NCBI RefSeq assembly: GCF_017549005.1
Contig: NZ_JAFYYT010000002.1
Span: 83,973 to 147,972, forward strand
Direction: 5' to 3'
Length of the DNA: 64,000 bases
Source of the DNA: Ruminococcus sp.
GTDB lineage: Bacteria > Bacillota > Clostridia > Oscillospirales > Ruminococcaceae
Part shown: positions 1 to 64,000 of the stretch, piece after piece
How positions within the stretch are numbered: position 1 is the stretch's first letter
Layout of the letters: each line of letters opens with the position of its first letter
Notes under the pieces: model-generated
What the model was told of the DNA's origin: nothing
The model's input: only the letters and a program-made list of their open reading frames with translations
Databases searched by the model: none
Translations under genes and position numbers: made by a program

Positions 1-291
1 TACAAATCCGCGCAGAGTGGTTCCGCGAAATCTTCTTGACTCGGCAAGCTTCCTGAAAAGGATATTGTCCTGTTCAAAAGTCAGGATACGCTTGTTCACG
101 TCCACTTCGTCAGGTCTGTACCTACGGTAGGCGTCGGGGATAGATATCTCCTCGTCGAAGCTCTCGGGGACAACTCCGCCGAGATGAGCGTAGCAAAGCT
201 GCGACAATACCATTCCGTCTATCTCGTTGAAGGGATCGGCAGAGAAGGGGACATCGCCGCGCCAGTCAAGATAATCAAGTATATTAGCCAG
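1..291 (-). CDS. DUF2974 (Mbeg1-like) family protein, 3' part beyond window
   Basis: The reverse strand is open for 97 codons to the left edge. It begins LANILDYLDWRGD and continues with PFNEIDGMVLSQLCYAHLGG. This is the conserved N-terminus of the DUF2974/Mbeg1-like family (alpha/beta-hydrolase-like proteins of unknown role), which usually starts MANI(L/F)DYL(D/E)WRGD. The residue at the expected Met is CTG (291..289). GGAGG lies at 303..299, seven bases upstream, and there is no ATG/GTG/TTG at the right place, so CTG initiation is the best reading. A Rho-independent hairpin (312-335) sits between the GH9 stop and this ribosome site, so expression seems to need read-through of that hairpin. 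No function is claimed. Confidence 0.72.
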   Translation of the reverse strand, partial: MANILDYLDWRGDVPFSADPFNEIDGMVLSQLCYAHLGGVVPESFDEEISIPDAYRRYRPDEVDVNKRILTFEQDNILFRKLAESRRFRGTTLRGFV

Positions 292-305
292 AATACCGCC
301 TCCTG

Positions 306-335
306 AAAAACAAAGCGACGCCGAAGCGCCGCTTT
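306..335 (-). terminator. Rho-independent terminator after the GH9/CBM4 gene
   Basis: On the minus strand a 10-bp stem (AAAGCGGCGC / GCGTCGCTTT, one G-T pair) closes on a TTCG tetraloop and is followed by GTTTTT. It lies 27 bases after the GH9 stop codon and only a few bases before the GGAGG of the next gene, so it may act as a partial terminator or attenuator. Confidence 0.8.
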
Positions 336-361
336 ATTTTATTATAAATGTGTACTAAGAA

Positions 362-3300
362 TTACTTAGTAGGATCAAGAGTAGAGATCTTCTTGAGGAG
401 GAACTCCTGAATGCGGAGTGCGTCGTTAGAAGTAAGACCCTTGCTGCTCTGATCAACGTCAGCGTTAGCCTTGCCCTGCTCTGTGATAGCCTTGGAGTCT
501 GTACCGCCAACACCGTACTTGTTCGGGTTAGCAAGTGACTGCATGATAAGAACAGCGTCAGCCATATCTACATCACCATCGCAGTTAGCGTCGCCCCACT
601 TAGTAACCTTGACATCACCGTTACCCTTTGTGGTAGCAGTTGTTGTTGTCTCGACCTGCTTAGGAGCTGTTGTTGTGGTTGTTGTAGTTGTATTTTCGTT
701 GCCGCTTGGAGTCTGCTCGAAATCATACTTAACGTCCTTATCCTGGAGGAACTCAGCGATCCAAGCAAGAGGAGCGTTCCAGTTGATTGTAACCTCGTTT
801 GTAGACCATGCTTCGATAGAGTCAACGAAACATCTCTGTGACGGGTTGTCTTCCTTACCGGGAACGAATCCGAGAGCACGTACATATGGATCCTGGAGAC
901 CTGCGTTAGGACCGCCTGAGAGAACTCCGTCAGGAGCCATAGGCAGAGTCTTATCAAGCTCGTAAGACCAATATCTGTGGTGAGGATTCTTTTCCTTGTA
1001 TGTACCGTAACCTGTTACATATGAGAATGAAAGCGGGTTGTTTCCGAGGAGGTAGTCCATACCTGTCAGAACACCGTTCATGTACTGATCATCGCCTGTC
1101 ATGTCGTAAGCATAAGCCATAACCATGAGGTTGTTGATAACCATTGAGTTTGAACCCCACTCATAGCCGTGGATTACGATGCTCTCATCAAGGTTGTTAG
1201 GATCTGTGTATCCGGGTCCGTCATACTTGTACGGGATACCATAACCCTGCTTCTTCTCTTCCTTGATGTACTCGTCAGCAGCTTCAGTGATAGAATCGTT
1301 AAGGATCTTCTTCTGATCGTCTGAGAGATACTGCTTATTGAGAGCGAGTGAAAGTGAACCAGCAGAAGCTGTATTACCCCAGTTAAATGTGGTGAATGAG
1401 CCTTCGCCTGTTGCGTTCTCACCGCCAGTGATTCTTGTTGTTACCTTGAAAGCGTTCTTATAGTCAGAAAGCTTCTTGAGGTATGTATCAGCGTCTGAAT
1501 CGCCGAGTGCACTTGCAGATACGAAAATTTCGCAAGCTGCCCAGTACATATCGTCCTTAACCTCGTTATCACCGTAAGGTCCGCCGCCCTTTGCCTGATA
1601 CATAGGAGCGTAGAGTGACTTTTCGTTATCTTCTTCGTCCTTAGCAGCTTCATACCAGTTCTTCTCAGCAGCCTCATAAGCAGCCTTAGCTTCCTTGAGG
1701 TAGAATGCAGACTTCTCAGAATCGTATGGTTCGATAAGTCTTGCTGTCTGAGCAGCACAAGCAGCGTAGTTGAGTGTAGCAGCGAACGTAGGTGGCTTAA
1801 CTATACGCTCTGTACCCCACTCTTCCTCGTAATCCCAAGGCTTTGTAGCAAGACCTGTCCACTTGTGGTCGTGGAGCTTGTGGTAAACCATTCCTGCATA
1901 CTTGCCCCATGTAGGCTCTGAAGAATCAACCTTCATAGCTGTCATGAACTCGAGCTCATAGAGACACTCGTCGATGATATCAGGAATCTTCTTTGAGTCG
2001 CCGCTCTCAGGGATATTTACTGTGCCTGAACCGTCAGCGAACTTAGCCTTTGTATCTTCGTTGTGTAAAGCTCTCTCGTACATATTCTGGAGAGTCCATA
2101 CAGAGATACCGCCGTTAACAACATACTTACCGTGGTCACCAGCATCGTACCAGCCCTTGTTAGCTGTGATGGATGATGAAGCGTATGTGCTTGTAGCCTC
2201 TGTCTTCTCTAAGTACTCGTTCTTCCAGATCTTCTGAACGTAAGCCTTATCTGTCTTATGACCGCCCTTATGAGCAAGAGTCTTTGTATCACCTGATGTG
2301 ATGTACTGTGACTCGATATCGAGACCTGAACGGTTCTGATAGAAGTAGTTCAGAGCGTTCTTGAGGAGGTCGTGTGACTTATCTGTATAGATGTCGTCGC
2401 CGATATTGAACTCGAATGATCTCCAGTCCTTACCGTCGATCTGGAGGTAATATCTACCGGGTGTCTTGAAGCTTGAGAAGTCGATCTTAGCAACAGAGTC
2501 AGCTGAATCGGGATCCTTTGTTACTGCGCCTGTTGTACCTGTCTCAACAACCTTGCCTGACTTAGCGTCAACGAGGTTCCATGTATATGTACCTGAAAGG
2601 TCGATAGTTGTGGCACCGTAAAGGATATCGCCCTTGTTATCGCCGAGTGTAGCGACCTTAGCGTAATTTGTGAAGTAACCTATCTGGTTTACAGAAATGA
2701 AGTTAACGGTCTTGCCGCCCTTCTTGAGGTTCTCATCAAAGTTAGCAGCGTAGTCACGGTTTGTAGCACCGTATGACTCGTTAGGATCTGAGTTGCAGCA
2801 GCCTTCGCCGGCAGCCTTGTCGCCGCAGGTTACACAATCGATAACCATGTCGTCGAACCAGATCTCGTCGCCTTCCTCTGCATTACCCTGATACTTAGTA
2901 CCCTTTGCATAGTGGAAGCACCACTCGCAAGCCTCGAGGTCCTGAGTAGGAGTGAATGTACCCTCGAATTCCTGCCAGTCGGTTGTGAGCTTTACAGCAG
3001 CATTCGGCCACTTACCACCCATGTGAGGACCCATGTGCATATCATTTGACTGACCGTCGAGCTCGAAGTACTCCTCGTCACCCTTGATATTACCGATCTT
3101 AGAGCAGAGCTCCATACCGTCTCTCTTAGCCTTAGCTCTGAAGCTAACCTTGTACTCGTGACCCTTCTTGAAGTTGAGGTTTCTGTGTCTTACCTGAAGG
3201 TCCCACTTTTCCTTGTCGGCACCCTGAGCAACCTTAACTACTACATGGAATGCGCCGTCAGAAATGTCGAAATCCTGCTTAGCCGGTGATGACTCACAAG

Positions 3301-3451
3301 TATGCCATGGCAGAGCTTTGTGATCGAATGTGCTCTCACCAACTACGAGACCAGCAGAAGCTGTCATAGGGGTGATCATAGCAACTGTTGAAGGAACAAG
3401 AGTTGCCATTGCCATAACGCTTGCAAGAATCTTCTTTGTTTTCTTGTGCAT
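362..3451 (-). CDS. Cellulosomal endoglucanase/cellobiohydrolase: CBM4-Ig-GH9-dockerin
   Basis: A 1029-residue secreted cellulase. The order is: Sec signal peptide (1-33, ends ASA), CBM4-type carbohydrate-binding module (about 34-210), Cys-rich linker, CelD_N Ig-like domain (about 250-345, starts FISVNQIGYF), GH9 (alpha/alpha)6 catalytic domain (about 355-905), Thr-rich linker, and dockerin (951-1029). The GH9 catalytic base motif GWYDAGDHGKY, the HHRYW motif and the C-terminal DSIEAWSTNEVTINWN segment with the acid Glu are all present, so it should be active on beta-1,4-glucan. The dockerin has two Ca loops (DANCDGDVDMAD and DVDQSSKGLTSND). I chose ATG 3451 because GGGAGGG lies just upstream and the signal peptide starts there; a longer in-frame extension to 3508 falls in the 5' leader. 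CbhA/CelK-like architecture. Confidence 0.95.
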   Translation of the reverse strand: MHKKTKKILASVMAMATLVPSTVAMITPMTASAGLVVGESTFDHKALPWHTCESSPAKQDFDISDGAFHVVVKVAQGADKEKWDLQVRHRNLNFKKGHEYKVSFRAKAKRDGMELCSKIGNIKGDEEYFELDGQSNDMHMGPHMGGKWPNAAVKLTTDWQEFEGTFTPTQDLEACEWCFHYAKGTKYQGNAEEGDEIWFDDMVIDCVTCGDKAAGEGCCNSDPNESYGATNRDYAANFDENLKKGGKTVNFISVNQIGYFTNYAKVATLGDNKGDILYGATTIDLSGTYTWNLVDAKSGKVVETGTTGAVTKDPDSADSVAKIDFSSFKTPGRYYLQIDGKDWRSFEFNIGDDIYTDKSHDLLKNALNYFYQNRSGLDIESQYITSGDTKTLAHKGGHKTDKAYVQKIWKNEYLEKTEATSTYASSSITANKGWYDAGDHGKYVVNGGISVWTLQNMYERALHNEDTKAKFADGSGTVNIPESGDSKKIPDIIDECLYELEFMTAMKVDSSEPTWGKYAGMVYHKLHDHKWTGLATKPWDYEEEWGTERIVKPPTFAATLNYAACAAQTARLIEPYDSEKSAFYLKEAKAAYEAAEKNWYEAAKDEEDNEKSLYAPMYQAKGGGPYGDNEVKDDMYWAACEIFVSASALGDSDADTYLKKLSDYKNAFKVTTRITGGENATGEGSFTTFNWGNTASAGSLSLALNKQYLSDDQKKILNDSITEAADEYIKEEKKQGYGIPYKYDGPGYTDPNNLDESIVIHGYEWGSNSMVINNLMVMAYAYDMTGDDQYMNGVLTGMDYLLGNNPLSFSYVTGYGTYKEKNPHHRYWSYELDKTLPMAPDGVLSGGPNAGLQDPYVRALGFVPGKEDNPSQRCFVDSIEAWSTNEVTINWNAPLAWIAEFLQDKDVKYDFEQTPSGNENTTTTTTTTAPKQVETTTTATTKGNGDVKVTKWGDANCDGDVDMADAVLIMQSLANPNKYGVGGTDSKAITEQGKANADVDQSSKGLTSNDALRIQEFLLKKISTLDPTK

Positions 3452-3590
3452 TTTAAATACCCTCCCTGATATTTTAAATATACTTTTTATAACGCAATGC
3501 CAGTGCAAACATTGCGGTTATACCTGTTGTAATCCGCGAAAAATAGGCTCTCCCAACGGGAGCTTGCACCGTTGCCCATTCATCAATCAT

Positions 3591-3619
3591 ATTATATTAT
3601 ATCGAAAAAAAAAAGTAAA
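3591..3619 (-). promoter_or_regulatory. Promoter and structured 133-nt leader of the CBM4-GH9 gene
   Basis: On the minus strand, TTTACT (3619-3614) and TATAAT (3596-3591) are separated by 17 bp. Transcription would start near 3584, giving a leader of about 130 nt. The leader can fold: CTCCC-gtt-GGGAG near 3555, and GCAATG / CATTGC around 3500-3520. It ends in GGGAGGG. I do not recognise it as a known riboswitch class. Confidence 0.6.
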
Positions 3620-3686
3620 TAGTTTTCTGGAATTTCGTGTATTTTCCTAATGGGGTTCTTCATACTTTGTACACATTTCACAAAAA

Positions 3687-3723
3687 AGTAAAAAAAATAA
3701 GAGGGAACGATTTCCCTCTTATT
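3687..3723 (-). terminator. Terminator of the GH9-CBM3c gene
   Basis: A perfect 12-bp stem (AATAAGAGGGAA / TTCCCTCTTATT) with a 4-nt loop is followed on the minus strand by eight T residues. It lies 22 bases after the stop codon at 3745 and separates the two GH9 transcription units. Confidence 0.9.
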
Positions 3724-3744
3724 TCTTAATTATGAATTAATTAT

Positions 3745-6300
3745 TTATTTTTCAGGAAGCTCTTTAATGAGTTTCAGACAGTACTTCTGAATGGCAAGCG
3801 CGTCGTTGTTTGTGAGCTTTGTTCCGTTCTCATAAACGTCGCCGTTGAGAATGCCCTGGTTTGTGATGTGCTTCTCGTCAGTACCTGTGATTCCGTACTT
3901 ATTCGGGTTTGCGAGGGACTGGAGAATGATTACTGCGTCTGCCATGTCAACGCCGCCGTCACAGTTAGCGTCACCCCATTTGGTAACACTATCAGAGGCC
4001 TCTCCTCCGTTGGTTGAAGTACTTGTTGTAGTCTGCTTATCATTTGTTGTAGTACTTGTAGTAGTTGTTGTTGATGTTGTTGTAGTTGTTGAAGTAGTTG
4101 TTGTAGTTGTAGTTGTAGTGGTTGTTGTTGCTGAAGTTGTTGTCGTTGTGGTTCCGGGAGTTGGTGTGACGCTACTCCCGTTCTTTGTGCAGGGCTTTAC
4201 AACGAACTTTGTGCCGTCAGGCTCTTCGCCCCATGCGATCTCGCCGTCAACGTACATAGGCATATGCTCGTTGAGAGAATCAGCCTTCTTGAGGTCTGAA
4301 GCCTTGTCGAGTCCGCCGAGGTACGACCAGTCGTTTGAAGTATCCCATGCGCCTGCTGTGGACTTGCCGTCGATAGCGTCGGGGATAGAGATCCTGAACT
4401 GAACTTCATCTCTGTGCTCGCTCTGACCTGTAGGCTGGATAGCTCTTCCGTCGTCGAACTTTATGCTTGCATAGTATGTATTTCCTGTAGGATCGCCCTC
4501 ATACTTGTGAGGACCGGTAACTGTAGCGTGGCCCTGTCCGCTCTCATACTGCTGTGACTTGCCCTCTACCTTGATATCGTCAACTGAGAGACCTGCATCA
4601 ATGACTTCGGATACGTCGAAGAAGTATCTGTACTCAACGTCCTTTGCAACTCTTGCAGGCCATGCTGTGTGGTTCATAGCCCATGCCTTTATCTCGGTGT
4701 ATGTCTTGGCCGGAGTTCCGTTGATGATAGCGGCAACTTCCCACTCAGCCCACTTAGGAGTCTCGGCAGGAGGGAATGCAGCGTCGATGTTTCCGCCGTA
4801 GTCGTCGATCATAGCACAGAGACAAGCTGTGTAGCCTGCGTTGTAGTCGATAGCGACTTCTGAATACTGATACTGTGAAACATCGTTTACGTACTTGCCC
4901 GACTTGTCAGGACCGCCTACGAGAGCGCCGTAGAGAGTATGAGCATACTCAGTCTGCCAGCCCTCGGAGCCGCCCGACTTCTGACCGAGGTCGTTCCAGT
5001 GGTCGTCGTGTATACCGGAAGCTGTTCTGTGGTGGAATGCGGTAGGCTGATTGTCGCCCATTCCGAGAACGTAGCTCATCTTTAAACCGTTATCGCCGAA
5101 GCAGTAGTCCATCTGACCCTTTGCCCACTCGTCGTACTTCTTGGAGAGCGAAGCGTCGTCCTTGAATAATGTATCGCTTGCGAGCTTAGCAAGGAAAGCG
5201 GTAGTTGTAGCGTGACGTGCGCTGCCCCAGTTGAAGAGCCATGCGAGACCGTCAGGAGTGTAGTCGACCTTCTTTCCGCCGTAACCCTGCGGGCTCCAGT
5301 AATCGAGGTGATGGGAAACGTGTTCCTTCCACTCAGCGCTGTCTGTGTTGAGAGCATAGAGGAAAGCTGCTGCCTGTGAAGTATCGTCCCAGCAGAGACC
5401 CCATGTGTACTTGCGGTCTGTGGACTGGTTCTCAAGCGGGAAGTCGGGGATATAGTCCTTCTCGATCTTGTCGAGGTAGCTCTTGTCGCCTGTAGCCATG
5501 TAGAGCCAGTTTGCTGCATACATACAGTCGTCTAGCCATGAAGATGAATCATACATTCCGCTCATGCCGCCGATATCCTTGCAGGCTCTTATCTTGTCAG
5601 CGCCCTCAAAAAGATCCTTTGCGTGCTTGAGGTACTGAGCAGCCTTGTCAGGCTGAGTATCCTTGAATATAATGTAGCCCTCTGCGAGACAAGCTGCGGA
5701 AAGAGCTGCAACGGAAGCATTCTTTATAGTATCGTAAGGTCTCTTCCAGTCCTTGTTGTTGAGGTGGTGCTTGCGGAGATATACTTCTGCGCTGCACCAG
5801 ATGTTATGGTCTGTGGAGCCACCCTTGAAGTCGCCGATAGTACCGATCATCTCGCCGCCGCCCTTGTCGCAGGCCATAACGTAGTCCATACCCCACTGGA
5901 TATTGTTGCGGTAAGTCTCGCCGAGACCTGCCTTGTCAACAGCGTCCTTGTACTGGATATAGCCCCATGCCATAATGGAAGCGGAATAAGCGTTCGTCAG
6001 TGTGAACTTGAAGTGGTCGCCTGCGTCGAACCAGCCGCCGGGAACTACATCTGTCTCGTTTCCGTCCTCGTCGACCATTGAGTCAGCACGCCATGCAACG
6101 CTGTTCCATTCAGGGAGCTTGCCCGACTGCTGCACCTCATAGAAGAACATCGACTTCTGGAGAGCTTCTGCGTAGTTATAGCCCGAAGCTGCCTTTGCAG
6201 TCGACACTGTATCCTGCTGAACTGCTGTGGGGGCGTAGGAAAGTACGCCTAACGACATAGCAAGAGCAGAAGCTGCTGCTGTGATTTTTTTGATTATCAT
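3745..6300 (-). CDS. Cellulosomal processive endoglucanase: GH9-CBM3c-dockerin
   Basis: An 851-residue secreted cellulase. It has a signal peptide (1 to about 37), a GH9 catalytic domain starting directly after it (about 40-500), a CBM3c-like beta module (about 515-700), a very long Thr linker (about 708-773) and a dockerin (774-851). GH9 motifs seen are GGWFDAGDHFKF, the AFHHRTASG region, and YSEVAIDYNAGYTACL with the acid Glu. The GH9-CBM3c pairing without an N-terminal Ig domain is the arrangement of processive endoglucanases. The dockerin (WGDANCDGGVDMADAV..) is the same class as in the neighbouring GH9 and in the GH5 at 18.7 kb. GAGAGGGG precedes the ATG. The Thr linker is encoded by a near-perfect triplet tract (4010-4160). 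Confidence 0.96.
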   Translation of the reverse strand: MIIKKITAAASALAMSLGVLSYAPTAVQQDTVSTAKAASGYNYAEALQKSMFFYEVQQSGKLPEWNSVAWRADSMVDEDGNETDVVPGGWFDAGDHFKFTLTNAYSASIMAWGYIQYKDAVDKAGLGETYRNNIQWGMDYVMACDKGGGEMIGTIGDFKGGSTDHNIWCSAEVYLRKHHLNNKDWKRPYDTIKNASVAALSAACLAEGYIIFKDTQPDKAAQYLKHAKDLFEGADKIRACKDIGGMSGMYDSSSWLDDCMYAANWLYMATGDKSYLDKIEKDYIPDFPLENQSTDRKYTWGLCWDDTSQAAAFLYALNTDSAEWKEHVSHHLDYWSPQGYGGKKVDYTPDGLAWLFNWGSARHATTTAFLAKLASDTLFKDDASLSKKYDEWAKGQMDYCFGDNGLKMSYVLGMGDNQPTAFHHRTASGIHDDHWNDLGQKSGGSEGWQTEYAHTLYGALVGGPDKSGKYVNDVSQYQYSEVAIDYNAGYTACLCAMIDDYGGNIDAAFPPAETPKWAEWEVAAIINGTPAKTYTEIKAWAMNHTAWPARVAKDVEYRYFFDVSEVIDAGLSVDDIKVEGKSQQYESGQGHATVTGPHKYEGDPTGNTYYASIKFDDGRAIQPTGQSEHRDEVQFRISIPDAIDGKSTAGAWDTSNDWSYLGGLDKASDLKKADSLNEHMPMYVDGEIAWGEEPDGTKFVVKPCTKNGSSVTPTPGTTTTTTSATTTTTTTTTTTTSTTTTTSTTTTTSTTTNDKQTTTSTSTNGGEASDSVTKWGDANCDGGVDMADAVIILQSLANPNKYGITGTDEKHITNQGILNGDVYENGTKLTNNDALAIQKYCLKLIKELPEK

Positions 6301-6366
6301 TTTTAATACCCCTCTCGTATTAAATATTTTTTTCGGCGCGGAAGCGCTCCGTACCTACTCACCTTA

Positions 6367-6395
6367 AATATACAATAAAACCGCAGATTTGTCAA
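6367..6395 (-). promoter_or_regulatory. Promoter of the GH9-CBM3c gene
   Basis: On the minus strand, TTGACA (6395-6390), a 17-bp spacer, and TATATT (6372-6367). The start would be near 6360, giving a 60-nt leader that holds a short GC hairpin (GGCGCG-gaag-CGCTCC, about 6334-6350). Confidence 0.75.
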
Positions 6396-6758
6396 GCCAA
6401 AAAAGACATTTTTCATAAAAAGCCTGAGCTTTGCACTGCTGCGGCAGGGCGAAGGGGTATATAAAAATATTATTTAAGTTTCAACATGATTTATGATGAT
6501 ATATTATTTAAAGTGCTTATCATTTGTTGCTGAGAGTGTTGAGAGCCGATTGTGAACACAGTTTATATTTTTAACGTGTAATTTGCACAAAAAACAAGGT
6601 TGATAAATAGTTATTGAGAACATTTGTAGAAACTGTCCGAAAGAATTTATTTTCGCATTTTTTCAGATGTGGAATGTTGAAATAACGGTATACAGGGAAT
6701 ATATTTTTTTCAGAATATAAATGTAATTATTAAATATAGTATTAAAAGCTAAAAACTA
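6396..6758. other. Intergenic region between divergent genes
   Basis: About 360 bases of AT-rich DNA between the divergent GH9 and GT2 promoters. I see no open frame with coding character, no RNA gene and no clear operator. It could hold regulator sites for the GH9 promoter, but none stands out. Confidence 0.5.
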
Positions 6759-6787
6759 TTGACTGGTAGTAAAAAAAGTGGTATAAT
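6759..6787 (+). promoter_or_regulatory. Promoter of the GT2 gene
   Basis: TTGACT, a 17-bp spacer, and TATAAT. The start is near 6794, about 36 bases before the ATG. Confidence 0.8.
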
Positions 6788-6829
6788 TTAGTCGAAAAGT
6801 GAACAGACCACAGGGGAAGGAAGTTCATA

Positions 6830-7570
6830 ATGTCAAATAATATAACGGTCTCGATAGTCATTCCTGCACACAATGAAGAAAAGTACGTAGTACGGTGCAT
6901 TGACAATGCAAAAATTGCTGCTTCAAAGGTCAGGTGCGGTGTCGAGATTATTGTTGTTTGCAACAGATGTACAGACCATACGGCAGAGCTTGCAGCTGCA
7001 AACGGTGCGAGAGTACTGACAGATGAGAGCAGATGCATAGCTGCTGTGAGGAATAAAGGGATAAAAGCCGCAAGGGGCAGAGTCGTTATCACCATTGACT
7101 GCGACAACCGCATGACCGAGGGCACTATCCGCGAAGTCCTGGGGAGACTCAACAGCGGAAAGTATATCGGCGGCGGAGCTCCGATAAGGTTTGAACGTTA
7201 TTCGTTCCCCATATGGGCGAATGACGTATTGTGTCGTTTAGGATTTTGGATCACAGGAGCATACTGCGGTATTTTCTGGGCTGAAAAGTCGACATTTGAC
7301 GCCATAGGCGGATTTGTGGACAAGAAAGCGGCAGAGGATATCGCTACTGCCATGAGATTACGCCGTTACGGCAAAAAGGAGGGAAAGAAATACGGCTGTC
7401 TGAAGAAGAACTGCCTTATCAATTCTACAAGGAAGTATGACAAACTTGGTGATTGGTTGTATTTCAGGCTCGCGTTCAGGAATGCGCGCGCACTGATAAA
7501 GGCTGCACTCGGAGACAGAGGCGACTATGATAAGCTCATAGATGAAATGTTTTACGACTACAATAATTGA
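6830..7570 (+). CDS. Family 2 glycosyltransferase
   Basis: A 246-residue soluble GT-A glycosyltransferase. The N-terminus SIVIPAHNEEKYV is the GT2 nucleotide-sugar fold start. EIIVVCNRCTDHT and VVITIDCDNRM match the second strand and the metal-binding DxD-like position (DCDN). There is no membrane segment and no signal peptide, so it acts in the cytoplasm or at the inner membrane face; donor and acceptor cannot be told from sequence. GGGGAAGG precedes the ATG. It stands alone between the cellulase cluster and the scaffoldin, with its own promoter. Confidence 0.88.
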   Translation: MSNNITVSIVIPAHNEEKYVVRCIDNAKIAASKVRCGVEIIVVCNRCTDHTAELAAANGARVLTDESRCIAAVRNKGIKAARGRVVITIDCDNRMTEGTIREVLGRLNSGKYIGGGAPIRFERYSFPIWANDVLCRLGFWITGAYCGIFWAEKSTFDAIGGFVDKKAAEDIATAMRLRRYGKKEGKKYGCLKKNCLINSTRKYDKLGDWLYFRLAFRNARALIKAALGDRGDYDKLIDEMFYDYNN

Positions 7571-7721
7571 GAAAAGGAAAGAATGATTCTGATAGATAGG
7601 TTCAGAGTTGAATCCGAACGTTCAGTTCAGAAATAATATTGATATAACATAACCGCATAAGTAAGATCAAATATTTTCAGCTCTCCACTGTCAACATTAC
7701 ATTATAGTATGGAGTGATGAT

Positions 7722-8174
7722 GTGAAACTTGCAGAAGCACTACAAGAAAGAGCAGACCTAAACAAAAGCATAGAACAGCTCAGGAGCAGACTCGCCAACA
7801 ATGTTATAGTACAGGAAAACGAGAAGCCTGCGGAGGATCCGCAGACCCTGATAAAAGAGCTCGACTCGGCTGTTTCACGGCTCGAGGAGCTTATGAAGCG
7901 TATCAATCAGACAAATTGTATGACTATTTCCGAAGGAAAAAGCATTACAGAGCTTATTGCCGCGAGGGATGCCCTCAAGGTAAAGATCGCTGTATATAAA
8001 GATATCGTTTCCAATGCCAGTCAGACGGCTCGGCGCGCGAGAATGAGCGAGATCAGGATACTCAGCGCCGTGGACGTCAGGAAGCTCCAGAAAAAGATCG
8101 ACGATATGTCGAAGGAGTTTCGTGTAACCGACAATAAAATACAGGCACTCAACTGGTCCACCGAGCTTATGTGA
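7722..8174 (+). CDS. DIP1984 family protein (septicolysin-like)
   Basis: A 150-residue, highly helical, charged protein matching the DIP1984 family: KLAEALQERADL at the N-terminus, ENEKPAEDPQTLIKELD, and the RINQTN motif. The role is unknown; some members have been annotated as septicolysin, a label with weak support. Translation starts at GTG 7722 with GGAG seven bases upstream; the overlapping ATG at 7720 hits a stop at once. It is probably a coiled-coil oligomer (two long heptad-like helices, about 1-70 and 90-145). The gene precedes the scaffoldin gene on the same strand. Confidence 0.88.
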   Translation: MKLAEALQERADLNKSIEQLRSRLANNVIVQENEKPAEDPQTLIKELDSAVSRLEELMKRINQTNCMTISEGKSITELIAARDALKVKIAVYKDIVSNASQTARRARMSEIRILSAVDVRKLQKKIDDMSKEFRVTDNKIQALNWSTELM

Positions 8175-8393
8175 GCTCATAATGGTGTAGTCATGGCAGG
8201 GCGAATGCAAAAAAAGTCTTTCCGCAAGGAAAGCATTTCGCTGGGAATGCCGGGAGCGGCAGAGGAGTTCAAATCTCTATGATCGTTATGCTCGGACACC
8301 GCACAAAAGCATCGTTATCGCTTACAGTTCTAACCGCGCATTGACTGAAATGACGAGGGCGTGGATCGAGGGAGAAAAAGGAAAAGAAGCTGT

Positions 8394-8431
8394 AATGATC
8401 TGCAGCGTGATCATTTTTATTTTTTATTTTT
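8394..8431 (+). terminator. Terminator/attenuator directly upstream of the scaffoldin ribosome site
   Basis: AATGATC (8394-8400) pairs with GATCATT (8409-8415) and is followed by TTTATTTTTTATTTTTT. The scaffoldin SD (GGAGG) starts at 8434, leaving no room for a promoter after the hairpin. Transcripts for the next gene must therefore cross it. The upstream 220 bases contain another small hairpin (CTTTCC-gcaa-GGAAAG, near 8220) and no gene. Confidence 0.6.
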
Positions 8432-8443
8432 TCGGAGGTATTT

Positions 8444-10126
8444 ATGAAAGCCACTAAAATTGCAGCTGTTTGTCTGTCTGCACTGATGTTATTCGGGAAC
8501 CTTGCTTCGGTAGGGACATATGACGTCAGAGCAGCAGAAGAAGAAACAACAGCAGATTTTATCGAGATCACTGAAGGCACAAGAATTGCTGATAATAAAA
8601 TAGTTTACGGTGACGTTACCTATGAGATAGTCGGCGGAAACCACCTTGAGGTATTGACAGGAAAAACAGCTCAGGGATTTGTTTATATCCCGCTGTTTAT
8701 TTCTGGACTTCCCGTAACAGCTATAAAACCGAGCGCTTTCAAGAGCTCTGCTATAACAAGTGTTAAAATTGAAAGAAATGTAACATTCATAGGTGAATAT
8801 GCCTTCAGAAACTGTAAGGATCTGAAGGAGATCCAGATAGAAAATCCCGATTGTGTTATCGAAGGCGGCAGGGATACAATATGCAACGTTAAGCTCGGTC
8901 CCGAATATAACGGTGTTATAAGCGGATACGAGGGCTCAACTGCAGAGAAGCTTGCTGTCGGCGATCCTTCAAAACCATATTGTGAATTCCATAGTCTCGG
9001 TCTGCCTTTTGAGGTAGATGAGAAGGATATACCCAAAAAGCCCGTTGTTACAACGACAGCAGCTCCTACAACAACAACTACTACCACCACCACCACAACA
9101 ACTACCACTTCAACAAAGGCTGCTGCAACAACAACTTCTACAAAGGCGACCACTAAAACAACTAAGGCAACTACGACTACAAAAGCAGCAGTTCAGACAA
9201 CCAGGACGACTGCTAAAGCTGCCACAACTTCTTCATCGTCTGCAGCCACAACTACAAAGGCTGCAACGACAGCCACCACCACCACAACATCAGCCGCTGT
9301 GACTATGTTCGGCGGAACAGGCAAGAACATGAGCAGGATCACTGTTCAGGCGCAGGAGGTCACAACTACTACCGTATCGTATCCCAGCGCTGTACAGGGC
9401 AAGCCTGTTTTCCACCTCAGCAGCACAGAGGTATGCCTTGATGACGCTCGTTCCAAGAACGTACACGTCGAGCTTATGGTAGACGGTGCAAACGGTCTTT
9501 ACTGCAATACCCTCGTTTATCTCTACTTCGACAGCAGAATGAAGGTTGGCGAGGCTTACTGCGGTCCTGCTATCCAGAAGCTTGCAAACGGTCAGGCTAC
9601 CGGCGATACAGGCGACTTCCTCGTACTTGTAACCGCAGGTCGTGATAACGACGGTAAGGACGGCGTAATGTGGGAGATCGAATTTACGCTTCCAAAGGAC
9701 TGTCAGGTAGGCGATGAGTTCAAGTATGAGATAGGACCTACAAAGTACGGCGAAATGCCGCTCTTCACCAATATCCTTTATGATGAAAAGGGCGACGCAA
9801 TGACAGAGCACATCTTTACAAAGGGTGTTGCAAGCGGTACTATAAAGGTAATTGACAATCCGCCATATGCACTTGGCGACGTTAACAATGACAAGTTCAT
9901 CGACGCAGCTGACGCTTCAAGGATACTTGCCGAGTATGCAGCACGTTCAAGCGGAAACAACCGTATATTCAACAATTTCCAGCAGCAGATAGCAGCTGAC
10001 GTAAATGTCAACGGTATAATTGACGCAGTTGACGCTTCACTTGTTCTCAGCTACTATGCATATGCTTCCGGAAGTGAGGGAGTAGGTTCGCTTACGGAAT
10101 ATTTAGCCGAAAGAATGCGAAGATAG
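8444..10126 (+). CDS. Adaptor scaffoldin: LRR-Thr linker-cohesin-dockerin
   Basis: A 560-residue secreted protein. In order: signal peptide (1 to about 31), a short leucine-rich LRR_5/BspA-like module (about 70-150), a Thr/Ala-rich linker (about 200-290), a cohesin (about 320-470) and a C-terminal dockerin (about 477-555). Cohesin features are the opening strands (KNVHVELMVDGANGLY, YLYFDSRMKV), DGVMWEIEFTLPKDCQVGD, MPLFTNILYDEKGDAM and the closing GTIKVID, all like R. flavefaciens type III cohesins. The dockerin loops are DVNNDKFIDAAD and DVNVNGIIDAVD. A single cohesin plus a dockerin is the adaptor logic of R. flavefaciens ScaC: it converts one docking specificity into another. The N-terminal LRR module is not part of ScaC. 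GGAGG precedes the ATG. Confidence 0.85.
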   Translation: MKATKIAAVCLSALMLFGNLASVGTYDVRAAEEETTADFIEITEGTRIADNKIVYGDVTYEIVGGNHLEVLTGKTAQGFVYIPLFISGLPVTAIKPSAFKSSAITSVKIERNVTFIGEYAFRNCKDLKEIQIENPDCVIEGGRDTICNVKLGPEYNGVISGYEGSTAEKLAVGDPSKPYCEFHSLGLPFEVDEKDIPKKPVVTTTAAPTTTTTTTTTTTTTTSTKAAATTTSTKATTKTTKATTTTKAAVQTTRTTAKAATTSSSSAATTTKAATTATTTTTSAAVTMFGGTGKNMSRITVQAQEVTTTTVSYPSAVQGKPVFHLSSTEVCLDDARSKNVHVELMVDGANGLYCNTLVYLYFDSRMKVGEAYCGPAIQKLANGQATGDTGDFLVLVTAGRDNDGKDGVMWEIEFTLPKDCQVGDEFKYEIGPTKYGEMPLFTNILYDEKGDAMTEHIFTKGVASGTIKVIDNPPYALGDVNNDKFIDAADASRILAEYAARSSGNNRIFNNFQQQIAADVNVNGIIDAVDASLVLSYYAYASGSEGVGSLTEYLAERMRR

Positions 10127-10156
10127 AAAAACTCCCACGGAAACATACCTTGATAC

Positions 10157-10235
10157 TTATATAGGAACTTATACTTTATATCGGGGAAGAACCTTTCTGA
10201 GGAAAGGTTCTTCCCCGAACTCTTTTCCAAAAGGA
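10157..10235 (+). repeat. Palindromic intergenic repeat, copy 1
   Basis: About 79 bases repeated in inverted orientation at 11211-11290. The core is a perfect 17-bp inverted repeat (10181-10197 with 10202-10218; tetraloop TGAG) starting TCGGGGAAGAACC. It lies 55 bases after the scaffoldin stop and before the convergent comF stop, so it may also end both transcripts. A diverged third copy is visible near 11000-11040. Confidence 0.8.
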
Positions 10236-10279
10236 TTTTCATCAATATAAGGTATAAAACTCCTGTATAAATAACAGTG

Positions 10280-10936
10280 TCAGTTTTTGTGGGAGTTTGT
10301 TTTACAGCAGCAGGCGCAGCGTACAGAGGCTGCTCCTGCCTTTTTTATTGCAGCAGTTATCTCACGGAGAGTGCTGCCTGTTGTGCAAATATCATCAACT
10401 AAAAGTACACGTTTGCCCCTGAGGTCATCGGAAGCTGCAAATGCGCTGCGAAGATTTACGGCTCTTCCGACTTTGCCGAGACCTTTCTGAGTATGGGTGT
10501 GCCGCGTCTTTGTGACCGACTTGTTATCTGTCGGGATATTGAGTATCCGACCGAGTTCTTTTGCAATGATCGCCGACTGGTTGAAGCCACGTCGTCTGAC
10601 GTCCCTGCGGTGCATAGGTGCAGGAACTATAACATCTATATCCTTGACGATACCCTCGGCGTTCAGCCTGTCCGCAAGTTCGCCTCCGAGGGCGTAGCCG
10701 GCGTTTCCGCAGATGCCGTCCTTGAGCAGGAAGACTGCAGACTTTACCTTGTCGTCGTAGACAAAGGCAGCCGTGAAGCTCTCAGCGCCCTCGATACTGA
10801 AGCTGTCCTCATACCGCGTGAGCTTTTTCGCACATTCGCCGCAGAAGCGTTCCATAGCGCCGATATATCCGCCGCATACAGGACATCGCGTCGGGAAGAA
10901 CAAGTGAAGCAGCTTCCTTTTTAATAAGTATGTCAT
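10280..10936 (-). CDS. comF: ComF family protein (ComFC-like phosphoribosyltransferase)
   Basis: A 218-residue ComFC-like protein used in DNA uptake by competent bacteria. It has an N-terminal four-Cys zinc site (CPVCGG ... CGEC, residues about 18-36) and a C-terminal type I phosphoribosyltransferase fold. The PRPP loop VLLVDDICTTGSTL is intact, and VIVPAPMHRRDVRRRGFNQS matches the family. The SD is AAAAGGCGGTGG before ATG 10936. The gene is isolated between two inverted copies of a palindromic repeat. Confidence 0.92.
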   Translation of the reverse strand: MTYLLKRKLLHLFFPTRCPVCGGYIGAMERFCGECAKKLTRYEDSFSIEGAESFTAAFVYDDKVKSAVFLLKDGICGNAGYALGGELADRLNAEGIVKDIDVIVPAPMHRRDVRRRGFNQSAIIAKELGRILNIPTDNKSVTKTRHTHTQKGLGKVGRAVNLRSAFAASDDLRGKRVLLVDDICTTGSTLREITAAIKKAGAASVRCACCCKTNSHKN

Positions 10937-10999
10937 ATTCCACCGCCTTTTATATTAAAAGCTCCGTATAACTGTGATACTCGTATGGCAGTTTTGTGC

Positions 11000-11098
11000 C
11001 TTATATTGAGGGAAACCCTTTTGAAAAAAGGTTCCTCTGACGGAGGCGAGTCCCCTCTGTCACTGCGTGACATCTCCCCACACTGTGGGGAGTCACCC
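11000..11098. repeat. Diverged repeat copy and paired GTCA / CTCCCCAC hairpins
   Basis: 11000-11040 resembles the palindromic repeat (TTATATTGAGGGAAACCC...AAAAGGTTCC). Next come TGTCA (11058-11062) with TGACA (11068-11072), then CTCCCCAC (11074-11081) with GTGGGGAG (11085-11092). From memory, such paired tracts are common intergenic repeats of gut Firmicutes. There is no coding frame here. Confidence 0.6.
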
Positions 11099-11127
11099 TC
11101 AAACTCCCTTCCTAAAACTTCCAGCTT

Positions 11128-11203
11128 AAATTTTCCTAAACGCCCACTGTAAGATGTACAGAACGTGTTATTTTTTCAGTGGGCGTCCTGTTTAGGAAAA
11201 TTT
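11128..11203. repeat. Long inverted repeat, MITE-like or structured RNA
   Basis: The left arm (11128-11149, AAATTTTCCTAAACGCCCACTG) pairs fully with two blocks of the right arm: CAGTGGGC (11177-11184) and GTTTAGGAAAATTT (11190-11203). A 5-nt bulge (GTCCT) lies on the right side, and the loop is 27 nt. This gives a 22-bp interrupted stem. Confidence 0.75.
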
Positions 11204-11210
11204 GGGTTAA

Positions 11211-11290
11211 AAGTCTTTGGAAAGGGGTTCGGGGAAGAACCTTTCCTCAGAAATGTTTTCCCCGATATAAAGTATAAATTGCTATATAAA
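11211..11290 (-). repeat. Palindromic intergenic repeat, copy 2 (inverted)
   Basis: Inverted copy of 10157-10235. The hairpin is less perfect here (one arm reads GAAATGTTTTCCCCGA). It lies after the RlmL-like stop codon on the minus strand and may serve as its terminator. Confidence 0.8.
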
Positions 11291-11316
11291 TACCACGGTT
11301 ATATGGAGCTTTTAAT

Positions 11317-12432
11317 TTAAAAATACATATAAAGCTGACATTTTATCATGCCGTTATAGAGCTTTCTGCGTTTATGCGCCTCTGCGCCGAAGAACTTCTC
11401 GAACTCCTCATGAGGGGAGATGATATAGCTCTGTCTGCTGCCGCCCTTGCCGAGAACTTTGCCCATTTTACGGTAGATATCCTCAGCCTCCCTGAGCTCG
11501 AGAAGTCTCTCGCCATAGGGGGGATTGCAAATGACGATAGAATCTGCGGGCTGAACGAACTTTGTAATATCAGCCTGTTCGATAGTAAGACGGGACTTAA
11601 TACCTGCCTTATGCGCGTTATCAAGAGTGAGAGCAACTGCGGCGTCGTCTATATCGGCGCCAATACCGTGAAATTCTGCGGACTTGTCCACATTGTCGAT
11701 AGCTCTTTTGCGCTCCTCGCGCCATACCTTGTCGCTGAGGCTGCTCCATTTTTCAGCTGCAAATCTTCTGTTTATGCCGGGAGCTATCCTCAGAGCCTTG
11801 AGAGCAGCTTCGATAAGAAGAGTGCCGCTTCCGCAGAACGGGTCGCAGACTATTGAATCAGGACGTACACGGGCAAGGTCTATTATTCCTGCCGCAAGAG
11901 TTTCCTTTATAGGCGCTGCGTTGGAGTTTTTTCTGTAGCCGCGCTTGTGGAGGCCTACTCCGCTTGTATCGAGGTAAAGTGAAACAACGTCCTTGAATAT
12001 GCTGAACTTTATCTGCACCGTAGGACCTGATTCGTCGAACCACTCTATACCGTACTTTGATTTCAGGCGTTCCACGGCAGCCTTTTTGACTATGGACTGA
12101 CAGTCGGGAACGCTGTGAAGAGCGGAATTGAGGGAATTGCCCTTGACGGGAAATGCGTCGTTTGGACCGATGTACCTTTCAAGTTCCACAGCTCTTACTC
12201 CCTGGAAAAGCTCCTCGAAGGTAGTCGCCCTGAACTCGATGAGCTCGATAAGGACTCTTTCCGCAGTGGAGAGGCATATATTGGCACGGGCGAGGATATT
12301 CTCGTCGCCCGTGAAGCTTATTTTTCCGTCGCTGACCTTCAGGTCGGTTCCGCCGATTTTTTGTATTTCGTATTTAAGCACGCTTTCCAGACCGAAATGG
12401 CATGGACAGCATAATCTGATGTTATTGCTCAA
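11317..12432 (-). CDS. THUMP-domain class I RNA methyltransferase (RlmL/YpsC-like)
   Basis: A 371-residue enzyme predicted to make m2G in 23S rRNA. The THUMP domain (about 45-150) is followed by a Rossmann SAM methyltransferase. Visible motifs are CDPFCGSGTLLIEAAL (SAM loop), GADID (motif II) and the catalytic ICNPPYGERL. The start is TTG 12432 (SNNIRLCCPC) with AAAGGTGA just upstream; no ATG fits. The gene is 17 bases downstream of the PBP stop on the same strand, so the two may be co-transcribed. Confidence 0.92.
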   Translation of the reverse strand: MSNNIRLCCPCHFGLESVLKYEIQKIGGTDLKVSDGKISFTGDENILARANICLSTAERVLIELIEFRATTFEELFQGVRAVELERYIGPNDAFPVKGNSLNSALHSVPDCQSIVKKAAVERLKSKYGIEWFDESGPTVQIKFSIFKDVVSLYLDTSGVGLHKRGYRKNSNAAPIKETLAAGIIDLARVRPDSIVCDPFCGSGTLLIEAALKALRIAPGINRRFAAEKWSSLSDKVWREERKRAIDNVDKSAEFHGIGADIDDAAVALTLDNAHKAGIKSRLTIEQADITKFVQPADSIVICNPPYGERLLELREAEDIYRKMGKVLGKGGSRQSYIISPHEEFEKFFGAEAHKRRKLYNGMIKCQLYMYF

Positions 12433-12449
12433 AGTATCACCTTTTTATA

Positions 12450-15059
12450 TTATTCAGCTGCGGGAGCGTCGCCGCCTGCCGGTGCTGCACCGCCGCCTGC
12501 GTCACCGCCTGCCGCTGCACCGCCGCCTGCGTCACCGCCTGCAACTGCACCGCCGCCTGCGTCACCGCCTGCCGCTGCACCGCCGCCGGCATCTCCACCT
12601 GCGACTGCACCGCCGCCTGCGTTTCCGCCTGCCGCTGCACCGCCGCCTGAAGCACCGCCGTCAGCTGCGGCTGTAGTAGCCTGTGTCGTAGACTGATATG
12701 AATGTGCTCCGCTGCAATACGGTGGCTTGTAATCTGCATTGTCCTTGCATATGGACTTCCAGTAGCCTATAGCCCCCCTCGCGCAGTTCGCACCTGCTAT
12801 ATTGCCTGTGTTTGAACATATGGGAGCTTCGATAACGGTGCTGACCTTTTCAAAGTCCGAAGGAGTATCGTTATAGTTGTTGATAATGTAATCGCCGATC
12901 ACAGTACGCCAAACCTTTGCGGAAACGATCCTGTCCCAGGTAAGCTGTACATCGAATGATTTGTAACCTACAGTTATTCCGCTTGCAAAATCAGGAGTAA
13001 GACCTACGAAGCACTCATCAACGAAGTCCTGAGTTGTACCTGTCTTTCCGACAACGGTCTTATTGTAGATCTTAGCGTCGGTACCTGTACCGCTCTCGAT
13101 AACAATTTTCATGAGACGGTTCATAACGTATGCAGTCTCGTCCTCCACAGCACGTTTCGGATTTCCGTCGCACTGATAGATTATCTGCTGATTGCTGTCC
13201 TTTATCATTGTGATGAGGTGAGCGTCGTAATGCATACCCTGATTGCCGTAAGGGATATAGGCGTTTACAAGGTTTTCCAGTGTAACGCCGTTTGTAAGAG
13301 CTCCGAGGGTAAGCGGAGATTCAAAGCCCTCTCCTCTTTCGCCCTTTGAAAGCTCAAGTCCGAGCTTGTCGTGAGCGTAGTCGAAAACATTTTCCTGACC
13401 GCCCTGAACGACGAGCTGTGCAGAGATAGTGTTCATCGAGTCTCTGAGACCCATCCAGAGCTGAACAGGACCGCCGTTGCCTGATACGCCGCCGTAGTTC
13501 TTTGGCCACCACTGACCGTCGTCAAGTCTTCTTACAGGTGAATTCTTTAGGACTGAGCCCCAGTGGAACTTACCGGAATCAATGCCATAGCCGTAGCCTG
13601 CAAGAGGCTTGATGGTCGAACCGACCTGACGGGGCTCCTTGACAGCATAGTTAGTTACGAGAGAGTCTTTCTTTTCGCCTACAGTACCTACTGCACAGAG
13701 GACTTCGCCTCTGTAGTTTATAGCGCAGAATGCAACGTGGGGGAGAGCTTCCTCCTCGTCAACTGTTCCGTCGCCGTTGATATCAACGTATCTTCTGTAG
13801 CTGTACTCAGGAAGAACGTACTGGAAGGTGCTGAAGTCACGGAGCTGATTCTCAACGTAGTCCTGCATCTTCTTGTCGTACTTGATATATACCTGATATC
13901 CGCCTCTCTGTATCTTGGAGAGAGCTTCTTCTTCGGTTATATCGTACATATCCATGAATACTTTTTCCGCCTCAAAGAAAGCGGCGTCGAGTATCCAGCT
14001 GTAGGTCTTTGCCTTTGCTTCGAGCTCCTTGAGCTCTTCCTCGGGGTGATTTCTCTTGTATTCCTCGGAATCCGTGTAAATTATAGGAGTTACAAGGTAT
14101 TCCTGATATTCGTCGTAGGTGATATAGCCGTTTTCATAGAGCTTGTAGAGAACGTACTCCTGACGGGGCTTGTTGTTTGCCTTACCGTCCACGACTATGG
14201 GAGAATTGGGATCGGTGTCGTCCTGACGGTAGATAACGAATGGACCGTAGTCCTCAGGGCTCTTGGGGATAGCTGCAAGAACAGCCGCCTCGGGAGTGGT
14301 GAGCTCGGAAACGTCCTTTCCGAAATAGTCGATAGAAGCCTTCTGTATACCGTTTCTCGGGCCGCCGAATGCGATATAGTTGAGGTATTCTTCAAGTATC
14401 TCGTCCTTTGTGTAGCTCTTTTCGAGCTGCATAGCCGCAAAGATCTCGCGTATCTTACGCTCTGTGGTGTGCTGGTCGTTTCCTGACAGGTTCTTTACGA
14501 GCTGCTGAGTGATAGTCGAACCGCCCTGCTCGGTATTGTAGAAGTGCAGGAACATATTCAGGAATGCCGAGAATGTACGCTTGTAGTCGACACCCTCGTG
14601 AGCGTAGAAACGCTCGTCCTCGGTGCAGATGAAAGCCTGTCTTACGTGCTGGGGTATCTTGTCGATGGATACGGGGATACGCTGCACCTTATTCGGATTG
14701 TGGTACAGCTGCTCCAGCTCGGGATTGCCCTGCTCGTCCAGCACCAGTTCACCGTACTCGTTGATATGGTTGGCGTAGAAGAAAGTATCGCTTCCCGATT
14801 CAAGCTCCTGCAGCGTAACAGTTGTGGAGTCGTCCATGAATTTGAGGACGTAGACCGTGAGAGCGGTACTTACGATAGTACCGGTGATGATGATGACAAG
14901 GATAAGAGAAAGCAGGGTAGTCGCAATGACTGTCATCAGCTTTTTGAATATTTTAAAGACCTTGCTGTGCTTCTTCTTTTTCTTTTTATGGGGATTTTTA
15001 TGCACTTCCATATCTGCGGCTTCAAGATGGCGGGAAGCGTGAAGATTTTTAGAATTCAT
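12450..15059 (-). CDS. Class A penicillin-binding protein (PBP1A-like) with EF-hand-like loop and Gly/Ala tail
   Basis: An 869-residue bifunctional peptidoglycan synthase. It has a basic cytoplasmic tail (HKKKKKKH), one membrane helix (about 40-65), a GT51 transglycosylase (EDERFYAHEGVD, TITQQLVKNL, EEYLNYIAFGG) and a transpeptidase with SxxK (GSTIKPLAG), SxN (SMN) and KTG (GKTGTT). Between them, near residue 425, lies VDINGDGTVDEEEALP, with Ca-ligand spacing like an EF-hand or dockerin loop. The C-terminus is a repeat AGGDAGGGA(A/V). ATG 15059 is chosen because a promoter (15136-15164) overlaps the longer in-frame start at 15137. The SD is weak at this ATG: GGAG lies about 31 bases away, with a small hairpin GCCGTC-acc-GACGGC between. 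Confidence 0.93.
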   Translation of the reverse strand: MNSKNLHASRHLEAADMEVHKNPHKKKKKKHSKVFKIFKKLMTVIATTLLSLILVIIITGTIVSTALTVYVLKFMDDSTTVTLQELESGSDTFFYANHINEYGELVLDEQGNPELEQLYHNPNKVQRIPVSIDKIPQHVRQAFICTEDERFYAHEGVDYKRTFSAFLNMFLHFYNTEQGGSTITQQLVKNLSGNDQHTTERKIREIFAAMQLEKSYTKDEILEEYLNYIAFGGPRNGIQKASIDYFGKDVSELTTPEAAVLAAIPKSPEDYGPFVIYRQDDTDPNSPIVVDGKANNKPRQEYVLYKLYENGYITYDEYQEYLVTPIIYTDSEEYKRNHPEEELKELEAKAKTYSWILDAAFFEAEKVFMDMYDITEEEALSKIQRGGYQVYIKYDKKMQDYVENQLRDFSTFQYVLPEYSYRRYVDINGDGTVDEEEALPHVAFCAINYRGEVLCAVGTVGEKKDSLVTNYAVKEPRQVGSTIKPLAGYGYGIDSGKFHWGSVLKNSPVRRLDDGQWWPKNYGGVSGNGGPVQLWMGLRDSMNTISAQLVVQGGQENVFDYAHDKLGLELSKGERGEGFESPLTLGALTNGVTLENLVNAYIPYGNQGMHYDAHLITMIKDSNQQIIYQCDGNPKRAVEDETAYVMNRLMKIVIESGTGTDAKIYNKTVVGKTGTTQDFVDECFVGLTPDFASGITVGYKSFDVQLTWDRIVSAKVWRTVIGDYIINNYNDTPSDFEKVSTVIEAPICSNTGNIAGANCARGAIGYWKSICKDNADYKPPYCSGAHSYQSTTQATTAAADGGASGGGAAAGGNAGGGAVAGGDAGGGAAAGGDAGGGAVAGGDAGGGAAAGGDAGGGAAPAGGDAPAAE
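12462..12665 (-). repeat. 30-bp coding tandem repeat in the PBP tail
   Basis: Five or six tandem 30-bp units encode AGG(N/D)AGGGA(A/V). The units differ mainly by an Ala/Val alternation, which suggests recent expansion and possible length variation between strains. Confidence 0.85.
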
Positions 15060-15135
15060 TTTGTCAGAATAGCCGTCGGTGACGGCAAAGCTCCTTTCAA
15101 AGATTTTAGTTTCTATACATAAACATACATTATAC

Positions 15136-15164
15136 ATTATAGCACGTTTCAGCAGAAATGTTAA
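15136..15164 (-). promoter_or_regulatory. Promoter of the PBP gene
   Basis: On the minus strand, TTAACA (15164-15159), a 17-bp spacer, and TATAAT (15141-15136). The expected start near 15129 rules out the upstream in-frame ATG at 15137. Confidence 0.75.
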
Positions 15165-15250
15165 GACTTTTTAAGAAAAATCGGCAATTTGTATAATATA
15201 GAAAAATAGGGCAATAATATTTACGGATATTTCGGCAAGGGAGTGATAAA

Positions 15251-15589
15251 ATGACGTACAGGAACGCAAAAAGGATATATTTCACACTTGTTGCGGCAGC
15301 TGCCGTATCGTGCTTTCTCATAGTCTGTACCCTCGGTCGGACAGTGCATGATAGCAGGGTTGAAACACGTCTTGCTGCGGCTTCCGTAAGTGAAAAAGTC
15401 CACGGATTTGTGGTCCGCGAAAGCGGAGGCAGGGCGGCAGTATTCAGGAATGGCGAGGAGAAGCCCTATCTCCTTATAGATATAGACCTTGCGCTCATGT
15501 CTGATTTTGACAGGAAAGAGCTTGCAAAGGGGATATATCTTGAAAACGACAGGGAGCTGAAACGCTTTATCGAGGATATATCGTCATGA
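15251..15589 (+). CDS. BofC C-terminal-like membrane-anchored protein
   Basis: A 112-residue protein with one N-terminal membrane helix (about 10-30) and an outside domain. VHGFVVRESGGRAAVFRNGEEKPYLLIDIDL, then DRKELAKGIYLENDRELKRFIEDI, follows the pattern of BofC C-terminal-like proteins of Clostridia (x-x-GIxxxxxxEL near the C-terminus). In Bacillus, BofC restrains SpoIVB signalling in the forespore; here only family likeness is claimed. GGGAG precedes the ATG. The last 6 bases overlap the convergent flavin reductase gene. Confidence 0.6.
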   Translation: MTYRNAKRIYFTLVAAAAVSCFLIVCTLGRTVHDSRVETRLAAASVSEKVHGFVVRESGGRAAVFRNGEEKPYLLIDIDLALMSDFDRKELAKGIYLENDRELKRFIEDISS

Positions 15590-16174
15590 CTTCTGAGGCG
15601 GCTTGCGGTGCTTTTTCTTCTTTCTGACGGAGAAGCCGAAGTCGCCAAGCTTTCTGCCCAGAGCGAAGTACTCCCCGTGAGCGAAAGCCATTAGACCGCA
15701 CTGCTGTAAATTGAGCTTGCCCTTGCTGTCTATGAACCTTTCGTCGGCGTCGATACCGACTATCTCCGCAAGGAACATGGTGTGCGAGCCGAGAATCTTT
15801 TCCTCTGTCACCCTGCATTCAAGACTGAGAGGACATTCCTCGATAAGGGGCGGAGCCACCTTCTGCGCGGGAGCTGTATGCAGTCCGCAAAGAGCGAATT
15901 TGTCCGTATCCCTGCCGCTTTTTACGCCGCAGATATCAGTTTCGCGGCACATGGCGGATGTGGTGAGGTTTATGACGAATTCCCCAGACTTCCTGATGAT
16001 ATCGTGGGAATAGCGCTCGGGGCGCACGGAAATATATGTCATAGGAGGACGGGTGCATACTATTCCTGTCCAGCCTATAGTGAGTACGTTCGGTTCGTCC
16101 ATAGTGCCGCAGGTCACGAGGGCGGCAGGTACGGGAGCGAGCAGAGTGCTGCCCTTCCAGAATTGTTTAGCCAT
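15584..16174 (-). CDS. Flavin reductase family protein
   Basis: A 196-residue FMN-binding split-barrel protein of the flavin reductase-like (DIM6/NTAB) family. Features are PVPAALVTCGTMDEPNVLTIGWTG near the N-terminus, RPPMTYISVRPERYSHDII, and GEFVINLTT. It would reduce or bind flavin, or act as a flavoredoxin. AGGAG precedes the ATG. The ATG lies inside the end of the upstream ferredoxin gene (8-base overlap), so the two are probably translated together. The C-terminus is Lys-rich (RKKKKHRKPPQKS). Confidence 0.9.
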   Translation of the reverse strand: MAKQFWKGSTLLAPVPAALVTCGTMDEPNVLTIGWTGIVCTRPPMTYISVRPERYSHDIIRKSGEFVINLTTSAMCRETDICGVKSGRDTDKFALCGLHTAPAQKVAPPLIEECPLSLECRVTEEKILGSHTMFLAEIVGIDADERFIDSKGKLNLQQCGLMAFAHGEYFALGRKLGDFGFSVRKKKKHRKPPQKS

Positions 16175-17003
16175 TTTTTCTCCTTTTTGCCGACTGTGCG
16201 GCAGAGCTGTTGTTTATGCCTGATGAAGCGGTATTTCCGCTGATGAGGTACTTGTAGTCCTTGAAGTTGTATTTGCCCTTTTCACGGGTGACGGTGCCGT
16301 ATTCGATGGCTCCTGTGGGACAGTTGCCTATACACGCCATACAGTGTGTGCAGCTGTTGCCCCATACGGGCTTTCTGTCGCGTATGGAGATGTTGTTGAG
16401 GGGGCATACCTGTTCGCATTTTCCGCAGCTTACGCATTTGCTGTCCGCGAAGAACTCCTTTGCGGACATCTTGTACCTTGACCAGACGGGATTGAACGGT
16501 ATGGTTATGAGCTTTTCAAACATAAAAACGTATCTTGCGCGGAGCTTTTCGCCTTTTTCTATAGTCCCGGCTATCTCGCCGAGCTGCTTGCAGGCGCTCA
16601 TAAGACGTGACTTTATCTCGTCGTTCGTCTGAGGCGGATAGTGGCTTATGAAGTAGTTCCTCGGCATTACCACCTCGGAGTAGCCCATGAACTCCATTTT
16701 CTTTCTTCTGAACAGTTTTTTTGCGAGATATCCCGTAATACCGCCGTAGCCTGCGCTGTCGGCAATGAAGTAGACCTTCCTGCTGCCCGAGAGCTTCACG
16801 TTTTTCAGGTATTTGCTGAGAAACCTCGGCATTTCGCAGACATATACGGGAGTACATATTATGAACGGTCTTTCGGAGCGTATCTCCGAGAGATCATTTT
16901 TTTTGACCCTGCCGAGCAGATCAACGCATTCGTCGCCGAGCTTCTCAGCGAGCTCCGTAGCGAGAAAGCGGGTGTTGCCCGTTGCGGAAAAATAAAGTAC
17001 CAT
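16167..17003 (-). CDS. EFR1 family flavodoxin-ferredoxin protein
   Basis: A 278-residue electron carrier. It has an N-terminal flavodoxin fold (YFSATGNTRFLA phosphate loop, residues about 4-15) and two [4Fe-4S] clusters at the C-terminus (CVSCGKCEQVCP and CTHCMACIGNCP). This domain order defines the EFR1 family. It overlaps the flavin reductase gene by 8 bases, and the pair likely passes electrons between ferredoxin, flavodoxin and flavin. GGAAGGAG precedes the ATG. Confidence 0.93.
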   Translation of the reverse strand: MVLYFSATGNTRFLATELAEKLGDECVDLLGRVKKNDLSEIRSERPFIICTPVYVCEMPRFLSKYLKNVKLSGSRKVYFIADSAGYGGITGYLAKKLFRRKKMEFMGYSEVVMPRNYFISHYPPQTNDEIKSRLMSACKQLGEIAGTIEKGEKLRARYVFMFEKLITIPFNPVWSRYKMSAKEFFADSKCVSCGKCEQVCPLNNISIRDRKPVWGNSCTHCMACIGNCPTGAIEYGTVTREKGKYNFKDYKYLISGNTASSGINNSSAAQSAKRRKNG

Positions 17004-17183
17004 AAGAATCTCCTTCCGGGTGATGTGAGCGTTACAAGAACAATTATACCATTATTACGCGGCTATTTCAATCATTATGCTGAAATTTCAGCGCGATTGC
17101 AGAATATGACATTTTTCACGGGAGCGGAGTGGTATAATCAGGCGTGAAAAAGCTTCACATGGCAAAGAAAAGGAGGAAAAGCA

Positions 17184-17489
17184 ATGAAAATAGACATAAA
17201 AAACGAAAACGGCACAGCCGTGGCGACTCTCAGCGGAGATCTCGACCACCACAATGCAAAGGAGCTCCGCGCAGAGCTTGACCGCTTCATAGTAACTGCC
17301 CAGCCGAGGGAGCTTGCCATAGATTTCGGCGGCATCACCTTTATGGACAGCTCGGGCATAGGGCTGATCATGGGCAGGAGCAAGCTCATGAAGGAGTGCG
17401 GCGGCAGGCTTGAGGTCATCAATCCGCAGCCCTATATCAGGCGCGTGATGAAGCTTGCAGGCATAGAGCGAATAGTAAAAATACGGTAA
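17184..17489 (+). CDS. spoIIAA: Anti-sigma F factor antagonist
   Basis: A 101-residue STAS-domain protein. The phosphorylation motif FMDSSGIGLIMGR is intact (Ser about 57). In Bacillus, unphosphorylated SpoIIAA binds SpoIIAB and frees sigma F. Length, motif and the following SpoIIAB and SigF genes support the name. GGAGG precedes the ATG. A TATAAT at about 17132 may be the promoter, but its -35 is weak. Confidence 0.92.
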   Translation: MKIDIKNENGTAVATLSGDLDHHNAKELRAELDRFIVTAQPRELAIDFGGITFMDSSGIGLIMGRSKLMKECGGRLEVINPQPYIRRVMKLAGIERIVKIR

Positions 17490-17501
17490 AGGAGAATGAA
17501 A

Positions 17502-17939
17502 ATGGAAATACTCAACGAGATAAAGTTTAAAATGCCGTCCCTCTCAGTGAACGAAGCGGCAGCCCGTGCAGTGGTATCGTCCTTTCTGATACAGGCAGAC
17601 CCCACGGTGGAGGAGCTGTCCGATATACGCACGGCTGTTTCTGAAGCCGTAACAAACGCAGTAGTACACGGCTACAGGCACAAAAAGGGAGACATCGAGC
17701 TGACAGTGCGTCTGCTGCCCGAAAGGGAGGTCTACATAAGGATAAAGGACAAGGGCTGCGGCATTGCGGACATAGAACAGGCTATGGAGCCGCTTTTCAC
17801 CACAGCTCCCGAGGAAGAGCGCTCGGGGCTCGGCTTTTCGGTCATGCAGTCCTTCATGGACAGGCTGAAAGTGAAGAGCGCTCCCGAAAAGGGCACGACA
17901 GTCACCATGAGAAAGAGGCTCTCAGAGCATGGCGTCTGA
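17502..17939 (+). CDS. spoIIAB: Anti-sigma F factor, serine kinase
   Basis: A 145-residue GHKL ATPase/kinase. N-box AVSEAVTNAVVHGY, DKGCGIAD (G1) and RSGLGFSVM (G2) are present. It binds and blocks sigma F and phosphorylates SpoIIAA. I chose ATG 17502, seven bases after GGAG; ATG 17496 is only one base away from it. The gene starts 12 bases after spoIIAA and overlaps sigF by 11 bases. Confidence 0.93.
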   Translation: MEILNEIKFKMPSLSVNEAAARAVVSSFLIQADPTVEELSDIRTAVSEAVTNAVVHGYRHKKGDIELTVRLLPEREVYIRIKDKGCGIADIEQAMEPLFTTAPEEERSGLGFSVMQSFMDRLKVKSAPEKGTTVTMRKRLSEHGV

Positions 17940-18588
17940 TATCAGAAAGCCTGCCGCCGAGGAAAATCTCGGGCTTGTCCATCTTTGCGCCAACCGTTTC
18001 CGCGGACGGGGGATAGAGTACGACGACCTGTATTCCGCAGGCTGCATAGGGCTGCTGAAAGCTGTGAAAGCCTTTGACAGCGGCAGGGGAGTGAAGTTCT
18101 CCACCTACGCCGTCCCTGTCATACTCGGCGAGATAAAGCGCCTTTTCCGTGACGGCGGCTCGGTCCGCGTCAGCCGCAGCTTAAAGGAGCTCTCACTCCG
18201 TTTGCAGCGCTTGTGCGAGGAATTCAGGCAGCGTGAGATGAGAGAGCCGACAGTTGCAGAACTTGCAGCGCTTTCGGGCGAGAGCGAAGCTGCCGTTTCC
18301 GAAGCACTCTGCGTGAGTCAGCCTGTGATATCCCTCACCTCTGGCGACGATGATGAAGGACAGACGGATATCCCTGTGGAAGCTCCCGACGAGAGCATAA
18401 CCGACCTCCTTGCCCTGCGGCAGATAATGGCAGAGCTTGACGAAAAAGACCGTGCATTGCTGAAACTTCGCTATTTCAGGGGGCTTACCCAGTCAAAGAC
18501 AGCGGCGGTGCTGGGAATGACGCAGGTACAGGTATCGCGCCGTGAGAAGAAACTGCTCAAAGCTATGCGTGAAGAGCTCCTCAGCTGA
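17929..18588 (+). CDS. sigF: RNA polymerase sigma factor, sporulation type (sigma F)
   Basis: A 219-residue sigma-70 family factor lacking region 1. Region 2 has YDDLYSAGCIGLLKAVKAFD and VKFSTYAVPVILGEIKRLFRDGG, then region 3 and region 4 with an HTH (LTQSKTAAVLGMTQVQVSRREKK). The operon order SpoIIAA-SpoIIAB-sigma is that of the spoIIA locus. No SpoVA genes follow; instead a cellulase gene with its own promoter begins. Whether the organism sporulates cannot be told from this window. Confidence 0.93.
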   Translation: MASDIRKPAAEENLGLVHLCANRFRGRGIEYDDLYSAGCIGLLKAVKAFDSGRGVKFSTYAVPVILGEIKRLFRDGGSVRVSRSLKELSLRLQRLCEEFRQREMREPTVAELAALSGESEAAVSEALCVSQPVISLTSGDDDEGQTDIPVEAPDESITDLLALRQIMAELDEKDRALLKLRYFRGLTQSKTAAVLGMTQVQVSRREKKLLKAMREELLS

Positions 18589-18635
18589 ACATCTTGGTAA
18601 AATGTATAATTTATTGCTGAAATCTTCCAACAGCG

Positions 18636-18664
18636 TTGACATTTCCGAAAAAAGGCGTTATAAT
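18636..18664 (+). promoter_or_regulatory. Perfect consensus promoter of the GH5 gene
   Basis: TTGACA, a 17-bp spacer and TATAAT match the housekeeping consensus at all twelve positions. The start is near 18671, giving a 34-nt leader with AGAGGG eight bases before ATG 18705. Confidence 0.88.
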
Positions 18665-18704
18665 GATAGTACCAATATTTTTGTTAAAAGAGAGGGATTT
18701 TAAC

Positions 18705-20999
18705 ATGGCAAAACATATTTTAACAAGGCTGCTGGCAGGTATGGCAGCGACGGTCATGCTTGTTCCCACACTGAACAACGGTATGACTGAGGAAAAAACT
18801 GTAAAGAAGGCGCTCGCTGCCGACACAAGCGGCGACGACTGGCTCCATGTCAACGATAAGGCACAGATCGTGGACAAAGACGGCAAAGAGGTCTGGCTGA
18901 CAGGTGTAAACTGGTTCGGCTACAACGCAGGACGTCAGGTATTCGACGGCGTATGGTCGAAGAATATGCATAGTATGCTCAATCAGATCGCAGACCACGG
19001 CTTCAACCTTCTCCGTGTGCCTATGTCCACACAGATCATTCTCCAGTGGAAGAACAAGGGCTCTGACAAGGGCTCGGGCGTCGGTGAAGTAAACATGATG
19101 GTCAATGCTTATGAGAACCCCGAACTTACTGTTGAGGGCGGAGTAAGCGGCGAAGGTCAGTACACTCTCATGTACAGCTTCGACATCTGGAACAAGGCTG
19201 TAGAGTGGTGCAAGGAAAACGGTATGAAGATCATGATCGACATACACAGTGCCACATCAGCTTCCATGGGACATCAGAAGCCTCTCTGGTACGATGAGAA
19301 CTTCTCAGAGGACGACTGGCTCGAGGCTCTGGAGTGGTTCACAGAGTACTACAAGGACGACGATACTATCATCGCTATCGACCTCAAGAACGAGCCTCAC
19401 GGCAAGCCCGAGGAGGGTACCTTTGCCAAGTGGGACGACTCGAAGGACAAGAACAACTGGAAGTATGCAGCAGAAAAGGGCGCAATGGCTTGTCTCAAGC
19501 ACAACCCGAACCTGCTTATCATGATTGAGGGCATCGAGTGCTACCCTGACTTTGAAAAGGGCGCAGACTGGACAACTCCTGCCGTTGACTATGCTCACTA
19601 TGACGAGCCGTCAAAGATTTTCGGCGCATGGTGGGGCGGAAATCTCCGCGGCGTAAAGGATCACCCCGTTGATATCGGCGAGTACAAGAAGCAGATAGTT
19701 TATTCACCTCATGATTACGGTCCGCTGGTATGGTCACAGAAGTGGTTCTACATGGACGACGATTCCAAGACCTTCGACCGTCAGTCGCTCCTTGACGACT
19801 ACTGGTACGATACATGGGCTTACCTTATCGAGGAGCAGCAGTATCCTCTCCTCATGGGCGAGTGGGGCGGCTTCATCGACAAGGAGCACGATCCGACAGG
19901 CGAGAACAAGCACTGGATGCAGGAGCTCCGCGACTATATGATCGACAAGCATATCCACCATACTTTCTGGTGCTTCAATGAGAATTCGGGCGATACAGGC
20001 GGACTTGTATACGACGATTTTGGCAAGTGGGACGAGGAAAAGTACGCTTTCGTAAAGGAAGCTCTCTGGCAGACAGACGGCGGCAAGTTCATCGGACTTG
20101 ACCACTCTATCCCGCTGGGTCAGTCGGGCAACGGTATCTCGCTTTCCGATTACTATTCGGGCAATACGAATCCTACCCCCAAGACCACAACTACCACAAC
20201 ATCAGCTACAACAACAACTACTACTTCCGCAGCTACTACAACAACTTCATCTTCAACAACAACTACTACTTCAACAACAACTACAACCACAACAACTGCA
20301 CCTGATCCTTCAGTGACAACTACTACATGGATTCCTCAGACTCCTGATCTTGTACTGACAGGACTGAGCGGTCAGAATACAAGCGTGTACTCATTCGATA
20401 AGGTTGAGACATATCCTACAAAGACAGTATATACACAGGGGGCTTCCCTTGATCTTAGCGGTATCAGCTTCAAGGCAGGAAGTAAAACCTTCGACGAAAC
20501 ATTCCTTTCAGAGATCTCAGATCAGGGAAGTTTCAACAAAACGTGCTATATAGTTGGCAAGGACGGCAAGGTTATTTCAGAAAACTCCGATATTTCTGAT
20601 CTTCCTGAAGGCAAGTATACAGTAATGTTTGTTCCGAGACTTACTAACCTGAATAGACTTTCGATTATAACAAATGTCAAGATAGCGTATGAGATAACGA
20701 TAGAAAAGAAATCGGACGTTGAGACTACTGAGATTGGAAACAATTCCGATAACTCAACAGCATGGGGCGACGCAAACTGCGACGGCAGTGTAGATATGGC
20801 GGACGCAGTTCTCATCATGCAGAGTCTTGCAAATCCTAACAAGTACGGCGTAGGCGGTACAGACGCAAAGGCTATCACGGTACAGGGCAAGGAGAATGCA
20901 GACGTTGATACAAGTACAAAGGGACTTACATCAAACGACGCTCTCCGCATACAGCTCTATCTTCTCAAAAAGATAGCAACTCTCGATCCTAACGGCTGA
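18705..20999 (+). CDS. Cellulosomal endoglucanase: GH5-Ig-like module-dockerin
   Basis: A 764-residue secreted glucanase. It has a signal peptide (about 1-38), a GH5 TIM barrel (about 45-470; WLTGVNWFGYN, LRVPMS, acid/base Glu in DLKNEPHGKP, nucleophile Glu in LLMGEWGGFID), a Thr/Ser linker (about 490-545), a bacterial Ig-like beta module (about 550-675; YTQGASLDLSGI) and a dockerin (686-764). The barrel resembles GH5_1-type endoglucanases, but the subfamily needs a tree. The dockerin is almost identical to that of the CBM4-GH9 enzyme (WGDANCDGSVDMADAVLIMQ..). An in-frame extension to 18636 is excluded because the promoter lies there. Confidence 0.95.
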   Translation: MAKHILTRLLAGMAATVMLVPTLNNGMTEEKTVKKALAADTSGDDWLHVNDKAQIVDKDGKEVWLTGVNWFGYNAGRQVFDGVWSKNMHSMLNQIADHGFNLLRVPMSTQIILQWKNKGSDKGSGVGEVNMMVNAYENPELTVEGGVSGEGQYTLMYSFDIWNKAVEWCKENGMKIMIDIHSATSASMGHQKPLWYDENFSEDDWLEALEWFTEYYKDDDTIIAIDLKNEPHGKPEEGTFAKWDDSKDKNNWKYAAEKGAMACLKHNPNLLIMIEGIECYPDFEKGADWTTPAVDYAHYDEPSKIFGAWWGGNLRGVKDHPVDIGEYKKQIVYSPHDYGPLVWSQKWFYMDDDSKTFDRQSLLDDYWYDTWAYLIEEQQYPLLMGEWGGFIDKEHDPTGENKHWMQELRDYMIDKHIHHTFWCFNENSGDTGGLVYDDFGKWDEEKYAFVKEALWQTDGGKFIGLDHSIPLGQSGNGISLSDYYSGNTNPTPKTTTTTTSATTTTTTSAATTTTSSSTTTTTSTTTTTTTTAPDPSVTTTTWIPQTPDLVLTGLSGQNTSVYSFDKVETYPTKTVYTQGASLDLSGISFKAGSKTFDETFLSEISDQGSFNKTCYIVGKDGKVISENSDISDLPEGKYTVMFVPRLTNLNRLSIITNVKIAYEITIEKKSDVETTEIGNNSDNSTAWGDANCDGSVDMADAVLIMQSLANPNKYGVGGTDAKAITVQGKENADVDTSTKGLTSNDALRIQLYLLKKIATLDPNG

Positions 21000-21023
21000 G
21001 AGAAAAACTGAATAACACTAAGG

Positions 21024-21054
21024 CACGGTACAGGAGACTGTACCGTGTTTTTTT
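21024..21054 (+). terminator. Terminator of the GH5 gene
   Basis: A perfect 10-bp stem (CACGGTACAG / CTGTACCGTG) with a GAGA loop, followed by seven T residues. Confidence 0.95.
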
Positions 21055-21098
21055 GCGGCAGAGTTCATATGCCCTTGCCTTTTCCGTGAAGAAACCTC

Positions 21099-21127
21099 TT
21101 TACAAACAACGGACTTTCTGATATAAT
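21099..21127 (+). promoter_or_regulatory. Promoter of the lepA operon
   Basis: TTTACA, a 17-bp spacer and TATAAT. The start is near 21134, 31 bases before the TTG start of lepA. Confidence 0.8.
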
Positions 21128-21164
21128 TATACTGAGTAAATATGTTTTGAAAAGAGGTAAAACT

Positions 21165-22967
21165 TTGGCTAACGATAAGATCAGAAACTTTTGTATCATA
21201 GCGCATATAGATCACGGCAAGTCCACACTTGCCGACCGTATCCTTGAAAAGACCGAAACAGTCGCTATCCGTGACATGGAGGATCAGCTCCTTGACAATA
21301 TGGACATCGAGCGAGAGAGAGGAATAACCATAAAAGCCCGTGCAGTCCGCCTGAAGTATACGGCACAGGACGGTGAGGACTATATCTTCAACCTCATAGA
21401 CACTCCGGGTCACGTTGACTTCAACTATGAGGTATCCCGTTCACTTGCAGCCTGCGAGGGAGCTATACTTGTAGTTGACGCTTCGCAGGGAATCGAGGCT
21501 CAGACCCTTGCAAACACCTACCTCGCCATCGAGCATGACCTTGAGGTGGTTCCTGTTGTGAACAAGATAGATCTCCCATCGGCAGACCCTGAGAGAGTTT
21601 GCAGCGAGGTGGAGAACGTAATAGGCATACCTGCAATGGACGCTCCCCGTATTTCGGCTAAAATGGGCACTAATATCGAGGCAGTCCTCGAAAAGATCGT
21701 CACTGATATCCCTGCACCTCAGGGTGATCCCGAAAAGCCACTGAAAGCTCTTATTTTCGACAGCTATTACGACTCATACAAGGGCGTTATCATCTATGTC
21801 CGCGTAAAAGAGGGAAGAGTAAAGGTCGGCGACAATATCCGCCTCATGGCTACGGGAGCTGTTTTCAATGTAGTTGAGGCAGGCTTTATGGACGCATCGA
21901 ACCTTGTGAACAGCGGCAGCCTTGAAGCAGGAGAAGTTGGCTATATTGCAGCTTCTATCAAGAGCATAGGCGATACTCGCGTGGGCGATACGGTAACAAA
22001 CGACGAATGCCCCTGTGATGAGCCGCTCCCCGGCTACCGCAAGGTAAATCCAATGGTATTCTCGGGTATATACCCTGCCGACGGAGCTAAATACGGCGAT
22101 CTCCGCGACGCACTGGAAAAGCTCCAGCTCAATGACGCTTCGCTCTCATTCGAGCCCGAGACATCTATAGCTCTCGGATTCGGTTTCCGCTGCGGCTTTC
22201 TCGGACTTCTCCACATGGAGATAATACAGGAGAGACTGGAGCGCGAATACAACCTCGATCTTATCACAACTGCTCCCTCGGTCATATACAAGGTCACTAT
22301 GACCAACGGCGAAGTGCAGTATATCGACAATCCTACCAACTACCCCGACCCTGCCCTCATTCAGACTGCCGAGGAGCCTATGGTCAAAGCGAGCATTCTT
22401 TCGCCCTCGGACTATGTCGGCAATATCATGGAGCTCTGTCAGGACAGGCGCGGCGTTTTCAAGGATATGAAGTATCTCGACGATACCCGTGTTGAGCTTC
22501 ATTACGAGCTTCCGCTGAACGAGATAGTATACGACTTCTTTGACGTGCTGAAATCCCGTACAAAGGGCTATGCGTCCTTTGATTACGAAATGATGGGCTA
22601 TGTTCCCAGCAAGCTCGTCAAGCTTGATATACTCCTCAACGGCGAAGTCGTTGACGCTCTGAGCTTCATAATCCATACTGACAAAGCCTATGCAAGAGCA
22701 CGCAAGATAGCGGAAAAGCTCAAGGATAACATTCCGCGTCAGCTCTTCGAGGTGCCGATACAGGCAGCCATAGGCGGAAAGATAATCGCACGTGAGACCG
22801 TTAAGGCAATGCGTAAGGACGTACTTGCAAAGTGCTACGGCGGTGATATAACCCGAAAGAAGAAGCTGCTCGAAAAGCAGAAGGAAGGCAAGAAGCGTAT
22901 GCGCCAGCTCGGTACCGTAGAGGTCCCGCAGGAGGCGTTCATGAGCGTTCTCAAGCTTGACAGCTGA
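21165..22967 (+). CDS. lepA: Elongation factor 4 (LepA)
   Basis: A 600-residue translational GTPase that acts on ribosomes during stress and initiation. The G1 motif [10 protein letters not shown]3 DTPGHVDF and G4 NKIDLP are intact, and the LepA C-terminal domain ends [17 protein letters not shown]. Translation starts at TTG 21165 ([11 protein letters not shown]) with AGAGG seven bases upstream; the in-frame TTG at 21147 lacks a ribosome site. It heads an operon with two membrane proteins and hemW; lepA-hemW linkage is common in Firmicutes. Confidence 0.97.
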
Positions 22968-22980
22968 TAACGGAGGTCTT

Positions 22981-23406
22981 ATGATAAACTACATCATTCT
23001 CGGAATACTTGCGGCAATATTTCTTTTAAGCGTAATCACAGTGGTCACTGAATACTTTCTGCCGAAGAATTCGGGTGCAGGACGGCTGTTCCGCGCAGTC
23101 AGGATAAGGCTTCGGGAGAAGTCACGTACAAGCTTCTGCGTGACCGCGATAGTCCTGCTCATATTCGGACTGGTTGTGCATGATAACTTCAGAATGCTTT
23201 TTGCGGCTCTGGGGATAATGCTCCTCACGCTGGCGGTGCTTCACCCCGAGGACTTCCTCAGTATCTTCCGCCACCGCAGAAAGGCTTCAAAGAAGAAGCG
23301 CCTGGGACTTACTCCGAAGCTTGCGGGGAATGCGCCTGTGGCAAGGCTTGCAAAGGAGCTCGAGCCCATTGAGGCTGAAGCTGAAACAGTGAAAGGAAAT
23401 GAATGA
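22981..23406 (+). CDS. Small membrane protein of unknown function
   Basis: A 141-residue protein not recognised. An N-terminal membrane helix (about 3-22) is followed by a basic stretch (RAVRIRLREKSR), then two more hydrophobic segments (about 50-90) and a basic/acidic cytoplasmic tail. GGAGG precedes ATG 22981. Its stop overlaps the next start (ATGA), so it is translationally coupled within the lepA-hemW operon. Confidence 0.75.
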   Translation: MINYIILGILAAIFLLSVITVVTEYFLPKNSGAGRLFRAVRIRLREKSRTSFCVTAIVLLIFGLVVHDNFRMLFAALGIMLLTLAVLHPEDFLSIFRHRRKASKKKRLGLTPKLAGNAPVARLAKELEPIEAEAETVKGNE

Positions 23407-23747
23407 CGATGAGCATATATACCTGTCCGCATTGCGGCGAAAAGACCTTTACTCCAATAAAAAAGGCAGTATCGGGAACTATGAAATCAAAGGGCAAGCC
23501 CTGCCCGAAGTGCGGAAAGCTCTGCGTGAACGGCAAGGGTGCAACCATATTTGAAGCTGTCCTCTATCTGGTGGGATTTGCGTTTATAATATACGTATAT
23601 CTCCACGGTCTTGACAACGTATGGATGTATACTCATGAAGTGCCTATAGTTATCGGGATAATCGCTCTGATGTTCGTGATACCGAAGATAGTGAACGCAT
23701 TCTGCTTCAGGATGGTGCAGTCCATCCGGCTTGACGCATACAAATGA
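23403..23747 (+). CDS. Zinc-ribbon membrane protein of unknown function
   Basis: A 114-residue protein. The N-terminal zinc ribbon has two CPxCG knuckles (CPHCGEKTF and CPKCGKLC), followed by two membrane helices (about 52-72 and 80-100). The overlap with the upstream stop (ATGA) and with the hemW start (ATGA) places it inside a tight operon. I do not recognise a named family. Confidence 0.75.
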   Translation: MTMSIYTCPHCGEKTFTPIKKAVSGTMKSKGKPCPKCGKLCVNGKGATIFEAVLYLVGFAFIIYVYLHGLDNVWMYTHEVPIVIGIIALMFVIPKIVNAFCFRMVQSIRLDAYK

Positions 23748-24838
23748 GAGACCTTGGTATTTACGTTCATGTGCCTTTCTGCGGAAGAAAGTGCGGTTAC
23801 TGCGATTTTTACTCGGTAAAGTGGACAAAACAGGCGGCCGTGGACTATACAGCCGCAGTTTTACGCAATATAAGGCATTACTCGGAGCCTGACCGCATGG
23901 TAGATACGGTCTATTTCGGCGGCGGTACGCCGTCGCTGCTGACTTCAAAGCAGATAGGCGACATACTCGGCGTGATAAGGAGAAGCTTCACCCTTGACAG
24001 TCAGGCCGAGATAACTATCGAAGCCAACCCGTGTACTCTCAGCTCGGAAAAGCTTTCGGAGCTCCGGAATACAGGCATAAACCGCCTTTCCATAGGCGTT
24101 CAGTCCATGATAGACAGTGAGCTGAAAATACTGGGGCGGGTCCACAGCTCCGAAAGGGCAGTGCAGGCAGTTCTTGACGCGCAGAGTGCAGGCTTTGACA
24201 ATATCTCCTGTGACCTGATGATAGCCCTGCCGGGACAGGATATCGAAAGTCTGCGGTATTCCGCGGAAAAGCTGGCAGATTTGCCAATACAGCATATTTC
24301 GGCGTACATTCTCAAGACCGAGGAGGGTACGCCTTTTGACTGCGACGATATAAAGCGCAGGCTTCCCGACGAGGACGGTACGGCGGAGCTTTATCTCGAA
24401 ATGGTACGGCTTCTTGAGGAGCGCGGCTTTATGCAGTACGAGGTGTCGAATTTTGCAAAGAAGGGCTATGAGAGCCGCCACAACTGCCGCTACTGGAAAT
24501 GCGGTGACTACCTCGGCATAGGTCCTGCGGCGCACTCCTGTCACAACGGCAGGCGTTTCGCCGTGGAGCGCGATATTACGGGATTTATCAGCAGCGAGAC
24601 GCAGCAGGTCACAGTTACGGACGAAAGCCCCTGTGGCTTTGAGGAGTTCGCAATGCTACGTCTCAGGCTGAAAGAGGGACTGCGGCTGAGCGATACGGGT
24701 GAGCACAGAGCGGACATCGAAAGGAAGCTGCCGCCGCTTATCAGTGACGGCTACGCCGAAAGTGACGGTGAGCGCATATGGCTCACGCCAAAGGGCTTTC
24801 TCATGTCGAACTCGGTCATTGAATATCTTGTATTTTAG
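23744..24838 (+). CDS. hemW: Radical SAM heme chaperone / coproporphyrinogen oxidase-like protein
   Basis: A 364-residue radical SAM enzyme. The cluster motif CGRKCGYCDF (CxxxCxxC) follows LGIYVHVPF. Also present are YFGGGTPSLL, EANP, RLSIGVQS and the C-terminal HemN-like winged part (RHNCRYWKCGDYLGIGPAAHS). HemW binds heme and delivers it to acceptor proteins; it lacks the extra Cys of true HemN. It ends the lepA operon. Confidence 0.95.
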   Translation: MRDLGIYVHVPFCGRKCGYCDFYSVKWTKQAAVDYTAAVLRNIRHYSEPDRMVDTVYFGGGTPSLLTSKQIGDILGVIRRSFTLDSQAEITIEANPCTLSSEKLSELRNTGINRLSIGVQSMIDSELKILGRVHSSERAVQAVLDAQSAGFDNISCDLMIALPGQDIESLRYSAEKLADLPIQHISAYILKTEEGTPFDCDDIKRRLPDEDGTAELYLEMVRLLEERGFMQYEVSNFAKKGYESRHNCRYWKCGDYLGIGPAAHSCHNGRRFAVERDITGFISSETQQVTVTDESPCGFEEFAMLRLRLKEGLRLSDTGEHRADIERKLPPLISDGYAESDGERIWLTPKGFLMSNSVIEYLVF

Positions 24839-24856
24839 CCATAGGTTTTGCAGGGG

Positions 24857-24875
24857 CGCCCGATGGGCGTTTTTA
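24857..24875 (+). terminator. Terminator of the lepA-hemW operon
   Basis: CGCCC-GAT-GGGCG followed by TTTTT, 18 bases after the hemW stop. Confidence 0.75.
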
Positions 24876-24890
24876 CGGTATTATTACAAA

Positions 24891-24930
24891 CAAAGCAGCA
24901 AGGTTGCACACCTTGCTGCTTTGTTTTTAT
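24891..24930. terminator. Bidirectional terminator between convergent genes
   Basis: A perfect 14-bp stem (CAAAGCAGCAAGGT / ACCTTGCTGCTTTG) with a 5-nt loop, T-rich on both flanks. It ends hemW read-through on the plus strand and the minus-strand membrane protein gene. Confidence 0.9.
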
Positions 24931-25844
24931 TTTACCTCTGACAAAGACTTTATTATCCTGTCAAACAACGGGAAGTCCTTGTCGTATGTCTTCTGTAATT
25001 TCTCGTTCACGCCGTTTATGGGATTAACGGGATTGCGTATGGCGAGGAACATATCAGCTGTTACGCTTTCGGGATCGATACCGAGCTCCTCTGCGAAATT
25101 TGTGTCCTTGAGGTAGTAGAAATAGTCCTTTACATGAGGATCGTCGGGATAGAGCGTACTGAGGTCAACAAGGTCGTCCTTCGGGACCATAAGGTCCTTG
25201 ACAGTGAGATCGTTGCCTATTATAATGACCTGTTCCGTACCGCCGAGCATAGCGGAGATCTTTCCTGTTACTCCGTTATTGTAGTTCCTGTACTCGTCAG
25301 TGGAATAGGGGATATAGTACACAGATACGAGAATCTTGCCGTTGCCGTTGCAGTCATCACCGAACTGTGTGAAGTACTCATCTATATTAGTGGCAAGTCC
25401 CACATCGTTATTTTCGCATAGCATGAGGATAGCCGAGTCAGGACGGGGAGTTTTTATCAGATCGACAATGAGAAAGGTCATCATGACAGCGAAAAACGTT
25501 CCGAGACCAAGCCACCACTTGTTATGGTAGAAGAAGTTGCTTATCTTTTTACCGAAAGTGAGCTTTATCTCCTCTTCCTTTTCTTCGTGGATAGTAGCTT
25601 CTTCCTCCTCGATAATGCCCTGTTTCATACGCATTAGCTCGATCTTCTCATCGTGTATCTTTTTATCGTAGGCTTCCTGACGTTTCTTTTCGAGCTGAGC
25701 TTTTCTTTGCTCGACTTCAAGCTGCTGACGGGCAGTTTCCTCCTCGCGCTGCTTTTTGATATCCTTTCTGCTTTTCAGCAGACTTGTATTGATATCGAGC
25801 TTTTCATCGTTATCGTCAGGTCTTTTAGTATCTTTATTACTCAT
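24927..25844 (-). CDS. Coiled-coil single-pass membrane protein of unknown function
   Basis: A 305-residue protein not recognised. Residues about 1-95 are highly charged and should form a cytoplasmic coiled coil rich in Lys, Glu, Gln and Arg. A single membrane helix (about 108-130; WWLGLGTFFAVMMTFLIVDLI) is followed by an extracellular domain of about 175 residues with no Cys pair pattern apart from two Cys near 140-165. AAGGAT precedes the ATG. It lies 54 bases after lysS, separated only by a GC hairpin, so it is probably expressed with lysS at lower level. Confidence 0.75.
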   Translation of the reverse strand: MSNKDTKRPDDNDEKLDINTSLLKSRKDIKKQREEETARQQLEVEQRKAQLEKKRQEAYDKKIHDEKIELMRMKQGIIEEEEATIHEEKEEEIKLTFGKKISNFFYHNKWWLGLGTFFAVMMTFLIVDLIKTPRPDSAILMLCENNDVGLATNIDEYFTQFGDDCNGNGKILVSVYYIPYSTDEYRNYNNGVTGKISAMLGGTEQVIIIGNDLTVKDLMVPKDDLVDLSTLYPDDPHVKDYFYYLKDTNFAEELGIDPESVTADMFLAIRNPVNPINGVNEKLQKTYDKDFPLFDRIIKSLSEVK

Positions 25845-25864
25845 AATATATCCTTAATGATAAC

Positions 25865-25883
25865 GGGCGGCAGTCAGCCGCCC
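25865..25883 (-). terminator. GC hairpin between lysS and the membrane protein gene
   Basis: GGGCGGC-agtca-GCCGCCC. There is no T tract on the minus strand, so it is probably an mRNA end-protecting or partial terminator hairpin. Similar GGGCGG hairpins occur at 28271 and 33011. Confidence 0.5.
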
Positions 25884-25897
25884 GAATGGTTTGTTAT

Positions 25898-27481
25898 TCA
25901 CTGGTTAAGGCTCTTGAGAGTCGGGAAGAGAAGAACGTCTCTGATAGAAGAGCTGTTTGTGAGAAGCATTACCAGACGGTCGATACCGTAGCCGATACCG
26001 CCCGTAGGAGGCATACCGATTTCGAGAGCATTGAGGAAGTCCTCATCTGTGCGGTTTGCTTCTTCGTCACCCTGACTGAGAGCTTCTTCCTGTGCCTTGA
26101 AGCGCTCGCGCTGGTCGATAGGATCGTTCAGCTCGGAGTAAGCGTTGCACATTTCCCTTCCTGTGATGAAGAGCTCGAAACGCTCAACATACTCGGGAGC
26201 GTCGGGCTTTTTCTTTGTAAGAGGAGAAATCTCTATCGGGTGATCCATAATGAATGTAGGCTGAATGAGGTGTTCCTCAACGAAAGCCTCGAAGAAGAGG
26301 TTGAGGATATCACCGCGCTTGTGGCGGCTCTCGTACTCTACGCCCTTTTCGTCAGCTATCTTACGTGCTTCCTCGAGAGTCTTTATCTCATTGAAGTCAA
26401 CGCCCGAATACTTCTTGACAGCGTCGATCATAGTAAGGCGCTCGAAAGGCTTGCCGAGGTCTATCATGTGCTCGCCGTAAGGTACGCAGGTAGTACCGCA
26501 TACTTCCTGAGCAACGTGACGGAACATATTCTCGGTAAGGTCCATCATTCCGTAGTAGTCTGTATAAGCCTGATAGAGCTCCATAAGGGTGAACTCGGGG
26601 TTATGACGGGTGTCAACGCCCTCGTTGCGGAAAACTCTTCCTATTTCGTAAACTCTTTCAAGTCCGCCGACGATAAGTCTCTTGAGGTAGAGCTCAAGGC
26701 TGATACGGAGCTTTACGTCCTCATCGAGTGCATTGTAGTGAGTTTCAAACGGTCTTGCAGCAGCGCCGCCTGCGTTTGATACCAGCATAGGAGTTTCTAC
26801 CTCCATGAAGCCCTGGTTATCGAGGTAGCGTCTGATAGAAGCGATTATCCTTGAGCGCTTTACGAAAGTATCCTTGACGTCGGGATTGATAACGAGGTCA
26901 AGGTAGCGCTGACGGTATCTTGTGTCAGTATCCTTGAGACCGTGCCACTTTTCGGGCAGGGGAAGGAGGGACTTTGTGAGGAGGGTAATGCTCTTGGCGT
27001 GGATAGATATCTCACCCTTCTTAGTTCTGAAAACATAGCCCTCGACGCCGATGATATCGCCGATATCCCACTTTTTCTTGAACTCCTTGAAGAGGTCTGC
27101 GCCGACGTCGTTTGAGCGGACGTAAACCTGTATACGGTCGGAAGCGTCGCGGACGTCGATGAAGTTAGCCTTGCCCATATCTCTCCAGCTCATGATACGG
27201 CCTGCGATACGGATGATATTCTCGTTGAGCTTTTCCAGCTCGGCAGCCTTCTTCTCCTCGTCGTCGCCGACAGCAGCGAGAATCTCTGCCTCTTTTGCCT
27301 CATACTCCTTCTTGTAGTCGGCAGCGTGACCTGTAACGTCGAACTTTGTGATAGTGAACGGGTCGTGACCCAGCTCGCGGAGATCTGCAAGCTTGTCAAG
27401 ACGGTCCTTCTTGAGTATATTTATATCCTGAACGGGCTCTTCTTCTGCCTGAACAGGGCTGTTTACCTGATTTTCGCTCAT
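25898..27481 (-). CDS. lysS: Lysyl-tRNA synthetase (class II)
   Basis: A 527-residue class II aminoacyl-tRNA synthetase. The N-terminal OB-fold anticodon domain (about 60-160; AGRIMSWRDMGKANFIDV) is followed by the catalytic core with motif 2 (YEIGRVFRNEGVDTRHNPEFTLMELY) and motif 3 (GIGYGIDRLVMLLTNSSSIRDVLLFP). GAAAGGAT precedes the ATG. It follows greA by 17 bases, so greA-lysS form an operon, a frequent Firmicutes arrangement. No T-box leader is visible upstream. Confidence 0.98.
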   Translation of the reverse strand: MSENQVNSPVQAEEEPVQDINILKKDRLDKLADLRELGHDPFTITKFDVTGHAADYKKEYEAKEAEILAAVGDDEEKKAAELEKLNENIIRIAGRIMSWRDMGKANFIDVRDASDRIQVYVRSNDVGADLFKEFKKKWDIGDIIGVEGYVFRTKKGEISIHAKSITLLTKSLLPLPEKWHGLKDTDTRYRQRYLDLVINPDVKDTFVKRSRIIASIRRYLDNQGFMEVETPMLVSNAGGAAARPFETHYNALDEDVKLRISLELYLKRLIVGGLERVYEIGRVFRNEGVDTRHNPEFTLMELYQAYTDYYGMMDLTENMFRHVAQEVCGTTCVPYGEHMIDLGKPFERLTMIDAVKKYSGVDFNEIKTLEEARKIADEKGVEYESRHKRGDILNLFFEAFVEEHLIQPTFIMDHPIEISPLTKKKPDAPEYVERFELFITGREMCNAYSELNDPIDQRERFKAQEEALSQGDEEANRTDEDFLNALEIGMPPTGGIGYGIDRLVMLLTNSSSIRDVLLFPTLKSLNQ

Positions 27482-27498
27482 TTCTGATATCCTTTCGA

Positions 27499-27969
27499 TT
27501 ACTTTGAGATCTCAATGACCTCGAACTTCAGCTCGCCTGCGGGAGCTTCAACGATGAATGTATCGCCGACTCTTTTCTTCATAGCAGCCTTGCCGATAGG
27601 TGACTCGTCCGAGATAAGGCCTTCTCTTACGTTAGCGTGGTTTGTACCGACGATAGTAAAGGTCTCGACCTTGCCTGTATCAAGTCTTTTTATAGTGATC
27701 TTGGAGCTCATACCGATCTCGTCGACGGAAATAGCTTCGTCGTCAACGATCTCAGCGTTGTCGATAGTGTACTGAAGTTCCTGGATGTGAGCCTCGAGGA
27801 TTGCCTGTTCGTTTTTAGCTTCGTCGTACTCAGCGTTTTCCGAAAGGTCTCCGTATGAACGAGCGACCTTAAGTCTTTCAGCAACTTCCTTACGTTTATT
27901 GATCTTGAGGTCATCGAGCTCAGCGACGAGCTTTTCGTAGCTTTCTCTGGACATCTTCTTTGTAGCCAT
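27499..27969 (-). CDS. greA: Transcription elongation factor GreA
   Basis: A 156-residue protein that rescues backtracked RNA polymerase. The N-terminal coiled coil carries the acidic tip (GDLSENAEYDEAKNEQ), and the C-terminal FKBP-like domain has the ISDESPIGKAAMKKRVGD signature. AAGGAG precedes the ATG. It is the first gene of greA-lysS, with a clear promoter upstream. Confidence 0.98.
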   Translation of the reverse strand: MATKKMSRESYEKLVAELDDLKINKRKEVAERLKVARSYGDLSENAEYDEAKNEQAILEAHIQELQYTIDNAEIVDDEAISVDEIGMSSKITIKRLDTGKVETFTIVGTNHANVREGLISDESPIGKAAMKKRVGDTFIVEAPAGELKFEVIEISK

Positions 27970-28014
27970 ATCAATGCACTCCTTAATATTTAATAATAAA
28001 TAGCATTACATATT

Positions 28015-28043
28015 ATTATACTATATCGCGCCGAAAAAGTCAA
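28015..28043 (-). promoter_or_regulatory. Promoter of greA-lysS
   Basis: On the minus strand, TTGACT (28043-28038), a 17-bp spacer, TATAAT (28020-28015). The start is near 28008. Confidence 0.85.
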
Positions 28044-28056
28044 GGGCGGAATTTAA

Positions 28057-28098
28057 GCCCTTAGCCTTTAGCCTTTAGCCCTTAGCCATTAGCCTGTA
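28057..28098. repeat. Six 7-bp tandem repeats, GCC(C/T)TTA
   Basis: GCCCTTA, GCCTTTA, GCCTTTA, GCCCTTA, GCCATTA, GCCTGTA in direct tandem. They are followed at once by GGCGAG-ttccg-CTCGCC (28101-28117). These are intergenic, with no coding meaning visible. Confidence 0.85.
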
Positions 28099-28117
28099 GG
28101 GGCGAGTTCCGCTCGCC

Positions 28118-28342
28118 TGTCCCAATGATAAAACTTGCTGCAAAAAGTCCACCTGAGGTATATCTTTTGCGATATTAAACGGTTTTCCGTTTAAAAAGTG
28201 CTGATTTCGACCCTCTTATAGAGAGCGTATCATTTTTCCCTCTTACAGAAGGCGTCGCTGCAAATAATAAGGGCGGATAAGATCCGCCCCGGGTGGTATA
28301 ATAATATCGGAACGCCGAGGGCGGCGTTCCCTGCATATATGC
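28118..28342. other. Intergenic stretch with small hairpins, no gene
   Basis: This holds a perfect TTAAACGG-tttt-CCGTTTAA hairpin (28175-28194), the GGGCGGA hairpin at 28271, and GGAACGCC / GGCGTTCC (28309-28330) just after the S41 protease stop. No coding frame is credible. Confidence 0.6.
28271..28289 (-). terminator. Likely terminator of the ftsEX-protease cluster
   Basis: GGGCGGA-taaga-TCCGCCC, followed on the minus strand by TTATTATTT. It lies 54 bases past the S41 protease stop. Confidence 0.55.
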
Positions 28343-29509
28343 TCACTGTATCAGATTATGCGCTATCTCCACAGCCTTATAGTACTGATCGTCCTGTTCC
28401 TCGGTCTCGTTTGCGATAGAGAAATCAGGTGCAAGACCGATACCGTCGTAGCATTTTGACACAGCGGTCTGATACTTTGCAACTGTGAGGACCACAGCTC
28501 CGTTTTTGCTGAACTCGGTGGTCTTCTGCATAACGCCCTTGCCGTAGGTGTTTTCGCCTATGAGGACTGCGTCCGAAAAATCACGGAGAGAAGCCGCAAA
28601 CAGCTCCGCAGCGCTTGCAGTGTTCTTGTTTACCAGCACGACCATAGGTATTTCGAGCTTGTTCTCGTCGGAGTAAATGAGTGTCTCGCTGTGACCGTCC
28701 TTGTACTCGGCAGTAGCGATAACTCCCTCGGGCAGCAGCGGATCCACACAGTCAGAGAGGACTTCGATACTTCCTCCTGCGTTGTCGCGGACATCGAAGA
28801 TAAGCGATTTTGCACCGTTTGAGGTAAGCCTTTCGAGAGTGTCAACGAACTTCTGCGGAGTATTCTTCTTGAAGCTCTTGACCTTGATATATCCCACATA
28901 CTCGTCCAGCATTTCACCTGTTACGGATTCAACTTCGATCGAGCGGCGGGAGAAAGTGTAGTCCTTGTCGATACCTCCGCGGCGGACAGTCAGCCTTATC
29001 TCCGAGCCTTCGGTACCGCGCAGAGCCTCGACGGACTCGTCAAATCCCTCAGAAAGGACGCTGACGCCGTCGATAAGGGTAATGATATCGCCCGCCCTGA
29101 TACCTGCGTCAGCAACAGGGGAGTCCTTCATGATCTCGGCAATGCGGATATAACCGCTTTCGTCCTCGCTGAGAGTAAGTCCGAGACCTATGAGCTGTCC
29201 CTGATCCTCGTTCTGCTCCGCAAGGTACTCCTCCTCTGTGAGAAATTTGGAGTATTTATCGTCAAGTCCCGAGATATAGCCCTTTAAAATGCCGTCGCTG
29301 AGCTTGTTCTCGTCGATGTCGCCGAGGTAGTTCTCGCGGACATACGAATCGAGAGTTTGCAGCGAGTTGTACTTCTTGCCCTTTTCGTTTACGTCCACTA
29401 CCGTCTTGTTGAAGCTCTGGAGCGAGAAAAAGGAGGTAAGTATGAACGTTACCGCAGAAGCGATAGCTATAAGGCTCAAAGCAAGACCGAGACTGATTTT
29501 TCTGTTCAT
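28343..29509 (-). CDS. S41 carboxy-terminal processing protease
   Basis: A 388-residue CtpA-like protease. It has an N-terminal membrane anchor (about 5-27), a PDZ domain (about 90-170; PVADAGIRAGDIITLIDG) and the S41 core with catalytic Ser in NKNTASAAELFAASL and Lys in ENTYGKGVMQ. It acts outside the membrane on protein C-termini. ATG 29509 is preferred (NRKISLGLALS); the in-frame TTG at 29530 lies in the T-tract of the upstream terminator. The SD is weak. It sits next to ftsEX-M23, a known linkage in Gram-positive bacteria. Confidence 0.92.
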   Translation of the reverse strand: MNRKISLGLALSLIAIASAVTFILTSFFSLQSFNKTVVDVNEKGKKYNSLQTLDSYVRENYLGDIDENKLSDGILKGYISGLDDKYSKFLTEEEYLAEQNEDQGQLIGLGLTLSEDESGYIRIAEIMKDSPVADAGIRAGDIITLIDGVSVLSEGFDESVEALRGTEGSEIRLTVRRGGIDKDYTFSRRSIEVESVTGEMLDEYVGYIKVKSFKKNTPQKFVDTLERLTSNGAKSLIFDVRDNAGGSIEVLSDCVDPLLPEGVIATAEYKDGHSETLIYSDENKLEIPMVVLVNKNTASAAELFAASLRDFSDAVLIGENTYGKGVMQKTTEFSKNGAVVLTVAKYQTAVSKCYDGIGLAPDFSIANETEEQDDQYYKAVEIAHNLIQ

Positions 29510-29528
29510 ATTATCATCGCTTTCTGAC

Positions 29529-29557
29529 AAAAATTCGGGCAGTTGCTTGAACTGCCC
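29529..29557 (-). terminator. Terminator after the M23 hydrolase gene
   Basis: GGGCAGTT-caagc-AACTGCCC followed by GAATTTTTG on the minus strand. It lies between the M23 stop (29599) and the S41 start. Confidence 0.8.
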
Positions 29558-29598
29558 TTATTTGTGGTATGTTATTGTTTATACGCAGGAGCCCGTTA

Positions 29599-30966
29599 TC
29601 AATACGGACTTACATAACCCATAGGGTCTACGCGTGAGCCGCCTACACGCACCTCGAAGTGGAGGTGAGGACCTGTTGACCAGCCTGTTGTACCTATATA
29701 ACCTATAACAGTGCCCTGTTCAACGTACTGGCCTACTGAAACGCAGGCACTCTGAAGATGTGCATAAACAGTGGAGTATGTACCGTCGTGTGATATGATA
29801 ACGTGGTTGCCGTAGTTCCCACAGCCGCCGCAGGGACAATAGCCGTCCTTAGCGTAGTCGCACGGACAGGAATTATATACCGTAATAACGGTTCCGGATC
29901 TTGAAGCAACTGCCGCGCCGCCGTGGATACCTGCGTCACCGACGTCGATACCGCCGTGGAAGCCCCCCCATCTCGAACCGTAATAGCTGGAGATGTAGCT
30001 GAATCCGGGTGCGGGCCATGCAAAGCCCGAAGCTCCAGCAGAAACGGGTACATATGAAGGCTGGTTTGAGTAATCATAGTTCTGGATAGCCTGAGCTCTC
30101 TGAGCTGCAAGGCGAGCCTGTTCTTCCTGATAGCGTCTTTCTGCCTCAGCAGCCTGACGTGCGATCTCAGCCTGTATCTGAGCGTCGAATTCCGCGTCTA
30201 TTGCTGCGAGCTCGTCCTGATTGTCTCTTATCCTCTGCTGTTCGGCAGCGATACGGTCGATCTCAGCCTGAGTCTTCAACATCTGCTCATTGAGGACTTC
30301 CATTTCAGCTTTTTTCTCTTCCTTACGCTTTTCCTGCTCTTCCATTTTCATCTGGAGGGTGAGCTTTTCGGATTCCTGGTTCTTCTTGGACTGCTCCATT
30401 TCGTCGATATCAGCGAGGATATCGTTTATGAGCTGCTCGTCATATGAAGCGATGCGGTTTACCATTTCAACTCTCGATATCATATCGTAGAAGCTGGAGG
30501 TACCTACAACTACGGAAGCAAGGTTTTCGTTGCCCGAGATGTACATATTGCAGAGGCGCTGCTTGAAGATCTCAACGTTATGGTTGATCTCCTCCTCCTG
30601 ATTTGCGATAGAGTTTTCCAGCATTTCGATGTTGAACTTAGCTGTGTCGATATCGGCGTTGATACTGTCGATCTCCTGATTGAGGAGATTGATGTTCTCA
30701 TGTATCTTGTCGATCTGATCCATAAGGATAGCCTGATACTGCTGCTCCTCAGCCTTATTGCCCTCGAGGGCATCAAGCTGTCCCTGGAGCTCGGCTATCT
30801 TTGCCTTGTTATTGTTTATTTCCTCCTGCATTTCCGCGATAGTCAGCGCAGAAGCCTTTTTTTCGTTTCTGCCCTGCATTGACGGATAAGCTGCAAGAAG
30901 GGATACGGATAAAGCAGATGAGATAACAAAGGATACTCCCTTTTTGAATATACTGAGTTTTTTCAT
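29599..30966 (-). CDS. EnvC/PcsB-like M23 murein hydrolase with coiled coil
   Basis: A 455-residue secreted protein. The signal peptide (about 1-40) is followed by a long coiled coil (about 42-245, rich in Gln and Glu), an Ala/Gln-rich linker (about 250-300) and an M23/LytM peptidase (about 325-450) with zinc motifs HGGIDVG and PHLHFEV. FtsEX typically recruits such a coiled-coil hydrolase to the division site. Within the LytM core lies an unusual insertion with five Cys (CPC..., CPCGGC; about residues 365-381). ATG 30966 is used; no strong SD is visible. It lies 100 bases downstream of ftsX. Confidence 0.92.
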   Translation of the reverse strand: MKKLSIFKKGVSFVISSALSVSLLAAYPSMQGRNEKKASALTIAEMQEEINNNKAKIAELQGQLDALEGNKAEEQQYQAILMDQIDKIHENINLLNQEIDSINADIDTAKFNIEMLENSIANQEEEINHNVEIFKQRLCNMYISGNENLASVVVGTSSFYDMISRVEMVNRIASYDEQLINDILADIDEMEQSKKNQESEKLTLQMKMEEQEKRKEEKKAEMEVLNEQMLKTQAEIDRIAAEQQRIRDNQDELAAIDAEFDAQIQAEIARQAAEAERRYQEEQARLAAQRAQAIQNYDYSNQPSYVPVSAGASGFAWPAPGFSYISSYYGSRWGGFHGGIDVGDAGIHGGAAVASRSGTVITVYNSCPCDYAKDGYCPCGGCGNYGNHVIISHDGTYSTVYAHLQSACVSVGQYVEQGTVIGYIGTTGWSTGPHLHFEVRVGGSRVDPMGYVSPY

Positions 30967-31065
30967 AATCAAGCTGCGTGTCAGACCTGATGAAGCAAAG
31001 AGGTACGGACTGACAGCACACTCCTTTCATAAAAAGATTTCATATTATTCGTTCGGACATCCATA

Positions 31066-31977
31066 TCATACGTCGATATGCTTTCTTGTACTTATAACGC
31101 TTCCCACAGCGCCTATGAGGGCGCCCGATACGAGGTAGCCGATGACTATATAGAGTCTTATCTTGTCGAATGGGATAAGACTTCCTATACCGAAGGTCTT
31201 CATAAGCATACCCTGCTCTGTCAGCATATTATAAGCCGAGCGGTAGATCGCCCATGTGATGAAGTAAGCGCCTGCGCCTGCGAAGAAGCCCGTTACCATA
31301 CCTTCTACGAAGAACGGCATACGGATAAATGCATTTGTAGCGCCGACATACTTCATTATCTGTATCTCCTCACGGCGGGCAAAAACGCTTGCCTTTGTGG
31401 TATTGGAGATGATTATCATTGCAACTACCGCCAGCGCCAGTATTACAGCGCCTGCGATAAGAGAGACCACCTTTCTGAGCTCTCTGAGGAACTCAGCCAC
31501 CTGCGGTGAAGCGGAAGCGCTCTGTATATTCTCGAGCGCATTTATCTGTTCGATAGTCTCTGTGATCTTGTCGTTGTTCTTGACGGTCACGCTGAAGCCG
31601 TCAGGCATAAAGCTTGCGTCATCGCCGATGTAATCGTTGAAGATGACCTCAGCATTAGGAAGGCTTGCCTTCTGTCTTTCGAGAGCCTCTTCCTTTGACA
31701 CGAACTTGATGGTAGCCACATTGGGGATAGCCTTTATGGCTTCCTCTGCGGCGGTATTCTGTTCATCGGTAGTGCCCTGGTCCATTATGACAACGACTTC
31801 GTTCTGACTTCCGAGACCCTTTATCATGGAATTGAGGTTTATATAGAAAAGGCCTGCGATTCCAACGAGAAGAAGGGAGATGAGCAGTACGCAGAATGTA
31901 GCGAAAGCCATCATTTTATTCTTCCATATGTTTTCCACGCCCTGATCGGCGAGGTATCTTAAACCACTGAGCTTCAT
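31066..31977 (-). CDS. ftsX: Cell-division ABC transporter permease FtsX
   Basis: A 303-residue FtsX. It has four membrane helices, the first at about 25-45, then a large outside loop (about 50-170, the PCAP domain) that binds a murein hydrolase, then three C-terminal helices. SVFARREEIQIMKYVGATNAFIRMPF is the conserved coupling region to FtsE. Its ATG overlaps the ftsE stop (GTATGA), and GGAGG lies within the end of ftsE. Confidence 0.96.
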   Translation of the reverse strand: MKLSGLRYLADQGVENIWKNKMMAFATFCVLLISLLLVGIAGLFYINLNSMIKGLGSQNEVVVIMDQGTTDEQNTAAEEAIKAIPNVATIKFVSKEEALERQKASLPNAEVIFNDYIGDDASFMPDGFSVTVKNNDKITETIEQINALENIQSASASPQVAEFLRELRKVVSLIAGAVILALAVVAMIIISNTTKASVFARREEIQIMKYVGATNAFIRMPFFVEGMVTGFFAGAGAYFITWAIYRSAYNMLTEQGMLMKTFGIGSLIPFDKIRLYIVIGYLVSGALIGAVGSVISTRKHIDV

Positions 31978-32981
31978 ACCTTACCTCCTTCCGTTTTATC
32001 GGAGAGTTTGGCAAGTATCTCCTCAGGTGATTCGCCCTCGGGTATCTTCGGGAGCTCCTGTGTGATCTCCACGTCGATGTTTTCCTTTACGGGCTTCATG
32101 AATTCCTTTTCGGGCTTTTCAGGCTCGGGAACTCCGCCTATAGCGGAAATGATATCGTCTGCGGTCATATTCTCTATGGGGAGCTCGATATTGTCCTCGG
32201 TATTGATATCCTCGCGGACATTATCGTTGATATGCTCGGCTTCGCTTACGGCAGCCGCCATAGCTTCGGCAGGCATTTCAGCGCTCATATCTGCAAGGAG
32301 CTCGTCGCCTGTACCTGTGATGACCTCGTCGAAAACGATCTCGCCCTCGGTGATATTGATTATACGTCCGCCGAAGTGTCTTACAAGATCGTGCTCATGA
32401 GTTACCATGAGAATAGTAGTACCCTGATCGTTTATGCCCTTGAGGAGTTCGACGATCTCGTATGAGAGCTCGGGGTCTATATTTCCCGTAGGCTCGTCAG
32501 CGATGATGAGCTGAGGGTCGTTTACCAGCGCTCTTGCAATAGCGACACGCTGTTTTTCGCCGCCCGAAAGCTCGTCGGGGTAAGAGTTCGTTTTAGCATG
32601 GAGCCCTACGAGACTTATAACGTAAGGGACTCTCTTTCTGATGTATTTGATCGGAGCGTCGATGACCCTGAGAACGAATGCGATGTTCTCGTATACTGTC
32701 ATTGACGGGATCAGTCTGAAATCCTGAAATACAAAGCCGAGTGTACGGCGGAATTCAGGTATCTTTCTTTTCTTCAGCTTGTTCAGGTTGTAGCCGTTTA
32801 CGGTGACAACACCGCTCGTAGCGTCTATTTCCTTGAGCAGAAGCTTTATCATAGTACTTTTGCCCGCACCTGATGAACCTACAACGAAAGCGAAATCGCC
32901 GTCGTTTATCTTGAGGCTGACGTTGTTGAGAGCGTCAACACCGCTGGAGTAGGTCACGGATACGTTTTTAAGTTCTACCAA
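31974..32981 (-). CDS. ftsE: Cell-division ATPase FtsE with long acidic C-terminal extension
   Basis: A 335-residue ABC ATPase; the usual FtsE is about 225. Walker A GSSGAGKST, Q-loop, signature ELSGGEKQRVAIARAL, Walker B LIIADEPTGNID and the switch His (MVTHEHD) are present in residues 1-225. Residues about 226-335 are acidic and Pro/Glu-rich (PEPEKPEKEF, EITQELPKIPEGESPEEIL), of unknown role. Translation begins at TTG 32981 (VELKNVSVTY) behind GGTAGGTG. It is co-translated with ftsX. Confidence 0.96.
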   Translation of the reverse strand: MVELKNVSVTYSSGVDALNNVSLKINDGDFAFVVGSSGAGKSTMIKLLLKEIDATSGVVTVNGYNLNKLKKRKIPEFRRTLGFVFQDFRLIPSMTVYENIAFVLRVIDAPIKYIRKRVPYVISLVGLHAKTNSYPDELSGGEKQRVAIARALVNDPQLIIADEPTGNIDPELSYEIVELLKGINDQGTTILMVTHEHDLVRHFGGRIINITEGEIVFDEVITGTGDELLADMSAEMPAEAMAAAVSEAEHINDNVREDINTEDNIELPIENMTADDIISAIGGVPEPEKPEKEFMKPVKENIDVEITQELPKIPEGESPEEILAKLSDKTEGGKV

Positions 32982-33006
32982 TGGGTCACACCTACCTTAA
33001 TCTGTG

Positions 33007-33028
33007 AAAAGGGCGGACAGAGCCGCCC
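33007..33028 (-). terminator. Terminator of the CdaR-like gene
   Basis: GGGCGG-ctctgt-CCGCCC followed by TTTT on the minus strand, 31 bases after the stop at 33059 and just before ftsE. Confidence 0.7.
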
Positions 33029-33058
33029 GAAGTTCCATATATGCCTCAGAGGCTTTTA

Positions 33059-34144
33059 TCAGAACTTTACAGGATTAGCAGACAGGTACTTCTTTACCAT
33101 GAGGGCGATCTTGAAGATGATAGCGTGATCGAACTCACGGAGATCAAGACCTGTAAGCTTTTTGATCTTTTCGAGTCTGTATACAAGTGTATTTCTGTGT
33201 ACGAAGAGTTTTCTTGATGTTTCTGAAACGTTGAGGTTGTTTTCAAAGAACTTCTGGATAGTAAAGAGCGTTTCGTGATCGAGGGACTCGATGCTGCCTA
33301 CCTTGAATACCTCATGGAGGAAAGTCTCGCAGAGAGTTGTGGGGAGGTGGTAGATAAGACGTGCGATACCGAGGTTATCGTAGCTTACGATCACCTTGTC
33401 GGTATCGAATACCTTGCCGACCTCGAGAGCCATCTGAGCTTCCTTGAATGAACGTGCGAGCTCCTTTACGCCGACAACGGCTGTACCGATACCAACGTTG
33501 ACTCTTGTATAGAACTCACTGCTGAGAGTATCTGCGATAGAACGTGCGAGCTTTTCGAGATCCTTTGAATCCACAGTGCTCTTGAGCTCCTTGACGAGAA
33601 CGATATCTGTCTCTGTGATATTGAAGACGAAATCCTTGTTCTTGTCAGGGAAGAGGTTCTGGATAACGTCATAAGCGGAAATGTCGTTAGCGGAGATGAT
33701 CCTGATAAGGAACACGGCACGGCTGATCTCGGCATTGAAGTGGAGCTCTCTTGCCTTGATAACGATATCGCCGGGGAGAACGTTGTCGAGAATGACATTC
33801 TTTATGAAGTTGTTCCTGTCGTACTTTTCGTCGTAGTACTGCTTGATATTTGAAAGTGCGATAGCGAGGATGCTTGCATACTTTGCAGCAGCGTCGTCAA
33901 CGCCCTCTACGAATACCGCATAATCGGGCTTTACTCTTGAGCCGAAGGGCTTGTAGGTGAAGCCGTCGCGGATGAAAATATCGTGTGAATCGCTGAGATC
34001 GAGTGATACGAACTCATTTGTTGTACCAACACGTGAAAGATCGCTGCAAGCGATGATAGTTGCAGTCTCGTCTACAACGCCGATTGTAGCGTCGATAGAA
34101 TCACGCATCTGATGAACTAAACCCTGAAATAATCTGTTGGACAT
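33059..34144 (-). CDS. CdaR/PucR family transcriptional regulator
   Basis: A 361-residue regulator. The C-terminal PucR-type helix-turn-helix is clear (NNLNVSETSRKLFVHRNTLVYRLEKIKKLTGLDLREF). The central GGDEF-like fold of this family is plausible (VNVGIGTAVVGVKELARSFKEAQMAL). The N-terminal sensory part (1-150) has no known label. ATG 34144 is chosen, nine bases after AAAGG; ATG 34153 overlaps that SD. Target genes are unknown; palindromes upstream (34226-34238 and around 34260) suggest self-regulation. Confidence 0.88.
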   Translation of the reverse strand: MSNRLFQGLVHQMRDSIDATIGVVDETATIIACSDLSRVGTTNEFVSLDLSDSHDIFIRDGFTYKPFGSRVKPDYAVFVEGVDDAAAKYASILAIALSNIKQYYDEKYDRNNFIKNVILDNVLPGDIVIKARELHFNAEISRAVFLIRIISANDISAYDVIQNLFPDKNKDFVFNITETDIVLVKELKSTVDSKDLEKLARSIADTLSSEFYTRVNVGIGTAVVGVKELARSFKEAQMALEVGKVFDTDKVIVSYDNLGIARLIYHLPTTLCETFLHEVFKVGSIESLDHETLFTIQKFFENNLNVSETSRKLFVHRNTLVYRLEKIKKLTGLDLREFDHAIIFKIALMVKKYLSANPVKF

Positions 34145-34225
34145 GATAGACATCCTTTCTCTTAATAAGATCTTATTTTGAGCGGACCTTCAGGAGTATG
34201 GAAAGGAGTGTGTCTCCTCAACATA

Positions 34226-34238
34226 TTACAAATTGTAA
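34226..34238. promoter_or_regulatory. Palindromic operator candidate upstream of the CdaR-like gene
   Basis: TTACAA-a-TTGTAA, a perfect 13-bp palindrome. Nearby are GTTAAC repeats (about 34258-34275) and an AGGAG-tgtgt-CTCCT hairpin (about 34204-34218). The 248-bp region holds no gene. Confidence 0.4.
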
Positions 34239-34392
34239 CACATTTTGAGCTGCAATTTGTTAACAAACTGTTAACTCTCGTCCGAAGGCTCACAAACTTG
34301 ACTAATAAATATGCTTGATTTTGTTGAAATTCACCAATGAGGCTGAATTTTTTGTAACCGAATTGTAATTTTTCTGTCTCCGAATGTAATTT

Positions 34393-36162
34393 TTACATTT
34401 TCTCGGGACGGTCGATATTCAGTATCTCCAATGCATTCCTCAGCGTCTGACGGACTGCCACACAGAGGAGGATACGTGCGTTCATAAGCTCCTTTGTCTC
34501 AGCGTTCTTTACGCTGCAGGCGTCGTAGAAGCGATGGAACAGCGTTGCAAGGTCTACCGAGTACTTCGTGATCTTTGAAGGATCATAGCTCTTGGCCGCA
34601 AGGTCTATCTCTCCCGGGAGAGAAGCGAGGTGGCGGATAAGCTCAATCTCACGGGGATTGTCGAGGAGATCAAGGTCGGCGGACTGCGGTATCTCAACGC
34701 CCTCTTCACTGAGGTTTCTCAGGAGGCTGCAAATTCTTGCGTGGGCGTACTGAACATAGTAAACGGGGTTCTGCGACGACTTCTCAATTGCGAGGTCGAG
34801 GTCGAATTCAAACTGCGAATTTGCTTCGCGGAGATTGAAGAAGAAACGTGCTGCGTCTATTGGTATCTCATCGAGGAGAGTTACAAGGGTTATAGCCTTG
34901 CCGCTTCTCTTCGAGAGCTTTACGACTTCGCCGTTGCGGACAAGCATTACCATCTGCATGAGAACTACATCGAGCTTTGTCTCGTCAACTCCGAGAGCGT
35001 TGAGAGCAGCTTTAAGTCTCGGAACGTAGCCGTGGTGGTCTGCGCCGAGGACGTTGATGGCCTTGTCAAAGTTACGGGTAACGAGCTTGTTGTAATGGTA
35101 GGCGATATCGGGCACTATATAAGTATAGAGTCCGTTGCTTCTCCTGAGTACGAAGTCCTTGTCGAGACCGTATTCCGTAGCCCTGAACCATACAGCTCCG
35201 TCCTGCTCGTAAGCCTTTCCTGCCTCCATGAGCTTGTCTACGACCAGCTTGGTCTCATTCTTTTCGTGGACTGTGCTCTCGCGGAACCAGTTGTCGTACA
35301 CGATACGGTACTTTTTGAGGTCGCGTTCGAGACCTGCTATATTTATAGGAAGGGCATAGTCAACGAGAGCTTTTCTGCGCTCTGTTTCGGAAACGCTCTC
35401 CATAGCCCTGCCGTTGATGTCGTAGAAGTTCTTTGCGTGCTCGATGATGTCTGTTCCGAGGTAAACGTCCTCGGGCATCTCGAAAGCGCCGCCTTCTCCG
35501 CTCTGTGAGTATATCTCCGAGCAGAGCTGCTCGTTATCGTCCTTGTACTTTGCAATGAGCTCCTGACCCTTATCGGAGCAGAGCTGAAGGTATCTGAGTT
35601 CAAGGGACTTGCCGAACTTTTCTATCTGGTTTCCTGCGTCGTTTACGTAGAACTCGCGCTCTGCGTGATAGCCTGCCCACTGGAGGACGCTGGCGAGACA
35701 GTCTCCGATAGCGCCGCCTCTTGCGTTTCCTATGTGCATTGGACCTGTTGGGTTTGCGGAAACGAACTCAACGAGAACTCTCTTGCCCTTGCCGAGGTCT
35801 GTTTTTCCGTAGTTTTCACCCTCTTCGAGAACGTTCTCCACAACGTCCGAGAACCACTTCCTGCTGAGGAAGAAATTGAGGAAGCCCGGACCTGCCACTT
35901 CGGCTCTCTCGAATATGGTACCCTCGAGGAAGAGCTTTTCGCATATGAGCTCCGCTATCTTTCTCGGCGGCATTTTCAGGGCCTTTGCACAGACCATAGC
36001 TGTGTTTGCGGCGAAATCGCCGTGGGATTTGTCCGCAGGTATCTCGATGTTGAAAGTCGGGAGAGGAACAGCAGGTATAGCCTCCTCAGCCACAAGAACT
36101 CCGAGAGCGTCCATGATTATCTCGCGTAATCGGAGCGACGCGGAATTGATAAGGTCTGACAT
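34393..36162 (-). CDS. argS: Arginyl-tRNA synthetase
   Basis: A 589-residue class I synthetase. The N-terminal Add-1 domain, the HIGH-type motif in VEFVSANPTGPMHIGNARGG, the DHHGYVPRLKAAL region and the C-terminal DALR anticodon-binding domain (DPSKITKYSVDLATLFHRFYDACSV) are all present. The KMSK-like site reads VVKLSKRSGKAITL. GAAAGGAT precedes the ATG. It is the last gene of ddl-DUF1934-argS. Confidence 0.98.
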   Translation of the reverse strand: MSDLINSASLRLREIIMDALGVLVAEEAIPAVPLPTFNIEIPADKSHGDFAANTAMVCAKALKMPPRKIAELICEKLFLEGTIFERAEVAGPGFLNFFLSRKWFSDVVENVLEEGENYGKTDLGKGKRVLVEFVSANPTGPMHIGNARGGAIGDCLASVLQWAGYHAEREFYVNDAGNQIEKFGKSLELRYLQLCSDKGQELIAKYKDDNEQLCSEIYSQSGEGGAFEMPEDVYLGTDIIEHAKNFYDINGRAMESVSETERRKALVDYALPINIAGLERDLKKYRIVYDNWFRESTVHEKNETKLVVDKLMEAGKAYEQDGAVWFRATEYGLDKDFVLRRSNGLYTYIVPDIAYHYNKLVTRNFDKAINVLGADHHGYVPRLKAALNALGVDETKLDVVLMQMVMLVRNGEVVKLSKRSGKAITLVTLLDEIPIDAARFFFNLREANSQFEFDLDLAIEKSSQNPVYYVQYAHARICSLLRNLSEEGVEIPQSADLDLLDNPREIELIRHLASLPGEIDLAAKSYDPSKITKYSVDLATLFHRFYDACSVKNAETKELMNARILLCVAVRQTLRNALEILNIDRPEKM

Positions 36163-36185
36163 TGTATCTATCCTTTCTTTCGGGC

Positions 36186-36608
36186 TCAGTTCTGAGCCTG
36201 TACTGTCATTATTATCTCGTTATCCGAAAGATACGAGGAATTGAGATCAAGAGTATATTTAAGGTAAAGCCTTCCGTTTTCTGCGATAGTATTCTCGATA
36301 GCGTGAGTATAAACGCCTATCTGCAGATTTCCGTAGGGAGTACCGTACTGACAGAAGTGCTTGCGTCCTATCTCGAGGGAAAGCACGGAATTCGCCGTAC
36401 CCTCTCTGGTGATGGAGGCGTTTTTGCTGTCGTCCACTTTTATTGTGGTGACGGAGCCCTCAAATCCCGTAGCCGAGGTGTCCTCATAGGAGATTATATC
36501 CCAGCCGTCCTTACGGGTGAAGTAAGCCTTTGTGAGAAGCTCTGTCTCACTTCTTTCGTCGTCCTGCCATTGAATACTCGTAAGAGATATCATAACATTT
36601 TTTTTCAA
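36186..36608 (-). CDS. DUF1934 (YwiB-like) calycin-fold protein
   Basis: A 140-residue protein of the DUF1934 family (B. subtilis YwiB). It is a beta-barrel with the pattern DIISYEDTSATGFEGSVTTIKV, ITREG, and YGTPYGNLQIGVYT. Function is unknown. ywiB also neighbours argS in Bacillus, which supports the call. Translation starts at TTG 36608 (KKNVMISL) six bases after GGAG. Confidence 0.9.
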   Translation of the reverse strand: MKKNVMISLTSIQWQDDERSETELLTKAYFTRKDGWDIISYEDTSATGFEGSVTTIKVDDSKNASITREGTANSVLSLEIGRKHFCQYGTPYGNLQIGVYTHAIENTIAENGRLYLKYTLDLNSSYLSDNEIIMTVQAQN

Positions 36609-36629
36609 AGCAGTCTCCTTATTTATATA

Positions 36630-37703
36630 TCAATAGTTTCTGTCTGCGTTGTCCACAGCCTGTTCGAGAAGCTCCACTATAAGCTCCTCATGTGAGTAAT
36701 CGAGTTCGCTCATGAGCTTGCAGAACACGCTGTTCTTTCTGAGCCCGGGCATGGTGCCGATCTTGTTGAGGAAGAGCTCGCCGTCATCTGTGAGGAAGAA
36801 GTCGAACCTTGCGAGTCCCTTGCAGCCCAGTGCCTTGAATGCGGCGATCGCGGTCTCCTGCACCTTTTTCTCGGTATCCTTTGAGATATCCGCAGGTACT
36901 TTCAGATCGTCGCCCGTGCTGACATTGAAGTTCATGGGATCGAATATTACCTGAGGCGTGGTTATCTCGCCCACAGGGGAGCATACCGGCATATCGCAGC
37001 CGAGTACCGCAGCCTCCAGCTTGCGTGCCTTTATGTACTTTTCAACGACGACCTTGTTGTCGCTTGAGAAAGCGAGCTTTACCGAAGCAACGAGCTCCTC
37101 AGGGGTCTCGGCGAGGCTGGTGCCTGCGTTGCTGCCGCTGTTTGCAGGCTTTACTATGAGCGGAAAGCCCATTTCGTCTGCAATAGTGCGGCATCTGCTG
37201 TCGAGGTCGTTTATCTCGCGCTGTGTTATGAGCCGCCATTCGGCGGTCTTTATGTTATAGTCGTCCATTACCATGTGGGTATGGGATTTGTCCATGCATG
37301 AGGCAGAAGCGAGAACTCCGCTGCCTACGTAGGGGATACCCGAGAGGTCGAGAAGTCCCTGTATCGTTCCGTCAATGCTCTTCTTGCCCATGAGTACGGG
37401 GAATACCACGTCAACACGTCTGATAGTTGTCTCGCCGTTCTCGATAGTGATAATGCCTCTGTAGAGCGGATCGGGTGATATAAATGCGGAAGCGCAGTCG
37501 GTGTCCTGTTCCCATGTGCCGTTGGCTATATCCTCAACGTCGCCTGGGAAGTAGAGCCAGCGTCCCTTACGGGTTATGCCGATGCATATCACTTCATATT
37601 TATCCTTTGGAATACTGCGGATCACTTCTGCTGCGGAAGCCAGAGAGAGTGCGTGCTCCCGTGCAGTACCGCCGAAAATAACGGCAGCTTTTATCCTTGC
37701 CAT
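36630..37703 (-). CDS. D-alanine-D-alanine ligase homologue with altered active site
   Basis: A 357-residue ATP-grasp protein of the Ddl family, normally joining two D-Ala for peptidoglycan. The fold landmarks are present: GGTAREHALSLASA, IDGTIQGLLDLSGIPYVGSG, PLIVKPANSGSNAGTS and RFDFFLTDDGELFL. However, the metal motif NEIN(T)xPG reads NKIGTMPG (Lys314, Gly316), replacing the Glu and Asn that bind Mg. VLHG reads VLMG (Met105), the GEDG loop reads KSIDG, and GRE reads ARK in the YIKARKLEAAVLG segment. It may be a divergent or inactive paralogue, or use another substrate. It heads an operon with DUF1934 and argS. AAAAGGAG precedes the ATG. Confidence 0.85.
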   Translation of the reverse strand: MARIKAAVIFGGTAREHALSLASAAEVIRSIPKDKYEVICIGITRKGRWLYFPGDVEDIANGTWEQDTDCASAFISPDPLYRGIITIENGETTIRRVDVVFPVLMGKKSIDGTIQGLLDLSGIPYVGSGVLASASCMDKSHTHMVMDDYNIKTAEWRLITQREINDLDSRCRTIADEMGFPLIVKPANSGSNAGTSLAETPEELVASVKLAFSSDNKVVVEKYIKARKLEAAVLGCDMPVCSPVGEITTPQVIFDPMNFNVSTGDDLKVPADISKDTEKKVQETAIAAFKALGCKGLARFDFFLTDDGELFLNKIGTMPGLRKNSVFCKLMSELDYSHEELIVELLEQAVDNADRNY

Positions 37704-37763
37704 ATATTTCTCCTTTTATATAGTATCATGTATTTTTTTATTGTCATTTTCAAGCATCACTAT

Positions 37764-37792
37764 ATTTTATCATATTCCACAAAAAACTGCAA
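37764..37792 (-). promoter_or_regulatory. Promoter of the ddl-DUF1934-argS operon
   Basis: On the minus strand, TTGCAG (37792-37787), a 17-bp spacer, TAAAAT (37769-37764). Confidence 0.6.
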
Positions 37793-37952
37793 GTATTTTT
37801 TGCGAAAATGAAGAATAAAACGGTCAATTTCGCAAGTATCGCGTACTGCGAACAATTTTCAACTGTTGATTTTGTGCAGAATGACAATAGAATTTTGCCT
37901 TCTTCATCAATTTGACGGAATACCCCTTAGTAAAAATGACGAAGCAAAATGC

Positions 37953-37980
37953 AAAAAGGACCGCTTTCGCAGTCCTTTTT
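37953..37980 (-). terminator. Terminator of the GH130 gene
   Basis: AAAAAGGACTGC-gaaa-GCGGTCCTTTTT on the minus strand, 34 bases past the GH130 stop. The stretch 37800-37950 holds no gene. Confidence 0.85.
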
Positions 37981-38013
37981 GGGGTGAAAATGAGTATTAA
38001 GATGATGTCGTTG

Positions 38014-39033
38014 TTATCTTGTCCCGGGAGTATCGTCTCCGGGCTGGAGCTTGTCGTGCGCGAGGATATAATCGTATATCTCCTGCACCGTAGTAAATGC
38101 AGCTCCCACATAGCTGTCAGCACAGCCATAGTATAAAGCTATCCTGCCTGTAGCCGCGTCAGTCAGCGCAGCGCAGGGGAAGCAGACGTTCGGGACAAAT
38201 CCGCGCTCCTCATACCACTCCTCGGGGGTGAGCACGTAGTTTTCGCAGCGGTGCAGCACCTTTGAGGGCTCACTGATATCGAGCATTGCTGCGCCGATAC
38301 TGTAAACATAGCCGTTGCAGGTATTCACAACGCCGTGATAGAACAGCAGCCAGCCCTTATCAGTCTCGATAGGAGCAGCTCCTGCGCCGATTTTCAGGTT
38401 TTCCCACCAGTTGTCGGAGCTTCCCATGACATGGCGGTGACGTCCCCAGAACTCCATATCTGGACTTTCGGAGACGAATATATCGCCGAAAGCTGTGTGA
38501 CCATTGTCACAGGGGCGCGAGAGCATGACGTAGTTGCCGTTTATTTTCCTCGGGAAGAGGACGGCATTGCGGTTGTAGGGAAGGTAGGGATTTTCGAGAC
38601 GCGTGAATGTGCGGAAATCAGTAGTTTTCGCAATGCCGATGGTAGGACCGAATGCGTCCTGACACCACATTATATAATATGTGTCCCCGACTCTGACGAG
38701 CCGTGGGTCGTAAGCGTAGGGAGGCATGAATTCTTCGCCGTTTTTGTCGGTAAATCTTATCCTTTCGGGTTCAAACTGCCAGTTTATGGCGTCCTTGCTT
38801 CTGCCGAGGTAGATATGGGGGACTCCGTTGCGCTGTTCGCCGCGGAACACTCCGATAAAGCCGCCGTTATAAGGCATAACTGCGCTGTTGAATATCCTTG
38901 CTACGCCGGGCAGCGGATTTCTGCTGATTATTGGGTTCTCTGTATATCTCCACATGGGTGCGGTGCAGCCCGTGGGCTTGTCCTGCCACGGTATATTGTG
39001 AAGGACTTCACCGATAATTTTAATATCCGACAT
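38014..39033 (-). CDS. GH130 beta-1,4-mannooligosaccharide phosphorylase
   Basis: A 339-residue cytoplasmic five-bladed propeller of family GH130. Seen motifs are ARIFNSAVMPYNGGFIGVFRGE, AYDPRLVRVGDTYYIMWCQD, RNAVLFPRKINGNYVMLSRP and HGVVNTCNGYVYSIGAAMLD. It would release mannose 1-phosphate from beta-1,4-mannooligosaccharides; it resembles the R. albus RaMP2 type (GH130_2). A mannosyl-GlcNAc phosphorylase cannot be excluded. There is no signal peptide, so it acts on imported sugars. AAAGGAG precedes the ATG. It is divergent from galactokinase, fitting galactomannan use. Confidence 0.9.
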   Translation of the reverse strand: MSDIKIIGEVLHNIPWQDKPTGCTAPMWRYTENPIISRNPLPGVARIFNSAVMPYNGGFIGVFRGEQRNGVPHIYLGRSKDAINWQFEPERIRFTDKNGEEFMPPYAYDPRLVRVGDTYYIMWCQDAFGPTIGIAKTTDFRTFTRLENPYLPYNRNAVLFPRKINGNYVMLSRPCDNGHTAFGDIFVSESPDMEFWGRHRHVMGSSDNWWENLKIGAGAAPIETDKGWLLFYHGVVNTCNGYVYSIGAAMLDISEPSKVLHRCENYVLTPEEWYEERGFVPNVCFPCAALTDAATGRIALYYGCADSYVGAAFTTVQEIYDYILAHDKLQPGDDTPGTR

Positions 39034-39076
39034 AAGTAAGCTCCTTTAATTAAGCTTTGCTTTATATTGTACTTAA

Positions 39077-39105
39077 ATTATAACACACAGTTCTTAAAAA
39101 GTCAA
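39077..39105 (-). promoter_or_regulatory. Promoter of the GH130 gene
   Basis: On the minus strand, TTGACT (39105-39100), a 17-bp spacer, TATAAT (39082-39077). Confidence 0.85.
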
Positions 39106-39176
39106 GGGAAAATTTAATTAAAAATGTGGGATTTTTTATTATCTTTCATGTTCGCGAAAGAATTTACATAATATTA

Positions 39177-39205
39177 TTGAAAGTTTTATCAAACTGTTGT
39201 ATAAT
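39177..39205 (+). promoter_or_regulatory. Promoter and 150-nt leader of the galactokinase gene
   Basis: TTGAAA, a 17-bp spacer, TATAAT. The leader from about 39212 to 39362 is GC-rich with GGGGAGCTCCC near 39285-39296; no known riboswitch is recognised. Confidence 0.75.
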
Positions 39206-39362
39206 GGAATAAAATCATGGAAGAACGCAGTTCCGCAAGCGGAGGTCCATGCGGCTGAGCTCACGGCGGACTGTGCGTCAGGGAGGGGAGCTCCCGAAAA
39301 CAGTGTATTATCGGTCTGTGTGGAGCTGCCTGCTTAAATTATTGCTTAAAGGAGTGACAACT

Positions 39363-40655
39363 ATGAATCTGTCTGAATTTATAAACGGTATTTCCGCAGG
39401 GAAATTCGACGAACAGTTCCAAATGCTCTACGGCTCGGCGGACAAAGCTGTTCTGCGCGCAAGAGCCCGCTATCTCAGCGCTGCCGAGAACTTTTCGCGG
39501 CTCTATCCCGAAAGCGGCGAGATACGTATATTTACTGCTTCGGGGCGCACCGAGATAGGCGGAAACCACACGGATCATCAGCACGGCTGTGTGCTTGCGG
39601 CGGCTGTGAGCCTCGATATCATCGCAATGGTCTGTTTTAACGGGGAGGGGGTTATCCGCGTGAAGTCCGAGGGTTACGACGCCGTTGAGGTGAAGCTGAG
39701 TGATCTTAAACCGAAAAAGAAGGAAAAGGAGACTACTGCAGCCCTTATCCGCGGTATCGCTGCAAGTTTCAGGGAAAAAGGCGTGAAGATAGGCGGCTTT
39801 GACGCATATATGACCTCGGACGTCCTCAGCGGCAGCGGTCTTTCTTCATCGGCGGCCTTTGAGGTGCTTATGGGAACTGTCATAAACGCAGGCTTCGGCA
39901 ATGAAAGTATAGAAGCTGCGGATATTGCGCGTATCGGACAGTTTGCGGAGAATACCTATTTTGGAAAGGCGAGCGGACTCATGGATCAGCTGGTATCGGC
40001 AGTAGGCGGCTTTGTATCCGTTGATTTTGCAGAGCCCGAAAATCCCGATATACGGCACATTGGCTTTGATTTCGAGCGTTCTGGCTATGCTGTCTGCATT
40101 ACGGACACTAGGGGCAGTCACGCAGACTGTTCCGACGAGTACAGCGCGGTCACTGCTGAAATGAAGCACGTTGCGGAGGCTCTCGGCTGCGAGTTCCTGC
40201 GTGAAGCTGACGAGGACGAGTTTTATGCTAAACTTCCTGAACTCAGAAAGGTATGCAATGACAGGGAGCTTCTCAGAGCGGCACACTTTTTCGACGAAAA
40301 CAGGAGAGCTGCTGCGGAAGCAGAGGCTCTTTCCGACGGTGATACGGAGTGGTTCTTCGAGCTGGTGAATGAGTCGGGGACTTCCTCGGCGGAGCTCCTG
40401 CAGAATCTGTATATCTGCACAGACCCGAAGGATCAGCAGATCCCCCTTGCTATAATGCTCAGCAAGCGTTTCCTCAAGGGAAACGGAGCTGTCCGCGTTC
40501 ACGGAGGCGGCTTTGCAGGTACGATACAGGCTTTCGTGCCAAGTTACCTGACGGCGGACTATGCCGCGGAAATGGAGCGTGTCTTCGGCGAGGGCAGCTG
40601 CTATGTGCTCTCCGTAAGACCTGTGGGAGGGTATGAGCTCAGAATTATGAGTTAA
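39363..40655 (+). CDS. galK: Galactokinase (GHMP kinase)
   Basis: A 430-residue GHMP kinase. The galactokinase signature appears as GRTEIGGNHTDHQHG, a Firmicutes-type variant of GRxNxIGEHTDY. The ATP loop is LSGSGLSSSAAFEV, and motif 3 is VRVHGGGFAGTIQAF. It phosphorylates galactose to galactose 1-phosphate for the Leloir pathway. ATG 39363 follows AAAGGAG; an in-frame extension to 39249 lies in the leader and is rejected. It is divergent from GH130. Confidence 0.93.
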   Translation: MNLSEFINGISAGKFDEQFQMLYGSADKAVLRARARYLSAAENFSRLYPESGEIRIFTASGRTEIGGNHTDHQHGCVLAAAVSLDIIAMVCFNGEGVIRVKSEGYDAVEVKLSDLKPKKKEKETTAALIRGIAASFREKGVKIGGFDAYMTSDVLSGSGLSSSAAFEVLMGTVINAGFGNESIEAADIARIGQFAENTYFGKASGLMDQLVSAVGGFVSVDFAEPENPDIRHIGFDFERSGYAVCITDTRGSHADCSDEYSAVTAEMKHVAEALGCEFLREADEDEFYAKLPELRKVCNDRELLRAAHFFDENRRAAAEAEALSDGDTEWFFELVNESGTSSAELLQNLYICTDPKDQQIPLAIMLSKRFLKGNGAVRVHGGGFAGTIQAFVPSYLTADYAAEMERVFGEGSCYVLSVRPVGGYELRIMS

Positions 40656-40731
40656 GCTCTCAGGCATCAGCAGTCAGGTCTGAGTAAGTGAGCAGGACTT
40701 TTTCTGCCGATAACAAAACAGAAAGGATACA

Positions 40732-41076
40732 ATGAATATGAAAAGCTTTCCTGAGTTTATGAAGAGAAATGCAAACAAAATACCAGCAGAACAGCAGAAT
40801 ACTCCCGATATCGAGGGGTATTACTATACAGCTCCCGACGGAAGTCAGATGGCTTTCTGGACCTGCAATGCGGACAGAGTCTCCAAGGAGCACGTCCACG
40901 ATTACGACGAGTACATGATATGCGTCGAGGGAGAGTACACTGTTACTATCAACGGTGAAGCCACCGTTCTTCACGCAGGGGACGAGCTTTTCATACCCAA
41001 AGGCGCTCTGCAGGGCGGAAGCTGCAAGGCAGGCACGAGGACTATCCATGCTTTCGGCGGAAAGCGCATTGAATGA
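40732..41076 (+). CDS. Cupin domain protein
   Basis: A 114-residue single-domain cupin. Motif 1 is EHVHDYDEYMICVEGEYTV (metal ligands His, His and Glu), and motif 2 ends GDELFIPKGALQG with His later in RTIHAFGG. Substrate is unknown. AAAGG precedes the ATG. It is 77 bases after galK and 9 bases before a GNAT gene, so it is likely part of that operon. Confidence 0.85.
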   Translation: MNMKSFPEFMKRNANKIPAEQQNTPDIEGYYYTAPDGSQMAFWTCNADRVSKEHVHDYDEYMICVEGEYTVTINGEATVLHAGDELFIPKGALQGGSCKAGTRTIHAFGGKRIE

Positions 41077-41085
41077 GGTGGGGAT

Positions 41086-41976
41086 ATGTTTGAGATAAGG
41101 GAATATTCGGCGGATATGAAGGATAAAGTCCTCGCTTTTCTGAGTAAGGTCTTTCCAGAGTCAGGCAAGACTTTTGAGCCTGAGGGCAGGCATTCCGCAT
41201 TTTCCGATATTGAGCGGAATTTTATTGGCTTCTGGTGTCTGTACAAAAAAGATGATATCATCGGTACCGTGGCGGTAAAAAAGCTCAGCGATACAGACTG
41301 CGAGCTGAAAGGGCTCTATGTCTGTGAGAAGTTTCACGGCATGGGACTGGGTCACAGGCTTGCGGGAACTGCTGTGGACTTTGCGAAATACAGCGGTTTT
41401 AAAAGGATAGTTCTCGATACGATATCGACCTATGAGAAAGCTCTGAAACTTTATGAAAAAATGGGGTTCAGGCGTATCGACCGCTATAATGATAACGAAA
41501 AGGCGGATATTTTTATGATGAAGGAACTTAATGTGAAAGCGGTCGTCCGTGAGATCACAAATGATGACTTTGACGGGCTCATGCGCCTGTATATGGAGCT
41601 TCACGGAAATCCGTTCCCTGAAAGGGACAGCCGCGTTATGGCTATCTGGGAGCGTATCCTCGGGGACAGGGATCATCATATCATCGTTGCGGAGGCTGAC
41701 GGCGTAATTGCGGCTTCATGTGTGTGTGTGATAATCCCGAATCTTACAAGGGGGCAGCGGCCTTATGCCTTTATCGAGAACGTTGTGACTTCCGCTCCGT
41801 ACCGCAGAATGGGACTTGCTTCGGCTTGCCTTGGCTTCGCAAGGGAGCTTGCAAAAAAGGAGAACTGCTACAAGATGATGCTGCTTACAGGCTCAAAGGA
41901 GAGCGGAGTTCTTGATTTTTACGAAAAGGCAGGCTATAACAGCAGCGACAAGACTGCTTTTATACAGTGGCTTTGA
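41086..41976 (+). CDS. Double GNAT-domain acetyltransferase
   Basis: A 296-residue fusion of two GNAT N-acetyltransferase domains. Domain 1 (1-150) has the acetyl-CoA loop in VCEKFHGMGLGHRLAG; domain 2 (about 152-296) has VTSAPYRRMGLASACLG. Both keep the R/Q-x-x-G-x-G/A pattern. Acceptors are unknown. GAGGTGGGG precedes the ATG. The next GNAT gene starts 8 bases after this stop. Confidence 0.88.
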   Translation: MFEIREYSADMKDKVLAFLSKVFPESGKTFEPEGRHSAFSDIERNFIGFWCLYKKDDIIGTVAVKKLSDTDCELKGLYVCEKFHGMGLGHRLAGTAVDFAKYSGFKRIVLDTISTYEKALKLYEKMGFRRIDRYNDNEKADIFMMKELNVKAVVREITNDDFDGLMRLYMELHGNPFPERDSRVMAIWERILGDRDHHIIVAEADGVIAASCVCVIIPNLTRGQRPYAFIENVVTSAPYRRMGLASACLGFARELAKKENCYKMMLLTGSKESGVLDFYEKAGYNSSDKTAFIQWL

Positions 41977-41984
41977 GGTGTAAA

Positions 41985-42485
41985 ATGATACTGAGAGAAT
42001 TTAAGGCCAGCGACGCTGAAAAGATAGTGAAATGGACGAGGAGCGAAAGGGAGTTCCGCCTGTGGTGCGCGGACAGGTATGAGAATTACCCTATAAAGCC
42101 CGGGAATATGACAGCCATGTATTCCGGGTGTGGAAAATCTGGGACTTTCTTCCCGCTCACCGCTGTTGAGGAGGATGTTGTCGGACATCTTATACTGCGG
42201 TATACCGATGAAAAGCGCGAAACTGTACGTTTCGGATTCGTTATTGTGGACAATGCGGTACGCGGCAGGGGACTCGGCAGGAAAATGCTGGAGCTTGCAA
42301 AAGAATACGCGGTAAATGTGCTGAATGCGAAGAAGCTCACTCTCGGAGTTTTTGATGTTAATACGGCAGCTCTCAGGTGCTACAGGGCGGCAGGATTTAC
42401 CGAGGCAGACAGCAGCGGCGAGGTCTTTGAGATACTTGGTGAAAGCTGGAAATGCACAGAGCTGGAATATTATCCCGGATTATAG
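41985..42485 (+). CDS. GNAT family N-acetyltransferase (RimJ/RimL-like)
   Basis: A 166-residue GNAT protein: ILREFKASDAEKIVKW start, acetyl-CoA loop VDNAVRGRGLGRKMLE, and the LGVFDVNTAALRCYRAAGF segment typical of the RimJ/RimL type. ATG 41985 lies just after GAGGTG, which overlaps the upstream stop; the in-frame GTG at 41967 is rejected. Confidence 0.9.
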   Translation: MILREFKASDAEKIVKWTRSEREFRLWCADRYENYPIKPGNMTAMYSGCGKSGTFFPLTAVEEDVVGHLILRYTDEKRETVRFGFVIVDNAVRGRGLGRKMLELAKEYAVNVLNAKKLTLGVFDVNTAALRCYRAAGFTEADSSGEVFEILGESWKCTELEYYPGL

Positions 42486-42536
42486 ACCGTGAGCGCTCAG
42501 AAAAATAAGAATTTGCTGAAAACAGCAAAAAACGAC

Positions 42537-42566
42537 TTGCATTTCCGGAAATTTTCATTTTATAAT
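42537..42566 (+). promoter_or_regulatory. Promoter of the double GH11-like dockerin gene
   Basis: TTGCAT, an 18-bp spacer, TATAAT. It gives a leader of about 160 nt before ATG 42733. Confidence 0.7.
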
Positions 42567-42732
42567 GTAAATAAGATAATTGGCAATACCGTAGATATAA
42601 ATAAGGACAAGCGATTTTGTGGGTGGATTACTGATCGGGCGACGTTTGCGGCTGTGCAGATGTACGTCTGGTTTTGTCCGCCCTGATTTGTCTTTTTACG
42701 GTGTTGCCTTTACTGTTAAGGAGGGAAAGAAA

Positions 42733-45195
42733 ATGGAACTATCATGGAAAAAATACGCAGCTGCTGTAACTGCGGCTGTTTGCCTGCTGGTTCCCGTAAC
42801 GGAAACGGGTATAGCAGGAGCTGAGGACAGCGCTCCCGGAGGTTGGGACAGCAACGAGATCTTTGGGACAATTTATACTCCTGATTACACTGATCCATGG
42901 GTCACCGGTCAGAACGGAGCTCTGGGCGGCTGGGGAGACCCGTATACTGAGGAAGTGGATGAGGTAAGCCTTTATGTTACGGAAACTCCCGATCCCACCG
43001 CAGAGGAGCTGAAGGCAGACCATATCAGCGGACAGAATGGCGCTATGTTCTATAATATAGATAAAAAGAGCGGCGAAAACGGTGAGTTTGATTTCAGCAG
43101 CGGCTTGCAGGACGGATTCAAGGCAAGCTGGTCCGATCTTGAGTCTCTCACTATCGAAAAGGGCAAAAGCTTCAAAAAGCCTGTAAGTGCGTCTTATTTC
43201 AGAGGCATCTCTGTGGATTACAGGGTGATCCTTGAGAACTTTACGGGGGAGCAGTTCGATATCGGAGCTAAATGCAGGATCGGCACAGGCGGCGACTCCC
43301 TTTATATCGTCAACCATTTCGGCGAATTTGTGCCCGGCGAGGATATGACCGAGCTTGTTCCATTTGAGCTGAACGGAATGAACTATCAGCTCTACAAGAA
43401 GAAAAGCATTGAAAAGATCGACGGTACAGGTGAGTATATCCACGAGGATTACTATATGGTATGCGTGAGGGATATCAAAGACCTCACCTCCGTACCTTCC
43501 ATAATTTCGTCTGTAATGATCAAGGATTTGATAAATGCAGTAAGTATGTCGTACAGCATACCTCCGCTCAGCAGCTGCGGTTTCTATGTGGATACTCACG
43601 GCGGCAGCGGTGATATGGAAGTGCAGTACATTCAGGCAAACTGCAATATCATGTCGGGAAATCCGGGAATGTACCCCTGGAATACCAATGTGTGGGGTAC
43701 TACCGAAAACGATGAAGACGCTCGATGTGTGCTCTATCCCGATGAGGACGGATATTATTATTACAACAGCGGCACACATCTTGCCGAGGATTTCAATTTT
43801 GTTAATATCGGAAGCGGTACTGAGATCACCTGCGTGAATGATTTCGGCAGCGGCGATAACAGTTCGCTGAATGTGAAATGCAGCAAGGATAATTTCCAGG
43901 TGGAGTCTGCCGAAAGGTTCTCTGCACTCGTCGGCAATGTGGGCGAACCGTTCAGAAAAGGCTCAACGTGGGGGGACGGCGGCTTCAGCTTTGGTCCTCT
44001 GTGGCCTGCTGACGAGGATTATGAGGAGTCGGAGATATCATACGATATAAGCGTTGATGTTTACAACTGCAGCGATGAGGAAGCCGAGTTCTCACTGGAA
44101 ATAGGTATGCCGTGGTCAGGATTCGACACTTCCGAGGAAGTTTCGGCTAAGACTGAGAAATATGATAAGAATATCGTTTGCAAAAAAACTGTAAAGCCTC
44201 ATGAGTGGGCAACTCTTTCAAATCCGAATTATGCTATGCCGAGAGCTCTGACGGGAGATCTTATCATGTATACGACTGACGAGATCGAGTATTACGCTGA
44301 TAATATTTACGTCAAACAGACTGAGGAAGTTTCAAATGTAAAGGGCGACATAAACGGCGACGGAGTCCTTGACTCTCTCGACCTTGCAAAGTACAGAAAG
44401 TCTTTCTTCACAGGCAGTCAGAAGAGAATACTGCCGCGCCGCGCTGATATCGACGGCGACGGAAATGTCCTCATGAACGATCTCGTGCTCCTGAAGAGGT
44501 TCCTGATGGGTATTGACAAGGAGTTCGCAGTTGTGGAAAATACCAGTGCTGACAAGCGCGAAAGCGGCGAGACAAACGGCTTCTACTACGAGAGCTTTAT
44601 CAAGGAAGGCGTGGGAGAGCTCGTTTACGATGTTAAGGAAAATGGCTGCTTCGACTGCAGCATATGCGTTTCCGATGAGGCGGCGTTTGAATGCGGAATG
44701 AAGCCCGAGGGCGGAGTCAAGCTTGATGAGGTCAGCTCGCTCTACCACGTTTATGAGGGCAATATAGCTTCAGAGGACGGATATCTCTTCGGTATCCACG
44801 GAACTTTTGCGGATTCGGACGACGAGTTCTACATAATCGAGGACAGCGGTCACGACAGCCGCTTTGCAGGTCTTGGCAATGCCACACATGCTAATATCGA
44901 AGGCTATAACTACAGATTCTACGTACTGAACAAGACGAGGGAAACTCCCGATGGCAAGGTGCGCTATAAAGAGTACTGGAGCGTTCTCGACGATTGCCAC
45001 AATTACAGTAAGTGCTGCATCGACGTGGGTGGTCAGATAAACATCCTCAAGCACTTGGGCAATTATGAGAAATACTTCGGTGTTAAGCTCACTGACAGAA
45101 CGCTGAGCAGTATCGGCGTTTATGTGGGCGGCAGCAGGCAGTACAGCCCGTCATTCAGCGTCACAAGGAATGAACTGTTTATCGGCAGGGAATAA
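42733..45195 (+). CDS. Cellulosomal protein: GH11-like module, beta module, internal dockerin, second GH11-like module
   Basis: An 820-residue secreted protein of unknown activity. A signal peptide (1 to about 30, ends AGA) is followed by module A (about 60-300), a beta-rich stretch (300-530), a dockerin-like pair of Ca loops (about 537-600: DINGDGVLDSLD, DIDGDGNVLMND), and module B (about 610-820). Modules A and B both read like GH11 xylanases: B has DEFYIIEDSG, then NYRFYVLNKTR, then YKEYWSV, matching EYYIVxxxG, YxIYxxxR and QYWSVR. In A the nucleophile position is lost (DSLYIVNHFG). Neither shows the acid/base TEGY motif. They may bind sugar rather than cleave it. AAGGAGGG precedes ATG 42733. 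Confidence 0.72.
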   Translation: MELSWKKYAAAVTAAVCLLVPVTETGIAGAEDSAPGGWDSNEIFGTIYTPDYTDPWVTGQNGALGGWGDPYTEEVDEVSLYVTETPDPTAEELKADHISGQNGAMFYNIDKKSGENGEFDFSSGLQDGFKASWSDLESLTIEKGKSFKKPVSASYFRGISVDYRVILENFTGEQFDIGAKCRIGTGGDSLYIVNHFGEFVPGEDMTELVPFELNGMNYQLYKKKSIEKIDGTGEYIHEDYYMVCVRDIKDLTSVPSIISSVMIKDLINAVSMSYSIPPLSSCGFYVDTHGGSGDMEVQYIQANCNIMSGNPGMYPWNTNVWGTTENDEDARCVLYPDEDGYYYYNSGTHLAEDFNFVNIGSGTEITCVNDFGSGDNSSLNVKCSKDNFQVESAERFSALVGNVGEPFRKGSTWGDGGFSFGPLWPADEDYEESEISYDISVDVYNCSDEEAEFSLEIGMPWSGFDTSEEVSAKTEKYDKNIVCKKTVKPHEWATLSNPNYAMPRALTGDLIMYTTDEIEYYADNIYVKQTEEVSNVKGDINGDGVLDSLDLAKYRKSFFTGSQKRILPRRADIDGDGNVLMNDLVLLKRFLMGIDKEFAVVENTSADKRESGETNGFYYESFIKEGVGELVYDVKENGCFDCSICVSDEAAFECGMKPEGGVKLDEVSSLYHVYEGNIASEDGYLFGIHGTFADSDDEFYIIEDSGHDSRFAGLGNATHANIEGYNYRFYVLNKTRETPDGKVRYKEYWSVLDDCHNYSKCCIDVGGQINILKHLGNYEKYFGVKLTDRTLSSIGVYVGGSRQYSPSFSVTRNELFIGRE

Positions 45196-45200
45196 GTCAA

Positions 45201-45247
45201 AAACAGTCATAAAGGAGAGCTGCTTCTTTATGACTGTTTATTTTTTG
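45201..45247 (+). terminator. Terminator of the double GH11-like dockerin gene
   Basis: A perfect 14-bp stem (AAACAGTCATAAAG / CTTTATGACTGTTT) followed by ATTTTTT. Confidence 0.95.
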
Positions 45248-45445
45248 GGGTATAAAGCTAAAGACATTCACATAACCCAAAATCCATGAAAACAATATCT
45301 CTGTGAGGTGGAGTGACATGGTTTTTATCACGGTAAAACTGTTCAATGAAGATACTATTTATAACACATGAACCTTCATTCGGCATTTTCGCTGTTTATG
45401 TCAGAATTTTCCTGATATAAACACTTCTTTTTTGTTATTTACATA

Positions 45446-45473
45446 TTGGCAAAACCCGGATTTGTGTTATAAT
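45446..45473 (+). promoter_or_regulatory. Promoter of a short open frame upstream of the BspA-like gene
   Basis: TTGGCA, a 16-bp spacer, TATAAT. The start is near 45480. Its only immediate target is the 11-codon frame at 45511; it could also read through to the BspA-like gene. Confidence 0.6.
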
Positions 45474-45510
45474 AAATATCATTAAAGATTTTGAAAAGAG
45501 GAAAATATTT

Positions 45511-45546
45511 ATGAATCACAAGAAGAAAGAGCTTCTCATAAAATAA
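45511..45546 (+). CDS. Eleven-residue open frame, leader peptide or gene remnant
   Basis: AGAGGA lies before ATG 45511, and the frame reads MNHKKKELLIK then TAA. Promoter, ribosome site and start codon are well formed. It could be a leader peptide or the start of a decayed secreted protein (basic N-terminus). Nothing coding follows until 45756. Confidence 0.3.
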   Translation: MNHKKKELLIK

Positions 45547-45755
45547 AAACTTTGTATTCATGTACTTGCTGAATAAAAAAGCCTCTTTGCTGACGGTTAT
45601 GCAGTTCGTTCTATGGTATGAAAAGGTAAATGTGAATATTTTGTAAATTCTACGTGAAATTATATCTTTTTTTACCCAAATATGCTATAATATTTATGCA
45701 CACTGAAACAGTTGCACAACAAATAAACCAAAATAACAGCAAGGAGGCTCCATTT

Positions 45756-47825
45756 ATGACAAACAAATGGAAAAAAACTGCCGCATTTGCGCTTTCATTA
45801 GCAATCGTGGCAGTAAATTCAGCAAGTGCATGGTCAAACACTAACGCAATTGTTGCAAAAGCAGCAGAAACAAACGACGTTGCTATCACAGCGGATAGTG
45901 AAGAAGGTGAAACACCTGTTCTCGTCGCTTCTGAAAAGGAGGAAAAGGACGAGACATATTATGATGAAGAGACAGCAACTCTCCACCTTAAGGGTTATAT
46001 CCGCAACGCTGAGGACGGTTCGGGTCTTGTATTACCTGAGGGAATCGACAGATGGTACATCGAGAGTATCGTAGCAGATGAAGGAACCGTATTCCCTGAG
46101 AACTGCAGAAACTTATTCGGAAATCTGTCTTATGTATGGTCGATCGACCTGAAAAATGCCGACACCTCAAATGTTACCGATATGTCAATGATGTTCTGGG
46201 GATTAGGTACGGAGGAGCTTGACCTGAGCGGCTTTGATACAAGCAAGGTCACAAATATGCGCGAAATGTTCAGCTGCTCATTCATTTCTTCTCTTGATCT
46301 CAGCAGCTTTGATACAAGCAATGTAACCGATATGGCATTCATGTTCAGCTACGCTAACTTTAACAATACTGATCTCAGCGGCTTTGACACAAGCAAGGTT
46401 ACTGATATGTCTGGAATGTTCATTTGTACAAATTCAAGCACTCTTGATCTTACAAGCTTTGACACTTCAAATGTTACAGAAATGTACGATATGTTTGCAG
46501 GCAGCCGACGCCTTGAAACAATTTATGTAAGCGACAAGTGGTCTGTTGAAAATGTTGACAGCGAGCAGTATTCCGATGAGGGTATGTTTTTTGACTGCAT
46601 CTGCCTTAGCGGCGGTAACGGAACAGTTTACGATCCTGACTTTGTCGGTGCCGAGTATGCACGTATAGACGGCGGCGCAGCAGCTCCCGGATATCTCTCG
46701 GCTGTTGGCGATAAAAAGGATCTCAGCTATTTCGACAAGAAGACAAGCACTCTTCACCTCAAGGGCTATGTAAAGAACAGCGATACTTTTGAAGGAATCA
46801 TTCTTCCCGAGGGAATCAATAAAGAAGACGTTCTTCACATCGTTGCCGATGAGGGAGCTATTCTTCCTGCATACAGCGGAGAGTTGTTCATTGATATGAC
46901 AAATCTTGAAACAGTTGATCTGAAAAATGCTGTTACATCGATCGTTGTAAATATGAGCAGTCTGTTCAACAGATGTGAAAACCTTGTATCTATCGACTTC
47001 GGCGATTTTAATACAAGCAAAGTCAATGATATGTCTTTCATGTTCTTCGGCTGCGAAAAGCTGACTGATATTGACCTCAGCAGCTTCGATACATCAAATG
47101 TAAACTATATGTACAATATGTTTGATGGCTGCGTAAGCCTTGCATCACTTGATCTCAGCAGCTTTGATACAGGCAATGTATGGGATATGGGCAGTATGTT
47201 CAGCGGTTGTTCGTTTGAGTCCATCGATCTCAGCAATTTTGATACAAGAAATGTAAGCTATATGAACAATATGTTCGGCGGCTGCGCTGATCTTGAATCA
47301 CTCGACCTCAGCAGCTTCGATACGACCTATGTTTGCAGCATGAGCTATATGTTCTCAGGTTGTTCTTCACTTTCATATGTTGACCTGAGCAGCTTCAGCA
47401 CATCAAATGTTTTTGATATCTCTTATATGTTCGGCGGCTGCCAGAGCCTTGAAGTACTTGACCTGAGCAAGTTTGACCTGAGCAATGTTATGATGATCGA
47501 CGGTATGTTCTACGACTGCTCTGAGCTCAGCACAATATATGCAGGCGTAAAGTGGACAACAAGAAACGTAGATACATCATGGGGCGTATACGACGTATTC
47601 GAGGGCTGCTATAACCTCGTAGGCGGCGCAGGAACAACATATGACCCGTATAATACAGGTATCTCATATGCACGTATCGACGGCGGAAGACTTCTTCCCG
47701 GTTACCTTACCGCAGATCCTGATATCGTAAAGAATACTGTTAAGGAAGGCGTGAAGGACATCAAGTCTATCGCTGATACAGTCAAGGATTTACTGGACAG
47801 ATACAATCCATTCAAAAGATATTGA
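45756..47825 (+). CDS. BspA-type surface protein with two DUF285 repeat blocks
   Basis: A 689-residue secreted protein. A signal peptide (1 to about 33, ends AKA) is followed by two similar halves. Each begins with a TLHLKGY segment (about 65 and 330) and carries repeats of 24-25 residues with the pattern LDLSSFDTSNVTDMSxMFxGC (DUF285, BspA_like). Each ends with YARIDGG...PGYL. Such repeats form leucine-rich-like solenoids found on gut and oral bacterial surfaces, and may bind proteins or plant material. There is no dockerin and no LPXTG; the C-terminus is a basic amphipathic helix. AAGGAGG precedes ATG 45756. A TATAAT at 45685 may be the promoter. Confidence 0.88.
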   Translation: MTNKWKKTAAFALSLAIVAVNSASAWSNTNAIVAKAAETNDVAITADSEEGETPVLVASEKEEKDETYYDEETATLHLKGYIRNAEDGSGLVLPEGIDRWYIESIVADEGTVFPENCRNLFGNLSYVWSIDLKNADTSNVTDMSMMFWGLGTEELDLSGFDTSKVTNMREMFSCSFISSLDLSSFDTSNVTDMAFMFSYANFNNTDLSGFDTSKVTDMSGMFICTNSSTLDLTSFDTSNVTEMYDMFAGSRRLETIYVSDKWSVENVDSEQYSDEGMFFDCICLSGGNGTVYDPDFVGAEYARIDGGAAAPGYLSAVGDKKDLSYFDKKTSTLHLKGYVKNSDTFEGIILPEGINKEDVLHIVADEGAILPAYSGELFIDMTNLETVDLKNAVTSIVVNMSSLFNRCENLVSIDFGDFNTSKVNDMSFMFFGCEKLTDIDLSSFDTSNVNYMYNMFDGCVSLASLDLSSFDTGNVWDMGSMFSGCSFESIDLSNFDTRNVSYMNNMFGGCADLESLDLSSFDTTYVCSMSYMFSGCSSLSYVDLSSFSTSNVFDISYMFGGCQSLEVLDLSKFDLSNVMMIDGMFYDCSELSTIYAGVKWTTRNVDTSWGVYDVFEGCYNLVGGAGTTYDPYNTGISYARIDGGRLLPGYLTADPDIVKNTVKEGVKDIKSIADTVKDLLDRYNPFKRY

Positions 47826-47849
47826 TAACAGATCAGAATAATATTTTCG

Positions 47850-47877
47850 GAGCGGCTTATCCAAGCCGCTCTTTTTT
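47850..47877 (+). terminator. Terminator of the BspA-like gene
   Basis: GAGCGGCTT-atcc-AAGCCGCTC followed by TTTTTT. Confidence 0.95.
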
Positions 47878-47892
47878 CTTCTGTATGGGCTG

Positions 47893-47921
47893 TTGCGTTC
47901 AAATGTAAGCTGTGATATAAT
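47893..47921 (+). promoter_or_regulatory. Promoter of the MATE transporter gene
   Basis: TTGCGT, a 17-bp spacer, TATAAT. Confidence 0.75.
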
Positions 47922-47990
47922 ATATAGGCAGAGAAAACATCCGCACTTTTTTTGAAGAGACAAGTTTTATATAAAGGACAGTTGCAGATA

Positions 47991-49355
47991 ATGGAAAACA
48001 AAGAGGACAGACGTATTTATACGCTTAGTCAGGAAGCTCCTTTCAAAGCAGTCATAAAGATGAGCATACCCCTGATATTCGGTATGTTCATCATGGTTCT
48101 TTACAATCTGGTGGATACGTACTTCATCGGGCTTACAAAAGATGACTATCAGATGGCAGCGGTGAATCTTGCTTATCCTGTTATGATGGTCACTGTTGCA
48201 ATATCAAATATGATAGGCACGGGAGCTTCTTCGTTTATCGCCCGCTGTCTCGGAGCAAATGAAAAGGAAAAGGCGGCGCATACACTGACCGCCGCCTTTC
48301 TGCTGACGTTTATAAACAGCATGATCGTTATGTGCATCGGACTTGGCTTTCTGCCTGCTTTGGTACGGCTTCTCGGAGCAAAGGACAACACCTTTCTGTA
48401 TACAAGGCAGTACGTTCAGGTCATACTGGCAGGCAGCTTCTTCACTATGGGAAGCTATACAACAGGGGCTCTGCTGAGAAGCGAGGGCTCTGTCCGGTAT
48501 TCAATGACGGGAATGATAGTCGGGACGCTTATGAATATCGCCCTTGATCCGCTGTTTATTTTTACGCTGGATATGCAGATACGCGGAGCTGCTGTTGCTA
48601 CTGTCATCAGTAATGCGGCAGGCTTCGGAGTATCGCTCCTGTATTACCTGCGCGGAAAAACTCTGCTTCGTCCGTCTGTCAGGCTGATAAAGCCGACAAA
48701 GGAGATCCTTTCGGAGATATACTGGATCGGAGTACCTGCGTCTTTGGAAACTCTCCTGACTTCGGCGGCTTATACGGTAAATAATAACCTTGCCGTGAAT
48801 TACAGCGAACTTACAGTAACGGCTATGGGCATAGCTCAGAAGTTACTGTCTCTCGGAAACTATGTCTATCAGGGCTTTGCGTCGGGTACGCAGCCTGTCA
48901 TGGGATATAATTACGGTGCGCGGAATGCGGACAGAATGCGTAAGGTGCTGAAAGCAGGAGTTATTACGGTAACGGGGACAGAGCTCGTTCTAATGCTGAT
49001 ATATTGCGTATCTGCACCGCAGCTGACAGACATTTTCACTGATTCCGAAGAGGTGATAAGAATCGGTTCTCACGTTATGCGCCGGCTGATGTTTATTCTT
49101 CCGTTCGTCGGAACGGTATCAATGTGCCGTATGTCGTTTCAGGCAATGGGAAAACCGCAGTATGCTTTCGGAATAACACTTATACGTCAGCTTATCCTGT
49201 ATATACCGCTGCTTCTGCTTTTGAACGGCATTTTCGGCTTTGACGGTATGCTGTGGGCTCAGCCTGTCACAGAGGCGGTAATGATGGGAGTTTCACTTAT
49301 ACTGCTAACAAGTGTTATCGGGCGTATTTCTGACAATAAAGGCAGGTCTGTCTGA
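47991..49355 (+). CDS. MATE family efflux transporter
   Basis: A 454-residue membrane protein with twelve predicted helices. MATE features are PLIFGMFIMVLYNLVDTYFIG in helix 1, GTGASSFIARCLGANEKEKA after helix 2, and FASGTQPVMGYNYGARNADRM in the second half. It would export cationic drugs or metabolites by Na+ or H+ antiport. ATG 47991 (ENKEDRRIYTLS) follows AAAGGA; an in-frame extension to 47952 is rejected. Confidence 0.93.
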   Translation: MENKEDRRIYTLSQEAPFKAVIKMSIPLIFGMFIMVLYNLVDTYFIGLTKDDYQMAAVNLAYPVMMVTVAISNMIGTGASSFIARCLGANEKEKAAHTLTAAFLLTFINSMIVMCIGLGFLPALVRLLGAKDNTFLYTRQYVQVILAGSFFTMGSYTTGALLRSEGSVRYSMTGMIVGTLMNIALDPLFIFTLDMQIRGAAVATVISNAAGFGVSLLYYLRGKTLLRPSVRLIKPTKEILSEIYWIGVPASLETLLTSAAYTVNNNLAVNYSELTVTAMGIAQKLLSLGNYVYQGFASGTQPVMGYNYGARNADRMRKVLKAGVITVTGTELVLMLIYCVSAPQLTDIFTDSEEVIRIGSHVMRRLMFILPFVGTVSMCRMSFQAMGKPQYAFGITLIRQLILYIPLLLLLNGIFGFDGMLWAQPVTEAVMMGVSLILLTSVIGRISDNKGRSV

Positions 49356-49373
49356 ATAAGGAATGGAGTAGTA

Positions 49374-50069
49374 ATGAGTATGGCAAAGGAAAAAAGATCG
49401 GCTTCTGAGCTTATAGGCAGGTATCTGCTGTTTCTTTCGGGACTTTTTATCGCATCAATGGGCGTAGCGTTCTCGACAAAAGCAGGACTTGGGACATCGC
49501 CTGTTGCTTCTGTACCGTATTCTGTTTCGCTTGTAAGTGATATGCTGTCTTTCGGAGGCTGGCTGAATATGCTCAGCGTGATACAGATCGCAGTACAGAT
49601 CATCGTTATGAAAGGCAAGTGCGATTACATCGAGATAGCAGTCCAGACAGTGCTTGCATTCGTATACGGTTATCTTACAAACTTTTCTGTTTGGCTCATA
49701 AGGGATATAAGCGTAACAGCGTATGCTGCAAGGTTTGCTTTTATGCTCCTCGGCTGTGCGGTACTCGCGTTCGGGATATGGGTACAGTTCAGGGGGGCAG
49801 TTGCAATGCTGCCGGGAGAAGCAATGAATCGTGCCGTCAGCAGGGTCAGCGGGTTCAAATATGAGAATGTAAAGATATTCTTCGATATCCTTTACATCGC
49901 TGCCGCAGCTGTCATATGCCTGATCTTCATGGGAGAGCTTAAAGGAGTACGCGAGGGCAGTATCATTGCTGCGATTCTGGTCGGAAGTATAATAAAGCTG
50001 TATAACTTTATTTTCAACAGACTTAGAAAAGGCAGCGATCATAAGAATACAGCTCCGTTGAATAAATAA
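49374..50069 (+). CDS. YczE/YyaS/YitT-like membrane protein
   Basis: A 231-residue protein with five or six helices. FLSGLFIASMGVAFSTKAGLGTSPVASVPYSLS-like start and PGEAMNRAVSRVSGFKYENVKIFFDI match the YczE/DUF6198 family. The role is unknown. GGAG precedes the ATG. It starts 19 bases after the MATE gene and is likely co-transcribed. Confidence 0.85.
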   Translation: MSMAKEKRSASELIGRYLLFLSGLFIASMGVAFSTKAGLGTSPVASVPYSVSLVSDMLSFGGWLNMLSVIQIAVQIIVMKGKCDYIEIAVQTVLAFVYGYLTNFSVWLIRDISVTAYAARFAFMLLGCAVLAFGIWVQFRGAVAMLPGEAMNRAVSRVSGFKYENVKIFFDILYIAAAAVICLIFMGELKGVREGSIIAAILVGSIIKLYNFIFNRLRKGSDHKNTAPLNK

Positions 50070-50096
50070 TGGTCATAAAAACGGGATAAAAATGCT

Positions 50097-51224
50097 ATGA
50101 ATAATAAACTGAAAAGAATCGGAAAGAAAACAATGATAATAACTGCTGTAATCGCTGTGATACTATTCATTCTTATGCTTGCCGTATTTCCGCCAAGCAG
50201 GGGAAGGATAACAAATAAAAATCATGCCGAGGTATGCGAAAAAACATTCCTTGATGTGAACGGGACTAAACTCGGAATGGTTATAAAAGGAGCAAAAGCG
50301 GATAACCCGGTCTTGCTGTTTATGGGCGGAGGTCCGGGCATACCCGAATACTGGATGGAGTACGAATATCCGACAGGTATTGACGAGTATTTCAATGTGT
50401 GCTATTTATGCTACAGAGGCACTGCATTGTCTTATGATCCTGATCTGCCGCCTGAAACTTTGACCTCAGAGCAGATGAAGCTTGACGCGGTCGGAGTGAC
50501 CGACTACCTCAGGGAACGTTTCGGTCAGGAAAAGATATACCTTATGGGACACTCCTTCGGCACTACTATCGCCTTGAAGCTGGCTGCGGAATATCCTGAA
50601 AAATACAAGGCTTACATAGCTATGAGCATGAGTGTTGATAAAGTCAGGTCTGAGAGAAAGGCTTATCACTATATGCTTGAACAGTACAAAAAAGACGGCA
50701 ATAAAAAAATGGTTTCCGAAATGGAGCAGTATTATGATATGTTCAGCGACGAGAGCGTTGAACCTGATATGTCGTGTGAGAAAATGCACTTATATTTTGC
50801 AAAGACCCGTGATAAAGCTATGCACGAAAACGGAGTCGGAACTCTTCATAACATGGACTCTGTGATTACGGGAATATTTTTCCCTACACTGAAAATGACG
50901 GATTTTACTCAGAAGGAAAGACTGAACATATGGCGCGGCAAGTCCTTTGTATCAAAAGCTGAGGTTTCATCGGGGAATTTTAAAGCAGCCGATGTGACAA
51001 AACAGCTTGACATACCGTTTTACGTATTGGCAGGCAAATATGATATGACTACAGATTATGAGCTGCAGAAAGAGTATTTCCAGCTTGTTCAGGCTGATAT
51101 AAAAGGATTTTACACGTTTGAAGATTCGGCGCACAGTCCTTTGTTTGAAGAACCTGAGAAAGCAGGTAAAATTCTTGCCGAAGACGTAATAAACAATAAA
51201 ACCGGGCTTGCTGACAGCTTTTGA
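50097..51224 (+). CDS. Alpha/beta hydrolase with N-terminal membrane anchor
   Basis: A 375-residue protein. One membrane helix (about 13-33) is followed by an alpha/beta hydrolase fold: oxyanion segment GGGPGIPEYWMEY, nucleophile elbow GHSFGTTIAL, late Asp in AGKYDMTTDYE and His in EDSAHSPLFEEPE. The triad is therefore complete. It resembles prolyl aminopeptidase-like hydrolases; the substrate is unknown. The SD is weak. It probably belongs to the MATE-YczE run. Confidence 0.88.
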   Translation: MNNKLKRIGKKTMIITAVIAVILFILMLAVFPPSRGRITNKNHAEVCEKTFLDVNGTKLGMVIKGAKADNPVLLFMGGGPGIPEYWMEYEYPTGIDEYFNVCYLCYRGTALSYDPDLPPETLTSEQMKLDAVGVTDYLRERFGQEKIYLMGHSFGTTIALKLAAEYPEKYKAYIAMSMSVDKVRSERKAYHYMLEQYKKDGNKKMVSEMEQYYDMFSDESVEPDMSCEKMHLYFAKTRDKAMHENGVGTLHNMDSVITGIFFPTLKMTDFTQKERLNIWRGKSFVSKAEVSSGNFKAADVTKQLDIPFYVLAGKYDMTTDYELQKEYFQLVQADIKGFYTFEDSAHSPLFEEPEKAGKILAEDVINNKTGLADSF

Positions 51225-51302
51225 TCAGCAGGGGAATGACAGAATCGTAAATTAGTGCATTTGAAAATGCTATAATAGCATAAAAATATCGGAGGAGCAA
51301 AA

Positions 51303-52442
51303 ATGAAAGCAGTTATCGCTATGGATTCATTCAAAGGCAGCATTTCTTCCGTCGAAGCAGGGAATGCTGTGGCAGATGGGATACGACGGGCCATTCGTGA
51401 CGCAGAAACGGTCATCAAGCCTGTTGCCGACGGCGGAGAGGGAACTGTTGAAGCTCTTGTTAAGGGGCTGAACGGGCGATCATGCAAAGCGGAGGTCTCC
51501 GATCCTCTCGGCAAAAAAATAACCGCAAGTTACGGCATTCTTCCCGACAATACTGCAGTGATTGAAATGGCTGCGGCTTCGGGAATTACTCTGATCGCCC
51601 CTTTTGCAGACGCTCCAATGTACACAACAACCTATGGCACAGGTGAACTCATACTTGACGCCATAAACCGCGGCTGCCGCAATTTCATTATCGGTATCGG
51701 CGGCAGCGCAACAAATGACGGCGGTATCGGCTTTTTGCAGGCTCTCGGTTTCGGTATGCTTGACAGTAATGGTCAGCAGGTCGGATTCGGTGCAAGAGGT
51801 CTTTCGCAGCTTGCGGAAATAACTGACAGGAATGTTATACCCGAACTGAAGGAGTGCAGCTTCAGGGTCGCCTGCGACGTTACAAATCCTCTCTGCGGTG
51901 AAAACGGGTGCAGTATGGTGTTCGGACCTCAGAAATCTGCCTGCGCTACATCTATAGCAATTATGGACATAGCCATGCAAAACTATGCCGAACTCACCAA
52001 AAACTATAATCCGGCAGCTTCTCCCGATACAAGCGGCGCAGGTGCAGCAGGCGGTCTTGGATTTGCGCTGATGTATTATCTCGATGCCGGGTTTGAACCG
52101 GGCATTGACCTGATAATCCGTGAAACAAAGCTTGAAGCTGCTATAAAGGACGCAGATATAGTCGTCACAGGGGAGGGATGTCTCGACAGTCAGACCGCTA
52201 TGGGAAAAGCTCCTGTCGGAATTGCAAGGATAGCTAAGAAATATGACAAGCCCGTTATCGCGTTCAGCGGAGCAGTCAGAAACGGAGCAGAATTATGCAA
52301 TCAGAACGGCATAGACGCATATTTCCCGATACTAAGGGCAGTCTCAACACTTGAGCAGGCTATGGACAGCTCCAATGCTTACCGCAATCTTGCTGATACA
52401 GCGGAACAGGTCTTCAGAACGATAAAACTATTTTCAAAGTGA
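51303..52442 (+). CDS. Glycerate kinase
   Basis: A 379-residue enzyme of the GlxK/GckA family that phosphorylates D-glycerate. KAVIAMDSFKGSISSVEAGNAVADGI, VADGGEGTVEAL, GIGGSATNDGGIGFLQALG and SGAGAAGGLGFAL are family motifs. GGAGGAG precedes the ATG. It is followed 10 bases later by carbonic anhydrase. Confidence 0.95.
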   Translation: MKAVIAMDSFKGSISSVEAGNAVADGIRRAIRDAETVIKPVADGGEGTVEALVKGLNGRSCKAEVSDPLGKKITASYGILPDNTAVIEMAAASGITLIAPFADAPMYTTTYGTGELILDAINRGCRNFIIGIGGSATNDGGIGFLQALGFGMLDSNGQQVGFGARGLSQLAEITDRNVIPELKECSFRVACDVTNPLCGENGCSMVFGPQKSACATSIAIMDIAMQNYAELTKNYNPAASPDTSGAGAAGGLGFALMYYLDAGFEPGIDLIIRETKLEAAIKDADIVVTGEGCLDSQTAMGKAPVGIARIAKKYDKPVIAFSGAVRNGAELCNQNGIDAYFPILRAVSTLEQAMDSSNAYRNLADTAEQVFRTIKLFSK

Positions 52443-52452
52443 GGTAACAGCT

Positions 52453-53022
52453 ATGCAGTCATACAGAATAACTGCCGAAGAAGCAAAAAAACGTCTCATC
52501 AACGGCAATCAGAGATATATCGGGTCTGATGAGCTGAAAAGCGATGTTTCTCCCGATACTCTCCTCAGGTTCAGCCGCAGCGGTCAGCAGCCATATGCTA
52601 TTATTATCACCTGTTCGGATTCAAGAGTGGTTCCTGAACTGATATTCTCGGCGGGCATTGGCGACCTTTTCGTTATCAGAGTTGCGGGCAATGTTATCGA
52701 CTCACATCAGCTCGGAAGCATAGAATACGCCGCAGAGCACCTCGGCACAGGACTTATCGTGGTACTCGGACATGACCACTGCGGAGCAGTAGACGCCGCT
52801 ATGAACCACGAGCCTGACGGGTATATCAGGTACATCACTGACGAGATAGTGAAAGCTATCGGTGATGAGAAGGACGAGGTACGTGCCTGCTGCCTTAATG
52901 TAAGGCACAGCTGCGATATTATCGAACACAGCCTGCAGATACAGAAGGACGAGGAAGAATACGGATTGAAAGTGCTCGGAGCTATCTATCACCTTGAAAG
53001 CGGCAAGGTCGAATTTCTGTGA
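52453..53022 (+). CDS. Beta-carbonic anhydrase
   Basis: A 189-residue zinc enzyme interconverting CO2 and bicarbonate. The zinc ligands are in CSDSRVVPE (Cys, Asp) and GHDHCGAVDAA (His, Cys). GNVIDSHQLGSIEYAAEHLG is typical. GAGGTAACAGCT precedes the ATG. It supplies bicarbonate for carboxylations such as PEP carboxykinase in succinate-forming ruminococci (known for the group, not shown here). Confidence 0.95.
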   Translation: MQSYRITAEEAKKRLINGNQRYIGSDELKSDVSPDTLLRFSRSGQQPYAIIITCSDSRVVPELIFSAGIGDLFVIRVAGNVIDSHQLGSIEYAAEHLGTGLIVVLGHDHCGAVDAAMNHEPDGYIRYITDEIVKAIGDEKDEVRACCLNVRHSCDIIEHSLQIQKDEEEYGLKVLGAIYHLESGKVEFL

Positions 53023-53072
53023 TAAAGATATACCGTTTTGTGCGGACTTGAAAACAGTTGTATACTGTAAAA

Positions 53073-53107
53073 AAAACCGGAGCGGCTTTTTTAGTCGCTC
53101 CGGTTTT
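53073..53107. terminator. Bidirectional terminator between carbonic anhydrase and the anti-sigma gene
   Basis: A 12-bp stem (AAAACCGGAGCG / CGCTCCGGTTTT) with A-rich and T-rich flanks. Confidence 0.9.
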
Positions 53108-53154
53108 ATGCTTTCATCACGCTTCATGAATCTGCCGGGATTATTTCATAGAGC

Positions 53155-54291
53155 CTATTCAGCGCGGTCTGTGACAGTATATTCTGTCCAGTTCAGCTCA
53201 ATATGTTCATAGGAGTTGTAAGTTTCGCAGAATTCACGCCATTTATCCCATTTCTTATCCGTATTGCTGTCATCTGAGTATTCAGCTGTTAATCTGCCGT
53301 TCGTATAGTATCCGTTCCATGTGTATTCATGCAATGAAGTTATAGTATTATCGGGAGCCATGTACAGGATAAACGATTGACTTCCGCCCTGATGACCGAA
53401 CATACCTATAGTATTGCTTTCTGTGAATACGTCAACAGTTTCAAGTTCGACTTTCTGTACTTTCTCATTTCCGTCAATGTCATGTCCGAAGAAGCGAGCT
53501 GGTATATAGTCCTTTCCGTCAAATACGTACATATGGCACGTTTCGAGAACAAAGGAGTGACGGATAAACAGTTCGGGTACGGAATCACCGTTAACGTCAT
53601 GGAAAGTATACTGAATTGTCAATTCAATGGAAGGACTCTGCTCCCAGAATTCTTTATTCTCACGCATCAGTTCTTCAATTGCTCTTACAGCTGCTGCGTC
53701 AAGCTCCTCCTGAGGGATATCCTTGCGGTCTGTACGCGGATTATTATATATAACAGGTTCAGGTCCGTTTGTCTGCGGAGCTGTTGTAGTTGTGGCAGCT
53801 GTTGATGTTGCTGCCGTCGTATCAGTTGAATCAGCTGAAACGGTTGAAACTGCAGAAGAAGCTGACACGGAAGAAGTTGATATGGCAGAAGCTGCAGAAA
53901 CAATGCTTGTAACAGTTGATGCTTCAGTAGTTGTGGTCTCTGTAGTCAGGGGAGTATCATTTACAACGATATGATTTTCCTTTTTCAGCAGATATATGCT
54001 GCCGACTGCTATAGTAAGAGCAGCTGCCGTGCAAAGAACGGTATATATGATATGCGGTATCCTTTTGCGCTCATAGAGCTCAACACCTGTAACGGAATCC
54101 GCAGCTTCGTCGTCCGGGTATTCCTTAGCGGCTGAATCTGGTTTTTCTGCCTCATACTTACGCATGGTTATCTTCAGCATTCTGTTTCTGGCATTCTTAT
54201 CGATATTCATTTTTTCGGTCCCGATTTTTTCAATTGTGTTTATATCCGAATCTTCGAGGACGTCGAAGCTTAAATCCTTGTTGCCTTTCAT
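53155..54291 (-). CDS. Putative membrane anti-sigma factor with extracellular sensor domain
   Basis: A 378-residue single-pass protein. A cytoplasmic part (1-78) is followed by a membrane helix (about 80-102), a Ser/Thr/Ala-rich extracellular linker (about 112-175), and a C-terminal outside domain (about 190-378). The latter has an FG-GAP/VCBS-like segment (FHDVNGDSVPELFIRH) and no named family I recognise. Its ATG overlaps the stop of the upstream ECF sigma gene (ATGA). This pairing, and the NARNRMLKITMRKYE segment before the helix, suggests it holds the sigma factor at the membrane. This is inferred from context. Confidence 0.65.
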   Translation of the reverse strand: MKGNKDLSFDVLEDSDINTIEKIGTEKMNIDKNARNRMLKITMRKYEAEKPDSAAKEYPDDEAADSVTGVELYERKRIPHIIYTVLCTAAALTIAVGSIYLLKKENHIVVNDTPLTTETTTTEASTVTSIVSAASAISTSSVSASSAVSTVSADSTDTTAATSTAATTTTAPQTNGPEPVIYNNPRTDRKDIPQEELDAAAVRAIEELMRENKEFWEQSPSIELTIQYTFHDVNGDSVPELFIRHSFVLETCHMYVFDGKDYIPARFFGHDIDGNEKVQKVELETVDVFTESNTIGMFGHQGGSQSFILYMAPDNTITSLHEYTWNGYYTNGRLTAEYSDDSNTDKKWDKWREFCETYNSYEHIELNWTEYTVTDRAE

Positions 54292-54863
54292 ATATTTCCC
54301 TCCTTCATATCATAACCCTCACCGGCAAGGAGCTCCCTGAGCTTTTTCAAAGCTCTGCTGCACCTCATTCTGACCGAAGCAGGGGACATTGAATGCTTGT
54401 CTGCGATCTCGCTTGAATTCATATTGTAATAGAACTTTTGTATGATTATGTCCGAATCGGGTTCGCCGAGACTTTTTATCAGTCTGAGCAGAGTTTCTTT
54501 CATCGCATTACGTTCGGTATTTTCCTCGATCCGTTCACTGTCAGCGATTTCTGACGTTTCCTCGTCGATGTACACGGTATCCGGACGACGTACCAGCTTC
54601 CGGTACATCTGTATAGCCGCACGTTTTGCAACTGTGCCGATAAAGCCTTTGATCTCGCCGTTGAAGCTGCCGCTGCGGTCATAGCTTTTAAAGACTGCGG
54701 AAAAGGCATCTCCGACGCATTCTTCCATATCCTCGCGGCTGCCGCAGCTTCTGAGCTTATTGTAGACTATGGCGTAAACATAGTTCAGGTATTCGTCAAA
54801 AAGCGCAGTTTGAGCAGCTGTAGGATCTTTTTCATACATTTTTCTGTATTCGTTGTCTGTCAT
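54288..54863 (-). CDS. ECF-type RNA polymerase sigma factor
   Basis: A 191-residue sigma-70 family factor of ECF size. Region 2 has DEYLNYVYAIVYNKL and EECVGDAFSAVFKSYDR; region 4 has an HTH, MNSSEIADKHSMSPASVRMRCSRALKKLRELL. ATG 54863 follows AAAAGGGG; the longer in-frame start at 54962 lacks an SD. It is co-translated with the membrane anti-sigma candidate. Confidence 0.9.
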   Translation of the reverse strand: MTDNEYRKMYEKDPTAAQTALFDEYLNYVYAIVYNKLRSCGSREDMEECVGDAFSAVFKSYDRSGSFNGEIKGFIGTVAKRAAIQMYRKLVRRPDTVYIDEETSEIADSERIEENTERNAMKETLLRLIKSLGEPDSDIIIQKFYYNMNSSEIADKHSMSPASVRMRCSRALKKLRELLAGEGYDMKEGNI

Positions 54864-54975
54864 GGGACCACCCCTTTTGTTTTTGTTCAAGAGCCTGTCG
54901 ACTTGAGTGCTTTCATAATATACACTTGCTGCGAGGTGCCGAAGTGTAACATACTTTTCCAAAACTTATTATATC

Positions 54976-55020
54976 AATGTCAGTTTGTTTTGCCCTACAT
55001 GGCAAAAATAGCCTGACATT
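54976..55020. repeat. Nested inverted repeat at the MATE fragment junction
   Basis: AATGTCAG (54976-54983) pairs with CTGACATT (55013-55020), and inside it TTTTGCC (54988-54994) pairs with GGCAAAA (55001-55007). The outer arm reaches into the stop codon of the MATE remnant. It may be a terminator or the scar of a small mobile element. Confidence 0.6.
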
Positions 55021-55195
55021 ACAGCAGATTCACCCATGACAGCTGTCCCGCTATGGAAAACGACCATTCTTCCGGCAGTTGACCAAGGAAAAAAGTCCGC
55101 AATGTAGTGTACAACGTCGGACATAGTCCCATTACAAGCAAAGCGAGAAACATTCTTCCGTTGATATTTTTCAATGATCTCATTATCCTGTTCAT
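55019..55195 (-). pseudogene. N-terminal remnant of a MATE-like transporter
   Basis: A 58-residue frame. LKNINGRMFLALLVMGLCPTLYTT, then RTFFLGQLPEEWSFSIAGQLSWVNLL, reads like the conserved first 60 residues of a MATE-like transporter subgroup of Clostridia, where the chain would go on for another 380 residues. Here it stops after SWVNLL, inside an inverted repeat. It begins 27 bases after the CotH-dockerin stop. No ribosome site is clear. It is probably not functional. Confidence 0.55.
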
Positions 55196-55221
55196 ATTAC
55201 GTCTTCCTGAATCTATCAGGA

Positions 55222-56985
55222 CTATTTTGTTTCAAGGTATTCTTCAAGGCTTAGCTTTGCCTGACTTGTTGAAGTATAGGCATAGTATGAAAGGATACTT
55301 GAAGCGTCAACGGCGTTTATTGCACCGTCATTATTCACATCGGCTGCCTTTTTCTGCTGTTGGTTGTAACCGCCGTCCTGATCTGTGGATATACGCGCAT
55401 AATAAGCAAGAACAGAAGATGCGTCAACAGAATCTATCATTTTATCACCATTGACGTCACCGAGTAAATACTGATCGTCCACTGTATATACAGCCTTTAT
55501 CGTTACATTCTTCTCATTCGGAACAAGTACAGTTTCCGGACTCGTTTCGTCACCTGATGAAAACTCCGCACCATTTATATCCCAGCGCACAAATTTATAT
55601 CCCGCTCCAGGCACAGCCGCAAGTTTTACAGGCAATCCCTGAGGATAGTTTCCCTGCCATTTACCGTCAGCACAGTCAAGTTCAAGGGTATTGAACACTA
55701 TACTTCCCTGATCCGCATTATTGTCAAGGGTGACATTGTAGGATCCGCTGCCTATCTTATCCCCGAGAAATTCTATAAGGTGCTGTTTTGCCCAGTAGTC
55801 ACGTTCTGCCCAGAAATCGCGCAGTTTTTTTACCTCATAAACAAAGCCTTCCGCAGAGGTCAGCTCAACCTGCTTGCCTGACGCATAGCTTTTGTATGTA
55901 AAGCGTTCAAAAGTCTCAGCCATGGGAGCCATATATGCAGACTGCAATTCGTCAAGTCGGCGCAGTACATTATCAGCTCTGAAGTTTTCATTGCAGAGGT
56001 CAAAATATGTACGCACAAACTGCTCACGGAATCTTTCGCTTTTATTCAGCAATTCAAAAAGTACGCTGTAGCTCCATTCCATTGACAGGCTCTTTGGTAT
56101 AAAAACGTTGTCTTCTTTGGCGCTTACATTATACAGTCCCTGCCCTGCCTCGGTATCATACATAAGAAAGCGCACTTTACCGTCCGCATACGGATTTGTG
56201 CTGTCAATGTTTCTGGTTTTCCAGAATCCCAGATTATTAGCGCCTGAATCACAGTTTGCACAGATTATCTCTACCGCCATATAGTCGGCAAAGCTTTGCA
56301 TATCAACTAAACCTGCGACTTCGTCATACGCTTCTTCACCGTCAGTACAGAATACAGCATCGTCAATTGCATTATAAAGCGATGTGATCTCATTTGTAGC
56401 AGCGGTATCGCTTTTTACAAAAAACACATCTTTCTTTTTGACCTTATAATGATCTGAAACATATTCCTCACTGAGCTTTTCGTTTATATTATAAAGTCCC
56501 CAGAATTCACCGTCGATAAACACAACGCACTCGGTCTGTGCCTGTGTTCCGAAGCTTCTGTCTGCCGCCAGTTCCTGATTTAATCTGTCCCTTATCTTTG
56601 TCTTTACATCATTTCCACCGTTGCGTAGGGTAATGCAGTCAAATTTGTCAATGACCTTTCCTTTTGTATTTTTCAGCTTTCCGTCGAAGAAATCATACTC
56701 TATCTTTCTTGGACCGTATTTACTTCTTGCGTAAAGATTAAAGCTCTTTTGCGATTTCATTCGTGACGCAGCTCCGCGTATACGAATACCTATATCAGCG
56801 CTGTACTCAGCCTTGCCCTTCTCAAATATCGTCATATTTACAGGGCGCTCCCATTCCTTGCCTTGATTGAAATAATTTGGTGCATCCATTTCATTATCGT
56901 AATTGTTTCCTTTGACGTATATGCCCTTTTCAGCTCCAAAAAGGTTGTCAGGATCGGTCACAAGAGAAATAACACGCATATTCAT
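55222..56985 (-). CDS. CotH kinase-domain protein with dockerin, 5' end probably lost
   Basis: 587 residues from the first ATG. CotH domain (about 1-330): GIYVKGNNY, GIRIRGAASRMKSQKSFNLYAR, FDCITLRNGGND, ECVVFIDGEFWGLYNINEKL, then VRFLMYDTEAG. CotH proteins are kinase-like and occur in spore coats and in cellulosomal proteins of ruminococci. A beta module (about 410-500) and a dockerin (505-580: DVNGDKMIDSVD, DVNNDGAINAVD) follow. There is no signal peptide. The frame stays open 16 codons upstream of ATG 56985 (to 57033) with CotH-like sequence (QVSYSEEDYEMN), so the original gene was longer. The dockerin class matches the scaffoldin at 8.4 kb. Confidence 0.8.
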   Translation of the reverse strand: MNMRVISLVTDPDNLFGAEKGIYVKGNNYDNEMDAPNYFNQGKEWERPVNMTIFEKGKAEYSADIGIRIRGAASRMKSQKSFNLYARSKYGPRKIEYDFFDGKLKNTKGKVIDKFDCITLRNGGNDVKTKIRDRLNQELAADRSFGTQAQTECVVFIDGEFWGLYNINEKLSEEYVSDHYKVKKKDVFFVKSDTAATNEITSLYNAIDDAVFCTDGEEAYDEVAGLVDMQSFADYMAVEIICANCDSGANNLGFWKTRNIDSTNPYADGKVRFLMYDTEAGQGLYNVSAKEDNVFIPKSLSMEWSYSVLFELLNKSERFREQFVRTYFDLCNENFRADNVLRRLDELQSAYMAPMAETFERFTYKSYASGKQVELTSAEGFVYEVKKLRDFWAERDYWAKQHLIEFLGDKIGSGSYNVTLDNNADQGSIVFNTLELDCADGKWQGNYPQGLPVKLAAVPGAGYKFVRWDINGAEFSSGDETSPETVLVPNEKNVTIKAVYTVDDQYLLGDVNGDKMIDSVDASSVLAYYARISTDQDGGYNQQQKKAADVNNDGAINAVDASSILSYYAYTSTSQAKLSLEEYLETK

Positions 56986-57068
56986 TTCATAATCTTCTTC
57001 TGAATATGATACTTGTCTTTTTAATTCCGAACACTACCATTCTGACATCACTTGTCAGCTTTTTCTTC

Positions 57069-57097
57069 ATTATATCATGCTATCGTGAAAGTTTCAA
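57069..57097 (-). promoter_or_regulatory. Promoter upstream of the CotH-dockerin gene
   Basis: On the minus strand, TTGAAA (57097-57092), a 17-bp spacer, TATAAT (57074-57069). The start is near 57062. The first transcribed bases hold CTGACA-agtga-TGTCAG (57058-57042), the same arms as the inverted repeat at 54976-55020. Confidence 0.65.
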
Positions 57098-57303
57098 GGT
57101 ATTATGCCTAAGCTTTACATAAAATGAATGGCAGCCCATATTGATATAATCCCCTTATCATAGAATGATTTTACACATTATTCAGAACAGATCCAGCATA
57201 ATGTCGAGATAGATGACCATATAATACCGACGCCCGGATCTTCCCGAAGTACCTGTGAAACATGAAAAAAGACGGCTCATTCACTCAGAGTCGTCTTTGA
57301 TTA
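57098..57303. other. Intergenic region with terminator-like hairpin
   Basis: AAAGACGGCTC (57268-57278) pairs with GAGTCGTCTTT (57288-57298). It is T-rich on the minus strand (TTTTTTC), so it probably ends the minus-strand transcripts of the accessory island. No gene is seen in 57100-57265. Confidence 0.55.
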
Positions 57304-57455
57304 TTATGCTATTGAACTTATATTTACAACCTCGCCGGTATTATCATCAAATACAAAAATATGACATTCACAGTATTTCAGCTCTTTCCTTTATACTTAA
57401 CCTGTTGTTTATATGCTAACCGATGCTGCATCTTGTTTACTTTAATCTGCTTCAT
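57304..57455 (-). pseudogene. Frameshifted small gene remnant
   Basis: Two overlapping frames: KQIKVNKMQHRLAYKQQVKYKGK in one, and ELKYCECHIFVFDDNTGEVVN then ISSIA-stop in another. A single missing base in the AAAGGAAAG tract would join them into one protein of about 50 residues. The second half reads like real coding sequence. Unrecognised family; low confidence. Confidence 0.3.
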
Positions 57456-57474
57456 CTTTGTGACGTGTAAAGCA

Positions 57475-57972
57475 TTAATAAATCAAGATAGTTCCTTCAG
57501 GAAAAGGACCTCTCCATCCACAAGGGAAATGCCCCGCTTTGTAAATTTCAAGTAGTTCATTATAAAAATGTGGTTCATCATCTGACGAAAAACGGTTACT
57601 AATTGTAAGTTTCATAATTATCATTAATAATTCATAATGAAAACTGTCCAAAACCAGTTTCTGTTCATTTACAAATACTTTTTTTATTTTATCCTTAACT
57701 AATAAATCAAACTTCGGCATTTCTTCTTTTTTAATTTCGTCAACTGAACGATTCCAATCCATACAAATCGAACTTGTTCTAAACCAATCATATAGTTTAT
57801 TAAATTCATCAATTTCTAAATTTTCCCATTTAATCCCCGAAAGAGATTTTATCATTTCTTTTTCAGTAACAAACTTATATTTATAGTTCAATGATATCTC
57901 TGTTCGGTTCCCACATTTCTCAAACCATGGAATTTCATTAATAATACTTAATATTTCGTTATCAATTCTCAT
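57475..57972 (-). CDS. Immunity-protein-like cytoplasmic protein, unknown
   Basis: A 165-residue AT-rich gene. The C-terminus LLEIYKAGHFPCGWRGPFPEGTILIY resembles small cytoplasmic proteins found beside contact-dependent and polymorphic toxins, often as orphan immunity genes. I cannot name the family. AGAGGT precedes the ATG. Base composition is clearly lower in GC than in the first 55 kb, suggesting transfer. No toxin partner is seen in the window. Confidence 0.6.
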   Translation of the reverse strand: MRIDNEILSIINEIPWFEKCGNRTEISLNYKYKFVTEKEMIKSLSGIKWENLEIDEFNKLYDWFRTSSICMDWNRSVDEIKKEEMPKFDLLVKDKIKKVFVNEQKLVLDSFHYELLMIIMKLTISNRFSSDDEPHFYNELLEIYKAGHFPCGWRGPFPEGTILIY

Positions 57973-58042
57973 TAACGTTACCTCTTTATTCCAATTTTAA
58001 CAAACCTAAAAAGCATTTACAATTGCCCATACAATATCCGAT

Positions 58043-58468
58043 TTAATTTATAGCAATATCAATCATATAATCCAATACTTCACAAAAAATATTAAAAATC
58101 ATACACTCTTCTTTAATATGTTCATATTCTCCTTCTCTGTAAAAAACAAAAAATTCATCACGATAATCATAACATATATGCCTGTCACGGTAATAACATA
58201 ATATTAATAATTGTTTTGGAACTTGCCCACCTGTAAAATCATGATTTATATGATATTTTACCTCTCCGCTGATTCCATATAAAAATGCATCACCGCCAAA
58301 TAATATCGCGCCATTTGTCAGCATCAAAAATTCTTTGTATGATTTGGGAATAATGATGTCATTGCTTTTCTCAAAATCTGATATTTCTTTCTCATTAGCA
58401 GGAGGATATAAAATTGACTTCATAAAAGGCTCAGTTAAACTCTTTATTAATTCTATTCTTTCTTTCAT
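58043..58468 (-). CDS. SMI1/KNR4 (SUKH) family protein
   Basis: A 141-residue protein of the SUKH fold: YPPANEKEISDFEKSNDIIIPKSYKEFLMLTNGAILFGGDAFLYG is the diagnostic segment. SUKH proteins commonly act as immunity proteins against nuclease toxins. AAGGTATA precedes the ATG. It is AT-rich like its neighbours, and no toxin gene is adjacent. Confidence 0.88.
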   Translation of the reverse strand: MKERIELIKSLTEPFMKSILYPPANEKEISDFEKSNDIIIPKSYKEFLMLTNGAILFGGDAFLYGISGEVKYHINHDFTGGQVPKQLLILCYYRDRHICYDYRDEFFVFYREGEYEHIKEECMIFNIFCEVLDYMIDIAIN

Positions 58469-58501
58469 TATACCTTCCTTTTTGTTGTCATAATATGATA
58501 T

Positions 58502-59401
58502 TCAGAATAAATCCAGCATGCTGTCAAGGTAGATCTCTTCACGGACATTAAGCTGATATTCCGGCTTTGTGAGATAATAAAGCAGAAATTCAAGATTGAC
58601 AGCACTTCCGAGTCCTCTGCCTTCTATTTTGAAATTGGAAAAACCGAGGGGCAGATATGTGCTGATTATGTCATCTGTACTGATAAATCCGGGATTTTTC
58701 ATTGCCTTTGAAAAACGGTATCCTTCCTTGGCATCAGGTGCGGTACAGATATGCTCGGGACACTTTTCTCCGAGATTCTTCCGGCTTACATTTTCGTAGC
58801 AAGCTTTTCTGTCTTTACAGTAAAACGAACAGCATTCATTGCACAGAAATTCGACTTTATCTTTCTTGACCTGCGAGAGTGTATCAAGTTTATCGTACAG
58901 CTTATTCAGCCTGAAATCAGGAACAACATATTTAAAATCACTCCGCTCCGTTTCCTTTAAAAACTGATCGAAATCAGTCTGAACCTTTGTAGTCGAGGAA
59001 ACGAAATAAAGGTCGGGATAATTATTTTTAATATGTTCAAGCAGCAGATCCGAGTGGATTATAACACCGTTCTGTACACCTTTGCTTCCTGCGAAAAGCT
59101 CACACAGGGCATTGCATTTCCTGTCGGTGAGATGTTCGGGTTTTAAAAGCGAATTGCTGAAAGTGAGCCTTGAAGAAATATCGTATTCATTCATCAGTGC
59201 GAGCACATCTTCAGCTTCACATTCGCCGGATCCGACACGTCCGCCGCCCCAGATACAGTCTGCCGGAGCACCATAGACAGATGCTATTTCGCACCATTCG
59301 TAGAAGTATTCCCGATGCTCACGGTACAGCGGCAGGAACGCACTGTACAGGTCATAGAACTCAAACAGCCCCGGAAGATGAAAATAAGCTTTATCAGTCA
59401 T
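58502..59401 (-). CDS. U32-peptidase-like Cys-rich protein, uncharacterised
   Basis: A 299-residue protein not firmly assigned. It reads like a TIM-barrel protein of the U32 type: VSSTTKVQTDFDQFLKETE, YVVPDFRLNKLYDKL, then a Cys cluster (FLCNECCSFYCKDRKACYENVSR, LGEKCPEHIC) that could hold a metal or Fe-S cluster, and NFKIEGRGLGSAVNLEFLLYYL near the end. U32 enzymes often modify RNA or cofactors. Its ATG lies within the last bases of the 102-residue gene upstream (8-base overlap). It is the last gene of a four-gene minus-strand run starting with kptA. Confidence 0.5.
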   Translation of the reverse strand: MTDKAYFHLPGLFEFYDLYSAFLPLYREHREYFYEWCEIASVYGAPADCIWGGGRVGSGECEAEDVLALMNEYDISSRLTFSNSLLKPEHLTDRKCNALCELFAGSKGVQNGVIIHSDLLLEHIKNNYPDLYFVSSTTKVQTDFDQFLKETERSDFKYVVPDFRLNKLYDKLDTLSQVKKDKVEFLCNECCSFYCKDRKACYENVSRKNLGEKCPEHICTAPDAKEGYRFSKAMKNPGFISTDDIISTYLPLGFSNFKIEGRGLGSAVNLEFLLYYLTKPEYQLNVREEIYLDSMLDLF

Positions 59402-59702
59402 TGTTTTTCTTTACGCATTTATTCATTGTTTCATTAGCTTCTTCATCCCAGACCGTTCTCTCAGGGCCGAGAGTGCCATACATCGTGTTCTCAAAAGAAT
59501 ATACGCTCTTGCCTGTTTTGATAAGCCTCTCATTGTCGACATCATCGCTGAATGTACCGAGACGGGCGTAAATATCCTGAGTAATCTCATAGTCATACTG
59601 CTCACGCCCCTCACGGCTGGTGTACATTATTTCAGCAAAGTATCGTTTCGTATCATTATCATAGTAAGCTGTCCAGTTATTGCCTTGTTTTTTGTTTTTC
59701 AT
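59394..59702 (-). CDS. Small conserved-looking protein, unknown
   Basis: 102 residues, no family recognised. WTAYYDNDTKRYFAEIMYT and YDYEITQDIYARLGTFSDDVDNERLIKTG suggest a small alpha/beta fold. It overlaps the next gene by 8 bases and starts 6 bases after the upstream stop, so it belongs to the kptA run. AAAGG is very close to the ATG. Confidence 0.6.
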   Translation of the reverse strand: MKNKKQGNNWTAYYDNDTKRYFAEIMYTSREGREQYDYEITQDIYARLGTFSDDVDNERLIKTGKSVYSFENTMYGTLGPERTVWDEEANETMNKCVKKNND

Positions 59703-59707
59703 AACCT

Positions 59708-60196
59708 TTATCCTTTTCTGCCAAAAAGCTTTGATAAAAAGCCCTTATTCTTTTTGGTGCCAGGGTTATTCAGTTCATCACGGCTTATCTGCGGTATTTT
59801 TATTACCGTTTCTCTGTCAAGATGAACATTGAACATATCATAGTAGCCGAGTCCGTACTTATAGGCTAATTCTTCGATCTTATCAAAAGCTTCGTCCGAT
59901 ACCGAATATGCGATTCCCATATAAATCAGGTCATCATCTATGGTGTAGTCTATCAGCTTGCTTTCAAGCTCGGGATCGTTTTCAAATTCTTCATCATCAG
60001 GAGCATACTCTCCGTTCATTGAGGGATACTCCTTAACAAGCTCCATAAAGAAATCAACGAGAGGCTGTGATGTCCCTTTGATGTCGTTATAGTCTCTGTC
60101 TGAAGCCCATTCGCTCTTTTTATAGAACCATTTCAGGAACTCCATCGGCTCTGTCGGAGCTTTGCTTTTATCAAATACAAGTATATCTACGCTCAT
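59708..60196 (-). CDS. Acidic protein of unknown function
   Basis: 162 residues, unrecognised. SVDILVFDKSKAPTEPMEFLKWFYKKSEW at the N-terminus, an acidic middle (YAPDDEEFENDPELES), IYMGIAYSVSDEAFDKIEELAYKYGLGYYD, and a basic end (TKKNKGFLSKLFGRKG). This outline is seen in small proteins of polymorphic toxin loci, but no name is claimed. ATG 60196 follows GAGGTG; its SD overlaps the kptA stop region. Confidence 0.65.
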   Translation of the reverse strand: MSVDILVFDKSKAPTEPMEFLKWFYKKSEWASDRDYNDIKGTSQPLVDFFMELVKEYPSMNGEYAPDDEEFENDPELESKLIDYTIDDDLIYMGIAYSVSDEAFDKIEELAYKYGLGYYDMFNVHLDRETVIKIPQISRDELNNPGTKKNKGFLSKLFGRKG

Positions 60197-60200
60197 TTTT

Positions 60201-60755
60201 TCACCTCTGTAGCTTGTTATATATCTTATCACAGATAAACATCACTGGTACTTCCTCAGTACACCAGACCTCGTTCTCGGTAACTCCGAACCTGTATCCG
60301 TTCTTGTACATCTCCGCAGCTGCTATTTTCAGCACAACAGGAGTCTTGTGCCAGCGCTCTGCGGACTGCCATGCTTTGCTTATCTCAGCCTGCATATGTA
60401 CGGCGTGTCGCTGCATCTTTTTTATTGCTCCGCTTTCTACAATGGCTTCGAGAGCCTTTTTAGTAGTTCCGTGATACAGGAACTCAGGCGGTTCGCAGTA
60501 TTCAAGTTCTGGCTCAACCCAGGGAACAGAGTGTCCCTGACAGCACTTAATCTTTTCATGATTCTCGTCAAATCTGTATCGTCCCTTGTTGTCTTCGGCT
60601 ACTATCTGTTCAAGCAATTCACGATCAAGCTTATAGCTTTTGTGGCGGTTAACGCCGTCAATAAGCTGTTCTACTGATACCCATCCGTGTTTATCCATAT
60701 CAAGCTCTGCTTTCTCAGGCTGATGTCTAAGGAGTAAACACAGATATTTAGACAA
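60201..60755 (-). CDS. kptA: RNA 2'-phosphotransferase, Tpt1/KptA family
   Basis: A 184-residue enzyme that removes a splice-junction-type 2'-phosphate from RNA using NAD+. LSKYLCLLLRHQPEKAELDMDKHGWVSVEQL, RYRFDENHEKIKCCQGHSV, YHGTTKKALEAIVESG and RHAVHM match Tpt1/KptA (the R-H-R-R type catalytic residues are in LLRHQ, QGHS and the HGT/RHAVH regions). The start is unclear: TTG 60755 is used, but homologous sequence (KINEL) extends four codons upstream to a possible ATA. There is no ATG. The bacterial substrate is unknown. Confidence 0.88.
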   Translation of the reverse strand: MSKYLCLLLRHQPEKAELDMDKHGWVSVEQLIDGVNRHKSYKLDRELLEQIVAEDNKGRYRFDENHEKIKCCQGHSVPWVEPELEYCEPPEFLYHGTTKKALEAIVESGAIKKMQRHAVHMQAEISKAWQSAERWHKTPVVLKIAAAEMYKNGYRFGVTENEVWCTEEVPVMFICDKIYNKLQR

Positions 60756-60856
60756 TTCGTTTATTTTATCACCACGCTGCTTGTTATTTCATTTATTATA
60801 TACTAAGTATACCATAAAAACGACTTAAAATCAATAGAAATCTCATATTATAAGTC

Positions 60857-60883
60857 GCTCCCTGTGCTTAGAACACAGGGAGC
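60857..60883. terminator. Hairpin, likely terminator
   Basis: GCTCCCTGTG-cttagaa-CACAGGGAGC, 10 bp, followed on the plus strand by TTTCTTC. It lies between kptA and the fragment at 60923. Confidence 0.55.
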
Positions 60884-60922
60884 TTTCTTCATATTCAATA
60901 CATCATTTATATTGTCATGTTT

Positions 60923-61135
60923 TCAACCATAAATTATCTTTTGAAAGACATCAGGACTTACCAAATCATAATCAGTAAGATCTATTATCTCAAACGAATG
61001 TGGCAAGTCATACAGTAATTCGCCATTTTCCAGTTTGCCATGAAGTTCATAACATCCTTCCATTTCATTAATCGGGGTATCAACAATATGATTAAAATAT
61101 TTTTCAAAGCAATCAATGCAATAACACTTTTTATC
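60923..61135 (-). pseudogene. Open fragment of a small protein, no normal start
   Basis: Seventy codons open from a TGA at 61138 to the stop at 60923: KCYCIDCFEKYFNHIVDTPINEMEG, then CYELHGKLENGELLYDLPHSFEIIDL. It reads like coding sequence, but the only ATG is internal (61063). It is either a 5'-truncated gene or one with a rare start codon. Family unknown. Confidence 0.35.
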
Positions 61136-61587
61136 TCAATTCTTACGTAATTAAAAAGGACTATTTTTTCTCCCGACTCTTTAACTTACATTAGGACTCT
61201 CTATAAAACTGAGTATGATATTCAGTTTACCATATTGGTTGGATAATAAAACAATATGTTGTACTTGACATGTCAGTCAATTATGTGGTAATATACTTAT
61301 ATGCTACTTAATCTTGATTCACTTGTAATGTAGAATAGAATATGATTATTATATTAACAAGCTGACGATAAAAGAAAAATTATCTCAGAAAATGATGATA
61401 TCACTGCTTTTATTCAGTTGCTGGTTTTAATAGTATTCTATTACAATAATACAAACATATAAATTATATGATTGAGGTTACAGCAGATTGATTTATCGTT
61501 ATATTTGATGACTACGCATTTATCTAATAAAGAATTTAAGAATATAAAGAATGAGAAGAATTTGTGTTATAATTTTTAATACATTGA
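61136..61587. other. AT-rich intergenic region with a palindromic promoter
   Basis: No gene is seen. TTGACA (61265) with an 18-bp spacer and TAATAT (61289-61294) looks like a promoter. Its -35 sits in TTGACATGTCAGTCAA, which contains TGACA/TGTCA and TTGAC/GTCAA symmetry, so a repressor could bind there. Confidence 0.4.
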
Positions 61588-61616
61588 TTGCTTTTGTGTT
61601 TCCTGTATTATATAAT
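61588..61616 (+). promoter_or_regulatory. Promoter of the AMP-binding enzyme gene
   Basis: TTGCTT, a 17-bp spacer, TATAAT (61611-61616). The start is near 61623, with AAAGGAG before ATG 61658. Confidence 0.7.
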
Positions 61617-61657
61617 TGTATAGTTTGATCAACACAAAAATCTATAAAGGAGTTAAA

Positions 61658-63145
61658 ATGAATAATACCATTCTTAGCGTAATTTCTGGTTACGCAGCTA
61701 CAAAATCCAATCGAATTGCTGTTATATCAAATAAAGAACAGCTTACATATTCAGAATTCTGGAAAGAAATCTGCAGAGCAGCTCATTTTTTCAGAGAAAA
61801 CGGCATAAATAAGGGGGATTTGGTCGCCATAAAAGCTGCACAGAGTTCGAGTTATTTAATCTGCTACTACGGATTACAGCTTGCAGGCGCTGTTCCATGT
61901 GCTCTTGAACAAAATATGCCATCAAGCTCAACAGTACAAGTTGCCTTAAAATTGAAAACAGTTGCTGTTATTTCCGAAAGAATTGCCATAAATGATTTAC
62001 CTGATAATCTGAAATATTTCTCAATGCAGGAAATTCGTTCAAAAAGCAGCTCGCTTGCAGATGATCTGAGCGGTCTTGAATTTCCGTCTGAAAATGACAC
62101 ACAGATCATCATGTTTACAACAGGTACAACAGGCGCATCAAAGGGTGTTGAAATTTCATTCAAAGCAATGGGTGCATCTGAACAAAAAATCGCTGATTTC
62201 CTTGATATGAAGTACTACGCTGAGCATGGTGTGTTTATTACTCCTACTCCGCTTAATCACGCAAAGGGAATATGGGAAACAGGAGGAATGCTCCGCAGCG
62301 GAGGAACAGTTTATATCCTTCGTGGAATGGCTGATTTAAAGGCATACTTCAAGGCACTTGACTATCCGTGTGAAAAATTGGTCCTTTCACTTGTTCCCGC
62401 AAATCTCAGAATCCTTATAACTATGGTACCTGATGAATTCGCAAAATATGCTGACAAAATAGGTGACATCAAGCTCGGTACAGCACCATTGCTTGAGCAT
62501 GATAAGGAGCTTTCAATGAAATTGCTCCCGAATACTAATTTTCACAACGCATACGGTTCATCTGAGGCAGGTATTCTCTCAAATCTTGTTTTCAATAAGC
62601 ATAAAGGTCTTGAATACTGCATAGGACAGCTTTTGCCGAATAATGAAGCAATTGTTGTAGATGATGAGCGTAAGCCAATAAAATCATCTAAGGAAAACAT
62701 GGGCAAACTTGCATTCAGAAGCAATTCAGTAATGAAAGGCTATTACAACGAGCCTGAGCTTACAGCTGAAATTCTTGAAGACGGAATAGTCTATACAAAT
62801 GATTTCGGCTATGTTGATGAAAACGGCTTTGTATTTGTAAGAGGACGTGCTGATGATGTTATCAACACAGGCGGACTTAAGGTTGCGCCGGAGGAGGTCG
62901 AGTCAGCCGCTATCCGCATTGAAGGAATAAAGGATTGTATCTGTATCGCAGAAAAAAATGAGCTTTACGGCAATTCACTTAAACTTCTTGTTGTAATGAA
63001 AGAAAAGGGCACTATGGATGCATACGAAATCCGCCGTCAGCTTTCACACAGCCTTGAGCCTTACAAAACTCCTAATAAGATTGAAGAGGTTGATGAGGTT
63101 GCAAGAACCTACAACGGAAAGATGAACAGAAAATTTTACAGATAA
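61658..63145 (+). CDS. Class I adenylate-forming enzyme (acyl/aryl-CoA synthetase-like)
   Basis: A 495-residue AMP-binding protein. P-loop IMFTTGTTGASKGVEIS, HNAYGSSEAGI (A5), YTNDFGYVDENGFVFVRGRADDVINTGGLKVAPEEVE (A7-A8) and the catalytic Lys in YNGKMNRK (A10) are intact. It would activate a carboxylic acid with ATP and transfer it to CoA or a carrier protein. Substrate is not predictable. It stands alone with its own promoter and terminator; no carrier protein or NRPS partner is nearby. GC is lower than in the core genes. Confidence 0.92.
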   Translation: MNNTILSVISGYAATKSNRIAVISNKEQLTYSEFWKEICRAAHFFRENGINKGDLVAIKAAQSSSYLICYYGLQLAGAVPCALEQNMPSSSTVQVALKLKTVAVISERIAINDLPDNLKYFSMQEIRSKSSSLADDLSGLEFPSENDTQIIMFTTGTTGASKGVEISFKAMGASEQKIADFLDMKYYAEHGVFITPTPLNHAKGIWETGGMLRSGGTVYILRGMADLKAYFKALDYPCEKLVLSLVPANLRILITMVPDEFAKYADKIGDIKLGTAPLLEHDKELSMKLLPNTNFHNAYGSSEAGILSNLVFNKHKGLEYCIGQLLPNNEAIVVDDERKPIKSSKENMGKLAFRSNSVMKGYYNEPELTAEILEDGIVYTNDFGYVDENGFVFVRGRADDVINTGGLKVAPEEVESAAIRIEGIKDCICIAEKNELYGNSLKLLVVMKEKGTMDAYEIRRQLSHSLEPYKTPNKIEEVDEVARTYNGKMNRKFYR

Positions 63146-63157
63146 GATAATTATATC

Positions 63158-63216
63158 CTGAATCCGTGAGACTGATTGCCTGAAATGGGCTAACCCCCAC
63201 ACGGATTCAGGCTTTT
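63158..63216 (+). terminator. Hairpin after the AMP-binding enzyme gene
   Basis: CTGAATCCGTG (63158-63168) pairs with CACGGATTCAG (63200-63210), followed by GCTTTT; the loop is long (31 nt). Confidence 0.55.
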
Positions 63217-63585
63217 AAATGCGCTATTATCTGAACGAAGAAATACAGCAAATTTCATATTAATTCCGCCATCATAAACAGCCATTGCACAGTCAAAAGA
63301 AAACGGCATATAGCCATATTCCCCTATATTTACGGCTTTTACGGGCATAAAAAATAACCCTTATTTTGTATTAAAATAAGGGTTCCGATATGCCAAAGTA
63401 CGCCAATTTTGATACAACCATGAGGGCGTATTCTTTTGGTACCTCGCGATTTCTTTTGCTATACTACGAATTCTTTTGGTTGTTGCGTTTTCTTTTGATC
63501 TATCATGATTCACACTTATATAGCTGTGTATCATAATGTATTAGTTATTTTTATAAACTATCATCAACTTATAATCATCTCATAC
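63217..63585. other. Gene-poor region with hairpin and periodic repeats
   Basis: A perfect AACCCTTATTTT / AAAATAAGGGTT hairpin (63356-63384) ends in TTTTTT on the minus strand. Short minus-strand frames on both sides (52 residues at 63190-63348; an open run over 63385-63500) look partly coding, but neither is convincing. The TTCTTTTG repeats are listed separately. Confidence 0.45.
63431..63497. repeat. Four TTCTTTTG boxes spaced by 20 bases
   Basis: TTCTTTTG begins at 63431, 63451, 63471 and 63490, so the spacing is 20, 20 and 19 bases. The intervening 12 bases differ. This could be a binding-site array or an old mobile-element end. Confidence 0.6.
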
Positions 63586-63885
63586 TCAAAATTTTATTAA
63601 TTCCTCATTATTAAGTAGAATTCCATAAACAATTTTTTGCTGTTCACGATTCTCAATACCGAGTTCAAATACGCGTTTTAACTTATCAGACAATATCTCA
63701 TTTTTGTGTTCAACAAAATATTTCTGATATTTTTCAGAGTATACCAAATTAAACCACATATAATCATTAAAATCAACTTTTGAATAATCAAATGAATCCG
63801 GATCTAAAACAAAGCAATCCGTGAAGGGAAACCGAGCATATTGTATTAAGAAAATTCTACGATATTTCTTGATTTTTCGGCAGTT
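63586..63885 (-). pseudogene. 5'-truncated gene next to a transposase
   Basis: About 99 codons are open on the minus strand, ending at the TGA at 63586: DPDSFDYSKVDFNDYMWFNLVYSEKYQKYF, then KLKRVFELGIENREQQKIVYGILLNNEELIKF. Composition is protein-like, but there is no start codon; the only ATG lies in the middle. The frame is cut where the transposase promoter begins (63869-63897), which suggests an insertion removed its 5' end. Family unknown. Confidence 0.45.
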
Positions 63886-63897
63886 TTATGGTATAAT
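63869..63897 (+). promoter_or_regulatory. Promoter of the right-edge transposase-like gene
   Basis: TTGATT, a 17-bp spacer, TATAAT. Confidence 0.65.
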
Positions 63898-63930
63898 ATA
63901 TATATCATAAAACGAAGGTCGGTGTGCAGT

Positions 63931-64000
63931 ATGTCTGAGCAGAATACAGTAAATAATGATATCTCATTGGCTCAGGAAAATGCTGCGCTCCGTAATAAAG
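63931..64000 (+). CDS. Start of a probable IS66-type transposase
   Basis: Only 23 codons are in the window: MSEQNTVNNDISLAQENAALRNK. An acidic start followed by an AxEN-(A)ALRNK helix is typical of the N-terminus of IS66 TnpC proteins, where it begins a coiled coil. It has a good promoter but a weak SD. The neighbouring truncated gene supports an insertion. The identity rests on very little sequence. Confidence 0.45.
   Translation, partial: MSEQNTVNNDISLAQENAALRNK

Follow-up and report, generated by a model that had tools for sequence, protein, structure and literature searches.

The window, by which is meant the whole stretch of 64,000 nucleotides that was analysed, carries on its forward strand an open reading frame that joins an LRR module to a single cohesin and a single dockerin. 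The features of this gene and its flanks are listed below, each with its basis.

8444..10126, + strand: putative scaI ortholog of 560 aa with an ATG start; signal peptide, LRR, Thr linker, cohesin, dockerin
8435..8439, + strand: ribosome-binding-like site GAGGT ahead of the ATG; from the sequence
8444..8533, + strand: signal peptide, residues ~1-30; from the translation, by eye, without a predictor
8597..9031, + strand: BspA-type LRR_5 module with C-terminal cap, residues ~52-196; from Pfam and a model, with bounds set by eye from the alignment
9050..9394, + strand: Thr-rich linker, residues ~203-317; from the translation
9395..9856, + strand: predicted type III (ScaE-like) cohesin, residues 318-471; from a sequence match, a tree and a model
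9866..10123, + strand: symmetric (group-4-like) dockerin and tail, residues 475-560, recognition pairs AA / AV; from Pfam, the sequence and a model
10181..10218, + strand: terminator-like hairpin of 17 pairs, followed by a T-rich tail; from the sequence

The modules claimed in the preliminary description (signal peptide, LRR_5-like module, Thr linker, one cohesin and a C-terminal dockerin) are all present, the signal peptide being a reading by eye. When the frames of scaI orthologs are extended in the 5' direction, many of them read 'EV.M' at the place of the GAGGT upstream of the ATG. A promoter-like site was looked for upstream of the gene, and none was found. A fused or frameshifted artefact was ruled out by a full-length ortholog in another genome, to which the window protein is 86% identical, together with the kept upstream motif and the gene order.

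Directly 5' of the gene lies a DUF6847 protein (window 7722-8174, + strand), which was found in six of 11 neighbourhoods, and further upstream a family 2 glycosyltransferase (6830-7570), found in eight of the 11. On the opposite strand, a penicillin-binding-type transglycosylase with a long C-terminal Gly-Ala-Asp repeat tail occupies 12450-15137.

Domain matches and predicted folds

Profile searches for the LRR_5 module and for the cohesin had been proposed in the preliminary description. The LRR_5 model of Pfam matches residues 92-134 above its cutoff (E 1.5e-8; 35 bits against 27.7), as does Dockerin_1 at residues 477-534 (E 5.7e-7; 30.1 bits against 22.9). None of the Pfam cohesin models matches the protein, which fits a remark in PMC11557425 that many ruminococcal cohesins are missed by profile libraries. 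A search of NCBIfam gave nothing of use, and a Pfam match to coronavirus NSP15 (0.014, under its cutoff) was taken as chance.

The cohesin was recognised through crystallised relatives. The stretch 320-469 is similar to R. flavefaciens ScaE cohesins (2zf9, 2.2e-16; 8ajy_A, 2.6e-14; 4iu2, 3e-14), while the ScaH dockerin aligns with residues 455-549 (4.6e-12). An AlphaFold model of residues 301-560, made from a 19-row alignment, reached a mean pLDDT of 83.6 and a pTM of 0.64. Its top matches in the PDB were again ScaE cohesins (2zf9 chains; E 1.1e-14 to 1.8e-14, target TM 0.75-0.76), so that the expectation of the preliminary description that residues 320-470 would model as a cohesin was borne out. 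The cohesin is predicted to be of type III on the likeness of both sequence and fold to the ScaE cohesin. The modelled dockerin superposes on the ScaH dockerin 8ajy_B with a target TM of 0.86 and an rmsd of 1.5, at 41% identity.

The LRR module is small, with a single Pfam stretch of 43 residues. Its AlphaFold model has a mean pLDDT of 88.8 and is matched best by the BspA-type LRR proteins 4gt6, 4oju and 4fs7, with modest query TM-scores of 0.40-0.47 in six matches at E up to 0.001.

Likeness to ScaI of R. flavefaciens FD-1

The pairing of an LRR with a cohesin had at first been thought undescribed, a view that did not survive a look at the literature. Row 43 of Table 1 in PMC5301203 (2017) lists ZP_06145744 of R. 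flavefaciens FD-1 as LRR-Coh-Doc (ScaI), group 4a; ScaI cohesins are mentioned for strains 17, 007c and FD-1 in PMC4081043, and ScaI of strain 17 is named in PMC11557425. The name is also used in papers on R. champanellensis, for a scaffoldin described as of the cell-free type. A new architecture was rejected on the strength of the entry in PMC5301203, and since the layout is already in print, the window protein represents a known part in a further species. The gene is confirmed as real and intact and as encoding a secreted cellulosome connector, and its novelty is low. Each trait of the ScaI layout is found in the protein, namely an LRR, a single cohesin, a single dockerin and secretion, the last read from the signal peptide by eye.

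The comparison with FD-1 was made through a genome of the genus, G044. Its ScaE cohesin is identical to the letters of 4iu2 at 157 of 157 residues, and its ScaH dockerin is 97% identical to the crystallised 8ajy_B, the sole difference being GR in the genome against AA in the crystal, in repeat 2. The crystal form is probably an engineered mutant. From these matches we infer that G044 is R. flavefaciens FD-1; a 570-aa frame in it would then be ZP_06145744. This frame, with an LRR_5 match of 80 bits, a Thr linker, a cohesin and a dockerin, is the best match to the window protein in G044.

A tree was built of 31 cohesins. The 21 rows of ScaI type, including that of G044, lie on one side of a single branch with a support of 100/100. 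The other 10 rows come from the window's own genome (G000) and G044, and several of them have long branches, of which the tool warned; the tree was limited to domains of at least 55 bits and at least 110 residues in span. The profile used to collect the cohesins, A1, matches ScaA and ScaB cohesins at 8 bits or less, which is why these are absent from the tree. Since the FD-1 ScaE cohesin was included in A1, the matches of this profile to ScaE are partly by construction.

The gene order points the same way. ComF, an RlmL-like methyltransferase and the transglycosylase lie downstream of scaI in both G044 and the window; across the 11 neighbourhoods, ComF was found in 8/11 and RlmL in 9/11. Within the 18-19 kb fetched for the loci L070 and L072, ComF, RlmL, the family 2 glycosyltransferase and the transglycosylase were not found, and GH9 genes, which lie upstream in the window, were present; the L009 neighbourhood retains RlmL. 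By best match, cohesin clade and synteny, the window gene is a probable ortholog of the FD-1 LRR-Coh-Doc gene, with G044 taken as FD-1.

The two proteins share the module order, a single type III cohesin, a symmetric dockerin, the downstream genes and the cohesin clade. The cohesin-dockerin part is 48% identical over 231 residues. The LRR of the G044 protein is larger (95 residues by Pfam, against 43 in the window), and its dockerin carries the pairs GI/AV against AA/AV. Taken by itself, the window dockerin would not lead to ScaI: among its 37 matches in G044, the FD-1 ScaI dockerin ranks 13th (48%, 1.2e-14), and the top match belongs to a ScaF-like cohesin-dockerin protein, C9 (50%, 5.1e-19).

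Among the six G044 cohesins that A1 finds, a scope that leaves aside the divergent ScaJ to ScaP, the ScaI-like one is joined by five others. An LRR is absent from C40, C60 and C9 by Pfam and from ScaE by eye, the frame of C77 lying unscanned at a contig end. ScaH and ScaF (Coh-Doc, group 4a) resemble the window protein in having one cohesin and one symmetric dockerin, and their dockerins are reported to bind ScaE (PMC5301203). They differ from it in that the ScaH and ScaF-like proteins of G044 are without an LRR by Pfam and have cohesins outside the ScaI clade. ScaC also has one cohesin and one dockerin, but these are described as a type I-like cohesin and a group 1b dockerin (PMC5301203), and the ScaC-like protein of the window's genome has no LRR by eye. 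An R. flavefaciens LRR-dockerin protein, L008, shares the BspA-type LRR ending in a GY.GSTAE cap with a dockerin after it, but no cohesin is seen between the two.

Dockerin class and docking partner

In Table 1 of PMC5301203, the dockerin of FD-1 ScaI scores positive with the cohesin of ScaE. The entries for A1, B2, B4, B5-B9, C, G and H are negative, and that for B3 is blank. According to the same paper, the affinity of the ScaI and peptidase dockerins for ScaE was lower by an order of magnitude than that of the CttA, ScaH and ScaF dockerins. The window dockerin has two symmetric Ca-binding repeats, in which 13 of 25 positions are equal between the repeats. Three GH9/GH5 enzyme dockerins found in the window by a pattern search have the asymmetric MADAV/MGDAV...NDAL form, as does the ScaC-like protein of the same genome.

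These data bear on the idea that the protein is a second ScaC-like adaptor, with a dockerin for the enzyme-type cohesins of ScaA or ScaB and a cohesin that brings in a further enzyme class. ScaC too consists of a single cohesin and a single dockerin, and the genome encodes its own ScaC-like protein of that shape. Nevertheless, the negative results for A1, B2, B4 and B5-B9 beside the positive one for E, and the symmetric form of the window dockerin against the asymmetric form of the enzyme and ScaC-like ones, make this reading very improbable, and docking on ScaA in the manner of ScaC was rejected on the FD-1 binding table and the dockerin form. Neither a group 1 dockerin nor a type I-like cohesin, the marks of the ScaC type, is found in the window protein. 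The preliminary description had proposed a second kind of adaptor. What stands of this is a secreted protein with a single cohesin, a single dockerin and an LRR that is distinct from ScaC; its ScaC-like link to ScaA falls, given the FD-1 dockerin reported as positive for ScaE and the symmetric window dockerin.

A scaC-scaA-scaB-cttA-scaE cluster is present in the window's genome on contig C51 (L079:464-10135 and L068:16497-17384), the ScaE cohesin lying at L068:16497-17384 on the reverse strand; the gene names were given by order and by likeness to the G044 cluster. Both repeats of the G044 ScaB, CttA and ScaH dockerins carry a GR pair. This Gly-Arg pair is not found in the window dockerin (AA, AV), nor is it in the ScaI of G044 (GI/AV). 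In the window's genome, however, CttA itself has AA/AV and ScaB AV/AV, and the absence of GR is for that reason no ground to doubt docking on ScaE. The A/S-V pair is common among the symmetric dockerins of this genome and so does not single out ScaE.

The pairs of CttA and ScaB vary by species: GR/GR in G044; SN and SV in G049; AV/AN and AS/AN in G043 and G087. Both pairs of ScaI equal those of CttA in one of the 10 genomes in which CttA was read, the window's own. The second pairs agree in three (the window's own, G054 and G006) and differ in seven. A second pair ending in N is seen in CttA or ScaB, but not in ScaI, in G049, G018, G043, G087, G071 and G009 (in G018 the pattern caught only one CttA repeat); in G044 the second pair is GR in CttA against AV in ScaI. 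CttA was also sought by pattern at the loci in G034 and G040, which gave none. Elsewhere in the window, a CotH-kinase-domain protein with an InlB-like repeat (55222-56985, reverse strand) has a symmetric dockerin with the pairs SV/AV and is possibly a fellow ScaE client.

Another reading is that the protein serves as a chain spacer, its dockerin binding cohesins of its own kind or of the ScaH or ScaG type, such that several copies, or related proteins, would be strung into a chain and the tether made longer, as has been suggested in print for ScaH. The ScaH dockerin of FD-1 was found to bind its own cohesin (PMC5301203), and a 2025 review relays the view of ScaH as a spacer (PMC12484212). The ScaH dockerin is the closest solved relative of the window dockerin, and the best dockerin match in G044 is that of the ScaF-like protein. 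Against this stand the negative results of the FD-1 ScaI dockerin for the G and H cohesins and the clade of their own that the ScaI cohesins form, apart from ScaE and ScaH. For the ScaI cohesin itself, Table 1 of PMC5301203 has no column. A spacer role is considered unlikely.

The reading that is preferred here, with a probability of roughly 0.74, is that the gene is the ScaI of a species of the R. flavefaciens group and encodes a secreted, ScaE-docked surface adaptor with a free cohesin and an LRR face. After secretion, its dockerin would plug into the ScaE cohesin, as the published FD-1 data suggest for this species. As ScaE is attached to the cell wall by sortase, ScaI would share the cell surface with ScaB and CttA. 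The single ScaI cohesin may then offer a different dock to a further dockerin protein, and the small LRR, on its long and flexible Thr-rich linker, may add a protein- or glycan-binding face.

Distribution in the genus and variation of the LRR

Matches to the ScaI-type cohesin-dockerin part, at 299-424 bits, were found in 23 of the 125 genus genomes at 24 places (two in G016), the next match scoring 185 bits. Across the family, 297 drawn genomes from 126 genera gave a match beyond 1e-40 in the window's own genome only. The members in G100 and G101 were outside the reading of frames, as was that in G120 unless L010 derives from it, a frame of 570 aa being present in each. An LRR is present in 17 of the 21 scored frames and absent from three, and one (L018) is cut by a contig end; the count was made with a profile, A3, that was itself built from 13 of these frames. 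As a check, the LRR_5 model of Pfam gave 35 bits for the window, 80 for G044 and 27.3 for L021, just under the cutoff of 27.7, and found no LRR in the three LRR-less frames, L020 (G062), L022 (G054) and L023 (G034). The neighbourhoods in G062 and G034 are rearranged, with GH9 genes near and the ComF side absent in the stretch fetched. The LRR is thus not essential to the family, being absent in three of 20 uncut frames.

These counts help to weigh the proposal that the protein is mainly a surface adhesin whose working part is the LRR, the cohesin being a leftover that binds little. Table 1 of PMC5301203 lists no dockerin partner for the ScaI cohesin, none was found named in the literature consulted, and LRR modules are frequent on the dockerin proteins of FD-1 (28 in a 2010 count). 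The cohesin-dockerin part, however, is better conserved than the LRR (mean column identity of 60% over 19 rows against 42% over 13 rows, the row sets being different), and it is kept without an LRR in three family frames. We regard an adhesin of this kind as quite improbable and retain the ScaE-docked adaptor as the preferred reading. It is reported in PMC5301203 that the co-expression screen gave the ScaI cohesin in insoluble form, and that for the majority of LRR-protein dockerins the microarray showed no binding to any cohesin tested.

Several further genes combine the same modules. In G016, a second and more diverged ScaI-type LRR-Coh-Doc gene with LRR_5 (C316, L121:2474-4129) scores 299 bits, against 418 for the first copy. 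LRR-cohesin-dockerin proteins with extra N- and C-terminal parts are encoded at L119:1512-5114 (G034) and L120:3479-6226 (G037). Their cohesin-dockerin parts reach 178-185 bits against the ScaI profile, where the ScaI family scores at least 299; they were outside the tree and are possibly separate LRR-cohesin fusions. The window's genome has a very large 2299-aa frame (C48, L118:3-4244), read here over the 1414 aa fetched, with a weak N-terminal cohesin-like match (E 3.7e-4), a long LRR_5 array (788 bits) and a Thr-rich stretch at the fetched end. It also has a cohesin-dockerin gene with one in-frame TAA (C50, L080:18041-19003, also L004), perhaps a pseudogene, perhaps an error of assembly.

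A more far-reaching view, which is speculative and leans to the doubtful side, is that ScaI stands for a branch of its own within the surface complex of the R. flavefaciens group. The ScaI cohesin clade, which occurs together with the dockerin in 23/125 genomes, would recruit a dockerin class that no described cohesin binds, and the joining of LRR and cohesin, seen also in L119 and L120, would be a recurrent device that adds target recognition to adaptor scaffoldins.

The LRR-cohesin-dockerin layout belongs to a scaffoldin family that is kept across species and is not a curiosity of one strain. The 20-odd orthologs provide material for finding the partner of the ScaI cohesin, and some of them are perhaps more soluble than the insoluble FD-1 cohesin. 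The change of the CttA and ScaB recognition pairs from species to species (GR, AV, AN, SN) offers a natural series for the study of type III specificity.
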